Shown here: positions 1-51,497 of the stretch, in pieces | Numbering within the stretch: position 1 is the stretch's first letter | Layout of the letters: each line of letters opens with the position of its first letter | NCBI RefSeq assembly: GCF_014696875.1 | Contig: NZ_JACJQV010000178.1 | Location: 1-51,497 of the forward strand | From: Microcystis wesenbergii FACHB-1317 | GTDB lineage: Bacteria > Cyanobacteriota > Cyanobacteriia > Cyanobacteriales > Microcystaceae | Reading direction: 5' to 3' | Length of the DNA: 51,497 bases | Notes under the pieces: generated by a model | Databases searched by the model: none | Told to the model about the DNA's origin: nothing | Seen by the model: only the letters and a program-made list of their open reading frames with translations | Program-made: the position numbers and the translations under genes

Positions 1-300
1 TTCTCTCAATAACAGAGGGACAGAGGTGGTTAGCTGAACGTTGGGAAAAACTGATAGTTTTATCGACGTAAGAAGCAGAAAAATTAGCTAAATTAACAGG
101 ATGTACTCTCAGACAATTTCAAGAGAGATAGGCTTTTAGTGGCTTGGGAACAGGCTTTATCAATCTATTCATAATAAATATTGGCAGAAGATTAAAGATT
201 AGTTATTGTCACTAACTCTTTTGATTAGAAAAAGATAAACTTGAGAATTTTCATTCAAATTTATTGACTCAAAATCCGCTGTACTTAATTTAAATGAATC
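1..300. other. No supported gene; possible degraded coding remnant
   Basis: No intact reading frame is visible. Frame 3 of the plus strand reads as protein-like (starting LSITEGQRWLAERWEKL) but has two internal stops within about 55 codons, so it may be the 3' end of a dead gene that starts outside the window. I do not recognise the family. The rest is AT-rich and has no clear promoter or RNA gene. It could equally be chance coding resemblance. Confidence 0.2.
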
Positions 301-327
301 AACCCTACCCCTAACCCCCCTTCAAAA

Positions 328-542
328 GGTTTGATCCCCCCTAACCCTAGGGCTGATTCATTCTCTAGTTTGATTCCTTGTTTGTCTGTCTTCAATCGCT
401 TACGGGGCAAGCAAAGCAAGGCATTTTAAAAATTTTTCAGATATTTGTTCTGAGAAATTGACTGAAAACCTTGCCAGATAAGGATTTGATTGAATGACAT
501 TTGCGAGAATGAAACGACCCTAGGGTTAGGGGGGATCAAACC
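328..542. mobile_element. 165-bp MITE-like element (copy 1) inside a palindrome
   Basis: A 165-bp core (353-517) lies between two copies of CCCTAGGG (345-352 and 518-525). Outside these, the flanks 328-344 and 526-542 are perfect reverse complements, so the outer arms form a 25-bp perfect inverted repeat. The core ends also resemble each other (TCATTCTC against its complement). The same core occurs in the opposite orientation, with no difference I could find by eye, at 9618-9782. There, different palindromic arms surround it. The simplest reading is insertion into the centre of a palindrome, with CCCTAGGG either a target duplication or the element's ends. It has no coding capacity, so an unseen transposase must act in trans. 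It truncates the TPR-CHAT gene on its right. Confidence 0.75.
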
Positions 543-3169
543 CTCATTAGTAACAATAAACGCCATAATACTATCCCCTGCAATATACCATTCTAAGATG
601 GCAGTATCTTGATCAATTAAGGATTGAATCTCACTTAGAGGAATGCTTTCAAACTTTTGAGTTAAGCTAAAAGTGGGGTCTATGGGAGTTATTTCACGGT
701 CAATGAGTTGATTTAATTCTTGTTTTAAATAATTGAGGTGAGTATAGTCATTTAAGATGGGTTGTTTTTGTTCATCTGGGGTTAAAATTTCTCCCCGATT
801 GCGGGTTTGTTCTTGGATGGCTAACTGTTGTTCTTCCCCAATAATGGCACGACGGAGGCGATCTAATTCCGTAATAATAGTTTGGGGGATATCACCTTTA
901 GGATAGATATCTCGTTCGGTAAACAATTGGACTAGATAGCGGGTTTTGCTACGTTCAATGTATTCTAAAGCGCGATCTTTTTGATTGAGGTTGAGATAGG
1001 ATTGAACTATGCCATGATAAACATCCATTGCCTCTGAGAGGATTTCTTGTTGTCGTTGGGGGTTTAAGGCTTCGAGTCGGGTATTTTCTACGGCTTCGAT
1101 GGCTAAGTTGTAGCCTTTGATGGCGGTTTCCCAGTCTTCTTTAAAGTTAGCAGCATTCCCTAAGTTTCGTCCTGTTCCTAAACAGTCTATAGGAAAAGCC
1201 GTCGGGGTATATACTTCTAGTGACAGGTTATAAGCTGTGATCGCTTTCTCTAGATTATCTGGCTTTTCCCCTCTGATGCGAATTGAATAAGCAGCACCTA
1301 GATTATTTTGTGTCGTTGCCCATTTTTCAGGAAAGGCTTCACGGGTATATACTTCTAATGACTGCTTATAAGCTGCAATAGCTAACTCCAGATTATCTGC
1401 CCTTTCCCCTCTGATGCGATTTCTATAAGCATTCCCCAGATTATTTTGTATCATTGCCCATTTTTCAGGAAAGGCTTTACGGGTATATACTTCTAATGAC
1501 TGCTTATAAGCCTCAATAGCAAACTCCAGATTATCTGCCCTTTCCCCTCTGATTCTCTCACTATAAGCAGTTCCCAGATTATTTTGTGACCTTGCCCAAT
1601 CTTCAGGAAAATCTTCACGGGTATATACTTCTAATAACTGCTTATAAGCCTTAATAGCTAACTCTAGATTATCAGCCCTTTCTCCTCTGATGCGATTTCT
1701 ATAAACAGCCCCCAGATTATTTTGTGACCCTGCCCAATCTTCAGGAAACGCTTCACGGGTATATACTTCTAAAGACTGGTTATAAGCTTTGATCGCTAAC
1801 TCTAGATTATCAGCCCTGTCCCCTCTGATGCGAATTGAATAAACAGCACCCAGATTATTTTGTGTGTTTGCCCATTCATAAGAAAAGTCACGGGTTCTTA
1901 CTTCTAAAGACTGGTTATAAGCTTTGATCGCCGACTCTAGATTATCAGCCCTTTTCTCTCTGATTCTCTCACTATAAGCTATCCCCAGATTATTTTGTGT
2001 CCTTGCCCAATCTTCAGGAAAAGCTTCACGGGTTCTTACTTCTAAAGACTGGTTATAGGCCGTGATAGCTAACTCTAGATTATCTGCCCTTTTCCCAAGA
2101 ATGCGACTTTGATAAGCACCCCCCAAATTATTTTGTGTCATTGCCCATTGTTCAGGAAAAGCTTCACGGGTATGGACTTCTAAAGACTGGTTTAAAGCTG
2201 TGATCGCTAACTCTAGATTATCTGCCCTTTTCCCTCTAATGCGATCACTATAAGCATTCCCCAAATTATTTTGTGTCCTTGCCCAATCTTCAGGAAAGGC
2301 ATCACGGGTATATACCTCTAAAGACAGGTTATAGGCTGCGATCGCTAACTCTAGATTATCTGCCCTTTCCCCAAGGATGCGATTATTATAAGCAGTCCCC
2401 AGATTATTTTGTGTTTGTCCCCATTCATCAGGAAAAGCTTCACGGGTATGGACTTCTAAGACAGTGTGATAGCCTGTAATAGCAATTTCTAGATTATTAG
2501 CCCGACTTCCCAAAGGAAACTGTGAAATATCAATACATAAATTTTGAATCACCCCGGCAATAACTGCCACTTCTTCTGGTTTCCCTTGAGAAAACACCTT
2601 CCTAGCCCATTGTTGCAACACTTGGGCAAAAGTATCATCTAACAGATGTTGACGGCGTTGTAGGATAGGATAAACCATCGCAGGATCATTACTCTCTGCT
2701 TCTGCTTGTAAGACTTCTAATGGGACTTAGACAAAAAACAAATCGATAAAAGCCTCAACTCCAATCCCCGCTTGGGATTTACTTCGAGAAGCCCAAAATC
2801 GCTGAAACCCAGATAGATCAAGGAAAATCATAAATTGAGGTTAACCCTTTGTCCCGTAATGGTTTGAGCCTTTTTTGCTGCCCGAAAATGCCTAAGTCCC
2901 ACTAATAAAAACTCCTGATATTCCTCTATACTTCCCGCTTGAGGGTTGAGAAACTGCCCCAACCATTGCGCTATATCGCGTAACAAAGCAGCAGGATTAT
3001 TATTTCCTTGTTGTTCTAACCATGTTGCATAGTTTTCCATCACCTGCAAGAATTCGGGATCAATCAATTCCTGATTTGCTTGCAGAATATTATTGATTTC
3101 CTCACCATTAGTACAAGTGAGCAACTGTTCAATTAAATTAACATAAGCTTGGGCGCGTTGTTCATTCAT
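543..3169 (-). pseudogene. TPR-CHAT protein gene, broken by two insertions
   Basis: The gene reads leftward. Its 5' part (3169 to about 2902) encodes MNEQRAQAYVNLIEQLL..., an N-terminal region I recall from cyanobacterial TPR-CHAT proteins. A 181-bp MITE (2721-2901) then interrupts it. The rest, from about 2720 downward, has nine repeats of roughly 44 residues around the core QNNLGxAYxxRIxGxRADN, followed by a helical linker and the start of a CHAT-like segment (AILEWYIAGDSIMAFIV). The frame then runs into the palindrome and 165-bp element at 328-542 and stops at 426, so the caspase-like catalytic part is missing. Removing the MITE and one CTAA restores QEFLLEVLQAEAES in frame. Two shorter frames remain (3169-2828 and 2678-426), but neither can make a full protein. 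CHAT proteins are peptidase-like and some act in cell-death or defence systems; this copy should be inactive. Confidence 0.8.
2721..2901. mobile_element. 181-bp MITE with CTAA target duplication
   Basis: The ends are inverted repeats: TGGGACTTAG at 2721-2730 and CTAAGTCCCA at 2892-2901. Both sides carry CTAA (2717-2720 and 2902-2905), which fits a 4-bp target duplication. It sits inside the N-terminal part of the TPR-CHAT gene. Excising the element with one CTAA rejoins the reading frame exactly, which is strong evidence for recent insertion. It encodes nothing recognisable. The mobilising insertion sequence is not in the window, and I do not assign the family. Confidence 0.85.
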
Positions 3170-3290
3170 TGTCTGTACTGTGATTGATGTGATTATGTGA
3201 TGAACTGTGATTTTTTTTGAGAGAGACCAACCTTATGATTTAACGTGATACAATAAATATTCGTGATTGTCAAGGGGGGTCGCTGCCAAA
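3050..3290. repeat. 5' end and promoter of the TPR-CHAT gene, duplicated at 4249-4512
   Basis: This stretch holds the first codons and upstream region of the TPR-CHAT pseudogene. It is closely matched by 4249-4512 in the same orientation. Shared parts include the MNEQRAQAYVNLIEQLL coding start and the upstream tract with TGTGATTGATGTGATTATG and ATACAATAAATATTCGTG. The two copies bracket the HigBA-type pair, so the locus looks like a segmental duplication with the toxin-antitoxin module between the copies. Boundaries are approximate. Confidence 0.7.
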
Positions 3291-3337
3291 TTTGTTTGAT
3301 ATATTCCAAGTTTCTGCCTTAGAACATATCAAACAAA

Positions 3338-3652
3338 TTACTTTTCTGCACAAATAACTGTCATTACAGCAACTTCTTTGGCCAATTGATCTCCTATTTC
3401 ATCTTCAACAACGTCCAGATCGTAATCCATTTGTAATCCCAGCCAAAATCGCGGTGACATATCAAAATAACGAGCTAACCGAAGAGCTATATCCGCCGTG
3501 ATACACCGCTTTCCGTGAACGATTTCGTTAATACATTGTTCGGGAACTCCAAGAGCCAGAGCTATTTGATTCTGACTAAGGTTCATTGGCTTGATAAATT
3601 CCTCTAAAAGAACCTCTCCGGGATGAATTGGCATTAGTTTATCTTCATTCAT
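3338..3652 (-). CDS. higA: HigA-type antitoxin (XRE family DNA-binding protein)
   Basis: This 104-residue protein reads MPIHPGEVLLEEFIKPMNLSQNQIALALGVP near its start. The PIHPGEVLxEEF opening and the helix-turn-helix at about residues 24-60 are typical of HigA/VapI antitoxins, which bind and neutralise a RelE-fold mRNA-cleaving toxin and repress their own operon. The gene starts 9 bp downstream of the end of the toxin gene at 3662-3943, in the toxin-first order usual for higBA. A second possible start lies at MPIHPGE, six codons in. The pair sits between duplicated fragments of a TPR-CHAT gene, consistent with an accessory origin. Confidence 0.85.
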   Translation of the reverse strand: MNEDKLMPIHPGEVLLEEFIKPMNLSQNQIALALGVPEQCINEIVHGKRCITADIALRLARYFDMSPRFWLGLQMDYDLDVVEDEIGDQLAKEVAVMTVICAEK

Positions 3653-3661
3653 TATTTTACC

Positions 3662-3943
3662 TCAATGATAATCAACGATTTCTCCGTCTAGAGCATCACC
3701 GTTTTGCCAGACAAAGCAAATTCGCCATTGATCGTTAACCCGAATGCTATATTGACCTTCCCTGTCACCAACCAGACGTTCCAATCGATTTGCTGGTGGG
3801 ACACGAAGATCTTGCAGGGTTTCCGCACGATTAAGCATCCGCAATTTTCGCAATGCCACTTGTTGGATATCTAATGGCAATTTACGCGAATGTTTACGTT
3901 CAAAAACTTTTTGAGCTTCTTTATCTTTAAAGTTTTGGATCAC
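3662..3943 (-). CDS. higB: HigB-type toxin (RelE/ParE superfamily)
   Basis: A 93-residue basic protein, MIQNFKDKEAQKVFERKHSRKLP..., with the C-terminal pattern YSIRVNDQWRICFVWQNGDA. That pattern is characteristic of HigB toxins, ribosome-dependent mRNA endonucleases of the RelE fold. It is the first gene of a two-gene unit with the antitoxin at 3338-3652, 9 bp apart, and has the family's usual length of about 90-95 residues. No disruption is visible, so it is probably intact. A short fragment of another protein lies just upstream at 3959-4102. Confidence 0.85.
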   Translation of the reverse strand: MIQNFKDKEAQKVFERKHSRKLPLDIQQVALRKLRMLNRAETLQDLRVPPANRLERLVGDREGQYSIRVNDQWRICFVWQNGDALDGEIVDYH

Positions 3944-3958
3944 TCTCTAAACAATTTC

Positions 3959-4102
3959 TTATCCTACTTTTAAGTATATGACGTAAGGATGCTCCAATGG
4001 CAGAACTGGTTGGGGAACAGGCCAGACAGTGACTTCTGCGAATGCGTCTGGGGCCAAGATGACGCGACGACAAATGATCGCGGTAGCCTTCATGTTGGAC
4101 AT
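3959..4102 (-). pseudogene. Short fragment resembling DUF6516-type proteins
   Basis: A 47-codon frame begins MSNMKATAIICRRVI and continues LAPDAFAEVTVWPVPQPV before stopping. The combination of an R-V-hydrophobic strand and AFAEVxVWxxPxPV recalls the opening of DUF6516-type toxins. Those proteins are much longer, so this would be a truncated remnant. It ends 15 bp before the higB start. The assignment rests on recall of one motif; an unrelated small gene or chance frame is possible. Confidence 0.3.
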
Positions 4103-4145
4103 ACTAACAACACCTTAGCCTGTTGTCAATGTCCCCAACAGTTAA

Positions 4146-4401
4146 AAACACCTCCTATTCTTCTATATTTCTCGCTTGAGGGTTGAGATATTGCCCAAAG
4201 TTTTGTGTTAAATCAATCTGCATGGTTATTATTGTATCCTTATTATTTTCACCCCGTTGCATAGGTTTCCATCACCGGCAACAATTCGGGATCAATCAAT
4301 TCCTGATTAGCTTGTAGAATATTATTGAGTTCCTCATCATTAGTACAAGCGAGCAACTGTTCAATTAAATTAACATAAGCTTGGGCGCGTTGTTCATTCA
4401 T
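4146..4401 (-). pseudogene. Second fragment of a TPR-CHAT gene 5' end
   Basis: From 4401 leftward the frame reads MNEQRAQAYVNLIEQLLACTNDEELNN, almost the same as the N-terminus at 3169. It stops at 4249 after about 50 codons. Beyond the stop, 4146-4200 still resembles the following part of the other copy (the complement of CGCTTGAGGGTTGAGA is shared), so the gene decayed by an internal deletion or substitution rather than ending naturally. It represents a duplicated, dead 5' end. The upstream tract 4402-4512 is also duplicated. Confidence 0.65.
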
Positions 4402-4583
4402 TATTTTGATTGTGATTGATGTGATTATGTGATGGATTGTGATTTTTTTTTGAGAGAGAGCGACCTTATGATATAGTGTGATACAATAAATATTCGTGAT
4501 TGTCAAGGACAAAGGATAACCTAGTCATAGTCGATTATTCAATCATTCTAATCATAGTTTAGACATTATTAAGGAGAAGGACT

Positions 4584-4844
4584 ATGGACATCACCATTCA
4601 TCTTAGCCAAGAACAAAGGGAAAAACTCGCCTACATCCAACAACATAGCGATCAGGATATCACTACCCTGCTCAATCAAGTTATTGAGCAACAATATACC
4701 AAACTACACCCGCGCAACTCAGATTCCCTTAAAGTGCTGAAAGAAAGCGGTTTTATTGGGTGTGGACAAGGTTCGCCCGATCTTTCTACTAATTATAAAA
4801 CCATCCTGAAGGAAGAATGGTCAGCCAAACATGATTATAGTTGA
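4584..4844 (+). CDS. Probable VapB-type antitoxin
   Basis: An 86-residue protein, MDITIHLSQEQREKLAYIQQHSDQDITTLLNQVIEQQY..., lies directly before and overlaps a PIN-domain toxin gene by 14 bp. The N-terminal half looks like a small ribbon-helix-helix or similar DNA-binding part, and the C-terminal tail (GFIGCGQGSPDLSTNYK) is the kind of extended segment that wraps the toxin. A good ribosome site (AAGGAGAAGG) precedes the ATG. Such antitoxins repress their operon and block the nuclease. The antitoxin family is not recognised with certainty; the role is inferred mainly from position. Confidence 0.7.
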   Translation: MDITIHLSQEQREKLAYIQQHSDQDITTLLNQVIEQQYTKLHPRNSDSLKVLKESGFIGCGQGSPDLSTNYKTILKEEWSAKHDYS

Positions 4845-5253
4845 TACAGGCTTCTGGTTGGCCCTCGCCAATGAGCAAGATCATCATCATCAACAAGCAC
4901 AGCTTGTAATTCAAAGATTGCGAGAACCCCTAATAACAACCTGGTGTGTTGTCACCGAAACTTGTTACCTTTTGCTAACTCGTCTCGGTAATCATGCTCA
5001 ACTGCTATTTATTCAAAATTTCTTAGCAGGTGGTTTTGAAGTATTTGAATTACAATCAAATCATGTTAGACGAATGGAACAACTCATGGACCGTTATGAA
5101 GATATACCAATGGATCTAGCTGATGCTTCATTAGTAGTATTAGCTGAAAACTTAGGACACGGGAGAATTTTAACGTCAGATCGCCGCGATTTTTCAATCT
5201 ATCGCTGGCAGGATAACCATACTTTTCAAAATTTATTCTTAGAATATCCTTAG
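4831..5253 (+). CDS. vapC: PIN-domain toxin, VapC-like RNase
   Basis: A 140-residue PIN protein. The N-terminal MIIVDTGFWLALA carries the first metal-binding Asp (D5). A Glu follows in VVTETCYLL, and further acidic residues lie in MDLADASLVVLAE and ILTSDRRDF. These form the usual acidic Mg2+ site of VapC RNases. It overlaps the antitoxin gene by 14 bp, implying translational coupling. Length and motifs suggest an intact toxin. Downstream, 5280-5365 repeats sequence found upstream of the antitoxin (about 4500-4580), so the module is flanked by similar segments. Confidence 0.85.
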   Translation: MIIVDTGFWLALANEQDHHHQQAQLVIQRLREPLITTWCVVTETCYLLLTRLGNHAQLLFIQNFLAGGFEVFELQSNHVRRMEQLMDRYEDIPMDLADASLVVLAENLGHGRILTSDRRDFSIYRWQDNHTFQNLFLEYP

Positions 5254-5279
5254 TACTTGGGAATCAAATGAATAGGATT

Positions 5280-5365
5280 TTTGTGATTGTGTGATTGTCT
5301 AAAAACAATCTAATCATAGTCCATCATTCAATCACTCTCAATCATAGTTTAGACGGTATTGTAAT
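5280..5365. repeat. Direct repeat flanking the vapBC-like pair
   Basis: The tract around CATCATTCAATCACTCT and AATCATAGTTTAGAC is similar to 4510-4577, just upstream of the antitoxin gene, in the same orientation. The toxin-antitoxin pair is therefore bracketed by two related segments of about 70-80 bp, as if moved or duplicated as a cassette. No terminal inverted repeats are evident. Confidence 0.5.
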
Positions 5366-5646
5366 TAAGGATTACCGGAAATAACAAACCTACCCACTGC
5401 CACTAAAAACCCTCCTACCGCCGTAATTAAAATACCAATTAATGTCCAAATTTGAGCCTGTTGTGAACCTTTAATTGCCTTAACATCTTGCTTCAGGTTA
5501 TCGATTTCCACCTTTAATACCTGTCTTTCCCCCTTAGCTTCTGTTAACTCAATTTTGATGTCTGTAACATCTTTTTGTAAATTCTCTAATTTGTGATTAA
5601 TTTGAGCTAAAATTTCCCCTAGGTTTTGTTCAATTATTACTGACAT
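5365..5646 (-). CDS. Small coiled-coil protein with one C-terminal membrane helix
   Basis: A 93-residue protein of unknown function. Residues about 5-65 form a charged heptad-rich coiled coil (IEQNLGEILAQINHKLENL, then LKVEIDNLKQDVKAIK). Residues about 68-88 are a hydrophobic helix (IWTLIGILITAVGGFLVAVG) ending in a short polar tail. This layout, a cytoplasmic coiled coil anchored by a C-terminal helix, recurs in small cyanobacterial hypothetical proteins. The neighbours give no functional hint: toxin-antitoxin genes upstream and glgP downstream. The next 180 bp (5647-5826) hold no visible gene. Confidence 0.6.
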   Translation of the reverse strand: MSVIIEQNLGEILAQINHKLENLQKDVTDIKIELTEAKGERQVLKVEIDNLKQDVKAIKGSQQAQIWTLIGILITAVGGFLVAVGRFVISGNP

Positions 5647-5826
5647 TTATATTTTTCCTCATAATCAAAAAGCTCCCCCCATCATTCACCCTAAAACTCA
5701 AAATTGTTGAGCCAGTTCTTGGATAGCAAAAAATAATAAATTTTATCCTTTTCACAAAGCATTTTTGGGGCGACGGTTCCAGAATTCGGGCTAGTCAAAG
5801 ACTAAACCCGAACTTGACCGAGTTTT

Positions 5827-8346
5827 TTAATCCTCTAAACTAATCTTGACCGGATTAACTTTCCAAATCTCTTGACAATATTCCCAGATTGTGCGATCGC
5901 TAGAGAATTTAGCCATGCGAACCGAGTTAAGAATCGACATCCGCGTCCACTTGTCCCGATCGCGATAAGCTTCACTTACCTGTTCCTGACAATCAGCGTA
6001 GGATTGATAATCAGCTAAAAGCATATACTGGTCATCGTAGAGGAGAGAATCAACGATCGGTCTGAATAATTCCGGGTCACCATGGCTAAAATAACCACTC
6101 TTAATTCGATCGATCACTCCCTTCAATTCGCGATTATTTTTGTAATAGCTCATCGGTTCATAACCGTGTGCTTTCTTAGCATAAACTTCTTCTGCTGTCA
6201 AGCCAAAAAGGAAGAAATTTTCTGCCCCTGCTTCCTCGCGAATTTCGATATTAGCACCGTCCAGAGTCCCGATGGTGAGGGAGCCATTCATGGCAAACTT
6301 CATATTACCGGTTCCGGAAGCTTCCTTACCCGCCGTAGAAATCTGTTCGGAAAGATCCGCCGAAGGATAGATGCGTTGACCCAAAGAAACGTTAAAGTTA
6401 GGCAGGAAAACCACTTTTAAACGACCTCGGACATCAGGATCCTTATTCACAATTTCAGCCACAGCATTAGTTAACTTAATAATTAACTTCGCCATAAAGT
6501 AACCGGGGGCTGCCTTACCACCAAAGATAAAAGTGCGCGGCACAATATCGATCTGGGGGTTCTGTTTAATGCGATTGTAAAGGGCGATAATGTGCAGAAC
6601 TGCCAGATGTTGGCGTTTGTATTCGTGAATCCGTTTTACCTGCACATCGAAAATCGAATTAACATCCACCTCGATATTGCGGGTTTTCAGCATATAAGCC
6701 GCTAAATCGGCCTTATTCGCCTGTTTAATTTCATACCAACGCTGACGAAATTCGGGATCATCAAGGTATTGTTCCAGTTTTCGCAATTCCTTCAGGTCTT
6801 TTAACCAATTATCGCCGATTTTTTCGGTAAATAGTGCCGATAATTGGGGATTGCTCAATAAAATCCACCGGCGCGGGGTGACACCATTGGTTTTATTGTA
6901 GAATTTTTCCGGCCAGAGCATGGCAAACTCTTTCAGGGTGTCTTTTTGCAGTAACTCGGTGTGTAAGGCAGCGACTCCGTTAATCGAGTGACTACCCACA
7001 CAGGCTAAATTAGCCATGCGAATTTGTTTATTACCCCAACCAGCTTCTTCAACTATCGACAATTTGCCCAATAATTCCTCGTTATCGGGAAACCAAGTCC
7101 GCACATCGTCGAGGAAAAAGTGATTGATCAGGTAGATAATTTCTAGATGTCGGGGTAGCAATTTCCCCAGCAGATCCGCCGACCAACGTTCTAGGGCTTC
7201 CGGCAATAGGGTATGATTGGTATAAGCGAAGGTTTTTTGGGTAATTGTCCAAGCTTTTGACCATTCTAAGCCGTTTTCATCCACTAACAAACGCATTAAC
7301 TCAGCGATCGCAATGGCGGGGTGAGTATCGTTCAGTTGAATAGCGGCGGTTTCGTGGAAATTTTGCAGATTTTTGTGGCTTTTTAGGTGAATGCGAATTA
7401 AATCTTGCAGGGAAGCGGCCACAAAAAAGTATTGTTGGGCGAGACGTAATTCGCGACCGGCGGGGGTGTTATCGTTGGGATAAAGGACTTTAGAAATGGT
7501 TTCCGCGTCCATTTTTTCAGCCACGGATTGATCGTATAACCCGGCGTTAAAAGCCTCAAAATTAAACGATTCACTCGCTTCTGCTTTCCAGAGACGCAAA
7601 GCGTTCACCGTGTTGGTTTTATAACCCGGGACGGGGGTATCGTGGGGAATGGCTAAAACCCGACGTTCCGGCAGCCATTGTACCCGTTCCTGTCCCTTAT
7701 CATCGTGATAGATTTCCGTCCGGCCCCCCAGTTTTACTTCCACACTTTCATCGGGACGGGGTAATTCCCAAGGATTGCCGAAGCGTAGCCAGTTATCGGG
7801 GATTTCCACCTGCCAACCGTTTTGGATCATTTGATGGAAAATGCCAAATTCGTAGCGGATACCGTAACCGATGGCGGGAATTTCTAGGGAAGCGAGAGAA
7901 TCAAGGAAACAAGCCGCTAAACGCCCTAAACCGCCGTTGCCGAGGCCGGGATCCGGTTCCTGTTCGATAATTTCCTCAAAATCAAGACCTAATTCCTCGA
8001 TCGTCTCTTTGATTAGGTCATAAATACCCAAATTGGCGAGATTATTACCTAAATACCGCCCCATGAGAAATTCGGCCGAGAAATAGCAGACGAGCTTAAC
8101 TTTTTCCTGTTTGTAGGTGTCGGTGGATTTCAGAAAACGACGCAGCAGGCGATCGCGAACAGTGTAGGCAAGGGCGACATAGTAATTGTAGGGACTAGCA
8201 TTAGTGCGGTTAACCCCTTGCAAATAAAACAGATTGTCCAGAAAAGCCCGTTTTAGGGTTTCGGGACTCATGCCCGTGCGATCGTCTTCAACTAAAGTGG
8301 GGCATTGAAGCACTTCACGCCCATCAGCTATATAGGTTGTCTCCAT
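5827..8346 (-). CDS. glgP: Glycogen phosphorylase
   Basis: 839 residues, the usual bacterial length. It releases glucose 1-phosphate from alpha-1,4-glucan ends, using pyridoxal phosphate as cofactor. The family segments are clear: EPDPGLGNGGLGRLAACFLDS near residue 130, the KRIHEYKRQ motif at about 565-575, and EASGTGNMKFAMNG at about 672-685 with the PLP lysine near residue 680. The ATG at 8346 gives METTYIADG... and fits the family. It stands alone in cytosolic glycogen breakdown, with no other glg gene nearby. Several HIP1-like GCGATCGC or GCGATCGCT motifs lie in it. Confidence 0.96.
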   Translation of the reverse strand: METTYIADGREVLQCPTLVEDDRTGMSPETLKRAFLDNLFYLQGVNRTNASPYNYYVALAYTVRDRLLRRFLKSTDTYKQEKVKLVCYFSAEFLMGRYLGNNLANLGIYDLIKETIEELGLDFEEIIEQEPDPGLGNGGLGRLAACFLDSLASLEIPAIGYGIRYEFGIFHQMIQNGWQVEIPDNWLRFGNPWELPRPDESVEVKLGGRTEIYHDDKGQERVQWLPERRVLAIPHDTPVPGYKTNTVNALRLWKAEASESFNFEAFNAGLYDQSVAEKMDAETISKVLYPNDNTPAGRELRLAQQYFFVAASLQDLIRIHLKSHKNLQNFHETAAIQLNDTHPAIAIAELMRLLVDENGLEWSKAWTITQKTFAYTNHTLLPEALERWSADLLGKLLPRHLEIIYLINHFFLDDVRTWFPDNEELLGKLSIVEEAGWGNKQIRMANLACVGSHSINGVAALHTELLQKDTLKEFAMLWPEKFYNKTNGVTPRRWILLSNPQLSALFTEKIGDNWLKDLKELRKLEQYLDDPEFRQRWYEIKQANKADLAAYMLKTRNIEVDVNSIFDVQVKRIHEYKRQHLAVLHIIALYNRIKQNPQIDIVPRTFIFGGKAAPGYFMAKLIIKLTNAVAEIVNKDPDVRGRLKVVFLPNFNVSLGQRIYPSADLSEQISTAGKEASGTGNMKFAMNGSLTIGTLDGANIEIREEAGAENFFLFGLTAEEVYAKKAHGYEPMSYYKNNRELKGVIDRIKSGYFSHGDPELFRPIVDSLLYDDQYMLLADYQSYADCQEQVSEAYRDRDKWTRMSILNSVRMAKFSSDRTIWEYCQEIWKVNPVKISLED

Positions 8347-8493
8347 GGGTTTTTGTTGTCCATATATTCGGGAGTTGATCGCCGATCATACCTGATAACG
8401 ATATCCTTTATAGTTTACTTGTTACCTTTTAGAGAGACTCAGACATTTAGATTTCTATTGGTTTTGAGCGAAACGGCGATCGTAATTGCCGAC

Positions 8494-8520
8494 AAAAAAA
8501 GGGTGAACCCTGTCCACCCT
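8494..8520 (-). terminator. Rho-independent terminator of the RRM gene
   Basis: Read on the minus strand, AGGGTG pairs with CACCCT around a 9-base loop and is followed by seven T residues. It lies 25 bp beyond the stop codon of the RNA-binding protein gene, the right place and strand. Confidence 0.8.
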
Positions 8521-8544
8521 CCCACAATTATTCACAAAAAAAGC

Positions 8545-8838
8545 TTAATAGCGTTTTTTTCTGTCACCACCACCACCATTGAAGGGTGCGCGCTCTTCAC
8601 GCTCGCGGGCTTCGTTAACTTTAATTGATCGCCCCATCCAGTCAGCACCATCTAGTGCCTCAATTGCGGCGGTTTCCTGGGCTTTACTTTCCATTTCCAC
8701 GAAGGCGAAACCGCGTTTGCGCTGTGTCTCTTTGTCCACGGGAATATGAACCCTTTTAACTTTGCCGTACTCTGCAAAGACATCGACCAGATCTTCTTGG
8801 GAAATCTCGTAAGAGAGATTACCAACAAAAATAGACAT
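8545..8838 (-). CDS. RRM RNA-binding protein (cyanobacterial Rbp type)
   Basis: 97 residues with a single RRM domain. RNP2 is IFVGNL (residues 3-8) and RNP1 is RGFAFVEM (42-49), followed by a short Gly/Arg-rich tail (GGGGDRKKRY). Cyanobacterial Rbp proteins of this size bind U-rich RNA; some are cold-induced and some direct photosystem mRNAs to thylakoids. I chose the ATG at 8838 because MSIFVGNL is the canonical start; an in-frame ATG at 8859 would add seven atypical residues. The long AT-rich upstream region (8840-9050) may be a regulated 5' leader. The gene is monocistronic with its own terminator. Confidence 0.93.
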   Translation of the reverse strand: MSIFVGNLSYEISQEDLVDVFAEYGKVKRVHIPVDKETQRKRGFAFVEMESKAQETAAIEALDGADWMGRSIKVNEAREREERAPFNGGGGDRKKRY

Positions 8839-9059
8839 AATACTTGAATCCTCGAACAATACTCGAAACGGTGTGGAGACACAAAATTCAGGGAGAAGCC
8901 GAACAATACTAAAGTAAAAGACTTACCGAATTAATACTGAAAACGAACTTGAACACCAATCTTGACTCTCCCCCCGATCATAACACGAAAAGACTGGAGT
9001 TAATGTTAACTTTTATTCTGCGGGGCAAGAGACTGTTTTGTCCATCGGTGGCTACTCCC

Positions 9060-9314
9060 TCAACCGCCAGCCTTTTTTTCCCGACGAAATAACCAAATCA
9101 TCAGGGCCACCACACCAGTTTGTAGGGCAAAATTGGGTAAGGCGGTGGCGACGTCCCTGGCTGCCGCTAATTGGGCCAGAAACACCACCGCACCGATGAA
9201 ACCAGAAGCACCTAAACCGAGATAGAGAAACTGCCGCAGACCTCGGTAGGGATTGGCGGCTTCCTCTTGCAAGCGCGCGTATTTTTGGGGATCGAGTCGA
9301 GGGGATTTGCTCAT
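9060..9314 (-). CDS. DUF3493 small membrane protein
   Basis: 84 residues. The start MSKSPRLDPQKYARLQEEAANPYRGLRQFLY matches the DUF3493 family as I recall it. Two hydrophobic helices follow (about 30-50 and 60-77), and the C-terminus RREKKAGG is basic. The domain is widespread in cyanobacteria and also appears at the end of the plant chloroplast protein LPA1, which assists photosystem II assembly. A thylakoid or plasma-membrane assembly role is therefore plausible but unproven here. It lies immediately upstream of, and divergent from, the tRNA-Thr gene. Confidence 0.8.
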   Translation of the reverse strand: MSKSPRLDPQKYARLQEEAANPYRGLRQFLYLGLGASGFIGAVVFLAQLAAARDVATALPNFALQTGVVALMIWLFRREKKAGG

Positions 9315-9373
9315 AAAAAAATCTTTCTAGCTTTGTATCTATTGTCCGTGATATAATCGGAAATTGGCAATGT

Positions 9374-9445
9374 GCCGATGTAGCTCAGTGGTAGAGTAGT
9401 TGATTCGTAATCAATTGGTCGTGGGTTCAAATCCCATCATCGGCT
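9374..9445 (+). tRNA. tRNA-Thr, anticodon CGU
   Basis: A full cloverleaf folds from the sequence. The acceptor GCCGATG pairs with CATCGGC, the D arm is GCTC...GAGT, the anticodon arm GTTGA/TCAAT has loop TTCGTAA (anticodon CGT, reads ACG), and the T arm GTGGG/CCCAT holds TTCAAAT. The discriminator base is T and CCA is not encoded. A dispersed element begins about 40 bp downstream. Confidence 0.93.
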
Positions 9446-9482
9446 TGGGTTTTCCTCCTAAAAGTTGACTCAGAAATACCGA

Positions 9483-9868
9483 AGTCCGCCTGAATAAATC
9501 TAAAAACCTTGTTGGATAACACTTTTAGACTTTTTTAGACTTTTTGACCATCCAAAAGTGTCGGACCCCGGAGTGAGCGGAATGGGTAAAACCCCACACC
9601 CCCCCCTGCCCCTAGGGTCGTTTCATTCTCGCAAATGTCATTCAATCAAATCCTTATCTGGCAAGGTTTTCAGTCAATTTCTCAGAACAAATATCTGAAA
9701 AATTTTTAAAATGCCTTGCTTTGCTTGCCCCGTAAGCGATTGAAGACAGACAAACAAGGAATCAAACTAGAGAATGAATCAGCCCTAGGGGCAGGGGGGG
9801 TGGGGGCAGGGGGGGCCACACCCTACACCCTGCTCCCACCAAGAAACTTTTTCAGCAAACCCTAGTTA
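9483..9868 (+). repeat. Dispersed element related to 34234-34593, carrying a nested 165-bp MITE
   Basis: From about 9483 the sequence CTGAATAAATCTAAAAACC, then TTGTTGGATAACACTTTTAG, matches the reverse complement of the element at 34234-34593, as does GGTAAAACCCCACACCCC. The right end (9846-9868) reads AACTTTTTCAGCAAACCC and ends CTAGTTA, the complement of the TAACTAGGGTTTGC terminal repeat seen at 34234. The left terminal repeat is missing, so this copy is truncated next to the tRNA-Thr gene. A GC-rich hairpin inside it has been split by the 165-bp MITE at 9610-9790. Confidence 0.65.
9610..9790 (-). mobile_element. 165-bp MITE-like element (copy 2)
   Basis: The core 9618-9782 is the reverse complement of 353-517 over all 165 bases as far as I can read. 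It is bordered by CCCTAGGG at 9610-9617 and 9783-9790. The outer flanks again form a palindrome (a C-run plus CTGC on the left, GCAG plus a G-run on the right) but with a sequence different from copy 1. Identical cores in unrelated palindromes point to recent movement and a preference for palindromes centred on CCTAGG. Confidence 0.8.
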
Positions 9869-10375
9869 CTGAAGAAAAGGTTGAATGATTTCTGCGATCG
9901 CTTGACGTTGGCAATCGTCATATCCCCAGCGTTCTAGAAAGGCTTGATATTCTCCTTGTCCTGTGTTTAAACTGGTGGCTAATTGTTGTAATTTTTCCCC
10001 TAAGGACGGCGACAATAACTCCTTAATTAGTTGACTGGTTTTTTCTTGGACTTTCTCAGAACCTTGGGCGTTTTCTTCGTCCCCTTGACTGCGATGATAG
10101 ATAACCATTGCCGTGGACATAGCCAGATTTTTGACTAATAATTCATTCACCAGTATTGGGGAAGTTTTTAAAGCAGTGATGACTTCTAAACTAGGATATT
10201 CCGTAGGGGATAAATCGCTAGTTAAGTAAGTAACAAAAAATCCCCTAGCTCCATTTTCTGTCGAGACTAACTCAGTAAATTTCTGAGTGATTGTCTCGGT
10301 ATCTAAAAACTCAATTTGACTTAGTAAATCTTGAGTTTGTTGGATAGCATTTTCAAAAGTTATACTCATATCCAT
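9866..10375 (-). CDS. Hypothetical protein beside an Rpn-type nuclease gene
   Basis: 169 residues, soluble, mostly helical, no recognised domain. The start MDMSITFENAIQQTQDLLSQI is amphipathic. The second half contains KTSPILVNELLVKNLAMSTAM and ends ERWGYDDCQRQAIAEIIQPFLQ. The M3 codon is an alternative start. It follows the Rpn-type gene by 33 bp on the same strand and may be co-transcribed with it. Its stop codon TAA coincides with the first bases of the terminal repeat of the dispersed element at 9483-9868, so the element inserted exactly at the gene's end. Function unknown. Confidence 0.6.
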   Translation of the reverse strand: MDMSITFENAIQQTQDLLSQIEFLDTETITQKFTELVSTENGARGFFVTYLTSDLSPTEYPSLEVITALKTSPILVNELLVKNLAMSTAMVIYHRSQGDEENAQGSEKVQEKTSQLIKELLSPSLGEKLQQLATSLNTGQGEYQAFLERWGYDDCQRQAIAEIIQPFLQ

Positions 10376-10408
10376 ACCTAGCCTTCTGTGAAGTTTAAGA
10401 GAAAAATA

Positions 10409-11353
10409 CTAAGCATCTAAAGTATTTAACCAATTAGTTAAATCCTCCACTGTCGAAAAATCCAATAAAGCTTCCCCCACTCGTTCCAGAGCATCAATAT
10501 TCAAGGTTATAATCCGACTCTCTAGAGCCACATCAATAGCTCCTAACTTACGTTTAATCAGACGAATAATTAGATTTCTTTCTCTTGCTAAACCCTGTTC
10601 TAAACCCTGTTCTAAACCCTGTTCTAAACCGCGGCGCATCCAACTGGTGGTAATCTGCATAACTCCCTCCTGTTCGGGTTGAATAAATGTGCTAATCTCC
10701 TGTTGAAATTCTATCTCCTCGGACGAGTTGAGATTGAGATAGGTATCGACAAAGCCTGAAATCAATTGCATTCTAGCGGCATCTAATCTTAATGTTACCA
10801 ATAATCTTAGACATTGTGCCTTAACTTTTGCTCTATCGCGAGGGGCAATTTTCATCTTGGCCATCAAAGCGGCTGCGACGGGATTAGATTGATTGAGAAA
10901 ATCCCGCCAATTCAAGCGATTTAACTGGACAACTTGATAGTTAAATTCTAACACTTTTAAGTCAGGAAACTCAATTTTGTATTGACGAATTGCTTCTTTT
11001 TGCGGACGATCATAGGAGAATATGACAATCGGATAAACTGGTAAGGCAAATTTTTGATGCAGACGAGCAAAATAAGTAAACATTCGCCGATTAAATTCCG
11101 GTTGAGAGCTAGACTGTGCTTCTAGATGAATTAAGAAAAATGATGATTGTCCTCGAAATTGAACTTGGGCGACTAAATCACTTTCATACTTTTCTCCTTC
11201 CGTGACATCGGTAAAGACTTCTTTGTCTAAAAATGTGATCTGATTAGGCTCTAAATAATTGATAATCTCAGGAAAAAACAGCTGAATAAATTCAACAAAA
11301 AAAGTTGCAATTAATTCCTTAAATAAACGATCATGGTCAATAACATCATTCAT
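10409..11353 (-). CDS. Rpn family putative nuclease/transposase with DUF4351 tail
   Basis: 314 residues. The N-terminal two-thirds belongs to the PD-(D/E)XK Rpn type (MNDVIDHDRLFKELIATFFVEF; ESDLVAQVQF; FLIHLEAQSS; YPIVIFSYDRP), with the acidic residues and HLEAQ of the nuclease core. Residues about 243-256 are a GLEQ tetrapeptide repeat. The C-terminus (LIIRLIKRKLGAIDVALESRI) is a DUF4351 domain. Rpn proteins in E. coli promote recA-independent recombination and cleave DNA. They are highly multiplied in Microcystis-like genomes. The GLEQ repeat length varies between copies, as in the EGIQ repeats of the genes at 38-40 kb. Confidence 0.8.
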   Translation of the reverse strand: MNDVIDHDRLFKELIATFFVEFIQLFFPEIINYLEPNQITFLDKEVFTDVTEGEKYESDLVAQVQFRGQSSFFLIHLEAQSSSQPEFNRRMFTYFARLHQKFALPVYPIVIFSYDRPQKEAIRQYKIEFPDLKVLEFNYQVVQLNRLNWRDFLNQSNPVAAALMAKMKIAPRDRAKVKAQCLRLLVTLRLDAARMQLISGFVDTYLNLNSSEEIEFQQEISTFIQPEQEGVMQITTSWMRRGLEQGLEQGLEQGLARERNLIIRLIKRKLGAIDVALESRIITLNIDALERVGEALLDFSTVEDLTNWLNTLDA

Positions 11354-11391
11354 ACCTAATAATTATCAACGAGGAATCCTTCAGCTTATCT

Positions 11392-11515
11392 TCATAACTT
11401 TTTGTAGTAATTATCAAAGATTTTCCAATGACTAGCACTAGGAGACAAAGAAATTAAATCCTCGATATTCCCTTCCATAGTAGCACAAATTTGAGCGCGG
11501 GGTAATAGCAAATCC
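11392..11515 (-). pseudogene. C-terminal fragment of an unidentified protein
   Basis: Read leftward from about 11515, an open frame gives LEDLLLPRAQICATMEGNIED and then LISLSPSASHWKIFDNYYKKL before a stop. It reads like a genuine protein C-terminus. The sequence to its right is the transposase remnant at 11548, so the rest of the gene was probably lost when that element inserted. Family not recognised. Confidence 0.35.
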
Positions 11516-11547
11516 TCTAGTAAGACGAGTAAGGACGAGGAGATAAA

Positions 11548-11880
11548 ATGCCCAAGAAAGCGTACTCATCCGAACATCTAAGTTCAGAGGAACCGAAAGA
11601 TAAATACAGAACCAGTCAAGACTCAGTGGCAACAAGAAGATGGCACTGGTTAGGTAAAATATCTTTAGGATAGACAATCAAAAAGGCGACAGTAGCTGTC
11701 GGATTAGATTATCAATATAGTTTTAAAAATTCTCAAAATATCTAATCAATTAGGAGAAGAAGGAGTTAAAAATATCAAGAAAAAGGGTCAGGAACATCCG
11801 AGAGGAAAAGAACCTTTATTGAAGAAAGAACAATTCCAAAAATTAAAATTGAATAAATTCAGGGAAATTTACGGTAATTT
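11548..11880 (+). pseudogene. IS630-type transposase remnant, N-terminal part only
   Basis: The ATG at 11548 opens MPKKAYSSEHLSSEEPKDKY, followed by RTSQDSVATRRWHWLGKISLG and then a stop. Frameshifted continuation gives AVGLDYQYSFKIL, LNQLGEEGVKNIKKKGQEHP and RGKEPLLKKEQFQKLK. This is the winged-helix N-terminal region of IS630-like transposases as I remember them from Microcystis. The DDE catalytic part is absent. At least one nonsense mutation and one frameshift make it dead. Confidence 0.65.
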
Positions 11881-11952
11881 TGCCGGTTAAATCAATTCCC
11901 TGCTATCTCCACCAAAGCTCTTGCTAGTACAAGGGTTCTATCTAATTCTAAA

Positions 11953-12933
11953 TTATCGATTGAGAATAGAAATAATTCGATGATTTTGAGGAGTTTTTTC
12001 CTGAATTATAGGACGTAGTTGTTGCACCAGTTCCTTAGAGCGTCTTATTCTTGCTTCTGGTAATAAATGCTCATGGGTATCGGCAAATAAACTAGAATCT
12101 GTTTGCAGATTAAGAGTTTTTGGATTGTAGATTAAAGGTACTATATTAGACAATTCTTCAATAGTTTTTTTAACATTTTTTACAGTAGTTTCATCGGTCT
12201 TAGCATAAACCCAAGAGAGAGAAACTACTAAATCAGCACCTTTAGCTTTTAACTCCTCTTGAAATTGAGCGATGCGTTTGAGGGAGTGTTGCGAAACAGG
12301 TCGATCAAATGTTCTAGCCCACCATTTACCTGTACGATGTTTGACTACGGTAGGATCTCCTTTTTCTGTGATTGGATCTGATAAATAACCCCTAGCTTTT
12401 CCTGTTTGTATAACATCAACAGCAGTTTTTACCATAGCGCGTAAACTAGGAACTCCCATTAACCAAGTCTCGGAAACTAATTGTTCTAAGGGTATATTTC
12501 CTAAACCAGGTTTTCCAATAGCAACACCAAAGGGAACCGAACCAAATAAACCATCACCATAACCAATACCATCATCATCCAGTAACATCAAATATTCAGG
12601 ACTGAGAACCACTATATCCCCCGGACGTACCTGTTCTAAAATAATTGGGCAAATAACATTTAATCCCAAATCTCCCTGTAAACCAAAGTTAAAAACTGGG
12701 ATTTTTAGCTCTTGTTCTAGGAATTGAGAGTTAATACTATATTGTACTCCCGACCCCCCCGCAAAAATTATTCGTCTCGGTGCTTGTATCTGCTTGGCAA
12801 AAGAGACTTTTTGTTCGTACATTTGTAGGAGCCACTTTAATTCACCACCGTAGTGTACGTTATAAAAAAAACCCAAAGACCAGGCCACCCCAACGGTAGC
12901 TAACCAAGGCCAAAAAGTAAACATTTTCTTCAT
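11953..12933 (-). CDS. Membrane-anchored SGNH-like protein of a surface-glycan cluster
   Basis: 326 residues. Residues 4-24 form an N-terminal membrane anchor. Then comes RIIFAGGSGVQYSINSQFLEQ at about 53-73, the position of block I of SGNH-type hydrolases though with GGSG in place of GDS. A short GLQGD motif follows, and near the end FADTHEHLLPEAR resembles the Asp-x-x-His of block V. Related DUF1574/AlgJ-like proteins acetylate exported polysaccharides. It is the last gene of a minus-strand cluster with a glycosyltransferase, a sugar aminotransferase and a cupin, so a role in modifying a surface glycan is reasonable but inferred. Confidence 0.55.
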   Translation of the reverse strand: MKKMFTFWPWLATVGVAWSLGFFYNVHYGGELKWLLQMYEQKVSFAKQIQAPRRIIFAGGSGVQYSINSQFLEQELKIPVFNFGLQGDLGLNVICPIILEQVRPGDIVVLSPEYLMLLDDDGIGYGDGLFGSVPFGVAIGKPGLGNIPLEQLVSETWLMGVPSLRAMVKTAVDVIQTGKARGYLSDPITEKGDPTVVKHRTGKWWARTFDRPVSQHSLKRIAQFQEELKAKGADLVVSLSWVYAKTDETTVKNVKKTIEELSNIVPLIYNPKTLNLQTDSSLFADTHEHLLPEARIRRSKELVQQLRPIIQEKTPQNHRIISILNR

Positions 12934-13011
12934 AAGTTTAGCTCCTAAAGTTGAAGAACCAGGGGATAACTAGAGAATCAGTAATTTTAGTTCAAAAAAG
13001 AGATAATTGTC

Positions 13012-15636
13012 TTATCTTTCTTGCCACAATTGCCAAATAGTCGCCACATATTTCCGTCCTTTTGACAAATAATCCCAGAGATTAATTCCGGTTTTACTCT
13101 CACCATAAATGCGGGGAACGCAAAGATAAGGAACTTCCACTAACTTATAACCTAAACGATTGGCACGGGTTAATAAATCAATGCAGTATTCTCCATAATC
13201 TCCCTTGAAGCGAATTTTTTCTAAAACCTGAGAACGAACGGCAATAAAACCACTGGTATAGTCGTGAACTTGATTGCCTAGCATCACGATGGCCATGCGA
13301 TTAATAATCCAGCTTAACATCCGGGCCATCACTCCGTGGGCAACATCATCACCCCCCGGAATCCAACGAGAACCTACGGCCATATCAGCTTTTTTAGCTC
13401 GAATCGGTGTGATTAATTGCGGCACATCTTCTGGAGGCATAGATAAATCACAATCCATCCAAGTAATAATTTTAGCCCCATACAGGTTAATTGCGTCGTC
13501 AATACCTCTTTGTAGAGCCGAAGTTAACCCTTTCTCGTTGATTCTGCGACACAAAATTACCCCCGATTGGAATTGCGAATCTTGGGGAGGAGTGGGGTAT
13601 TGTTGGGCTAAATCTTCTACTATCTGCCAAGTTTCATCGGGAGAATTATCATCCACCACTAGCACTAAATAAGGACTAGGAACACTAGCTAGTAAACGTT
13701 CAATTAATTGACTAATATTATCTCGCTCGTTATAAGTGGGTAAAATCGTACAGACTAAATCATTAGCTGCTGGGGTAATTGTGGGCTTATCCTCGGATTT
13801 TTTGGCTAGTAAACCTGTCTCAGAAGCAGATATAACTATTTCATAGAAAGGATACTTACCAATGATTCCAGAGCGATTTATGCCAATTTGAAACTTTTGT
13901 CCATCTTGGCTAAATTCCAGTTCTTCCGGTGGGGATTCTAAGAGTTGACAAGGGCGATAGGGATAGCAAACGTAGGGAAAACTAAACAATCCTTGACTGA
14001 GTAATTCTTGGCATAGTTTAACCATGGCTTGACTATTTTCCACACGGAAGAAAGTTTTTTGTTTCTCCAAACCAAAACCCAAAACTTGTGCCGCATATTG
14101 ATGAGAAAAGGCAACAATAGAATTAGTATCCTCTTCTATGCTTTTGATGGCTGGCGCTATCCCCTGATGGGTTTTATAGAAAAATTCTCCACCTTGATAA
14201 ATGTTTTTATAGACACCTATTGCCATTAAGATTAAAAGTAAAACCCAACTTCCCTTGGCTAGTAAAACTTCTTGGTTCGCCCCGACAATTTTTACTTGTT
14301 CCACCGTTAATAAGGTAACAAAGGGGATAAGAGGCAATAAATATCTCGGTCCCCATTGTTTACCTCCCACCATGACTTCTCCCGGGGCAATATCGACTAA
14401 ACAAGATACCCCTACTGTGTAGATAAAATAGAGAGCATAGACAAAAAGCATTTGTTTATCTAGAGATATATTGGCGATGTCAAATAGATAACAACTAGCT
14501 AAAAGTATCAGAAAGTAAATGATATTGTCCTTGACTAACGCCTTGGTTTTGACCATTCCTTGCTGGCGAAGATTGACGAGAACAGCCAAGATGATAATCG
14601 CCATTATACTAATTAAAGTTACGGGAATATCCTTGGCAACATTCAATTGTTGACCGCTCCAAGTGAGCAAGTAAGCTAAGGGAATTATACAGATAGGAAA
14701 ATGCAGCAAAAAAGAGCTATTTAACTGATAAAAACTGGTCAGGGCTTCTTGAATACGTTTTTTCCAAGAAAACTCCTCAAGGACTAACAGAGCGTGAACT
14801 CCTAGAAAACGATTATAAATTAACTTATTGCAAAACCACAGTACAAACACACTAACAATCATACCTAGCACAAAAACAAAAGCTATTCGATTGGTTAGCA
14901 GAAATTCAGAAAAATTAAGATTTTGCTCGGTTGAATACCAAGCAAAAATTGAGGTTTGTTCTGGAGTTAACCCCAAGAAAACTAATAAAGTTAAAGTTGC
15001 CACTAGGGCCAGACATTCGGAGCGGAACCATACCGATAAACCCACTAGAAATCCGCCTAATAAATTGGGCAGCCAGCCACTATTAGCTGTATCGGGTAGA
15101 AAAAAAGCGATAACAATTCCCAAAAATCCTAAAGTAACAGCGAGGGTATGTTCACAATATATGGCACTGTATAGAGTTAAGGGAGAAGCAAAAATCAAAA
15201 TAACTAATCCCAAAAGCCCCCCCCAACTGTCTAGGGAAAAAGCGGGAATTGCTCTTGAAAAACTGAGCCACAATACCCAAATTGATAGGAGGGGAATCAA
15301 GTAAAACCCCCGATAACCCCAAAGTTTATAAAAAAGGGAAGTTAGCCAAGAGAATGGAAAAGGAAAGGAGATATAATAACGTTGATTTAAGTAGTAAACA
15401 AAAGGGGGGCGATAACTGTATAAACCCTCTTGCCAAAGACGAGTAACCCAAGCTTCTGCGCGCTCAACTAAGTCAAATCGCCATGGACCATTACTTAGCT
15501 GACGAGCTAGTAAAGCTTTCAGCGCTCCATCGCCATTAAAAAAAACATCCTTGGGAACTGAAATACATAGATATAGGGAATAAAAGCAACCGGCGGCAAT
15601 TACTACCCAAGATAAAAACTCCGTGCCAATTATCAT
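13012..15636 (-). CDS. Fusion of a multi-pass glycosyltransferase with a DPM1-like GT2 domain
   Basis: 874 residues in two parts. Residues 1-about 480 contain ten or more hydrophobic helices of a GT-C type (ArnT/PMT-like) membrane transferase that uses polyprenyl-phosphate sugars. Residues about 625-870 are a family-2 glycosyltransferase: CTILPTYNERDNISQLIERL, LVVDDNSPDETW and the DxD-like TWMDCDLSMPPEDV, closest to polyprenyl-phosphate mannose synthases. One chain could thus make the lipid-linked sugar and also transfer it. The order is the reverse of the usual GT2-first fusion. Downstream is the SGNH-like gene and upstream the aminotransferase, all on one strand. Confidence 0.75.
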   Translation of the reverse strand: MIIGTEFLSWVVIAAGCFYSLYLCISVPKDVFFNGDGALKALLARQLSNGPWRFDLVERAEAWVTRLWQEGLYSYRPPFVYYLNQRYYISFPFPFSWLTSLFYKLWGYRGFYLIPLLSIWVLWLSFSRAIPAFSLDSWGGLLGLVILIFASPLTLYSAIYCEHTLAVTLGFLGIVIAFFLPDTANSGWLPNLLGGFLVGLSVWFRSECLALVATLTLLVFLGLTPEQTSIFAWYSTEQNLNFSEFLLTNRIAFVFVLGMIVSVFVLWFCNKLIYNRFLGVHALLVLEEFSWKKRIQEALTSFYQLNSSFLLHFPICIIPLAYLLTWSGQQLNVAKDIPVTLISIMAIIILAVLVNLRQQGMVKTKALVKDNIIYFLILLASCYLFDIANISLDKQMLFVYALYFIYTVGVSCLVDIAPGEVMVGGKQWGPRYLLPLIPFVTLLTVEQVKIVGANQEVLLAKGSWVLLLILMAIGVYKNIYQGGEFFYKTHQGIAPAIKSIEEDTNSIVAFSHQYAAQVLGFGLEKQKTFFRVENSQAMVKLCQELLSQGLFSFPYVCYPYRPCQLLESPPEELEFSQDGQKFQIGINRSGIIGKYPFYEIVISASETGLLAKKSEDKPTITPAANDLVCTILPTYNERDNISQLIERLLASVPSPYLVLVVDDNSPDETWQIVEDLAQQYPTPPQDSQFQSGVILCRRINEKGLTSALQRGIDDAINLYGAKIITWMDCDLSMPPEDVPQLITPIRAKKADMAVGSRWIPGGDDVAHGVMARMLSWIINRMAIVMLGNQVHDYTSGFIAVRSQVLEKIRFKGDYGEYCIDLLTRANRLGYKLVEVPYLCVPRIYGESKTGINLWDYLSKGRKYVATIWQLWQER

Positions 15637-15680
15637 AAAAGTCGGTTTTTATTCAAAAAATTTTCATCAATTTTTCATCC

Positions 15681-16808
15681 CTACTCAGCCTCAGCAAAAA
15701 CTTGCTGAACTGCTTGGGCCACTCGCTCAATTTGCTCGTCCGTGAGAGCTAAACCGCTAGGCAGATAAAAACCTCTGCGTGCCAGTCTTTCAGCCACGGG
15801 ACAGGAAACATTTTGCAATAATCCCATTTTGTGAAATACCGGTTGTTCGTGCATACACCAGAAAAAAGGACGCGTACCAATCTGATGTTCTTTGAGGCGT
15901 TTCATCGCTTCCATAGCATCAAAGTTAACCTCATCTTTGAGAACAACACCATAAACCCAATAAATATTTTCGGCATAATCAGTTTGAGGTAGGGGCAATT
16001 CTAGACAGGGGATATTTTGCAATAATTCCCTGTAGCGTCTGCCCATTTTTCTCTTGCGCTGGACAAAAGTTTCTAGCTGTTCTAATTGTGCTAAACCCAC
16101 TGCCGCTTGCAGATTAGTCATCCTCAGATTCCAGCCCAGTTCTTCGTGAATAAAACGTCGTTGGGGCTGAAAATATAAATTTCTCAGGGAACGACAACGC
16201 TCAAAAATATCCTCTTGGTTGGTGACAATCATGCCCCCTTCCCCAGTGGTAATATGTTTGTTGGAATAGAAACTAAAGATACTGATATCACCGAAACTAC
16301 CACAGGGTTTACCTTGATAGGTTTGACCGTGCATTTCCGCCGCATCTTCAATAATTTTTAAACCGTATTTTTGAGCTAATTCTAAAACTGGAGTCATTGC
16401 CACTGGTAATCCGTAGATATGAACCACCATTATCGCTTTAGTGCGGGGCGTGATTTTTGCCTCTATCTGCCCGATATCCATGTTCCAAGTCTGCGCTTCG
16501 CAGTCCACGACCACGGGAATCGCCCCGGCTTTGACAATGGCGGCCCCGCAGGAAATGATGGTAAAAGTGGGGAGAATCACTTCATCCCCCGAACCAATTC
16601 CTAACGCGACGATGGCCGCTTCTAAGGCCATAGAACCATTGCACACGGAAACGGCATACTTTCGCCCAACAGTGAGGGCAAAATTTTCTTCAAATCTCTG
16701 AACAAAGGGACCTTCGGAAGAAATCCAACCGCTATCAATACATTCGTTCAGATACTGTTTTTCCTTGCCCGCAAGTAGTGGCTCGTTGACGGGAATAAAG
16801 CTACTCAT
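15681..16808 (-). CDS. DegT/DnrJ/EryC1-type sugar aminotransferase
   Basis: 375 residues, PLP-dependent type I fold. Visible motifs are GPFVQRFEENFA near the start, IIEDAAEMHGQTYQG around residue 152 with the PLP-contacting Asp, and SFYSNKHITTGEGGMI with the Schiff-base lysine K184. Such enzymes transaminate nucleotide-linked ketosugars (for example to perosamine, QuiNAc4N or similar). The exact sugar cannot be read from the sequence. The start ATG overlaps the end of the cupin gene (16805-16808), so the two are translationally coupled in one operon for an amino-sugar of a surface polysaccharide. Confidence 0.88.
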   Translation of the reverse strand: MSSFIPVNEPLLAGKEKQYLNECIDSGWISSEGPFVQRFEENFALTVGRKYAVSVCNGSMALEAAIVALGIGSGDEVILPTFTIISCGAAIVKAGAIPVVVDCEAQTWNMDIGQIEAKITPRTKAIMVVHIYGLPVAMTPVLELAQKYGLKIIEDAAEMHGQTYQGKPCGSFGDISIFSFYSNKHITTGEGGMIVTNQEDIFERCRSLRNLYFQPQRRFIHEELGWNLRMTNLQAAVGLAQLEQLETFVQRKRKMGRRYRELLQNIPCLELPLPQTDYAENIYWVYGVVLKDEVNFDAMEAMKRLKEHQIGTRPFFWCMHEQPVFHKMGLLQNVSCPVAERLARRGFYLPSGLALTDEQIERVAQAVQQVFAEAE

Positions 16809-17338
16809 GCCATCTCTGCTCCCGCCATTTTAACCACGGTTTCCTCAATTCCTGTAAAGCGAGTTTTATCCTGATTACCAACGTAAGGACCTTGTTTGAC
16901 TTCAATCATTTCTACTTCTTCTAAGACTTGGAAACCATGGCCACCTTGTATCAATAAAACCACATCTCCATCTCTCAAGATATGACTTTCTAGATATTGT
17001 TGGTCGTCATCATAGAAATCTACCCGCAGTTTTCCTCTTTTGATAATTAAGACTTCCTGGGTAAAAAATACTTCCCGTTGTACTTTGTTATGAACGTGGG
17101 GCATAATACTTTTTCCCGTCGGGTGTCTCATATAGGCCAACTGTTGGGAAAAATCATCGGGAGTTAGGAAATGAATCCCCTCTTGGTTAAACTCTCGTCG
17201 GAGAATTATCGCTAAAACTTTACCCTCTTTCGTGATTTGAGAAATTGGCAAAGAGTTAAATTGACTTTCTGGCTTATTTTTCTGATTTTGTTGGCGGAGA
17301 AAATCTAAAGATAAAAAGTCTGAAGCTAGTTTAAACAT
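16805..17338 (-). CDS. Cupin-fold protein of the amino-sugar operon
   Basis: 177 residues. A cupin barrel spans about residues 60-160: HPTGKSIMPHVHNKVQREV holds the first metal-type motif with paired His, then RGKLRVDFYDDD, and DGDVVLLIQGGHGFQVLEEV the second. Cupins next to sugar aminotransferases are often ketoisomerases (FdtA type) or small-molecule sensors. The catalytic His pair of FdtA is not clearly identifiable, so I do not claim that reaction. It overlaps the aminotransferase by 4 bp and is the first gene of the cluster. The 360 bp upstream (17339-17699) is AT-rich and shared with the divergent ycf46. Confidence 0.65.
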   Translation of the reverse strand: MFKLASDFLSLDFLRQQNQKNKPESQFNSLPISQITKEGKVLAIILRREFNQEGIHFLTPDDFSQQLAYMRHPTGKSIMPHVHNKVQREVFFTQEVLIIKRGKLRVDFYDDDQQYLESHILRDGDVVLLIQGGHGFQVLEEVEMIEVKQGPYVGNQDKTRFTGIEETVVKMAGAEMA

Positions 17339-17699
17339 GAATTTAACCCCCCTAGGGAATGGTTGTGAGAAAGGCTGAAATTAATTGACGGTATAGAAGC
17401 TGTGAACCAGTGACTAACTTTTGTCACTCCCGGTAGGCTAACTTAATTAGCTAAAGCTTAATCTAATTAACACGATGTTAATTTAGTTAACAGAAGGTTA
17501 ATTGCGACTAATGCGAGACTATTATACCATACATTTGAGAAAATACAAACGTAAATTTGTTTTTTTAAAATCTTTTTATAGACGAGCTTGGCTTATCTTA
17601 AAATGTAGTACAGCTTACCTACCATGGTTATTTGACTGACGGCTAACTGCTATATTTTGTGATGACGATATAAATAGCAAAAACTATAGACGAATAGCT
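17339..17699. promoter_or_regulatory. Divergent intergenic region of the glycan operon and ycf46
   Basis: This gene-free 361-bp stretch separates two divergent genes, so it must hold both promoters. It contains a run of related short motifs (TTAATTAGCTAAAGC, TTAACACGATGTTAATTTAG, TTAACAGAAGGTTAATTG), each a TTAA-based near-repeat between 17450 and 17505, that could be operator sites. No -35/-10 pair stands out beyond AT-rich matches. Confidence 0.35.
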
Positions 17700-19205
17700 A
17701 TGAGCTTTGGTGAAGAATTTGAATTACTGCTGCGGGCGCGCTATCCTCTCATCTATATTACCACCCTAGAAGAGGAACGTCTCGAAAAAGCGATCGCCGA
17801 TATTGCCAAACAGAGCCATAACCGTGCTGTCTATGTTTGGGATTTCGTGGATGGTTATCAAGATAATCCCAATAATGAGAACTTGGCTCGGCGTAATCCC
17901 CTCCAAGCTCTTGAATTCGTCGAAAAGCTGCCGACTAACATCGCCGCGATCATAATTTTACGCGATTTCCAGCGCTTTTTAGAAGATATTGCCATCGCCA
18001 GAAAATTGCGAAATCTAGCCCGTTCTCTGAAATCTCAGCCCAAAAACCTAATTATCGTCGCTCCCGAACTGTCTATCCCCTCGGATCTAACCGAAGTAAT
18101 CACCGTCGTCGATTTTCCCCTCCCCAGTGGCGAAGAAATTAAACAGGAAATCCAGCGATTAATCGCCGCCACCGGACAACCCGTCAAAGAACCCCTCCTG
18201 GATGAATTAGTGCTTTCTGCCCAAGGATTATCTCTAGAGAGAATTCGTCGGGTTTTAGCCAAATGTTTAGCCAGTCACGGCAAAATTGAGCCAGAGGACG
18301 TGGAATTAATTTTGGCAGAAAAACGCCAATCGATTCGTCAAACCCAGATATTGGACTTTTATCCCGCCACAGAGCAGATTTCTGACATCGGCGGTCTAGA
18401 TAATCTCAAAGATTGGCTGATTCGTCGCGGTGGTGCCTTTAGTGAACGCGCCCGCGCCTACGGTTTACCCAATCCCCGGGGTTTACTCTTGGTGGGAATT
18501 CAAGGGACGGGTAAATCCCTGACAGCGAAAGCTATTTCCCATCATTGGCACTTACCGCTGCTGCGTCTAGACGTGGGGCGTTTATTTGGCGGATTGGTGG
18601 GAGAATCGGAATCGCGTACCCGTCAGATGATTAATCTCGCCGAAGCTTTAGCTCCCTGTGTGCTGTGGATAGACGAAATCGATAAAGCTTTCGCCGGAGT
18701 GGATGGGAAAGGCGACGGAGGAACCACCGGGCGGGTTTTCGGGACTTTTATCACTTGGTTAGCCGAGAAACAATCGCCCGTTTTTGTCGTCGCTACAGCT
18801 AATAACATCCAATCTCTGCCCCCGGAAATGTTGCGAAAAGGACGCTTCGATGAGATATTTTTTGTCGGACTACCTAGCCAAAAGTCCCGCGAGGAGATTT
18901 TTAGCGTTCATTTAGGGAAAGTTCGGCCCCATAATCTAAAAAGTTATGATATAAAGCGACTAGCCTACGAAACTCCTGATTTTTCGGGGGCAGAAATCGA
19001 ACAAACCATCGTGGAAGCGATGCACATCGGGTTTAGTCAAAATCGCGACTTTAGCACCGATGATGTGCTTGAGGCCGCTAGTCAGATTATACCCCTGGCT
19101 CGCACTGCTCAAGAACAGATCCAATTTCTACAGGATTGGGCTAAGTCTGGTAAAGCTCGTTTAGCCTCTCGCGATGATCGTTTTAATGTTAATCCTAACA
19201 GTTAA
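17700..19205 (+). CDS. ycf46: Ycf46-type AAA ATPase
   Basis: 501 residues. Residues 1-220 are the family-specific N-terminal domain ([20 protein letters not shown]). The AAA module follows, with Walker A GIQGTGKS (266-273), Walker B VLWIDEID (321-328) and an arginine-finger region near [14 protein letters not shown]. Ycf46 is found in cyanobacteria and some algal plastids. I recall a report linking a cyanobacterial homologue to inorganic-carbon uptake, but the mechanism is not settled. The downstream SH3-domain gene starts 12 bp after this stop, so the two are probably one operon. No disruption is seen and the length is typical. Confidence 0.9.
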
Positions 19206-19217
19206 TTTAGCACCAAT

Positions 19218-19739
19218 ATGAAGCGTTTATCTGGTTTATTGCAATTTATGGTCGGTTTTGTCATGGGAGTGGCGATTTTGGTCGGTGGGGCCACTGCTGT
19301 CGCCTATATGCTTCTCTCCGGTATGAATTCTAATCCTCCTAAACCCATCTTTACCGAGGAGAAAAAAGAGGAAACTAAGGAGGAAAAAGCCGCCGTCAAA
19401 CCTTCTCCCGTCCCTACTACTCCGGTCCAAGAACAACCCCAAGCTGAGGTGAAAGAGTCTCCCACAGCTGCACCAGCAGCAAAAGCTGCCCCGAAACCCA
19501 GTCCCGAAGCAAGAAAAAAAGAAACCACCTCCGAGGGTTATCAAGCGCGGGTGACATGGCAAAGCGGTTTAAGTCTAAGGGCTGAACCTACCAGTCAATC
19601 GACTCGTCTCGGCGGTCTGGATTATAATACTAAAGTCAGCGTGGTGGGAACCAGCAGCGATGGCCAGTGGCAGCGCGTGCGTCTGTCCGATGGTCGCGAA
19701 GGTTGGATTAAAGCGGGTAATATTTCCAGAGTCCAGTAA
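19218..19739 (+). CDS. Membrane-anchored SH3-domain protein
   Basis: 173 residues. A single N-terminal membrane helix (about 9-33, LQFMVGFVMGVAILVGGATA) is followed by a long Lys/Glu/Pro/Ala-rich linker (about 45-105). A bacterial SH3 domain spans about 108-172 (YQARVTWQSGLSLRAEPTSQ and GQWQRVRLSDGREGWIKAGN). SH3b domains outside the membrane usually bind peptidoglycan or protein partners, and the linker would span the periplasm. It lies 12 bp downstream of ycf46 and probably shares its transcript, though no functional link is known to me. Confidence 0.8.
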   Translation: MKRLSGLLQFMVGFVMGVAILVGGATAVAYMLLSGMNSNPPKPIFTEEKKEETKEEKAAVKPSPVPTTPVQEQPQAEVKESPTAAPAAKAAPKPSPEARKKETTSEGYQARVTWQSGLSLRAEPTSQSTRLGGLDYNTKVSVVGTSSDGQWQRVRLSDGREGWIKAGNISRVQ

Positions 19740-19747
19740 ATATTTAG

Positions 19748-19894
19748 CTACACTTCGCTTCTCATCAGGATTTTAGGCTTCTTTGTCACCCCGTCAGAGC
19801 AAGAGCAAAGCACAGACAGAAGCGAAGCATAAACATCTTCAAGCTGCTTTTGAGAAGGAGACGGGTTGCTAAAGCCTCTATAATAAGTAGCCAT
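19748..19894 (-). CDS. Possible 48-residue small protein, unrecognised
   Basis: An open frame reads MATYYRGFSNPSPSQKQLED and then VYASLLSVLCSCSDGVTKKP before stopping at 19748. It occupies most of the 207-bp gap before ndhC on the opposite strand. The composition is protein-like with an SPSQKQLE turn, and I have a vague memory of such short proteins in Microcystis. No domain is known to me. It could be the remnant of a larger gene or a chance frame over the ndhC leader. Confidence 0.3.
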   Translation of the reverse strand: MATYYRGFSNPSPSQKQLEDVYASLLSVLCSCSDGVTKKPKILMRSEV

Positions 19895-19946
19895 AGAGAT
19901 GCCGACAACTTCCCCTGTCGATAGCGAATAAGGAGAAAAAAACCCA

Positions 19947-20309
19947 GTGTTTGTCCTCAAAGGTTACGAGTATTTTCTAGGATTTCTGCTCGCTTGCAGT
20001 TTAGTACCAATCCTATCCCTAACTGCCTCCCAAGTCCTGCGGCCTAGTGGTGGCGGTCCGGAAAGACGCACCACCTATGAATCGGGGATGGAACCGATCG
20101 GCGGTGCTTGGATTCAGTTTAACATTCGTTATTATATGTTTGCCCTTGTTTTCGTGGTTTTTGACGTGGAAACCGTCTTTCTCTACCCTTGGGCGGTAGC
20201 TTTCAATCAATTGGGCCTATTAGCTTTTGTAGAAGCATTGATCTTTATTGCTATTCTTGTGGTTGCTCTCGTCTATGCTTGGCGGAAAGGAGCCTTAGAA
20301 TGGTCATAA
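19947..20309 (+). CDS. ndhC: NAD(P)H-quinone oxidoreductase subunit 3
   Basis: 120 residues with three membrane helices, the standard NdhC size. The conserved loop after helix 1 reads [20 protein letters not shown], followed by [16 protein letters not shown], both hallmark segments of complex I subunit 3/NuoA. The start is GTG, preceded by AATAAGGAGAAAA, a good ribosome site. It is the first gene of the ndhC-K-J operon of thylakoid NDH-1, which carries cyclic electron flow, respiration and CO2-uptake functions. Confidence 0.95.
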
Positions 20310-20356
20310 CGGCCATAATTTTCCTTATTTTTGACTTTTCATGAGAGGATAACCGG

Positions 20357-21100
20357 ATGAGTCCCCACCCTACCAGCGAATTTAAGCAAATTATCGAACA
20401 ACAAAGCGAAAAAATCCTTAATCCCATCGAACGCACCAAAGTTACCCAGGATTTATCGGAAAATGTCATCCTCACTACCGTTGATGACCTGTATAACTGG
20501 GCGCGTTTGTCAAGTCTTTGGCCGATGCTATACGGTACAGCCTGCTGTTTTATCGAGTTCGCAGCCTTGATTGGTTCCCGTTTTGATTTCGATCGCTTTG
20601 GTTTAGTTCCCCGTTCTAGTCCCCGGCAAGCTGATTTAATCATCACTGCCGGTACAGTTACCATGAAAATGGCCCCCGCTTTGGTGCGTCTGTACGAAGA
20701 AATGCCGGAACCTAAATATGTGATCGCCATGGGGGCCTGTACGATTACGGGGGGAATGTTCAGCAGTGACTCCACCACCGCAGTTAGAGGGGTAGATAAG
20801 CTTATCCCCGTGGATGTCTATATACCCGGTTGTCCCCCCCGTCCGGAAGCGATTATCGACGCGATTATTAAACTGCGGAAAAAAGTCGCTAACGAATCTA
20901 TTCAAGAACGCGGGACTGTCCTCCAGCAAACCAATCGTTATTACAGCACCACCCACAAAATGCAGCCCACGGAACCGATTCTTACAGGTAAATATCTACA
21001 ATCGGCCACCCGTCAAGCACCTCCGAAAGAGTTACTAGAAGCCACTGGTATGCCTGTTCCCCCCGCTCTTTTGACCACGAAACAAAAGGAAGAAATCTAA
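20357..21100 (+). CDS. ndhK: NAD(P)H-quinone oxidoreductase subunit K
   Basis: 247 residues, homologous to NuoB. It carries the terminal [4Fe-4S] cluster N2, whose ligands are visible as C63 and C64 ([12 protein letters not shown]), C128 ([10 protein letters not shown]) and C159 ([10 protein letters not shown]). It sits at the junction of the hydrophilic arm and the membrane, passing electrons to plastoquinone. The gene begins 47 bp after ndhC, and its stop codon directly abuts the ATG of ndhJ. The C-terminal 50 residues after KLRKK are a cyanobacterial extension. Confidence 0.96.
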
Positions 21101-21604
21101 ATGACTGAAGAAACGACAGCTATTGTGCAAGCTGGCCCCACTTCGATTTGGTTAAGCGAAAATGGTTTTGAGCATCAAGCTTTAGAAGCTGACCATAGTG
21201 GTGTGGAATTGATTCAAGTCGAAGCAGACTTTTTAATTCCTCTGGCCACTGCTTTATACGCTTATGGTTTTAATTATCTCCAATGTCAGGGCGCTTACGA
21301 TTTGGGACCGGGGAAAGAATTGGTTAGTTTCTATCATCTGGTCAAAGTAACCGATAATGTCGATAGTCCCGTGGAAGTGCGCTTAAAAGTCTTTCTTCCT
21401 CGAGATAATCCCCGGGTTGCTTCGGTTTACTGGATTTGGAAAGCCGCTGACTGGCAAGAACGAGAAAGTTATGATATGTTCGGCATTATTTATGAAGGAC
21501 ATCCCCACCTGAAACGGATTTTAATGCCGGAAGATTGGGTCGGTTGGCCTCTACGCAAAGATTACGTTTCTCCCGAATTCTACGAACTACAGGACGCTTA
21601 CTAA
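21101..21604 (+). CDS. ndhJ: NAD(P)H-quinone oxidoreductase subunit J
   Basis: 167 residues, the NuoC/30-kDa subunit homologue of the NDH-1 hydrophilic arm. Family segments are visible: [20 protein letters not shown] at about 115-134 and [20 protein letters not shown] towards the end. It follows ndhK without a gap (TAA then ATG), so translation is likely coupled. It closes the ndhC-K-J operon. No terminator hairpin with a T-run is obvious in the next 140 bp, but a palindromic repeat lies at 21640-21720. Confidence 0.95.
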
Positions 21605-21639
21605 GTCGAGAAACTAATCACTAAGTAGGGAGGCAAAAT

Positions 21640-21720
21640 TATTTGTAGGATGAGTTAGCGGTAGCGTAACCCATGCAGGCGTTGGGTTTCATGCTTCAAC
21701 CCAACCTACGTTCATCTTAT
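21640..21720. repeat. Palindromic intergenic repeat between convergent ndhJ and ubiD
   Basis: TAGGATGAGTTAGCGGTAGC, then GTAACCCATGCAGGCGTTGG, is followed by GGTTTCATGCTTCAACCCAA and CCTACGTTCATC. The inner CGTTGGGTTTCATG...CAACCCAACCTACG arms can fold back. Repeats of this GTAGGxTGxGTTAG type are common between cyanobacterial genes. A second, weaker example lies at 37621-37690. Confidence 0.5.
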
Positions 21721-21746
21721 ATTTAATTCCACCCACCTACTTAAAT

Positions 21747-23252
21747 CTACATTTCGTAGCCAAACTTATTGGCATCCACTTCTTGTAAATTAATATCGAT
21801 TAAACCGTATTCTGACCAGCGTTGGGAAACCTTGACCGCCATGGCCGGATCCGACTCCAAAGGTTCCCCCCATTCGTGGTCAGTTTCGGGATACATTTTA
21901 GTGGTGGCATCAATTCCCATTCTCCCCCCCAAACCGACCTTTTCGCTGGCAAAATCGAGGCTATCAAAGGGGGTTTCCGGGAGAATAAACACATCGCGAA
22001 CCGGATCCACTTTAGAACTAATTGCCCAAACCACTTGCCGGGGGTCGCGAATATTAATCTCCTTATCGACGACGATGACAAATTTAGTATAGGTGAACTG
22101 GGGTAAGGCACTCCAAAAAGCTAAGGCCGCTCGCCGCGCTTGCCCTGGATAGGACTTATCAATGGAGATAATCGCCGCTTTATAGCTTAAAGCTTCCATC
22201 GGCAGGAAAAAATCCCTGATTTCCGACACCTGTTGCCGTAAAATTGGCGTATAAATACGATTAAGAGCGATGGCCATCATCGCCTCTTCCTTGGGAGGAC
22301 GACCGCTAAAAGTGGTTAAATAAATGGGGTCGCGACGATGGGTCATGCAGTGGAAATGAATCAGAGGTGAATCTTCCACACCGCCATAGTAACCCATGTG
22401 ATCACCAAAGGGTCCATCTGGCAATACCTCTCCGGGGGTAATTGTTCCTTCGAGGACGATTTCTGAGTCGGCCGGCACTTGCAAATCGAGGGTTTTACAC
22501 TTGGCTAACTGTACCCCAGAACCGCCGTACAATCCCGCAAACAGCCATTCTGAGAGATCTACGGGGATAGGAGTGGCGGCGGCCATGATAATCAGAGGAT
22601 CGACCCCTAAAGCAATGGCTATTTCTAATTTTTTGCCCATCTGTGCCGCTTTTCGCAGGTGACGCGCCCCACCGCGCACGGATAACCAGTGGACGGTCAT
22701 GGTATTGTGAGACTGTAGCTGTAAGCGATAGACACCGACGTTAGGGGTTCCCGTTTCGCAATCTTTAGTAATTACTAGCCCTAGGGTGATAATCTGGCCT
22801 GCATCCCCCGGATAGGGACGAATCATCGGAATTTTCTTTAAATCTACTTCATCCCCTTCTAAAATCACCTGTTGACAGGCAGGAAAAAAGTTACGGTTGG
22901 GTTTGGCTTTCAGGACATCAAATAAAACTTTACCAAAATCGATCGCTTGGGAGAGTTTTTTCGGCGGTTTCGGTTGTTGCAACAGGGCGAGTTTTTTGCC
23001 TAAATCTTCCAATTCTTCGGGTTTATTCAGGTTCATCGCCCAACAGATGCGTTCTACCGTTCCCATTAGGTTAATAGCGACGGGAAACTCGGCCCCTTGC
23101 ACGTTTTCAAACAGTAGGGCCGGTCCCCCCACCTGTAGCATCCGATTAGCGATCTCGGCAATTTCTAAATCGGCAGAGACCGATGCACTAATGCGGCGTA
23201 ATTGGCCACGATCTTCTAAAAGCTTAATAAATCCTCGTAAGTCTCTAGCCAT
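21747..23252 (-). CDS. UbiD family prenylated-FMN-dependent decarboxylase
   Basis: 501 residues, normal for UbiD. It starts MARDLRGFIKLLEDRGQLRR. The conserved SGRPPKEEAMMAIALNRIY and the E-x-x-x-R-type acid/base region with LPDGPFGDHMGYYGG are visible. In cyanobacteria the nearest function is decarboxylation of 4-hydroxy-3-prenylbenzoate in plastoquinone synthesis, which needs prFMN from a UbiX partner. No UbiX gene is in the window. Other UbiD relatives act on different aromatic acids, so the substrate is inferred. The gene converges on ndhJ. Confidence 0.88.
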   Translation of the reverse strand: MARDLRGFIKLLEDRGQLRRISASVSADLEIAEIANRMLQVGGPALLFENVQGAEFPVAINLMGTVERICWAMNLNKPEELEDLGKKLALLQQPKPPKKLSQAIDFGKVLFDVLKAKPNRNFFPACQQVILEGDEVDLKKIPMIRPYPGDAGQIITLGLVITKDCETGTPNVGVYRLQLQSHNTMTVHWLSVRGGARHLRKAAQMGKKLEIAIALGVDPLIIMAAATPIPVDLSEWLFAGLYGGSGVQLAKCKTLDLQVPADSEIVLEGTITPGEVLPDGPFGDHMGYYGGVEDSPLIHFHCMTHRRDPIYLTTFSGRPPKEEAMMAIALNRIYTPILRQQVSEIRDFFLPMEALSYKAAIISIDKSYPGQARRAALAFWSALPQFTYTKFVIVVDKEINIRDPRQVVWAISSKVDPVRDVFILPETPFDSLDFASEKVGLGGRMGIDATTKMYPETDHEWGEPLESDPAMAVKVSQRWSEYGLIDINLQEVDANKFGYEM

Positions 23253-23432
23253 GATGAAGAAATGTAAATAAATCCCTGTCTCTATTATCTCTTAGGGCGG
23301 CAGTTTCTGTCGGGGGTAGTCACCGTTTTGAGAGTTTGAGGCGATTCTCGTCTAGAATTAAGTAAAAAAATCCCCATCTTGCCAGGGTCATTCCTAACCC
23401 TAAATTTATGCTTATTCAGCCCGGAGGTCAAC

Positions 23433-24524
23433 ATGATTAAGGATATTGAAATTAGTAATTTTAGATGTTTTGAGCATACCAAAATTGAAGGTTTTGAGCG
23501 AGTTAATTTAATTGGTGGTAAAAACAATTCAGGGAAAACTGCCTTGTTAGAGGCAATATTTTTGTATAGTTATCCCTATCCAAATACTATTTATCAAGTC
23601 AGAGAAGCTATTCGCAAGGAATCTTTAGCAGTTGTTCAGACTGTTCCCAAAAATGCCTGGGATAATTTATTATTCAATCTTGATAGAAAAAATATTATTG
23701 AGTTAAAAGGCTCCCAATCTAACCAAGGAGATAAATTGGTAAAAATATCGATTTCTGGTTCTCTTAAAGATAGTGTTCTAGGCATCTCTGAAGACTGGCA
23801 AAAATTATACGATTTTATCGCTAAAGATAAATCAGTTATTTCTATCTTAAATATTCACACAAGTTTTGACCATGATCAGGACTCAAATGATGAGCAAATG
23901 AACTATTTTTTAATTGCTAGTTCTAAGGAGATACTAGCTTTACCTAATGGGGGTGATGAGGAACCAGTAATCATTGCCGCATCTGTCAATAAACCTTTGA
24001 AAGACTTGAGCGAGTCCTATACTAAAATAGTTTTTAATGAACAGGAAGAAGAAGTGCTAAAAGCTCTACAAATTCTCGATCCTTCCATTGAGAAAATAGA
24101 AAGTTTTTTTCTGGGCGAACCAAATTTATATCTGAAAAGAAAAGAGAGAAAACGCCTACCCATATCTCTGTTTGGTGAAGCTATTAATCGTCTGATAGAG
24201 ATGATTTTTGCTCTACTCATCAATCCTAAAAAAATTATTTTTATCGATGAAATAGAAAATGGTATTCACTATACTGCTTACCCAGATATTTGGAAAACTT
24301 TATTCCGATTAGCTATCGAACTAGATAGCCAAATTTTTGCCACAACCCACAGTTTAGAGATGATCCAAGCTTTTGCCGATGTGGGGTTAGAATATTATCC
24401 AGAACAGGGGGCCTATTTTGAACTAGCAAGGAGTCCCAGAACTGATAAAATTATTGGTATTAAAAGACAATTAAGCACTTTAGAGTACGCCTTAAAACAT
24501 GGCAATGAGGTGAGAGGTGAGTAA
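23433..24524 (+). CDS. SMC/OLD-like AAA ATPase of a two-gene AAA-TOPRIM module
   Basis: 363 residues. It begins MIKDIEISNFRCFEHTKIEG, the typical first strand of OLD/RecF-like ATPases. Walker A is GGKNNSGKT (28-36), Walker B is KKIIFIDEIENG at about 265-275, and a switch-like ATTHSLEMIQAF follows. I took the ATG at 23433 because GGAGGTCAAC precedes it and the fold starts there; an upstream frame from 23379 lacks support. The stop overlaps the next gene by 8 bp. ABC-type ATPases coupled to TOPRIM nucleases occur in OLD and PARIS anti-phage systems. Base composition is AT-richer than that of the neighbouring core genes. Confidence 0.82.
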   Translation: MIKDIEISNFRCFEHTKIEGFERVNLIGGKNNSGKTALLEAIFLYSYPYPNTIYQVREAIRKESLAVVQTVPKNAWDNLLFNLDRKNIIELKGSQSNQGDKLVKISISGSLKDSVLGISEDWQKLYDFIAKDKSVISILNIHTSFDHDQDSNDEQMNYFLIASSKEILALPNGGDEEPVIIAASVNKPLKDLSESYTKIVFNEQEEEVLKALQILDPSIEKIESFFLGEPNLYLKRKERKRLPISLFGEAINRLIEMIFALLINPKKIIFIDEIENGIHYTAYPDIWKTLFRLAIELDSQIFATTHSLEMIQAFADVGLEYYPEQGAYFELARSPRTDKIIGIKRQLSTLEYALKHGNEVRGE

Positions 24525-25218
24525 CTTATTAATCGTCGAGAGCAAGAATGATAAAATTTTTATCGAAGCCCTAGTAAAATACTTAAATATTAACAAAATT
24601 CAGTTAGATAAACCGATTTGCTTTGAGGAAGATGACTATAAATGTTTACAGGGTTTAGATCAAGCTAAATTAACCAGCACTTTCGATGAAATTAAGGCGA
24701 CTATTCGTAAAAAAGCTATCCCTAAAGTTGGTATTATTATCGATCAAGATTCTGATACTAAGACAGAGCGACTAAATTGGCTTAACGATTGTCTAAAAAA
24801 GGTGTATCCAGAAGCGGAAGATATTAGGGAAACCAGTCAGCTTTATAGATTGACAACAATAGAAGATCAAATCACAGAATTTGCTTGTTATTTTACCAAT
24901 GTGGACGGACAAGGAGAACTAGAAACAGTTCTCAAGAAGATTAAAAGTCAAGATTCCACCTATGCGGATTGTTTAGAAGACTGGAGAAATTGTTTAAACA
25001 AGCAAAAAAAATTGATTAAAGACAAAGATTTTGATAAGTTTTGGATTAGTAACTATTTACGATTTGATACCTGTTCCACAGAAGACAAAAAACAAGCTGG
25101 CAGGAAATGCAGTATGAATGGATTTGATTATGTTATGAAAAACAAACGTCATATTTGGAACTTTGAGCATGAGGTATTAAATGAACTCAAAGAATTTTTA
25201 CAACTATTTGCTGTTTAA
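24517..25218 (+). CDS. TOPRIM-like DUF3226 protein, probable effector of the AAA module
   Basis: 233 residues. The TOPRIM pattern is visible: MSNLLIVESKNDKIFIEALV with the conserved Glu (E8), then GIIIDQDSD with D76 and D78 as the DxD pair. A Lys/Asp-rich helical C-terminal half follows, with YLRFDTCSTED. I recall this combination as DUF3226, a TOPRIM-clan family. It overlaps the ATPase gene by 8 bp, so the two are translated together. In PARIS the TOPRIM partner (AriB, DUF4435) is released by the ATPase to cleave RNA or DNA and halt infected cells; that is an analogy here, not shown. Confidence 0.75.
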   Translation: MSNLLIVESKNDKIFIEALVKYLNINKIQLDKPICFEEDDYKCLQGLDQAKLTSTFDEIKATIRKKAIPKVGIIIDQDSDTKTERLNWLNDCLKKVYPEAEDIRETSQLYRLTTIEDQITEFACYFTNVDGQGELETVLKKIKSQDSTYADCLEDWRNCLNKQKKLIKDKDFDKFWISNYLRFDTCSTEDKKQAGRKCSMNGFDYVMKNKRHIWNFEHEVLNELKEFLQLFAV

Positions 25219-25220
25219 TC

Positions 25221-25247
25221 AAAAATCCCCCTAGAAATCTAGAGGGA
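25221..25247 (-). terminator. Terminator of psbV
   Basis: On the minus strand CCCTCTAG pairs with CTAGGGGG around a short loop and is followed by ATTTTTGATT. It lies about 25 bp past the psbV stop. The stem is symmetric, but the T-run exists only on this strand. Confidence 0.7.
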
Positions 25248-25270
25248 TCGAGGGATATATGGAGGGCAAT

Positions 25271-25756
25271 TTAGAAGTAAATTGTACCACCCCAGCGCTC
25301 GTCTAGACGGGGAGCAACCAACAGATAAGCGGCGACGTTATACACATCATCTTCGGTCAGATTGCGTAATTCTGGGAAGATATCGGGACGGCTAACATTG
25401 GGATGAAATTCGCTTAGATCATCTTCACCATCGTAACTGGTGGGATGTTCTAGATAATCAATCAATGCTAACAGATTATCTCTGGGAGGTTCCGCTTTTG
25501 CCAGATCGGCCAGACCCAAACTGACGTTATTATTAGTTTTGGTTTTACCTTGCAGGTGGCACTTAGTACAATTGGCGACAAAAAGTTTCTGTCCTTCCGT
25601 CGCTTGTTCAGAAGTCAAAGTCACCGATTCCCCTGCGTCATTGAGGGTGATGGTGAGGGTTTTTTCATTGAGTTCTAAGGCACTAGCGCCGTTAAGATTG
25701 AATTGTAATACAAAAAAGACTACAGCGATCGCTGCCACAATCAAACGTTTGATCAT
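25271..25756 (-). CDS. psbV: Photosystem II cytochrome c-550
   Basis: 161 residues. A signal peptide covers residues 1-26 (MIKRLIVAAIAVVFFVLQFN, cleaved after ASA), leaving a mature protein starting LELNEKTLT. The haem site is NCTKCH (C63, C66, H67), and the second axial His lies in EFHPNVSRPDIFPEL. PsbV is an extrinsic lumenal subunit that stabilises the Mn4CaO5 cluster. Length and mature start fit the family. It has its own terminator and stands alone. Confidence 0.97.
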   Translation of the reverse strand: MIKRLIVAAIAVVFFVLQFNLNGASALELNEKTLTITLNDAGESVTLTSEQATEGQKLFVANCTKCHLQGKTKTNNNVSLGLADLAKAEPPRDNLLALIDYLEHPTSYDGEDDLSEFHPNVSRPDIFPELRNLTEDDVYNVAAYLLVAPRLDERWGGTIYF

Positions 25757-25884
25757 TGTTCTCCTACTCGCAATTGTTCCAAGAAAGGGAATTTTAAGGT
25801 GACTAAAAAATTTTCTCCTCTGGGAGGGTGTCGATCGATTCTAAGTGATCACGGACACCGAGAAGATCGCAGTGGGGAATAAAG

Positions 25885-26091
25885 TCAAGGGGACGTTTCC
25901 GTTTTCGAGGCGGTTACTCCTGAGCGTTGGGATAAAATCAGTGAGATAATTGCTTTAGCATCTTCTAGGGCGAGATTAGTCTGCCGATCTTTATAGGAGA
26001 TGCCTAATTGGTCGCAAAGTGACAACACAGATTCATCGGCCAGATCGTACTCTGCCGCAATATCAGCGATCGATAGATCAGCAAAACCCAT
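25885..26091 (-). CDS. Small conserved protein with IF-2 N-terminal-like fold
   Basis: 68 residues, MGFADLSIADIAAEYDLADESVLSLCDQLGISYKDRQ.... The LSIADIAAEYDLxxESVLxLCDQLGI pattern recalls the small helical domain at the start of bacterial IF-2 and similar helix-turn-helix modules, which bind RNA or proteins. Such short cyanobacterial proteins are conserved but uncharacterised. It lies 130 bp upstream of psbV on the same strand and could share its transcript. Confidence 0.7.
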   Translation of the reverse strand: MGFADLSIADIAAEYDLADESVLSLCDQLGISYKDRQTNLALEDAKAIISLILSQRSGVTASKTETSP

Positions 26092-26577
26092 AGTCTAACG
26101 CACCCACCAAGGATAGAGAATACTTATTAGTTACCATAATTATCATGCCATTGCTGGGGACATTCTTAACAGTGATCAGTGATCAGTGATCAGTTATCAG
26201 TGATCAGTTATCAGTTATCAGTGATCAGATGTGAGTTTTCAGTTCACTGATTACTGTTTACTGTTTACTGGACGGCTACGCCGTGCCTTTGGCAACACTG
26301 AAAAAAGCTCCCATCGCACCACACCCTACACCCATCACCCCATCACCCCACACCCCACACCCCCAAAATTCCCTAATTTTCCCGACTTTTGGACTATTTA
26401 CTCCTCAAGATAGAGACTCGTGTCAACAAATTTAATTAAAATCGCAAAAAACCTGAAAAAATACTAAAATGTGATTAAGAATGTTATTTTTAGCGTTGTA
26501 AGGCTAAATCTTTCTCGATAACATTGTAATCATACCTCAACACTCTTTTGTACAAAGGGCTGCACCTTTGTTAACTT
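26092..26577. repeat. Repeat-rich spacer with heptamer array
   Basis: There is no supported gene in this 486-bp gap. 26171-26229 is an array of 7-bp units mixing GTTATCA and GTGATCA. It is followed by TGAGTTTTCAGTTCACTG and by GGACGGCTACGCCGTGCC at about 26271, a block repeated at 48340-48385. Then 26310-26375 is CACCCCATCACC-type simple sequence. The last 100 bp before remA are AT-rich and should hold its promoter. Confidence 0.7.
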
Positions 26578-26847
26578 ATGGATATACAACTGATCAACAT
26601 CGGCTTCGGTAATATTGTTTCCGCTAATCGGGTTATCGCCATCGTTAGCCCAGAATCGGCTCCTATCAAACGCATCATCAGTGATGCTCGGGATAAAGGC
26701 TGTTTAATCGATGCTACCTACGGAAGACGGACTCGTGCGGTGATCATCACCGATTCTAGTCATGTGGTGCTGTCGGCCATTCAACCGGAAACCGTGGCTC
26801 ACCGTTTCGTGGTCAACAAGGAAGCCCCTGTTAATAGTAGCAACTAA
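26578..26847 (+). CDS. RemA/DUF370 family regulator
   Basis: 89 residues, [33 protein letters not shown] and a central [22 protein letters not shown]. This is the DUF370 family. In Bacillus subtilis RemA is a DNA-binding ring protein that activates extracellular-matrix operons. The role in cyanobacteria is not established. The gene is followed after 12 bp by gmk, an order also seen around remA in Bacillus. Confidence 0.88.
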
Positions 26848-26859
26848 GTTATTAACCCC

Positions 26860-27414
26860 ATGCAACCCGGTCAATTAATCGTCATTACTGGCCCTAGCGG
26901 TGTGGGCAAGGGTACGCTAGTCCGGCATTTACTAACTCGTTTCCCTAACCTCTACCTGTCCGTATCCGCCACTACGCGCCCACCTCGACCGGGTGAAATT
27001 GAGGGGGAAGATTACTACTTTCTCGACCGTCCCAGTTTCGAGGAGAAAATGGCAGCCGGAGAATTTCTCGAATCGGCCGAATACGCGGGCAACTACTATG
27101 GAACACCCCAATCAGCGATCGCTGCTCAATTAGCGGCAGGCCAGACCGTAATTCTAGAAATCGAACTAGAGGGGGCAAGACAGGTCTGTGAAAGCTTCCC
27201 CGAAGCGAGGAGAATCTTTATCCTACCCCCCAGTTTCGAGGAATTAGAACGTCGTTTGCGCGACCGGGGCAAAGATGCCGAAACAGCGATCGCCCGTCGT
27301 TTAGAGCGCGCCCGAGAAGAATTGGCCGCCAGCGGGGAGTTCCCCGCTCAAGTCGTCAACGATGACCTAGAAACCGCCCTAGATGCCATCGAGAAGATTA
27401 TTTTTAGCCGTTAG
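26860..27414 (+). CDS. gmk: Guanylate kinase
   Basis: 184 residues. Walker A is GPSGVGKGT (11-19), then [22 protein letters not shown] for GMP binding, and the lid region [20 protein letters not shown]. It phosphorylates GMP to GDP in the cytosol. It is co-directional with the RemA-like gene, 12 bp downstream, so one operon is likely. The stop is followed at once by a TTAGGTG-type simple repeat. Confidence 0.96.
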
Positions 27415-27545
27415 GTGTTAGGTGTTAGGGTGTTGGGGTTTTAGGGGTTTTAGGGTTTTAAGGTTTTAGTTGAAATTCCCCACTTCCCCACTTCCCCACC
27501 CCCCAATTCATAATTCATAATTCATAATTTCCCTAATCCTTATCC
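27410..27545 (+). repeat. Simple-sequence spacer between gmk and clpP
   Basis: The gmk stop runs straight into TTAGGTGTTAGGTGTTAGG and GGGGTTTTAGGG variants. These are followed by CCCCACTTCCCCACTTCC and a triple ATTCATA unit. Such tracts are low-complexity expansions. The clpP promoter should lie in the last 60 bp before 27603. Confidence 0.6.
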
Positions 27546-27602
27546 CCCATTCCCTAAGTTACAATCAAAAAACTAACCGCAGCAGCAAGACAAGAAAGCG
27601 CA

Positions 27603-28202
27603 ATGATTCCTACCGTTATTGAAACCACAGGCCGGGGCGAACGCGCCTTCGATATCTACTCCCGACTACTCCGGGAAAGAATCGTCTTTTTGGGACAAGA
27701 AGTAACCAGCGACCTGGCTAACCTAATTGTCGCCCAATTACTCTTTCTAGAAGCAGAAGACCCCGAAAAAGATATTTACTTGTATATCAACTCCCCTGGG
27801 GGTTCCGTTTCGGCCGGATTAGGGATTTTTGACACCATGAATCAAATCCGTCCCGATGTCAGCACCATTTGTATTGGTTTAGCTGCCAGTATGGGGGCTT
27901 TTCTCCTCAGTGCCGGCAAACCGGGCAAAAGAATGAGCCTACCCAACTCGCGGATCATGATTCACCAACCCCTCGGCGGCGCCCAAGGTCAGGCCACAGA
28001 TATCGAAATTCAGGCCAAAGAAATTCTCTATCTCAAACAATTACTCAATCAACACCTAGCTAGTCATACAGGTAAACCTCTCGACCTCATCGCCGAGGAT
28101 ACGGAAAGGGATTTCTTTATGTCCGCCGAAGAGGCTCTAGACTATGGTTTAATCGATCAGGTGATCGATCGCAGTCCTTCCGCTTCCAACCCTCCCCAGT
28201 AA
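27603..28202 (+). CDS. clpP: ATP-dependent Clp protease proteolytic subunit
   Basis: 199 residues. The catalytic triad is visible: S96 in [10 protein letters not shown]121 in [10 protein letters not shown] and D170 in [19 protein letters not shown]. The handle and N-terminal loop segments ([20 protein letters not shown]) are typical. It forms the tetradecameric barrel that degrades unfolded proteins with ClpC or ClpX. Cyanobacteria carry several clpP paralogues plus clpR; which one this is cannot be decided here, but the triad shows it is an active ClpP rather than ClpR. A terminator follows. Confidence 0.95.
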
Positions 28203-28214
28203 ATAATGATGATC

Positions 28215-28241
28215 GGGTAGGCCCTGTCTACCCAAATTTTT
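28215..28241 (+). terminator. Terminator of clpP
   Basis: GGGTAG and CTACCC pair around a 7-base loop (28215-28233), followed by AAATTTTTG. It lies 13 bp past the clpP stop. Confidence 0.7.
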
Positions 28242-28416
28242 GTAAATATTTAGTAAGCAGAAGTTAATCATCGATCATCGTTATTAATCTTAAGTAACAG
28301 TGAAAAGTTCTAGCGGATTGGGTTAAGATCGAGACGTAACCCGAAAAAAATTGCAACAGGAATCGGTAGAAACACCCGGTGGGTTATTAACGGAAATTTT
28401 TTTACTGGCAATCCCT

Positions 28417-28878
28417 ATGAACTATCATCCGCCCTCACAGCCCCTGCCCGCCCCCTGTATTATTGACTCTGGCGTGGTCATCGCTAAAGAAGATATGCGT
28501 CGTCTCCTCGATGATATCGGACGAGTTCGCTACATCCATAGTCTCGAAGGGGTGATTCAGAGTGAAGGGGAGGGATGGATAGTGGAAGTTTTCGCCGATT
28601 ATCAGCAAAGCACCCTAGTCGCTAACTACAGTCTTTATCTGAATACCTATAGCTTCGATTATCTGCGTTTAACCCGCTCTCCCGACGGTGAAACCTATTT
28701 TGATCTGGTCCAAGACAATCGGCAATTACGGCTGATTCCCCTGAGTAATCCACTGCAAGACCCCGATATGAAAGCCCGTCTCAATGCCGATACCCTGGAA
28801 GCCATGGTTACTCAGGTACTTTCTGCTAAGTGGGATGTGCAGTTTGAAGACGAAGACGACAACGATTGCCCCTTTTAG
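28417..28878 (+). CDS. Conserved hypothetical protein
   Basis: From the ATG at 28417 the product is 153 residues: MNYHPPSQPLPAPCIIDSGV. A TTG start at 28351 would add 22 residues that do not look structured. The body is alpha/beta (YIHSLEGVIQSEGEGWIVEV, SYSFDYLRL-like strands) and the C-terminus is acidic (QFEDEDDNDCPF). No membrane helix, signal peptide or catalytic motif is visible. It resembles proteins I associate with unannotated cyanobacterial core genes; function unknown. A heptamer array begins 16 bp after the stop. Confidence 0.65.
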   Translation: MNYHPPSQPLPAPCIIDSGVVIAKEDMRRLLDDIGRVRYIHSLEGVIQSEGEGWIVEVFADYQQSTLVANYSLYLNTYSFDYLRLTRSPDGETYFDLVQDNRQLRLIPLSNPLQDPDMKARLNADTLEAMVTQVLSAKWDVQFEDEDDNDCPF

Positions 28879-28893
28879 GCAGCGAGCAAAAAT

Positions 28894-29087
28894 ACTGATA
28901 ACTGATAACTGATAACAAGGGCCGAATCTAAGACCTAATTGGTTAAGCTAAAAGCTTTGATGTGCTTAGTTTCTAACCTTCTTTTTAGGTAGGAGAATTG
29001 CCAGATTCTGTCTTTTACCTCTTGCCTTCAGAAGCTGATAACTGATAACTGATAACTGATAACTGATAACTGATAACTGATAACTGA
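28894..29087. repeat. Heptamer arrays around a 110-bp dispersed repeat, upstream of tgt
   Basis: Two TGATAAC arrays (28894-28916 and 29034-29087, the second about seven units) bracket a block beginning AAGGGCCGAATCTAAGACC and containing TTTTTAGGTAGGAGAATTGC. That block recurs at 48050-48290, where it is split by another element. The second array ends 4 bp before the GTG start of tgt. Confidence 0.8.
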
Positions 29088-29091
29088 AAAA

Positions 29092-30216
29092 GTGGGATTT
29101 TCCTTTGAATTAATCGCCCAGTGTCCCCAAACTGGTGCGCGGGTTGGGGTTTGGCATACTCCCCACGGACCGGTAGAAACACCCCGTTTTATGCCCGTGG
29201 GAACTTTGGCCACGGTGAAAGGTTTGACCCCCGCTCAAATCGCCAGCACGGGGGCGCAAATGATTCTCGCTAATACCTATCACCTGCATCTGCAGCCCGG
29301 AGAAAGTATTATCGAGAAAGCGGGAGGTTTACACGAGTTTATGGCGTGGAATCAGCCAATATTAACAGATTCGGGTGGATTTCAGGTATTTAGCCTCAGT
29401 CAACTGCGGCAAATTAAAGAATCGGGAGTCACCTTTCGATCGCCTCGGGACGGTAGAATAATCGAAATTACGCCAGAAAAATCGATTCAGATTCAAAATG
29501 CCCTCGGTGCTGATGTGATTATGGCCTTCGATGAATGTCCCCCCACGGGAGTCAGTCATGAGACCATGAAAGCATCCATAGAACGCACCTATCGCTGGTT
29601 AGAGCGCTGTCTGACAGCCCATCAACGACCTCAAGAACAGGCTTTATTCGCCATAGTACAAGGGGGAATTTATGAGGATTTACGGGCAGCGGCGGCGCAA
29701 TCTTTAGTAAAACTCGATTTACCCGGTTATGCTATCGGTGGCGTGAGTGTGGGGGAAGAAACGAGCCTAATTCATCGCATTGTCCAGATAACTGCCCCTT
29801 TACTCCCCGAAAATAAACCCCGTTACCTGATGGGAGTGGGAACCTATCGAGAAATGGCCAAGGCGATCGCTAGTGGCATAGATCTGTTTGATTGCGTCAT
29901 TCCCACCCGTTTTGGTCGCCATGGCACTGCTTTGGTGCGGGGAGAGCGTTGGAACCTAAAAAATGCCCGTTTTAAGGAGGATTTCGCCCCTTTAGACGAG
30001 ACTTGTCCCTGTTACACCTGTCAACACTTTAGCCGTGCCTATCTAAATCATTTAATTAAATCGGGGGAAATGTTGGGTTATATTCTCTTATCTCTGCACA
30101 ATATCGCCGAATTAATCAGATTTACCTGCGAAATTCGTCAATCTATCCTGGGGGGGACTTTTGCCCAAGATTTTGCCCCTTGGCTTGAGGATGCCGCAGA
30201 TGTTACCCCAACGTGA
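29092..30216 (+). CDS. tgt: Queuine tRNA-ribosyltransferase
   Basis: 374 residues. It swaps guanine for preQ1 at the wobble position of Asn, Asp, His and Tyr tRNAs. Seen here: general-acid region [12 protein letters not shown] with D93, nucleophile region [16 protein letters not shown] at about 265-280, and the zinc ligands [17 protein letters not shown]. The start is GTG at 29092, giving [20 protein letters not shown], close to the usual N-terminus. No Shine-Dalgarno sequence precedes it, because a heptamer array fills the leader. The psbK frame follows directly. Confidence 0.95.
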
Positions 30217-30266
30217 TAAAATTTCAGGAAACGTTGAAAAATTTTCTTGTCAAGGTAGATAGAGAG

Positions 30267-30404
30267 ATGGAAACTGCACTTTTGTTCGCCAAATTGCCAG
30301 AAGCATACCAAATTTTCGACCCCCTAGTCGATGTCTTGCCCCTGATTCCCCTATTTTTCCTCTTGCTGGCCTTTGTTTGGCAAGCATCCGTCGGTTTTAA
30401 ATAA
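30267..30404 (+). CDS. psbK: Photosystem II reaction-centre protein K
   Basis: 45 residues, [20 protein letters not shown] followed by [20 protein letters not shown] and SVGFK. The mature PsbK core [20 protein letters not shown] and the single membrane helix are unmistakable; the first eight residues are removed on maturation. An in-frame ATG at 30213 would add 18 residues unlike any PsbK, so I chose 30267, with AGAGAG just before it. PsbK helps PsbZ and PsbC binding in photosystem II. It lies 50 bp after tgt and ends at a strong terminator. Confidence 0.95.
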
Positions 30405-30426
30405 ATCGACTCTCAATTATCTGATT

Positions 30427-30458
30427 AAAAAGAGACGTTTTTTAGAGCGTCTCTTTTT
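30427..30458 (+). terminator. Terminator after psbK
   Basis: AGAGACG and CGTCTCT pair around a 10-base loop, followed by TTTTC. A-rich sequence on the other side means it could also stop transcription from the leftward restriction gene at 30485. Confidence 0.85.
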
Positions 30459-30484
30459 CAATTGCAACTGCCCTCAATAGGAAT

Positions 30485-31399
30485 TTATGAAGAAGTTGCT
30501 GAAAAGATAGCACTTAATATCTCCTCAAGTTTTTGATCTATATCTACTGTAAAGTCTGTGTAAGGTATATCTAATAGTTGTAGTATATCTCTAAACTTTC
30601 TGTAACCCATTTCACCACGAAGCTCAACCCATTGAATGCTGTTATCATCTAATTGTTGTTTATTTAAGTCCGATAACTTATCAGCAATAAAAACCTGAGC
30701 ATTTCTTGCATAAACTGCATCAGCACTTTCAGGGTTTCCCTGACCCATTAATTTTACTTCACATTGATAGGGTTGATTGTTTTTATCAATCAAATAAAAA
30801 TCCACCTCTCTTTTTGATTCAGTTAAACCAGTTAAATCAAAGTTACTATTAGGAACATCATAGAGTAAACACAAACTTCTCATTAATATTTTTTCCACTT
30901 GTTTCCCAACACTACTCCAAGCACCACCTCTTAATTCTGCTCGTTTAACTGCTAGTGTATTAATGACGATAAGACTTTCGTTAATGTTAAGGTCAACGCT
31001 AACATTATTAAATTTTATAGTTAATATAATGTCTATTGCACTGTCTTGCTCTACAAGAGAGCTAATCATTTCATAAAGTTCATTGTAATGTTCGGTGGTA
31101 GCCTGTAAAACGATATTACGTCGAGCAGAGTTGTACATATTTGTAATTGTCTTTTTATTCAGACCAGAGTGAATTATCAAATCATCGGATGGAAGATTCT
31201 GATTTAAAAACTCTGTTCTATACCAATCAGAGGTTAGACTCTGATTTCTAAGTTTAGCTTCAACTACTTTTTGAAAAAAACTGATGACATACTGTAGAAA
31301 TTCAGCATCAATTATAGTTACTATTTCTATAGGATAATCATCACCACGAAAGAGCCTACGGATAATTCGCTGAATTATACTATCAGTGATTGTTATCAT
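30485..31399 (-). CDS. Restriction endonuclease, CfrBI-like
   Basis: 304 residues. A PD-(D/E)XK-type core is visible as SKREVDFYLIDKNNQPYQCEVKLMG, giving D200, E214 and K216. The central IIHSGLNKKTITNMYNSARRN resembles the CfrBI endonuclease family as I recall it; that enzyme recognises CCWWGG. It overlaps the methyltransferase gene by 17 bp and follows it, so the two form a type II restriction-modification pair. The low GC and the distinct style suggest acquisition. The family assignment, and therefore the recognition site, is moderately sure only. Confidence 0.7.
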   Translation of the reverse strand: MITITDSIIQRIIRRLFRGDDYPIEIVTIIDAEFLQYVISFFQKVVEAKLRNQSLTSDWYRTEFLNQNLPSDDLIIHSGLNKKTITNMYNSARRNIVLQATTEHYNELYEMISSLVEQDSAIDIILTIKFNNVSVDLNINESLIVINTLAVKRAELRGGAWSSVGKQVEKILMRSLCLLYDVPNSNFDLTGLTESKREVDFYLIDKNNQPYQCEVKLMGQGNPESADAVYARNAQVFIADKLSDLNKQQLDDNSIQWVELRGEMGYRKFRDILQLLDIPYTDFTVDIDQKLEEILSAIFSATSS

Positions 31400-32783
31400 C
31401 TTCTTGTTCCTGACTCAATTGGAATAATTCTGCTAAAGATAAAAATTTGGTTAGTTTGGGTTCAAAAAGCATCGGCTGCCCCAAATCTATCTTCATTCTA
31501 TCCACATAGGTAGATTCCTGTTCTGTTAAGAAAAAATATCTACCTAAATTTCTAGCAGCCCTTCCCACAGTGCCGCTACCACCAAAGGGATCGAAGACTA
31601 AATCGCCTTTATAAGAATAGAATTTAATCACCCGATTACACAATTCTATGGGAAATACTGCTGTATGAATTTTATCAAAAGTCGGATCAATTCGCCAAAC
31701 GTTAGAACTTTCATAATCTCCACAAACCTTGCTTTCCTCTATAATATCTTGATCGTATTGTTTCATATTCCAATCAAGCAGTTTATCGGTTTCTTTTCGA
31801 TAAACCATTAAATATTCGGTGACAGCATTAGGTTTATAAGCTAATGGTTTACGGTGTTGTAAAAAGCCTCCATTGCGGTTTTTGACACTACTTTCTGGCT
31901 TTAACCAGATAATATCATCGATAAATTCCCAACCATGATTAACTAAATAATAGTGTAGATCAAAAGATATTGGATACCGTTTACTAGCATGGGCGCGACT
32001 GGTACGAGGGATAATAATCGGGGAAGTATTGACAACTAAAAAGCGACCTTCTTTAGTAATTCGATGGGTTTCTTGGAAGACTTGACAGAGAAAATCTAGG
32101 TAAGCTTGATAACTGGTATAAATGGAGTAGTCGCGAGCGTTGTAGTAGGGTGGGGAAGTAAAAGTTAGATGAATAGATTGATCAGGAATATAGGGAAATA
32201 CTTCTCGCACATCGCTATTAACCACGACATTTTTCATAAATTCTGGGGATAAGGGATGGGGTAGTTGATCGGGAGAAGATTTTTTATTGGTGAAAGCTTT
32301 TCTGATAACTGATTGAATAATTTCATTGGGATGATCTGCTAATTTAATTAGAGATTGTTTGACTATATCATTGTTTTTAAAAACCAATAAACCTCGAATT
32401 GCCTGTAAGATAATTTTCGGGTCTTTGTCCGTTAAAAATTGAAATAAAAAGGGAATAGTTTCCCCATTCCTCAGACGACCGATTGCCGATACCGCTTCTC
32501 TTCTTACTAAAGATTCTCGATCATTAACCGCAAGCTCAAAGAAAAAATTAAGTAAATTTATATCCGCTAGTTTAGCCAGATTTTTAATTGCCAAAAATCT
32601 GAGCTGCTCTTGGGAGTGTTGAGCGAGATTAATGAGGATATTTTGATTAAAATTATCGGGGATTTGTCCGAGATTTTCTAAGATAAATACCAGATTTTTA
32701 CTATCCTCCGTTTGGGATAATATTTCGCCGAGAAAGTCGGGATTAGTTGTTTTTAATTCCTGGATACTTTCTTTGGTGAGCAT
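31383..32783 (-). CDS. DNA methyltransferase with N-terminal HEAT-like repeats
   Basis: 466 residues. Residues 1-165 are helical repeats of HEAT type (ESLVRREAVSAIGRLRNGET, DPKIILQAIRGLLVFKNN). The methyltransferase follows: TSPPYY at 209-214 (motif IV) comes before FDPFGGSG at about 397-404 (motif I), the beta-class order used by N4-cytosine and some N6-adenine enzymes. With a CfrBI-like nuclease next door, N4-cytosine methylation is the likelier guess. HEAT repeats fused to a restriction-type methyltransferase are unusual in my experience and may mediate protein contacts. It protects host DNA from the nuclease at 30485-31399. Confidence 0.82.
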   Translation of the reverse strand: MLTKESIQELKTTNPDFLGEILSQTEDSKNLVFILENLGQIPDNFNQNILINLAQHSQEQLRFLAIKNLAKLADINLLNFFFELAVNDRESLVRREAVSAIGRLRNGETIPFLFQFLTDKDPKIILQAIRGLLVFKNNDIVKQSLIKLADHPNEIIQSVIRKAFTNKKSSPDQLPHPLSPEFMKNVVVNSDVREVFPYIPDQSIHLTFTSPPYYNARDYSIYTSYQAYLDFLCQVFQETHRITKEGRFLVVNTSPIIIPRTSRAHASKRYPISFDLHYYLVNHGWEFIDDIIWLKPESSVKNRNGGFLQHRKPLAYKPNAVTEYLMVYRKETDKLLDWNMKQYDQDIIEESKVCGDYESSNVWRIDPTFDKIHTAVFPIELCNRVIKFYSYKGDLVFDPFGGSGTVGRAARNLGRYFFLTEQESTYVDRMKIDLGQPMLFEPKLTKFLSLAELFQLSQEQEDDNNH

Positions 32784-33061
32784 TTTTGTTTAATCTTTGG
32801 TGACAGTCTAGAGTTTTCCGTTCAGATCAGTCAAATTCTCGATTCTGAAAAGCCCACTAGCAAAGGTTTAATTGTGCCTGACAGAGGCGAGAATCAGTAT
32901 AATTGAATTATAGCACCATTTAATTTACAGCCAAAAACTCCGGCTGATTGAGTTGTCAAACCCAACCAGCAAGTTTTTGGGAATAATTGAATCTCCGATC
33001 GATTAAGATATTTTCCTGAGGTGGAAAATGAGAACTTTTTCCCCGTTGTTCATTGCCTAAG

Positions 33062-33739
33062 TTAAAACAAAGTCCCAGTTAAATCCGCATCAGTCAGGTC
33101 CACATCTTCTAAAATTGCCCCGCGCAAATCGGCATAACTGAGATCCGCACCCCGGAAACTGGCCCCGGTGAGATCGGTGATAAATCCGTCTCTTTCGGGA
33201 CTAGCACGAAAATTAACCCGACAAAGTCGGCAATCGGCCAAATTAGCTCGATATAACAGGGAGCCGCTCAGATTAGCATAGTTGAGATCGGCTCCGCAAA
33301 AGTTAGTTTTGCCTAAGTCCGTGCGTTGGTCGGAAGTGGAGCGAAAATCCGTATCGATTAATATGGCCTGCTGGAGATTAGCACTGTTGAGATTAACACC
33401 GTTTAAGACGGCTTTGGTTAAATAAGCGGCTTCTAAATTGGCTTCGAGCAGATTAGCTCCGCTTAAGTCCGCATCGCGTAAACAAGCTCGATAAAAGTCC
33501 ACTTGACTTAAATCTGCTCCCCAAAGAATCGCCTCACTTAAATCCGCTTCTCTCAGCAGCGATCGCGCAAGGCGTATTTTTCCCAACCGGGCCTGTCGCA
33601 GATCGGCACGGCAAAAATTGACTCCTGGGAGGACCATATTAGTTAAGTCGCCTTCCCGCAAATTAATCCCCCGAAAATCTCTTTCTCCCTCCCGATAGCG
33701 TTGACAAAGTTCTTCTAGGAGCTTGGAAATTTTTTCCAT
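33062..33739 (-). CDS. Pentapeptide repeat protein
   Basis: 225 residues from the ATG at 33739 (MEKISKLLEELCQRYREGER); a further ATG eight codons upstream is less likely. From about residue 24 the chain is a series of A(D/N)LxX units such as ADLSEAILWGADLSQVDFYR and ADLSGANLLEANLEAAYL, broken once by RSTSDQRTDLGK and once by RASPERDGFITDLT. These form a right-handed quadrilateral beta helix. Cyanobacteria have many such proteins, few with known roles. It lies 38 bp downstream of the ArsR-type regulator gene on the same strand, so the pair may be co-regulated. Confidence 0.85.
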   Translation of the reverse strand: MEKISKLLEELCQRYREGERDFRGINLREGDLTNMVLPGVNFCRADLRQARLGKIRLARSLLREADLSEAILWGADLSQVDFYRACLRDADLSGANLLEANLEAAYLTKAVLNGVNLNSANLQQAILIDTDFRSTSDQRTDLGKTNFCGADLNYANLSGSLLYRANLADCRLCRVNFRASPERDGFITDLTGASFRGADLSYADLRGAILEDVDLTDADLTGTLF

Positions 33740-33777
33740 ATCATAATTGAGGCAAAATGTCAAGGGTTTGGTAATTT

Positions 33778-34140
33778 TTATTTAGGGAGATGAAAAGCCG
33801 GCAGACTCTCGAATTCCCGGGCCCGTTGACGCATTTGCTGACTAATGCGATCGCAAACTACCTGACAGAGATCATAGATCACGGGGTCGGTAATTTGATA
33901 GTAAACGCTGACCCCTTGGGGTTGCCGCGAGATAATTCCCGCTTGGGTTAAAGCTTTCAGGTGTTTGGAGAGATTGGCCTGGCCTAGTCCGGTAGCTTCA
34001 GCGATTTCTTTACCATTCATCGCACCTAATTGCAAGCAACTGAGAATCTGTAGGCGACTGACTTCCGACAGGACTTTGAAATAGTCCGCCACCGAAGCGA
34101 GGACGACGCTAGAGGTTTGGGGGGAGAAACTGTCTAACAT
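33778..34140 (-). CDS. ArsR-type winged-helix transcriptional regulator
   Basis: 120 residues. The winged helix is clear: YFKVLSEVSRLQILSCLQLG, MNGKEIAEATGLGQANLSKH (recognition helix) and LKALTQAGIISRQPQGVSVY for the wing. The typical ELCVCEL metal-binding motif of arsenic or zinc sensors is absent (CLQLGAMNGKEI), so any effector is unknown. It probably represses its own operon with the pentapeptide gene downstream. The upstream region ends at a 360-bp element (34234), leaving about 90 bp for a promoter. Confidence 0.85.
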   Translation of the reverse strand: MLDSFSPQTSSVVLASVADYFKVLSEVSRLQILSCLQLGAMNGKEIAEATGLGQANLSKHLKALTQAGIISRQPQGVSVYYQITDPVIYDLCQVVCDRISQQMRQRAREFESLPAFHLPK

Positions 34141-34233
34141 AGGTGGGTAATAAAGTGACCAGTTAAAAAGGCTGACAATAGGTGATCGTTTAAAACTTTA
34201 TAACTATTGACTACTATAGTTTAACTGGAGAGG

Positions 34234-34593
34234 TAACTAGGGTTTGCGGCAAAAAGTTTTTCCTAGGGGTAGGGTGTGACCCCCCCAACCCCCCCCGACA
34301 TCGGGGGGGCAGGTGGGGTGTGGGGTGTGGGGTTTTACCAGTTTTGAGGTGGCCAATTACCTAATTTTCAGGGAAAAAGTGCCTAAATTTCCCCCCGATC
34401 ACTCCCATATCCAGCACTTTTTGATTGACAAAAGGTCTAAAAGTGTTACCCAACAAGGTTTTTAGCTTTATTCAGCAAAGTGTAACTAGAGTCTAGTCGG
34501 CACGAGCGATCGAGATTGGGTCATTCAGGAATCCACTGCTGCAAGAGTGCCTCCTAACTCCACCAACAGACTTTTTGCCGCAAACCCTAATTA
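34234..34593. mobile_element. 360-bp non-coding element with 24-bp terminal inverted repeats
   Basis: The left end reads TAACTAGGGTTTGCGGCAAA and the right end is its near-perfect complement (34570-34593, TAATTAGGGTTTGC on the other strand). The inside holds a GC-rich hairpin (CCCCCCGACATCGGGGGG), a TGTGGGGTGTGGGG tract and the segment TCTAAAAGTGTTACCCAACA shared with 9483-9560. It encodes nothing. The right end supplies the stop codon of the neighbouring gene at 34587. A shortened copy is at 9483-9868. No transposase for it is visible. Confidence 0.7.
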
Positions 34594-35597
34594 TCACCGA
34601 GCATGGTACTGATTAACTGCCGGACCGTAGTGCTAGGATGGTTCTCCAAACTGCTTGGTAAAGCCCATTCTGAGTCAAGATAGGACATCTTCAGTAAATC
34701 TCTCACTTGTTTTGATTTAGCTTGTCCTGTACTTTGAGCAACCCCAAAAGCCTGATAAAGTTCTGTGGCCGAAATGTGGGGATTTTGGCTAGGATCGAAG
34801 AGAAAATTGACCATTCCTAGGGCGTGAGTAATGCCGGCAGCCCAGGAATTAGCCTTACCTTTTTCTAGGGGAGAGGGACGCTTACGAGCTAAAGTTGCGG
34901 TTAATTGGCGAATAAGTTGGGCGTATTCTTTATTAAGATATTGAGCGGCAAATTTATCGGTAATAGCGGTAATTTCTTGATATTTGGCCTGCATTACCTT
35001 GGGAACATTTTCCGATTTAGGAACAGCTGGGGGCGTTTTTTTCGATTTTGCTGCCGCTTGCTGTTTGGCCTGTTGTTCAGCATTATATTTTTCTTGAAAA
35101 GCTGTTAAACCCTCCTGACTGGTGATATCAAAACCCTGCTGATGCGCTTGTAACAAGAGATTTTTCATAAAACCGCCACTGTTGGGATCGTTCATCAGTT
35201 GACTAAAGCGATCGCCTAATTGCTCTAAATATTTAATAATAGCCTTAGCCTGAGTTAATTTATATTCTCGTCCCAAAAATTGCCAAAAACTAATTAATTC
35301 AGGGATAGCATCTTCGGTTTCCGTCGGATCGAGGATAGTAATTTTGCGTGGTAAGATCTTCTCCATTAAGATCTGCACATCTGCCTTAGTCATGGTAGCA
35401 AGGGTATAACCTTTATAGAGATAGGCCAACTCGACAAAGGTAGCAATCCAACCACAACCTTCTTGTTTTTCTTGATAATAGGCTTCTCCCTCGGGCGAAT
35501 TGATATATTCTTCGATCGCTCCATTAATATAATCTTCTAGTAAGGGTTCGGCTTCATCGTAGTCTAAATTATCTAATTGTCGGATATTAAAAGTCAT
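34587..35597 (-). CDS. DUF6398-like protein of unknown function
   Basis: 336 residues. The N-terminal half is helical and acidic (EAEPLLEDYINGAIEEYINS), then there is a Lys/Ala/Gln linker at about 175-205. The C-terminal third (LTATLARKRPSPLEKGKANSW, AAGITHALGMVNFLFDPSQ, SATELYQAFGVAQSTGQAKSK) matches DUF6398, as I remember it, with a helix-turn-helix-like end. The role is unknown; DNA or RNA binding is possible. The last two bases and the stop codon lie within the terminal repeat of the 360-bp element, so its original C-terminus may have been altered. Confidence 0.65.
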   Translation of the reverse strand: MTFNIRQLDNLDYDEAEPLLEDYINGAIEEYINSPEGEAYYQEKQEGCGWIATFVELAYLYKGYTLATMTKADVQILMEKILPRKITILDPTETEDAIPELISFWQFLGREYKLTQAKAIIKYLEQLGDRFSQLMNDPNSGGFMKNLLLQAHQQGFDITSQEGLTAFQEKYNAEQQAKQQAAAKSKKTPPAVPKSENVPKVMQAKYQEITAITDKFAAQYLNKEYAQLIRQLTATLARKRPSPLEKGKANSWAAGITHALGMVNFLFDPSQNPHISATELYQAFGVAQSTGQAKSKQVRDLLKMSYLDSEWALPSSLENHPSTTVRQLISTMLGDN

Positions 35598-36130
35598 AAC
35601 TGTGGGTTTTCCTTCGAGGCTTTCCTTTAATTTTAGGGGATTAGCTGACCGACAGCCAAACTGACGCTAAAATAGTTTTTGCTGTCTGGGGTTGTTGCTT
35701 GCTCCTGACGGTGGTTTTGACATACCCCACGCCGTAAACGGACGTGGATTCTTCTAGCATCACTGCTGAGAATTTCTGGCTCAACGAGTCCACTTGAATT
35801 AGATTCCTGGCGAAATCCCACCCAGAGGTGGTTCTCTCCTCAGACTTTCGCTCCCTTACAGAAGCCTGTTCTCGGAGGCCCCTACGATACAGTTCAAAAC
35901 CTCTAAAATCATTGGTTTCTCTGGTAGTTGACGCTTAGAGCTTTTACCTATAGGAGCATTCCCCTATAGAACCCCATAACTCTAGTTTTCAAGGTGCGTT
36001 CATCGGTTGATGACTGGGTTTTTTAAGCGGTTGCTTACCCTGCCCGCTATTCTTAATATCATAGATCATATAAAGTCACCCTAAAAGGGCGAGGCTTTAA
36101 ACCCAATTTTTCGGTAACCGGTAACTGAAC
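35598..36130 (-). mobile_element. Possible IS200/IS605-type end with a structured RNA-like tract
   Basis: This 530-bp gap has no intact gene. On the minus strand, CCACGTCCGTTTACGGCGTGG (split here as CCACG/CGTGG around CCGTTTACGG) near 35735 is a hairpin like those at IS200/IS605 ends. Upstream, about 35822-35990, lies a tract with GGGAATGCTCCTATAGG, GGGGCCTCCGAGAACAGG and ACCACCTCTGGGTGGG, several of which self-pair. This is reminiscent of the guide-RNA scaffold found at the 3' end of tnpB genes. The frame 35821-35633 could be a decayed tnpB C-terminus. All of this is suggestive only. Confidence 0.4.
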
Positions 36131-37582
36131 ATGACTTCGATTCGTCAACTGCATCAACAACTCGTTAATAAAGAAAAAACAGCCGTCGAAATCGCCACAG
36201 AATTTATCGCTCGTATTCAAGCGATCGAACCACAAGTAAAAAGCTTTCTCCATTTAACCCTGGATTTAGCCCTCGCACAAGCCCAAAAAGTGGACGAGAA
36301 AATCGCCAGAGGTGAATCTCTGCATCCCTTGGCAGGTATTCCCATCGCCTTAAAAGATAATCTCTGCACCAAGGGTATCCCCACCACCTGTGCTTCTCGG
36401 ATTTTAGAAAATTTTGTCCCCCCCTACGAGTCCACCGTTACCCAAAAATTACGGGATTTAGGGGCAGTTATCGTCGGTAAAACCAATTTAGACGAGTTTG
36501 CCATGGGTAGTTCCACGGAAAACTCCGGTTATCACGTTACTGCTAATCCTTGGGACTTATCCCGGGTGCCAGGAGGCTCTTCCGGGGGTTCGGCTGCGGC
36601 TGTGGCCGCTCAAGAATGCGTGATTGCCCTAGGATCGGATACGGGGGGATCAATTCGTCAACCGGCTTCGTTTTGTGGCGTTGTCGGGCTAAAACCGACC
36701 TATGGCTTAGTCTCTCGCTTTGGTTTGGTGGCTTACGCTTCTTCTCTCGATCAGATTGGTCCCTTTGGTCGTACCGTAGAAGATGCGGCGACTTTATTAC
36801 AAGCGATCGCAGGTTACGATCCCCAAGATTCTACCAGTCTCAATCTGCCGATTCCCGACTATAGCCAATTCCTGAAAACCAGTTTAAAAGGGCTAAAAAT
36901 TGGCGTAATTAAGGAAACTTTCGGGGAAGGTTTGGATCAGGTGGTTGCCGAGGCAGTTAACCAAGCTTTAGAGCAGTTAAAGGCCCTCGGTGCCACGATT
37001 AAAGAGATTTCCTGTCCCCGTTTCCGTTACGGATTGCCCACCTACTACATTATCGCCCCCTCGGAAGCATCAGCGAATTTAGCCCGTTATGATGGGGTTA
37101 AATACGGTATTCGGGAAGATGCCGATAGTTTGATTGATATGTACACCAAGACTCGCGCTCAGGGTTTTGGTGCGGAAGTTAAGCGCCGGATTATGTTGGG
37201 AACCTATACCCTCTCGGCGGGTTATTATGATGCTTATTACCTGAAAGCACAAAAGGTGAGGACTTTGATCAAAGAGGATTTCGATCGAGCTTTTCAATCG
37301 GTAGATGTGTTAGTTTCTCCCACTTCACCGACCACAGCTTTTAAAGCTGGGGAAAAAACGGCGGACCCTCTGAGTATGTATTTATCGGATTTAATGACTA
37401 TTCCCGTCAATTTAGCCGGTTTACCCGGGTTAAGTCTTCCCTGCGGTTTTGATGGGCAAGGTTTGCCGATTGGTTTACAATTAGTCGGTAATGTGCTGCG
37501 CGAAGATCAATTATTTCACGTCGCCCACGCCTACGAACAGGCCACCGATTGGCACAAACGTCAACCATCTTTTACAAATTGA
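36131..37582 (+). CDS. gatA: Aspartyl/glutamyl-tRNA amidotransferase subunit A
   Basis: 483 residues, an amidase-signature enzyme. The Ser-cisSer-Lys triad is visible as K75 ([11 protein letters not shown]), S150 ([11 protein letters not shown]) and S174 ([13 protein letters not shown]). In the GatCAB complex it releases ammonia from glutamine to convert Glu-tRNA-Gln to Gln-tRNA-Gln. The start at 36131 gives [20 protein letters not shown], the normal N-terminus. gatB and gatC are not nearby, which is usual in cyanobacteria. Confidence 0.96.
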
Positions 37583-38010
37583 TACAATTGCCGGTGGCTA
37601 TCTTTTGCCGGTAGCCAAATAGTAGGGTGGGTTAGGCGATGACAAATGAGACAGTTAAGTAACTAATAAGGTATTCGCCATAACCCACCAATCTGTTGAT
37701 TTTGAGCCTAATGCTGAATTGCTAAGTAGTCGGACATAAATTCTGTTGTCTATCTTAAGAAATGTAAATTGCCGCAATTCTTACTGACGACCGACGACCG
37801 GCTACTGATACTAAATCCGGTTATTAAAAACTGATTATTTATTCTCCCCTTTGCCTTTTGCCTCTTGCATGAGTGCCTCTCCTCATAACTGGCCTGTACT
37901 CAACGGATTTAGTATGACTCCTTACCCCACAGTTAACTTTACTTTTGTCCAACTACTTAGAATTTGGTATTGTATGTATCGGTGATTTCTCCGAAAGTTG
38001 ATGTGTCTCT
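37583..38010. repeat. Spacer with a palindromic repeat and a 108-bp MITE-like segment
   Basis: No gene is visible in 428 bp. 37621-37690 holds a GTAGGGTGGGTTAGGCG / CGCCATAACCCACC inverted pair. 37808-37915 is bounded by ATACTAAATCCGG and its near-complement CGGATTTAGTAT, about 108 bp apart, and looks like a MITE. The same end (CTCAACGGATTTAGTATGAC) occurs alone at 40983-41002. Confidence 0.5.
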
Positions 38011-38898
38011 ATGAATATATCTCTAGATTTATTAAAGAGTGAGTTTCGACAATTTTGCTTAGAATATAAATATTATATTGATCAAATAGATAGTTGGTTT
38101 ACGGATGCGGGATTTGATAAATACGAGCCTCGTGCATCTACGCGCCTAGATCAAGTGAATGGATACAAGTTATATGCGGTTCATGGCGAAGTCTTAAGGA
38201 AGGCGAAAAGGACAAGCAAAACTCTAACAGAAGCTGAACTACCAGTTCTCTGGATTTTAACGCCTACTTTTTCAGCGAGAATGATTGAAGAAGTCGTGGG
38301 AATCCCCCCTTCATTCCTACCAGAAGAGGGGATGAAAGAGGAGTGGGGAAAAGGAGTTTATTTTTCCCCTAGCCTGTTCAAAACAGGAATCGTCGCCATC
38401 CATCAATTACCAGTCAATGAGGAGACTTTATGGTTGAGGGTGCTAGGAAAAGGAGGGACACAGAAACGAGCAGTAGAAGAATTAGTGCAATTGCCTGAAG
38501 GTAATCCTTTCCAAGAGAATTTACTGGAAATTCTGGCCAACTGGCGCAAGAGTTTGGAATTAAGAGATAATTTAAGTGCCGAAGAACAGGAGGAGATTAT
38601 GAACCTATCACCAGCTTATTTACAACAACGAGAAGAGTGGAAACAAGAGGGGATACAAGAAGGGATACAACGAGGGATACAAGAAGGGATGCAAGAAGGG
38701 ATACAACGAGGCAGTTTAGAAGAACGGTATTCCCTGATAACCAGTCTTCTGGAAGGACGGTTTGGCAGCCTAGATGCAGAATTATCTGGTCTGGTGGGAC
38801 AGATTGCCCAACTTCCCATCTCCGAACGCACCGGGTTACTTCTTTCTCTGGCTAATTTATCTCGCTCAGAACTGTTAGAAAGATTCAGGGAAAATTAA
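38011..38898 (+). CDS. Rpn-like protein, upstream tandem copy with a replaced N-terminus
   Basis: 295 residues. From residue 53 (KLYAVHGEVLRKAKRTSKTL) to the end it is almost identical to the next gene. The first 52 residues (MNISLDLLKSEFRQFCLEYK...) are unrelated to the other copy's start. The C-terminal part carries five EGIQ/RGIQ/EGMQ tetrapeptides (about 215-237) and then LEERYSLITSLLEGRFGSLD, a DUF4351-like end. The N-terminal half of the family should provide PD-(D/E)XK residues, which this copy appears to lack, so it may be an inactive chimera or have a different activity. Confidence 0.65.
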   Translation: MNISLDLLKSEFRQFCLEYKYYIDQIDSWFTDAGFDKYEPRASTRLDQVNGYKLYAVHGEVLRKAKRTSKTLTEAELPVLWILTPTFSARMIEEVVGIPPSFLPEEGMKEEWGKGVYFSPSLFKTGIVAIHQLPVNEETLWLRVLGKGGTQKRAVEELVQLPEGNPFQENLLEILANWRKSLELRDNLSAEEQEEIMNLSPAYLQQREEWKQEGIQEGIQRGIQEGMQEGIQRGSLEERYSLITSLLEGRFGSLDAELSGLVGQIAQLPISERTGLLLSLANLSRSELLERFREN

Positions 38899-38939
38899 AC
38901 TTTCAATCCCAATCTCAACAACAGACAATTAAAATTCCC
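38167..38939 (+). repeat. Tandem duplication, unit 1
   Basis: From AAGTTATATGCGGTTCATGG at 38167 the DNA matches 39267 onward through the stop codon and about 40 bp past it (AAACTTTCAATCCCAATCTC). By eye the units differ by a handful of bases and by 24 bp in the EGIQ repeat, where this unit has two more tetrapeptides. High identity in untranslated sequence too means a recent duplication or gene conversion. Confidence 0.85.
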
Positions 38940-39014
38940 TTCGATAAATTCTCAAAACTTGCTATGATCTAACAAGATTGTTAATGCACTTTCTCGGATT
39001 AATTATCCCCTGCA

Positions 39015-39974
39015 ATGACTCGCCAAATTCACGACCAATTTGCCAAGGAATATTTAGAAGAACTCTTAGCGTCTCTAGGGACGATTAAAAAGAGCAAGAA
39101 AGTCAAGAGTGAAGTCCAAGAAATCGATGTCTGGTTTGAACCAGCCAGTTCAGCATCAAGGACTGAATTACCCTTGGGCATACTCGGTAAAATGGCGGCG
39201 ACTTGCTGCTTATTTGAACCCTTCCGTAATCCTCCCTCCGAGGTAGAGATTCGCAGCTGCATCTCAAAGTTATATGCGGTTCATGGCGAAGTCTTAAGGA
39301 AGGCGAAAAGGACAAGCAAAACTCTAACTGAAGCTGAACTACCAGTTCTCTGGATTTTAACGCCTACTTTTTCAGCGAGAATGATTGAAGAAGTCGTGGG
39401 AATCCCCCCTTCATTCCTACCAGAAGAGGGGATGAAAGAGGAGTGGGGAAAAGGAGTTTATTTTTCCCCTAGCCTGTTCAAAACAGGAATCGTCGCCATC
39501 CATCAATTACCAGTCAATGAGGAGACTTTATGGTTGAGGGTGCTAGGAAAAGGAGGGACACAGAAACGAGCAGTAGAAGAATTAGTGCAATTGCCTGAAG
39601 GTAATCCTTTCCAAGAGAATTTACTGGAAATTCTGGCCAACTGGCGCAAGAGTTTGGAATTAAGAGATAATTTAAGTGCCGAAGAACAGGAGGAGATTAT
39701 GAACCTATCACCAGCTTATTTACAACAACGAGAAGAGTGGAAACAAGAAGGGATACAAGAAGGGATACAAGAAGGGATACAACGAGGCAGTTTAGAAGAA
39801 CGGTATTCCCTGATAACCAGTCTTCTGGAAGGACGTTTTGGCAGCCTAGATGCAGAATTATCTGGTCTGGTGGAACAGATTGCCCAACTTCCCATCTCGG
39901 AACGCACCGGGTTACTTCTTTCTCTGGCTAATTTATCTCGCTCAGAACTGTTAGAAAGATTCAGGGAAAATTAA
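39015..39974 (+). CDS. Rpn-like putative nuclease, downstream tandem copy
   Basis: 319 residues. The N-terminus MTRQIHDQFAKEYLEELLAS, VKSEVQEIDVWFEPASSASR and LGILGKMAATCCLFEPFRNP is what I expect for this cyanobacterial family, with EIDVWF carrying a likely catalytic Asp. The shared body (KLYAVHGEVL...) starts at about residue 85. The repeat region is shorter than in the other copy: EGIQEGIQEGIQRG. The tail is DUF4351-like. This copy is probably the ancestral form. The gene lies 116 bp downstream of its sister and ends 40 bp before the repeat boundary. Confidence 0.7.
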   Translation: MTRQIHDQFAKEYLEELLASLGTIKKSKKVKSEVQEIDVWFEPASSASRTELPLGILGKMAATCCLFEPFRNPPSEVEIRSCISKLYAVHGEVLRKAKRTSKTLTEAELPVLWILTPTFSARMIEEVVGIPPSFLPEEGMKEEWGKGVYFSPSLFKTGIVAIHQLPVNEETLWLRVLGKGGTQKRAVEELVQLPEGNPFQENLLEILANWRKSLELRDNLSAEEQEEIMNLSPAYLQQREEWKQEGIQEGIQEGIQRGSLEERYSLITSLLEGRFGSLDAELSGLVEQIAQLPISERTGLLLSLANLSRSELLERFREN

Positions 39975-40015
39975 ACTTTCAATCCCAATCTCAAAAACAG
40001 ACAATTAAAATTCCC
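39267..40015 (+). repeat. Tandem duplication, unit 2
   Basis: This is the partner of 38167-38939, 1.1 kb apart in direct orientation. A short piece of the unit's tail (GGGAAAATTAAACTTTCAAT) appears a third time at 40834-40856, after the toxin gene, so the tail sequence may be a dispersed motif or mark a further rearrangement. Confidence 0.85.
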
Positions 40016-40117
40016 GATGAACAATCATTTCCAAATCCTGAAGAACCTTAAATGTCCTGCTTATTTTGCTAGACTAAAGAAGTCCCAATTCTTGATTAGC
40101 CTGAGATAGGAAGGATT

Positions 40118-40423
40118 ATGGTCAATCAAATCAGCATTGTCATCTCCAAGAATCCCGACGGATATTCACTCAAATCTCCTGAATTAGCAGCAATTGATTA
40201 CCAGGATAGCTCTCTAGAAGGCGTTTTAAATCGACTGAAAGATGCTCTGGAAACTCATCTGATGGCTTCTGATATATCTCAAGAGGAGACTGGAGAATCA
40301 ATTTTAAAGATAGTTGATAGGTTGAATCTGAACTTCCCTGAAGAAAAACTTGATCCGCTTCCATCTGACGGTGCAGAAGAGCATGACCATTATCTTTATG
40401 GGAGTCCCAAGAAAAGGCAATGA
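40118..40423 (+). CDS. Probable antitoxin of a PIN-toxin pair
   Basis: 101 residues, MVNQISIVISKNPDGYSLKS, with a short beta-rich HicB-like start (YSLKSPELAAIDYQDSSLEG) and an acidic tail (DPLPSDGAEEHDHYLYG). A ribosome site (AGGAAGG) precedes the ATG. It overlaps the following PIN-domain gene by 4 bp (ATGA). The family is not recognised; the antitoxin role is inferred from the arrangement. Confidence 0.65.
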   Translation: MVNQISIVISKNPDGYSLKSPELAAIDYQDSSLEGVLNRLKDALETHLMASDISQEETGESILKIVDRLNLNFPEEKLDPLPSDGAEEHDHYLYGSPKKRQ

Positions 40424-40830
40424 AACAAATTTTTGCCGACACTTTCTACTGGGTTGCTTTAATCAATCCCCAAGATAATTGGCATCAACGAGCCAGAGAA
40501 GTTACGTCCAGTCTCAAAAACGTTAAACTTGTGACGACGGATGAAGTTTTGGTAGAGCTACTGAATTTTATGTCAGTCCGGGGAGCAAATCGGAAGCGGC
40601 GTACTGTCGAATTTATCGATGATCTGTTCCAGAATCCCCGCCTTCAAGTCATTCCGCAAAACCGAGAATCATTCCTGCAAGGATTCGAGTTATACCGCCG
40701 CCGTCCAGACAAAGAATATAGCCTGACAGATTGTATTTCAATGACGGTCATGCAGCGCTTAAAAATCAGTCAAGTGTTAACTCACGACAATCATTTTCAG
40801 CAAGAGGGTTTCATAATTCTATTGGAATAA
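40420..40830 (+). CDS. PIN-domain toxin, VapC-like RNase
   Basis: 136 residues. It opens MKQIFADTFYWVALINPQDN with the first acidic residue (D7). A Glu lies in TTDEVLVELLNF, and Asp residues in YSLTDCISMTVM and VLTHDNHFQQEG complete the metal site. The predicted reaction is cleavage of tRNA or other RNA. It is coupled to the antitoxin by an ATGA overlap. This is the second PIN pair in the window and is not closely similar to the one at 4831. Confidence 0.8.
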   Translation: MKQIFADTFYWVALINPQDNWHQRAREVTSSLKNVKLVTTDEVLVELLNFMSVRGANRKRRTVEFIDDLFQNPRLQVIPQNRESFLQGFELYRRRPDKEYSLTDCISMTVMQRLKISQVLTHDNHFQQEGFIILLE

Positions 40831-41314
40831 CAGAGGGAAAATTAAACTTTCAATCCCCCTAAGCTAGGAAAAACTATCCCCAAGCATTAATGGTAGTATA
40901 TCTGCTGAATTATGGGCAAATCTCGCTCGCAGAACACATGAGTAGAAAACGGGTTTCTCGGAGAAACCCGTTTTCTGTGCGTTACTCAACGGATTTAGTA
41001 TGACAACTGATAAAAACCCCTCCAATTAATGAAGGGGAATTGTCGGATTTTATTGATGGTATTAGGAGGCTTTTGTGGTTTCTTTTTCTGAAAAGACGGA
41101 CAATAAAAGGAAAATACACACTTTTGTCTTTATAACTGTATTTTAAGCTACATTTTTATAAATATTTACATTCCTCTCCGTCAGGCTTCTTTGGCAACTT
41201 TAAGAGCGATCGCCTTCTATCTTTTAGTAGTCAATAATGCCGATGACAAGAGCTAAGTTAAGATTGAAGGGCATTCAGTTGTTAACTCATGTAATTCTTG
41301 AGTAGGGCGAAAAT
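40831..41314. repeat. Spacer with a perfect 33-bp palindrome
   Basis: There is no gene in 484 bp. At 40944-40976 AGAAAACGGGTTTCTC and its exact complement flank a single base, forming a 16-bp perfect stem. Next to it, 40983-41002 is the isolated MITE end CTCAACGGATTTAGTATGAC. At 41009-41030 CCCCTCC/GAAGGGG is a weaker hairpin. The palindrome lacks a T-run, so it is more likely a dispersed repeat than a terminator. Confidence 0.7.
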
Positions 41315-41917
41315 ATGACGACACTACTTGTACAAGCGACCTCGGCTCCTTTGATGATTGATCTTCCTTGGATTATGCCGATGACGGAGGAGCAATTTTA
41401 TGAATTTTGTTTAGCCAATCGAGATTTACGCATTGAACGCAGCGCTAGTGGAGAAGTGATCGTTATGCCTCCTGCTTTTTCAGATACGGGTAATCGCAAT
41501 TTTAATATAGCTCTGCAACTGGGGAGTTGGTCAGAACTAGATGGGACGGGGCTTGGGTTTGATTCCAGTGCGGGTTTTACGCTGCCCAATGGTGCGACTC
41601 GTTCACCGGATGCTGCTTGGATTAAATTAGAACGCTGGAATGCTTTAACAGAAAAACAAAAAGCCTCTTTTGCCCCCATCTGTCCCGATTTTGTCATTGA
41701 ATTGCGTTCTGCTAGTGATACAGTATCCAGTTTGCAGAAAAAGATGGAAGAATATATTGCCAATGGTACTTTATTGGGTTGGTTAATCGATCGCCAAAAT
41801 CGCCAAGTCTATATTTATCGTCCCTATCGAGAACCGGAGATTTTAAATGCTCCTGAAACCATTAGTGGTGATCCAGAATTGCCGGGGTTTGTATTAGTAA
41901 TGGCTAAGATTTGGTAA
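41315..41917 (+). CDS. Uma2 family putative endonuclease (DUF820)
   Basis: 200 residues. It has the pattern of this cyanobacterial family: MTEEQFYEFCLANRDLRIER, VIVMPPAFSDTGNRN, then SPDAAWIKLERWNAL and CPDFVIELRSASDTVSSLQK, which contain the PD...(D/E)xK-like residues of a restriction-type fold. The end reads WLIDRQNRQVYIYRPYR. The family occurs in dozens of copies per genome; few have a proven activity. It stands alone, converging on murA across a long hairpin. Confidence 0.88.
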   Translation: MTTLLVQATSAPLMIDLPWIMPMTEEQFYEFCLANRDLRIERSASGEVIVMPPAFSDTGNRNFNIALQLGSWSELDGTGLGFDSSAGFTLPNGATRSPDAAWIKLERWNALTEKQKASFAPICPDFVIELRSASDTVSSLQKKMEEYIANGTLLGWLIDRQNRQVYIYRPYREPEILNAPETISGDPELPGFVLVMAKIW

Positions 41918-41970
41918 ATGCGATCGCTGATGAAAGGTTCCGTCAATATAGAACAACTAAGCACGATTAA

Positions 41971-42022
41971 CGCTGTTCTATCGGTGTTGCTCACGGGAAT
42001 TCTCAACACTGATAGAACAGCG
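41971..42022. other. Long hairpin between convergent Uma2 and murA genes
   Basis: CGCTGTTCTATCGGTGTTG and CAACACTGATAGAACAGCG pair over 19 bp with one mismatch around a 14-base loop. It sits between two convergent genes but has no T-run on either strand. It may aid 3'-end formation or be an inserted palindrome. Confidence 0.7.
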
Positions 42023-42038
42023 ATAACTAATCATCCTG

Positions 42039-43364
42039 TTAAGATTGGGTCAGGGTAGCCAATTCTAAGGCTAAAGGATCAACCCGGCGTAAATTTGCCC
42101 CTAATGCTCTTAATTTACCCTCTAAATTATCGTAACCTCGATCGAGGTGATGGAGTCCCTGCACAATAGTAGTCCCCTGGGCTGCCAATCCTGCCACCAC
42201 CAAAGCTGCCGAAGCGCGTAGATCCGTGGCCATCACCGGAGCCCCAGATAGGAAAGGCACACCGCGCACTAAAGCCACATTTCCTTTGACCTTGATATCT
42301 GCTCCCAGACGCTTTAATTCGGCCACATGACGCAGACGGTTTTCAAAAACCGTCTCATTAACCACGCTACTGCCCTCGGCTAAAGTTAATAGAGCCATAA
42401 ATTGGGCCTGCATATCCGTGGGAAAACCGGGATAGGGCAGGGTTTCCATATCGGTGGCTTTTAAGTCCCTAGGGATAATCCGGAGACGATTAGGGCCATC
42501 TTCCACTACTTCCGGACCGATTTCGTGCAGTTTGGCAATTACCGAAGCTAAATGGCTGGGAATCACGGGATAAAGACTAATTTCTGAGCGGGTAATCGCC
42601 CCGGCTATCAGTAAAGTCCCAGCTTCAATGCGATCGGGAATGATATTATAATCGGTACTGTGCAGACGGGAAACTCCCTCAATAACAATTGTATTGGTTC
42701 CGGCACCGCGAATTTTTGCCCCCATGGAAACACAAAAATCGGCTAAATCAATCACCTCTGGCTCCTGGGCCGCATTACCGAGAATGGTTTCCCCTTGCGC
42801 TAAAGTCGCCGCCATCATTAGGGTTTCCGTCGCTCCCACACTGGGATAATCCAGATAAATATTCGCCCCTTTCAGACGACCATTACCCTTAACGCGGGCG
42901 TGTACCATGCCCCGATCAATTAATACATCTGCACCCATTGACTGTAGGCCTCTAACGTGCAGATCCACTGGTCTGGCCCCAATGGCGCAGCCGCCGGGGA
43001 GGGGAACTTTTGCTTCTCCTAAACGGGCTAAAATCGGTCCAATGGCAAAAAAACTGGCCCGCAACTGGGAGACGAGATCGTAGGGTGCTTGAGCTTGTTT
43101 GAGGTCTCTGCCATCAATCTCTAGTCTATCTCCGGTGCGACTGACTTGCACGCCCAAAGCCGAGAGAATTTGACTCATCCGCTCGATATCGGCTAGGGCA
43201 GGTACATTACTAATCTGGCACTCGTCGGAGCAGAGTAAAGCTCCGGCCATAATCACTAGAGCGGCATTTTTGGCACCACTGATCTTGACTTCACCCTTGA
43301 GAGAGTGACGACCTTGAATTTCTAAATAGGGATGCTCGGTATCGATAGTCATAGGATGATTCAT
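42039..43364 (-). CDS. murA: UDP-N-acetylglucosamine 1-carboxyvinyltransferase
   Basis: 441 residues, first committed step of peptidoglycan synthesis: enolpyruvyl transfer from PEP to UDP-GlcNAc in the cytosol. Seen here: the [10 protein letters not shown] substrate loop near residue 27, and [16 protein letters not shown] with the catalytic C126 (the fosfomycin target). Further on come [17 protein letters not shown] and GYPTDMQAQ-like [18 protein letters not shown]. An upstream ATG gives [17 protein letters not shown]5 is an equally reasonable start. It stands alone, divergent from the tRNA-Leu gene. Confidence 0.96.
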
Positions 43365-43543
43365 TTATCTTAGTTGGGAGTCTTGGCTAAGGAAAGCTTC
43401 AGCAAAATGAGACTGCACTGTATCAGATTTTTGAGGAAATTATTGGTGATTCTACCCCGAAAAGCGATTTTTGTCTTAATTATCTCAACTATCTTGACTT
43501 ATGGATTGTCCGATAGTATAATAAAAGATTGTGAAAGAAAAAC

Positions 43544-43627
43544 GCGGAACTGGCGGAATTGGTAGACGCGCTAGATTCAGGTTCTAGTGTCTGCAAAGAC
43601 TTTCGGGTTCAAGTCCCGAGTTCCGCA
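43544..43627 (+). tRNA. tRNA-Leu, anticodon CAG
   Basis: A class II tRNA of 84 nt. The acceptor GCGGAAC pairs with GTTCCGC, and the anticodon arm CTAGA/TCTAG has loop TTCAGGT, so the anticodon is CAG (reads CUG). A long variable arm (TGTCTGCAAAGACT) and the T arm CGGG/CCCG around TTCAAGT follow. The discriminator is A and CCA is not encoded. Confidence 0.94.
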
Positions 43628-43689
43628 TTATCTCCCTCAAGACGCAGTTGTTTAGGGCAGCCCTAGCGGGGTTAAAAATCCGATTGGCT

Positions 43690-44478
43690 ATGATTAGCAG
43701 TGTTCAAAACCCTTTAATCAAGCAAATTCGCAAGCTACACCGCACTAGAGAGCGACAGGAGCAGAATTTGTCCTTAATTGAGGGAACGCACTTACTAGAG
43801 ACGGCTTTAGCGGTGAATTGTTCCCTAGAGACGGTTTGTTATACTGAAAAGTGGCAGCAAAGACAGGGAGAATTAGCAGAGAAACTTCAAAATCAGGCGA
43901 AACGAGTCGAGATAGTTTCCCCGGAAGTCCTCGCTTCCCTAGCAACAACGGTTAATCCCGATGGTGTGATTGCCACTATTTCCCGTCATCACCTTCATCC
44001 AGTACCCCCAAATCCGCTACAATTGGGCTTAGTTTTGGAAAGATTGCAGGATCCGGGTAATCTCGGCACTATTATTCGCACTGCTGTGGCTACGGAAGTA
44101 CAGGGTATCTGGTTAAGTCTCGATAGCGTCGAAATCGATAACCCCAAAGTGATCCGCAGTTCGGCTGGGGAATGGTTTCGATCGCCCCTAGTGGTAGAAT
44201 CGGATTTATCCGCTTTAGTGAAAAAATATCAAGCACAGGGGGTAAAAGCGATCGCTACTTTACCCACAGCCCAAAAAAACCATTGGGAGATTGATTTTAC
44301 CCGTCCGACTTTAATCTTGTTAGGCAATGAAGGAGCCGGTTTATCGCCCCAATTAGCGGCTTTAGCCGATGAAACGGTGAAAATTCACCTCTTTGGTGGT
44401 GTGGAATCTTTAAATGTTGCGATCGCTACTGCCGTCATCCTCTACGAAGCTAGAAGACAATTATCGGTAAACATTTAG
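43690..44478 (+). CDS. TrmH/SpoU family RNA 2'-O-methyltransferase
   Basis: 262 residues from the ATG at 43690 (MISSVQNPLIKQIRKLHRTR); the longer frame from 43648 overlaps no known domain. An N-terminal substrate-binding part is followed by a SPOUT knot: VLERLQDPGNLGTIIRTAVA (motif 1), LILLGNEGAGLSPQLAAL (motif 2) and LFGGVESLNVAIATAVILYE (motif 3, SAM site). It methylates ribose of rRNA or tRNA; the exact nucleotide is unknown. It is 62 bp downstream of tRNA-Leu. Confidence 0.93.
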   Translation: MISSVQNPLIKQIRKLHRTRERQEQNLSLIEGTHLLETALAVNCSLETVCYTEKWQQRQGELAEKLQNQAKRVEIVSPEVLASLATTVNPDGVIATISRHHLHPVPPNPLQLGLVLERLQDPGNLGTIIRTAVATEVQGIWLSLDSVEIDNPKVIRSSAGEWFRSPLVVESDLSALVKKYQAQGVKAIATLPTAQKNHWEIDFTRPTLILLGNEGAGLSPQLAALADETVKIHLFGGVESLNVAIATAVILYEARRQLSVNI

Positions 44479-44500
44479 CGGGATAACACTACTCTAGTAT

Positions 44501-45175
44501 CTATCGACGTAACCATGTTTGCGCTGGATCTCCATTGCATGTCCAGAGTTGCAATGGATTGCCCAATTGACTTTGCCCGTAATCTTTAGCGTCTAAGCAA
44601 AGCCCACCTGAACTAACGATTTGACCGCTTGGTTTAAATTTCCACGTTTGCGCTGGATCTCCATTGCATGTCCAGAGTTGCAATGGATTGCCCAATCGAC
44701 TTTGCCCGTAATCTTTAGCGTCTAAGCAAAGCCCACCTGAACTAACGATCACAGACGGAGCCTGTGTAGATTGTTTTGCATTTGCTTGAGCTTTGCGGTA
44801 AGATTCCCAACCCTTTTCTAAAACAGCTGTGTAGTAAGTGTCAGCCAAACCGTTACAAGTTGCCCTTTGCCCACTGATTTTCTGAAATACGCTAGGAAAC
44901 TCTCTGCTACAAGCGGCTAACATCTCATTATGAAATTGCTTATCACAGTCATTCTTTGATTTTCCAAATGTGTCGTAACACTTATCATGGTTGTTACAGG
45001 CTTCTTTAAACCATAGATTTGGAGTTAGATACCAACTCCACCCGCTTCCGCATCCTGAACTCTGTGCTTTTACAGGCTTAATATCAACCAATAGACTTGT
45101 TGAGAATAATAAAGAGCATATAAGCGGAGTGTATACAGAAACTTGGAGAGGAAAAGAAAAAGAATTGGCTTTCAT
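44501..45175 (-). CDS. Secreted phospholipase A2-like protein with ricin-type lectin repeats
   Basis: 224 residues. A signal peptide (about 1-37) ends near VKA-QSS. Then SGCGSGWSWYLTPNLWFKEA is followed by CNNHDKCYDTFGKSKNDCD, with H63-D64 and the paired Cys pattern of secreted PLA2 enzymes (closest by eye to group XII). The mature protein would cut fatty acyl chains from phospholipids outside the cytoplasm. The C-terminus has two copies of a QxW lectin unit, GGLCLDAKDYGQS and LQLWTCNGDPAQTW. The units are also near-identical in DNA (44518-44627 and 44644-44757). A full beta-trefoil needs three units, so the end may be truncated. Confidence 0.75.
   Translation of the reverse strand: MKANSFSFPLQVSVYTPLICSLLFSTSLLVDIKPVKAQSSGCGSGWSWYLTPNLWFKEACNNHDKCYDTFGKSKNDCDKQFHNEMLAACSREFPSVFQKISGQRATCNGLADTYYTAVLEKGWESYRKAQANAKQSTQAPSVIVSSGGLCLDAKDYGQSRLGNPLQLWTCNGDPAQTWKFKPSGQIVSSGGLCLDAKDYGQSQLGNPLQLWTCNGDPAQTWLRR
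44518..44757 (-). repeat. Near-identical tandem repeat encoding the lectin units
   Basis: The stretch CCATTGCATGTCCAGAGTTG to GCCCACCTGAACTAACGAT occurs twice, at about 44531-44630 and 44657-44750, with a few base differences. Identity at synonymous sites shows recent duplication, so the number of lectin units may vary between strains. Confidence 0.8.
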
Positions 45176-45843
45176 TTCTAAGTCATATTCATAGCTAAAG
45201 GAACGATGGCAAGACCCCTGGTGAAAAAAACAACTGCGCTCTAATAAATAACCTTAATGGGAAGACAAGAAATTGAATAATTTTCAAATTATTTGGCTAA
45301 TGTCGCCGCTTCCACTCAAAATTAGATTTTAATTTCTATTGTATTTTCTCAGGATACCAACCTAATGTCAAGACTACTATTCATTGTTTTTTTTGGCAAA
45401 CAAAACGGTTTATTTTTAACAAAAATAAACAAATATTTTGAGCGTAGCCGCCAAAACGGAAAACTGCTCGGTGTCTGACAGGGGGACAAGAAGGCTGAAA
45501 TCCATATATCGTAAGCTTTTCATGGTTTTAGCTCGAAAAAGTTTGCCGCACCATCTCTCACTTATTAATAATAATTCCTAGTAAGCTCGCTCCTATCCCT
45601 AGTTCTTTCGTTAGCTTTTTGCCTAGAATCGCTAGATCTATTTCTAGTGAGAGAAGCCAGAAGCCTTTGTTGGCAAGTTTTCTAGCTCGCTTGTCCCCCT
45701 GTCAGGCTCGGTGTCCAATTCGGATTACCCAAGGCTGTGCATCGGGTAAACGTTCCTAAAGACGATCAACTTCTACCATCGGTGTAACTGTAGCGAGGTT
45801 GTCGTACTGTCATTGGCTAGACTCTGTTTCAAAGTTTTTCTCT
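45176..45843. other. Long intergenic region containing a MITE
   Basis: Apart from the 233-bp MITE at 45475-45707, this 668-bp gap shows no gene. 45340-45440 is AT-rich with an AACAAAAATAAACAAATA tract. The sequence after the MITE (45717-45843) has no open frame of note. Confidence 0.6.
45475..45707. mobile_element. 233-bp MITE with 16-bp perfect inverted ends and 9-bp target duplication
   Basis: CTGACAGGGGGACAAG (45475-45490) is repeated as its exact complement at 45692-45707. GCTCGGTGT flanks both sides (45466-45474 and 45708-45716), a perfect 9-bp target duplication. The inside encodes nothing. Ends of this kind with 9-bp duplications suggest an IS4-type transposase in trans, which is inference. 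The perfect ends and duplication point to a young insertion. Confidence 0.9.
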
Positions 45844-46032
45844 TTATTTTAACCTAGACCTTAAGTCCGATTTTGGCAGAATTTGATCGGCTGTTAAAGT
45901 GACAATTTGGCCGTCTTTGAAAATGCTGATAGATTCTCCTAAGAGGCGGTGTCTCTCAATCGCTTCTGCGATTGCGACTCTAACACCTGTATCGATTCGC
46001 TCCGATAATTTATCAGGAATTGGTTCAGTCAT
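45844..46032 (-). CDS. Small conserved hypothetical protein, possibly antitoxin-like
   Basis: 62 residues, MTEPIPDKLSERIDTGVRVA followed by IAEAIERHRLLGESISIFKD and GQIVTLTADQILP. The pattern of a helix with ERHRxLGESI and a short strand pair ending in a DGxIVxLxADQI tail is one I have seen in many short cyanobacterial proteins that precede nuclease or toxin genes. No partner gene is next to it here. Function unknown. Confidence 0.6.
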   Translation of the reverse strand: MTEPIPDKLSERIDTGVRVAIAEAIERHRLLGESISIFKDGQIVTLTADQILPKSDLRSRLK

Positions 46033-46344
46033 GGGCTACCTCGGTTATTTGTTGCCAGATAGAGGGGTCATCGATTTCTGGGGTTGCTGATTGGCGATGG
46101 GAATCTTCTTGTGTGGGGTTTTTAAAACCTAGAGCCAAACTAACTTTTGGATAGGATGCACGGTTTTGTGACTTTCTCTCACTTATGATGAGCAGCAGAA
46201 GTTATTCAAAGAGGGCGAATGCAATTCGCCCCTACAATAAACAATATTATTGCGCCAATGGTAGGGGTGCATCGTGGTCAGTGAGTTGATCGAACTGCGT
46301 GCGCCCAAAATGTAATAGATAGATATTTCTCCAAAGCAGAAAAA
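46033..46344. other. Spacer with a GGGCGAATGCAATTCGCC palindrome
   Basis: No gene in 312 bp. At 46213-46230 GGCGAAT and ATTCGCC form a short stem, followed by CCTACAATAAACAAT, a common cyanobacterial intergenic repeat. Nothing else is recognised. Confidence 0.5.
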
Positions 46345-47037
46345 TTAATTTTGACTCAAGAATAAACTGGGCAATCCGATCAGATTATCCTGCTTAAAGA
46401 AGATCGAATTTTGTTGTCGCAATTTACCGATTAATCTTGTTACTGTTACTCTGGTAGTGCCGATGGCGCTGGCAATTTGAGCGTGAGTTAGGGGATAGGG
46501 GAGATAATAGCCTTCTACACAGGGTTGACCGTATTCTTCCAATAATAGAACCAAGAATCCCATTAATCGATCGAGGGAGCGTTTTTGACCGAGAATACTC
46601 AACCAAAATAATTTACGCTGGTATTGATGGCGAAAAGTTTCCATAACAGCCGATCGCAATTGCGGCCAGCGTTCTAGGTCTTCCCAGTATAACCAGACTA
46701 ACTCGGTTCCGTCTAGATGAGCTTGGGCTTGTAATTGAAAGGGAAATTGAGAAACAATCTCAAAAGGTTGACCTGCACCCACAAAACCGAGAAATACTTC
46801 CTCACTATCGGCAATAGGTGGTTGACGGGGGAATTTTTGGTCGATAACGTTAACTTGTGCCTTACCAACAATACGAATCGCCCCAGATTCAACAAAGTAT
46901 AACAGTCCGGGGCGCGTGGCTACTTTTTCATCTTTGGCAAAGGTATGGTTACGATAATGGGATTTTGCCCAGTTAAAGATTTCTGTTTCTTGACCGATTA
47001 AGGGTATAAAATCCGACGAAGGAACCGAAGAAGACAT
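46345..47037 (-). CDS. Crp/Fnr family transcriptional regulator
   Basis: 230 residues. An N-terminal cyclic-nucleotide-binding-like jelly roll (about 20-140: FAKDEKVATRPGLLYFVESG) is joined to a winged helix at about 165-225: LTHAQIASAIGTTRVTVTRL and IGKLRQQNSIFFKQDNLIGL. The recognition helix TTRVTVTRLIG resembles that of NtcA, but the rest is clearly different, so it is probably not NtcA. The ligand is unknown. The 470 bp upstream (47038-47510) hold no gene and are shared with the divergent antitoxin gene. Confidence 0.8.
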   Translation of the reverse strand: MSSSVPSSDFIPLIGQETEIFNWAKSHYRNHTFAKDEKVATRPGLLYFVESGAIRIVGKAQVNVIDQKFPRQPPIADSEEVFLGFVGAGQPFEIVSQFPFQLQAQAHLDGTELVWLYWEDLERWPQLRSAVMETFRHQYQRKLFWLSILGQKRSLDRLMGFLVLLLEEYGQPCVEGYYLPYPLTHAQIASAIGTTRVTVTRLIGKLRQQNSIFFKQDNLIGLPSLFLSQN

Positions 47038-47510
47038 TAAAATTAATAACCCACTGGGGCGTTGAGGGAACTGTAAACTAATGTAACAAAAAATTTCTGT
47101 GATTGGGGGGGGCTTGTAGCCGCTCGATGCTTATTGGTCAATAATCCCTAAAAGTTGCGGGGATTGAGCAGATAGGAGAATTATTAAGTATTCTTAACAG
47201 AATACCCGCCTCAATGTTACAAAAGCGAGATAATCACCTTATCTATTCTTAACTTTTTCTCGCTTTTCTGGGGACTATGGCATAAGATAGGATGCGTGAC
47301 TATTAGTTTTCTATCTATGATATAGCGTTTCTCTTAAAGATGAAGTATAAAGAAATTTGGCATTATCTCTTGGCGACCGGCTACTGTTAACCGTTCCCTG
47401 TTCCCTAAAACCAGATACTTCGTACCTCACTATTAAGATAACTGCTAGAGATGATAGTTGATAGATAATTTAAATTTATACTTTTCCTTAAAAACTTCGG
47501 TCAAACTTGT
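47038..47510. other. Divergent intergenic region, no gene seen
   Basis: The 473-bp gap is AT-rich and carries the promoters for the CRP-type gene and for the antitoxin gene at 47511. GAGCAGATAGGAGAATTA and TTAACAGAATACCCGCC stand out only as ordinary sequence. No RNA gene or strong hairpin is evident. Confidence 0.4.
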
Positions 47511-47699
47511 ATGAATAGCATTAGACAAAAAGTGGAATCCCTCTTGAATCAATTACCGGATGATTGTTCAATTGAAGATATTCAGTATCATTTATACGTT
47601 CTGGAGAAGGTGCGTCAAAGTTTGAGCGCGGCTTCTCTAGAGAATACAATCCCCCAAGAAGAAGTTGAGGGTCTTTTAAACAAATGGCTGATCGAGTGA
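47511..47699 (+). CDS. Probable antitoxin of a ParE-type pair
   Basis: 62 residues, MNSIRQKVESLLNQLPDDCS then IEDIQYHLYVLEKVRQSLSA. The IEDIQYHLYVLEKVRQSL helix is typical of small antitoxins next to ParE toxins in cyanobacteria. It overlaps the toxin gene by 16 bp and has no other obvious role. The acidic C-terminus is the expected toxin-binding part. Confidence 0.75.
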   Translation: MNSIRQKVESLLNQLPDDCSIEDIQYHLYVLEKVRQSLSAASLENTIPQEEVEGLLNKWLIE

Positions 47700-47980
47700 A
47701 TTATCGCCTTGTCTGGTCGCCCAAAGCAATTGAAGACGTGGATGCGATCGCATCTTATATTAGTCGAGATTCCCCGTCCTACGCGGCGGCCGTCGTGCGT
47801 CGAATTCTTGATATAAGCTATTCTTTAGAAAATTGTCCCCTAGAAGCGAAAAAATGCGCCGAATTTAGCGATGATACCATCCGAGAAAAGTCTGCATATG
47901 CTTACCGTCTGATCTATCAAATTCAAGGGGTGGTAGTTATTATAGCGGCGATCGTCCATAGTAAGCATTTCTTGGATTGA
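47684..47980 (+). CDS. parE: ParE-type toxin (RelE superfamily)
   Basis: 98 residues. The pattern LVWSPKAIEDVDAIASYISR, then SAYAYRLIYQIQGVVVIIAAIVHSKHF (in the listed order), is that of ParE/RelE-fold toxins. The typical WSPxAxxDL start and the C-terminal VxIxAIVHxxR strand are both visible. ParE members poison gyrase, while RelE members cut mRNA; which applies here is not decidable. It follows the antitoxin with a 16-bp overlap. Confidence 0.85.
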   Translation: MADRVNYRLVWSPKAIEDVDAIASYISRDSPSYAAAVVRRILDISYSLENCPLEAKKCAEFSDDTIREKSAYAYRLIYQIQGVVVIIAAIVHSKHFLD

Positions 47981-47984
47981 TCGA

Positions 47985-48390
47985 GTCAGTGGTCAGTTAT
48001 CAGTTATCAGTTATCAGTTATCAGTGGTCAGATTTGAGTTTTCAGTTCACAAGGGCCGAATCTAAAACCCAATTTGTGGCTCTTCTGGTTTATGTGTGGA
48101 AACGAAGCCTATACTGATAGTTTCTTCGGCAAAATAGTCGTAAAAGTCCTTCTCAGTCAACATTTCACGATTCCATAAGCAAAAATTATCACACAAAGTC
48201 GAGAAGAGCCAATTTGTTAAGCTAAAAACTTTAATCTACTCAGTTTCTAACCTTCTTTTTAGGTAGGAGAATTGCCAGATTCTTTCTGGGAGCCTATTGC
48301 CTGTTGCCTCTTGCCTCTTGCCTTCAGTTCACTGATTACTGATTACTGTTTACTGGACGGCTACGCCGTGCCTTTGGCAACACTGAAAAG
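47985..48390. repeat. Nested repeat block at the 3' end of the GTPase gene
   Basis: It starts with a heptamer array (47985-48030). Next comes TGAGTTTTCAGTTCAC, interrupted at 48050 by the AAGGGCCGAATC block also seen at 28917-29030, which is itself split by a 135-bp element at 48077-48211. The TTCAGTTCAC motif resumes at 48323 and leads into CTGTTTACTGGACGGCTACG at about 48346. The same block lies uninterrupted at 26230-26290. The right part overlaps the last codons of the GTPase gene. Confidence 0.8.
48077..48211. mobile_element. 135-bp MITE with TGGCTCTTCT ends
   Basis: TGGCTCTTCT at 48077-48086 is repeated as its complement at 48202-48211. ATTTG flanks both sides (48072-48076 and 48212-48216), a 5-bp target duplication. 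The unbroken version of the surrounding repeat at about 28940 (CCTAATTGGTTAAGC) lacks this insert, giving a clean empty-site comparison. Confidence 0.8.
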
Positions 48391-49823
48391 TCCCCCACCC
48401 CCAATTTTGAGCCTAATTCCCGCTTAATCCGGTTGAGAATCGAGGTTTCATCGAGGGAATCGAGAATACTGGCCACCACTGCCTTCGGGCCATCGGGTCC
48501 CCAGGTGGCCCCATTAGCGAGATAGGTTTTCGTCACTTGGCCGATCGCGTAACAGGATACACCGGCAACCCCCGCTTGAGTCAGGGCGATCGAAGTATAG
48601 GGAAGGATAGAAATGCCGCCAGTGGCAGGAATCGAGAGGCCAAGCAGTCCTTTGAGGGAACTTAAGCCCAAAACCGCTAAAAATTCGCTGGCACTAATAC
48701 CCCCCATATTGAGGGCAATTTTTTGTAAAAGAGCGATCGCCCCCCGACGAGTTAAATCGATGCCGTATAAGCGAGAAAGAGCGAGAATCATGGCTAGATC
48801 GATAACTGCCCCCGTAAACAGATCCAACACCGTCACTGGATTGAGAGCGATCGCCGATGCTTTGATCATCACTGCTTTTTGAATCAATTGATTAGCGCCG
48901 CGATCACGGATAGCCATTTTGCGGGCGACAATTTGCTCGTTTACCTCGTCCGCATACAGCATAGAATTGAGTGCTACCAGCGATTTACCCTCTCGCTCTA
49001 GAATTTCCAAAATTTTGAGTTTCAGAGCTTCTATCTGGGGTTTTCCCCGAAATCGTTGCGTTTTTAGCCGTCCATCCTGCCCTTTAACCGTCTCCGCTAG
49101 GAGGGGAGAGGCCGCCACCATAACAATCTCATCGGGGGAGAGTAATTCTTTCACCCGTTCTGAGGCGATTTTCTCATAGATGGCGAGGCGATCGACTTCC
49201 GGATACTGATCAATTTTATTAAAGACCAAAATCATCGGTTTTCCTGCTTCCCGCAACTTGGCCAGGGCGGAAAATTCCACTTTGGTCATATCACCGGAAA
49301 TGATAAAAAGGATTAAATCCACCTGCTGCGCCACCTGACAGGCGAGAATTTCCCTCGTTTGCCCATCTACCTCATCAATACCGGGAGTATCAAGCAATTG
49401 CACCTGAGCATTACCCTGGCCGTTCAGGGTCAGACGCGCTAGATTAGGGAAAGTATCATCGCTGCTTAACTGCCAATTTACCCCTTTAATGGTGCGGGTA
49501 ACTCCGTGTAGAGGACCGGTTGTAAAGATTTCTTGACCGACCAGAGCATTTAAAATCGAGGATTTTCCCCGGCCCACCAGGCCAAAAGCGGCAATTTGAA
49601 TCAGGGATCGATCGAGTTTTTCTAGCAGGGCCACTAGGCGATCGATCTCCGCTTCTAGACCAATTTTCTCGATCGAGGTAAGATCCAGACGCTCGACAAG
49701 TTTGCCCAGAGAATTGCGTGCCTGATTATAGTTGAGTTCTTCTTGAATAGTGCCGACACCTCGAAGCGCTTGTTCTAGGTCTTCGGTATTCCAAGCTCGA
49801 TCGAGGAACGGGTCAGAGGTCAT
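48336..49823 (-). CDS. Era/dynamin-like GTPase with a C-terminal membrane domain (DUF697 type)
   Basis: 495 residues. G1 is GLVGRGKSS (82-90), G3 DTPGID (145-150) and G4 FNKID (201-205). Residues about 310-440 hold hydrophobic segments (VTVLDLFTGAVIDLAMILAL, MGGISASEFLAVLGLSSLKG) typical of DUF697 membrane association. Such proteins may remodel membranes; no function is established. The last 17 residues (FSVLPKARRSRPVNSNQ) are encoded by a dispersed repeat and are unlikely to be native. A heptamer array begins just 2 bp upstream of the ATG. Confidence 0.82.
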   Translation of the reverse strand: MTSDPFLDRAWNTEDLEQALRGVGTIQEELNYNQARNSLGKLVERLDLTSIEKIGLEAEIDRLVALLEKLDRSLIQIAAFGLVGRGKSSILNALVGQEIFTTGPLHGVTRTIKGVNWQLSSDDTFPNLARLTLNGQGNAQVQLLDTPGIDEVDGQTREILACQVAQQVDLILFIISGDMTKVEFSALAKLREAGKPMILVFNKIDQYPEVDRLAIYEKIASERVKELLSPDEIVMVAASPLLAETVKGQDGRLKTQRFRGKPQIEALKLKILEILEREGKSLVALNSMLYADEVNEQIVARKMAIRDRGANQLIQKAVMIKASAIALNPVTVLDLFTGAVIDLAMILALSRLYGIDLTRRGAIALLQKIALNMGGISASEFLAVLGLSSLKGLLGLSIPATGGISILPYTSIALTQAGVAGVSCYAIGQVTKTYLANGATWGPDGPKAVVASILDSLDETSILNRIKRELGSKLGVGDFSVLPKARRSRPVNSNQ

Positions 49824-49824
49824 T

Positions 49825-49888
49825 TCAGTTATCAGTTATCAGTTATCAGTTATCAGTTATCAGTTATCGGTTATCAGTTGTCAGTGAT
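49825..49888 (-). repeat. Heptamer array in the leader of the GTPase gene
   Basis: About eight units of GTTATCA (TGATAAC on the minus strand) run from 49888 down to the GTPase start at 49823. The array fills the place of a ribosome-binding site. Relative to its gene it has the same orientation as the array before tgt. Confidence 0.85.
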
Positions 49889-49975
49889 TAAGTGGGTGGG
49901 TGTTAAAAATTGTCATACTTCCCCCCTTATCAAGGGGGGATTAAGGGGGGATCAAGGGGGGATCAAGGGGGGATT
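49889..49975 (+). repeat. Direct repeat before the transglutaminase gene
   Basis: AAGTGGGTGGGTGTTAAAAA then TTGTCATACTTCCCCCCTTA, followed by four GGATCAAGGGG-type units. A close copy begins at about 50978 after the gene, so the gene is bracketed by direct repeats 1.1 kb apart. Confidence 0.65.
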
Positions 49976-50016
49976 TATCTTCAATTATAACCAGCTTATT
50001 ATTAAGGATAATCAGG

Positions 50017-50925
50017 ATGAGTGTCATCTACGACTTGGAACACATTACCAGCTATCATTATCGTAAACCGGTAACTTTTGGGGAACATCGGGCGATTTTT
50101 TTGCCTAGCGCTGGTCACGGTGAAAGAATTATCAGTTATTCTGTGGAGGCGAATATTGCCGCCAAAACGCGCTGGACTATGGATACGCTATCTAACAATG
50201 TGGTAGGAATTGAATTTGCTGAACCAGCGTCAGAATTAATCGTTACCTGTCGATTACGGGCGGAACATTTTGGCTTAAAAGCGATCGCTGATTTTCCCCT
50301 CGCTCAACGGGCGATCGAAATTCCCGTCCAATATACCCCCGATGAATGGTTAGATCTAGTGGTGTTTATGCGTCCCCACGCCGAGGATGCCGACGGCAGC
50401 CTGGCAGCTTGGGCCAAAAGTTTTGTAGCGGGGGACCAAGATGATACCCTCGATGTCATGGCAAGAATGATGGCGGCTATCAAAGATAATTTTACCTACC
50501 AATCCAGGGAGAGTGAAGGAACTCAATCCCCCGGAGAAACCCTGCGGCTAAAGTCGGGAACTTGTCGCGATTATGCTTGGTTGATGATCGAAGCTTTGCG
50601 AAGATTGGGTTTAGCCTGTCGTTTTGTCAGTGGCTATCTCTACGATGCTGCCCTCGACGGTGGTGAAGTGGGGATGACTGGCTCTGGTGCTACCCATGCT
50701 TGGTTACAGGTTTATCTACCGGGGGCCGGTTGGCGTAATTATGATCCGACTAATCAAATTACCGCCGGCTTTGATTTAATTCGAGTGGCGATCGCTCGTC
50801 ATCCCAGCCAAATTATACCTCTTTCCGGTTCTTGGTTTGGTGATGCCGATGACTATTTGTCTATGGATGTTAAAGTGACCATTCGCAAGCTGGGGACGCT
50901 GCCAGATTTTGATCCCAGGGAATAG
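50017..50925 (+). CDS. Transglutaminase-like cysteine protease family protein
   Basis: 302 residues. The N-terminal domain (about 1-110, YDLEHITSYHYRKPVTFGEH) is the bacterial transglutaminase N-terminal module. The core follows with C183 (KSGTCRDYAWLM), H227 (GATHAWLQVYL) and D243 (RNYDPTNQIT), a Cys-His-Asp triad. No signal peptide is present, so it works in the cytosol. Such proteins act as peptidases or amidases and are often next to circularly permuted ATP-grasp enzymes, which are not seen here. The gene is bracketed by direct repeats. Confidence 0.9.
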   Translation: MSVIYDLEHITSYHYRKPVTFGEHRAIFLPSAGHGERIISYSVEANIAAKTRWTMDTLSNNVVGIEFAEPASELIVTCRLRAEHFGLKAIADFPLAQRAIEIPVQYTPDEWLDLVVFMRPHAEDADGSLAAWAKSFVAGDQDDTLDVMARMMAAIKDNFTYQSRESEGTQSPGETLRLKSGTCRDYAWLMIEALRRLGLACRFVSGYLYDAALDGGEVGMTGSGATHAWLQVYLPGAGWRNYDPTNQITAGFDLIRVAIARHPSQIIPLSGSWFGDADDYLSMDVKVTIRKLGTLPDFDPRE

Positions 50926-50975
50926 GTTGAATTATCGGGTTTTTCCTTGACCGGCGATGGATAGAGGAACCGCCG

Positions 50976-51062
50976 TAAGTGGGTAGGTGTTAAAAATTGT
51001 CAGATACCCCCTTATTAAGGGGAAATTAAGAGGGGATACCCCCTTAATCCCCCCTTGATAAG
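50976..51062 (+). repeat. Second copy of the direct repeat, after the transglutaminase gene
   Basis: AAGTGGGTAGGTGTTAAAAA then TTGTCAGATACCCCCTTATT, followed by GGGGAAATTAAGAGGGGAT and CCCCTTAATCCCCCCTTGA. It parallels 49889-49975 in the same orientation and adds an inverted CCCCCTTA/TAAGGGG pair. Confidence 0.65.
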
Positions 51063-51174
51063 CTATCCATTAGTCAGATCTTTCTTAACAAAAAGAGAAG
51101 AAACTTAAAAAAAGGGGAAACGATTGATAGGTATAGTTTTGAAAGAAGGAATTAAGGTGGAGGTAAGCAAAAAA

Positions 51175-51497
51175 ATGGAGAAATGGGCAGCCCAAGAACT
51201 AAAGTATGCAGACCTAGGGGACACCAGAAGAAAGAAAAGGTTAATCAGTATCGTGGAAAACTTGGCTGGGCAACCTAGTACAAGTGTGCCACAAGCTTCG
51301 GGAAATCTAGCGGCAGCGAGTGCCACCTACGACTTTTGGAATTCCCCCTATTTTCACCCCTCAGCTCTAATTGCCGCCCAAGCTAAAAGTACAGTAGAAA
51401 GAATCAAAGAACATCCAATAGTTTTGGCAGTTCAAGACACAACAAGTTTAGACTTTACGACCCAAAAAGCCAAAAAAGGAATGGGTTATCTAGATTA
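51175..51497 (+). CDS. IS4-family (IS50-like) transposase, 5' part
   Basis: 107 codons to the window edge: MEKWAAQELKYADLGDTRRK, KRLISIVENLAGQPSTSVPQ, and further on HPIVLAVQDTTSLDFTTQ. The LGDTRRxxRLxxIVE start, the ASATYDFWN segment and the AVQDTTSLDF strand with the first catalytic Asp match the Tn5/IS50 branch of IS4 transposases. The ATG at 51175 follows a GGAGGT-like site; in-frame GTG at 51157 or TTG at 51139 are alternatives. The element's left end should lie in 51063-51170 but I could not define its terminal repeat. The catalytic remainder is outside the window. Confidence 0.85.
   Translation, partial: MEKWAAQELKYADLGDTRRKKRLISIVENLAGQPSTSVPQASGNLAAASATYDFWNSPYFHPSALIAAQAKSTVERIKEHPIVLAVQDTTSLDFTTQKAKKGMGYLD

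Follow-up and report, generated by a model that had tools for sequence, protein, structure and literature searches.

A recently multiplied 175-bp MITE with the ends of an ISAs1-family insertion sequence in Microcystis wesenbergii FACHB-1317

RESULTS

Microcystis is a genus rich in repeats. The window analyzed here is the whole 51,497-nucleotide stretch at positions 1 to 51,497 (forward strand) of contig NZ_JACJQV010000178.1 of the M. wesenbergii FACHB-1317 assembly GCF_014696875.1. Its left end carries the 3' end of an insertion sequence (IS), a short spacer, and a MITE in which the frame of a truncated gene ends; a second MITE copy lies near a tRNA-Thr gene (positions 9374 to 9445). The features are as follows.

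1..307, plus strand: 3' end of an ISAs1-family IS (IS positions 1112 to 1418), 96.7% identical by blastn to a 1418-bp IS of the related genome G001 and cut by the contig start
3..71, plus strand: transposase C terminus, LSITEGQRWLAERWEKLIVLST then stop, by translation (last 22 codons); the 380-codon IS open reading frame has the same final residues
308..347, no strand: spacer of 40 bp that separates the IS from the MITE and is inverted with respect to the orthologous locus
348..522, plus strand: MITE copy 1 (L016), 175 bp, TAGGGCTGATTCATTCTC...GAGAATGAAACGACCCTA
426..2678, minus strand: host TPR gene of 750 codons, cut short by the IS and MITE, with the end of its open reading frame inside the MITE
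523..532, plus strand: right-hand target copy GGGTTAGGGG of MITE copy 1
9600..9612, plus strand: hairpin left arm CCCCCCCTGCCCC
9613..9787, minus strand: MITE copy 2 (L015), 175 bp, with the same letters as copy 1, inverted
9788..9815, plus strand: hairpin right arm GGGGCAGGGGGGG (9788 to 9800) and a further G-run repeat, of the strand type opposite to the flanking C-rich host DNA

The two window cores read alike across 165 bp, or 181 bp with the CCCTAGGG borders included (positions 345 to 525; copy 2 inverted), as the preliminary description of this DNA had stated. The palindromic arms that it reported are also present, with perfect inverted flanks that extend 20 bp (copy 1) and 13 bp (copy 2) from the element ends. 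This core identity and these arms are far beyond chance. The CCCTAGGG borders do stand on both sides of the cores, but they are not a separate unit, since they consist of the last 5 bases of the element and a flanking CCC. The MITE itself is TAGGG-core-CCCTA, 175 bp in length.

The genome, a draft assembly of 5.04 Mb in 248 contigs, contains at least 40 listed matches to the core, a lower bound because 40 of 107 candidates were scored. Of these matches, 26 are full-length, each measuring 175 bp from TAGGG to CCCTA; 22 of them match the window copy at every base, and 1 to 3 base differences were counted in each of the remaining four. As is expected of a MITE, the element is short and multicopy (26 full copies among the 40 matches listed), is bounded by terminal inverted repeats (TAGGGCTGATTCATTCTC and GAGAATGAAACGACCCTA), and, being too short at 175 bp to hold a transposase, has no transposase gene of its own. 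Folded as a single DNA strand, it gave a z score of -2.56, with 3 of 200 shuffles equally good. With 26 full copies, 22 of them identical, it looks like the recently mobile, nonautonomous transposon that had been proposed. All 11 other genomes of the genus that were searched carry MITE relatives, but these are diverged (the best has 83% identity over the full core), and the burst therefore looks recent and lineage specific. Two relatives of 222 and 237 bp in the same genome, L133 (786-1007) and L134 (810-1046), have nearly the same ends and look older. Outside the genus, no match was found to a 28-base exact pattern in genome contigs, in a distant search of plasmids, to a 21-base exact pattern in viral contigs, or in a near search of phages with window positions 1 to 600, in collections from which records very near this genome may be absent.

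Direct repeats abut TAGGG and CCCTA in 19 of the 26 full copies, with a length of 10 bp in 17 copies and 12 bp in 2 (examples are CCGTGACGGG, CCCAAACCCC, GGGGTTGGGG, and CGATGTCGGG). The count includes L026, for which three extra left-end bases (TAG) were set aside (18 of 26 without L026), and omits 14 of the 40 listed core matches, which are partial, mostly at contig ends, or diverged. These data establish a target-site duplication of 10 or 12 bp. The 8-bp CCCTAGGG duplication proposed earlier was rejected because the flanking triplet varies from copy to copy. G/C triplets occur at both ends of 18 ten-base-pair duplications (13 of the MITE and 5 of the IS), with the same base on both sides in 17 and CCC...GGG in one; two 13-bp IS duplications are also CCC...GGG. 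Duplications are lacking at seven copies: L001, which lies at a contig start and has 2 mismatches in 10, L005, L007, L015 (window copy 2), L016 (window copy 1), L019, and L024. At L004 and L026, an IS adjoins the MITE with only one target copy between them (10 bp; 13 bp in L026), indicating that the same site was struck twice.

If the arms were part of the mobile unit, the unit would be a longer element with palindromic ends. Relatives lack both arms together with the MITE at the copy 2 locus, and long C-run/G-run flanks are common to several copies, as such a unit would predict. However, flanks vary widely, those of L003, L011, L012, L017, and L018 being quite different; the duplications directly abut the 175-bp element; and hairpins of the same kind exist with no element within 45 bp. 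It is thus extremely improbable that the arms move with the element.

No transposase had been seen in the window in the preliminary description. Positions 1 to 307, which stand 40 bp from MITE copy 1, are nevertheless the 3' end of an ISAs1-family IS with ends matching those of the MITE, a likely mobilizer. Of the transposase gene, just the final 22 codons lie in the window; a 322-amino-acid part on contig C14 matches NCBIfam NF033564 (ISAs1; E value, 7.9e-73; 245 bits against a cutoff of 70), which identifies an ISAs1-type DDE transposase, and the enzyme also matches Pfam DDE_Tnp_1 with DDE_Tnp_1_assoc. The best matches with named hosts are from Microcystis; a Trichodesmium MAG has one segment at 95%, and Streptomyces matches are at 24 to 56%. 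The genome holds many TAGGGCTGTTTCATTCTC ends, several of them attached to a transposase. Its IS copies are broken at contig ends or truncated in this draft, and no complete copy of its own was seen.

The search for a full-length IS with the same ends, suggested earlier, led to the 1418-bp ISAs1-family IS, which is whole in G001 (one contig, 5,842,795 bases). There are 22 transposase matches in G001, of which 16 near-full ones were examined and 15 have both ends; 14 of these measure 1418 to 1419 bp, and L223 measures 1555 bp with another repeat nested inside. Direct repeats of 10 to 13 bp flank 12 of the 15 two-ended copies. No direct repeat was found at the other three (L222, L223, and L228) or at L230 of G010, and only one IS end was found at L226 (G001) and L229 (G010). 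For the IS copy in the window, the duplication is seen only when the spacer is turned back.

The left end of the MITE has 17 of 18 bases in common with the IS, and its right end matches the left end of the IS at 86% over 21 bp. The MITE therefore has the ends of an autonomous IS that was seen in pieces in its own genome and whole in G001, and MITE and IS are alike at the ends only. Because the likeness is confined to the ends, we infer that the MITE is mobilized in trans, likely by the transposase of this IS, although another ISAs1 relative could be the mover. For the same reason, an origin of the MITE by internal deletion of the IS is unsupported. Among related MITEs of other genomes that were screened, a 10-bp repeat flanks few (L111, and L092 only when it is read as a longer, 230-bp element); the others, which are old and diverged, have short repeats or none.

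The IS and MITE copy 1 interrupt a gene. The orthologous site in G001, G002, G003, and G009 is free of IS and MITE and consists of two or three 30-bp repeats of the type TTTTGAAGGGGGGTTAGGGGGGATCAAACC; there is one unit in G004 and none in G010. In G001, the repeat run lies at the insertion point within one long open frame, which runs on into a CHAT domain that is absent from the window frame. At its end, contig C120 has the left half of the interrupted gene and then the 5' end of the IS. On the window contig (C88), the IS 3' end is followed by the spacer of 40 bp, the MITE, and the gene's right half. We infer that these two contigs hold the halves of one IS copy.

The spacer begins and ends with CCCCTAACCC (positions 308 to 317 and 338 to 347), the reverse complement of the target GGGTTAGGGG, and all of positions 308 to 347 is the exact reverse complement of DNA at L187 (G001), L186 (G002), L185 (G003), and L188 (G009). 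The reverse complement was not found at L189 (G010) or at L190 (G004, with its single repeat unit), and the spacer in forward orientation was sought at L185, L186, and L187 and not found. Comparison with the four relatives shows that the window spacer is in an inverted state. When it is turned back, the IS and the MITE each acquire a duplication of GGGTTAGGGG. The exact 15-base patterns CCCTAGGGTTAGGGG and GGGTTAGGGGTAGGG, which join the target GGGTTAGGGG to TAGGG or CCCTA, were found three times and twice, respectively, in the genome. Four of these five places are the IS 5' end (at the end of C120), the IS 3' end, the MITE left end, and the MITE right end, and all four junctions agree with the spacer turned back. 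The fifth, on C100, is another locus, where the preceding word ATGAATCAACCCTA resembles the IS 3' end. Since the spacer has an exact reverse complement in four relatives and the junctions agree after reversal, the best reading of the 42-bp palindrome at copy 1 is that the spacer inverted between the ends AATGAATCAACCCTA and TAGGGCTGATTCATT, which face each other; the sequence comparison supports this reading well. The IS and the MITE would each have inserted into one of two adjacent 30-bp repeats within a single gene, with duplication of GGGTTAGGGG in both cases. The 40-bp spacer that separates their opposed terminal repeats would then have flipped, perhaps by strand switching or by recombination at short inverted repeats. 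The microinversion itself is probably ordinary.

A perfect stem of at least 7 bp overlaps 14 of the 19 duplicated sites versus 4 of 149 generic sites, which are pairs of G or C triplets with four bases between them in a background that omits sites within 100 bp of element ends (p = 3e-13). When stems within 15 bp were counted, the numbers were 14 of 19 and 10 of 149, and with a shorter scored stretch they were 13 of 19 and 5 of 151, the wider stretch being what puts L020 in the hairpin group. The target word GGGGYWRGGG was hit 405 times across the genome, often as opposite-strand pairs about 22 bp apart. When sites were matched for this word, stems were present at 6 of 8 occupied and 16 of 23 free sites (p = 1.0; numbers are small, and a weak preference is possible). 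The occupied count refers to the shorter stretch (7 of 8 with the wider stretch, which adds L020), with which alone the free sites were scored, and the free sites lie in the part of the 405 hits that was examined and more than 45 bp from any element. In this comparison, no preference for dyads was thus detected once the local target word had been accounted for. Because the word-matched free sites are equally rich in hairpins, the preference is mainly for G/C-run words that happen to lie in hairpins, and a preference for the structure may or may not contribute. Hairpins such as CCCCCCCGACATCGGGGGGG occur without an adjacent MITE at window positions 34290 to 34309 and at many other places in the genome; a hairpin tally that counted overlapping loci was not taken as a copy number.

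The palindrome preference suggested by the preliminary description therefore holds as a pattern, 14 of 19 duplicated sites lying in or beside G/C-run hairpins, but the word-matched comparison gave it no support as a cause. The flank tabulation that it called for revealed flanks that differ widely between copies and, at the duplicated sites, are mostly but not always palindromic. Copies in nonpalindromic DNA, which it had named as evidence against palindrome targeting, were found at 5 of the 19 duplicated sites (L004, L010, L011, L018, and L025), where stems measure at most 5 bp; the IS to the left of L004 may hide a stem. Insertion would go into short G/C-run-rich sites of the approximate form SSSNNNNSSS, most of them within the C-run/G-run hairpins that abound in this genome, and would duplicate 10, sometimes 12, bp.

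MITE copy 2 lies within a second repeat family (CTGAATAAATC...CAGCAAACCCTA), at about positions 9490 to 9864, and a repeat similar to this host repeat is nested in IS L223 of G001. An empty palindrome was expected at the orthologous site. The flanks of copy 2 are in place in G001, G002, G006, and G008, with C-rich DNA between them, and the stem there never exceeds 5 bp. The flanks CCCCCCCTGCCCC and GGGGCAGGGGGGG are the arms of CCCCTGCCCCCCC-GAYRTC-GGGGGGGCAGGGG hairpins, which the genome also has at other places, more than 45 bp from any element; the hairpin center is thus missing at copy 2. The MITE would occupy the place of the 12-bp center of a natural hairpin, and in the simplest course of events insertions in both arms would have recombined or been collapsed in assembly. 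The copy 2 palindrome, too, appears to be secondary. Neither window palindrome therefore looks like the landing site that it was first taken to be: both copies lack a duplication, the copy 1 flank is inverted, and the copy 2 locus is stem-free in four relatives.

Both junction decamers belong to the set of ordinary target words at L005, L007, L015, and L024, and one does at L001 and at L019; neither does at L016, which is its own case. Because these decamers are ordinary target words, the data suggest that these copies began as ordinary insertions and that recombination or the assembly then removed the inner parts, in the way reported for hybrids of ISRm22 (PMC1525189). L019 fits the hairpin model only partly, since its right decamer GGGGGGGCGG is not a known target word. 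The layout CCC-MITE-GGG is present in 5 of the 7 copies without duplication, against 7% per copy expected from random junction pairing (p = 4e-5). This excess agrees with local events in GAYRTC-type hairpins, which run from C-run to G-run on either strand; the L003 hairpin is the opposite.

The flanks of L007 and L019 are each one locus in G011. The one-locus evidence for L005 is weaker, since its right flank is a many-copy repeat, and in G001, G002, and G008 the flanks of L024 are found at separate places. Recombination between distant loci was therefore rejected as the general cause of missing duplications, for copies 1 and 2, L007, and L019, and weakly for L005; it is kept for L024.

Cruciform targeting would explain the same copies by a transposase that recognizes an extruded hairpin, with, in copies such as copy 2, both element ends joined in one step to the arms of a single hairpin, the center lost, and no duplication made. 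The enrichment of stems at duplicated sites over generic sites is in its favor, as are the CCC-MITE-GGG excess, with flanks at one locus in relatives in four of the five cases (L005 being the weaker), and the similar layout of the IS copy L223 in G001. These observations are countered by the equal hairpin content of word-matched occupied and free sites (a comparison of small numbers), by the five duplicated sites with stems of at most 5 bp, by the spacer inversion, which accounts for copy 1, and by the junction words of L005, L007, and L015, which are those of ordinary insertions. We regard cruciform targeting as improbable. That the ISAs1 transposase in particular joins the element ends to both arms of an extruded G/C hairpin, replacing its center without duplication, is very improbable; if it were true, the CCC-MITE-GGG copies would represent a second insertion pathway beside ordinary insertion with its 10-bp duplication.

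An assembly artifact was also considered, in which short reads cannot span a 175-bp repeat and copies without duplication are collapsed pairs or chimeras. Eleven contigs begin or end within the element, the flanks of L024 are scattered in three relatives, and copy 2 could be a collapse; indeed, a collapsed double insertion would resemble copy 2 exactly. However, the flanks of copy 2, L007, and L019 are each one locus in relatives, and the one-contig genome G001 has a copy of similar layout (L223). In addition, a search for the exact pattern of the expected un-inverted IS 3' junction found it at no place in the assembly, so that the assembler would have had to invent the copy 1 junctions. An artifact of this kind is unlikely to be the explanation.

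DISCUSSION

The copy number, ends, and duplications of the MITE, and the ends that it has in common with the IS, are direct observations. They identify a new, recently multiplied MITE that belongs to an ISAs1-family IS; in the window, a copy of this IS lies next to it. Probably, the MITE was moved in trans by an ISAs1-family IS into G/C-run sites, and the window palindromes came later.

Direct repeats of the ISAs1 family measure 8 to 10 bp, and IS231A prefers GGG(N5)CCC. The system described here resembles ISAs1-family IS in that the IS transposase matches NF033564, DDE_Tnp_1, and DDE_Tnp_1_assoc and the MITE carries the IS ends; it differs in that the MITE is geneless and the duplications are 10 to 13 bp. 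Insertion specificity and direct repeats of variable length, as described for IS231A and the IS4 family (PMC2266710), are also features of this system, whereas the transposase family differs.

A Microcystis MITE described in strain PCC 7806 is 187 bp long and ISL3 related, with about 30 identical copies, an 8-bp repeat, and the ends GGCTCTTCG (PMC11448079). As that source presents it, the two are alike in being short and multicopy, with direct repeats and with ends common to a full IS of their own genome, and they differ in family (ISL3 there and ISAs1 here), in repeat length (8 versus 10 bp), and in their ends. Among the titles listed in literature searches of a single library, none concerned an ISAs1-driven MITE in Microcystis, a result that does not prove absence. 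ISPsy8, ISRm22, and others target repetitive extragenic palindromes, each at one fixed position, and hybrid ISRm22 copies with unequal direct repeats have been explained by intercopy recombination or adjacent deletions (PMC1525189). Abundant intergenic palindromes as targets and hybrid copies are common to both systems. The fixed position described in that account contrasts with the several positions seen here, in arms and center, and with the nonhairpin sites (PMC1525189).

Where short terminal repeats face each other, the spacer between them can be left flipped, and the perfect palindrome that results mimics palindrome targeting. In the interrupted gene, the IS/MITE pair splits the CHAT domain off a TPR-CHAT frame at a coding minisatellite. 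The MITE is a "parasite of a parasite," a geneless element probably moved by a common bacterial insertion sequence in a bloom-forming cyanobacterium, and its burst in a Microcystis genome now has a likely mover, target words, and a true duplication.
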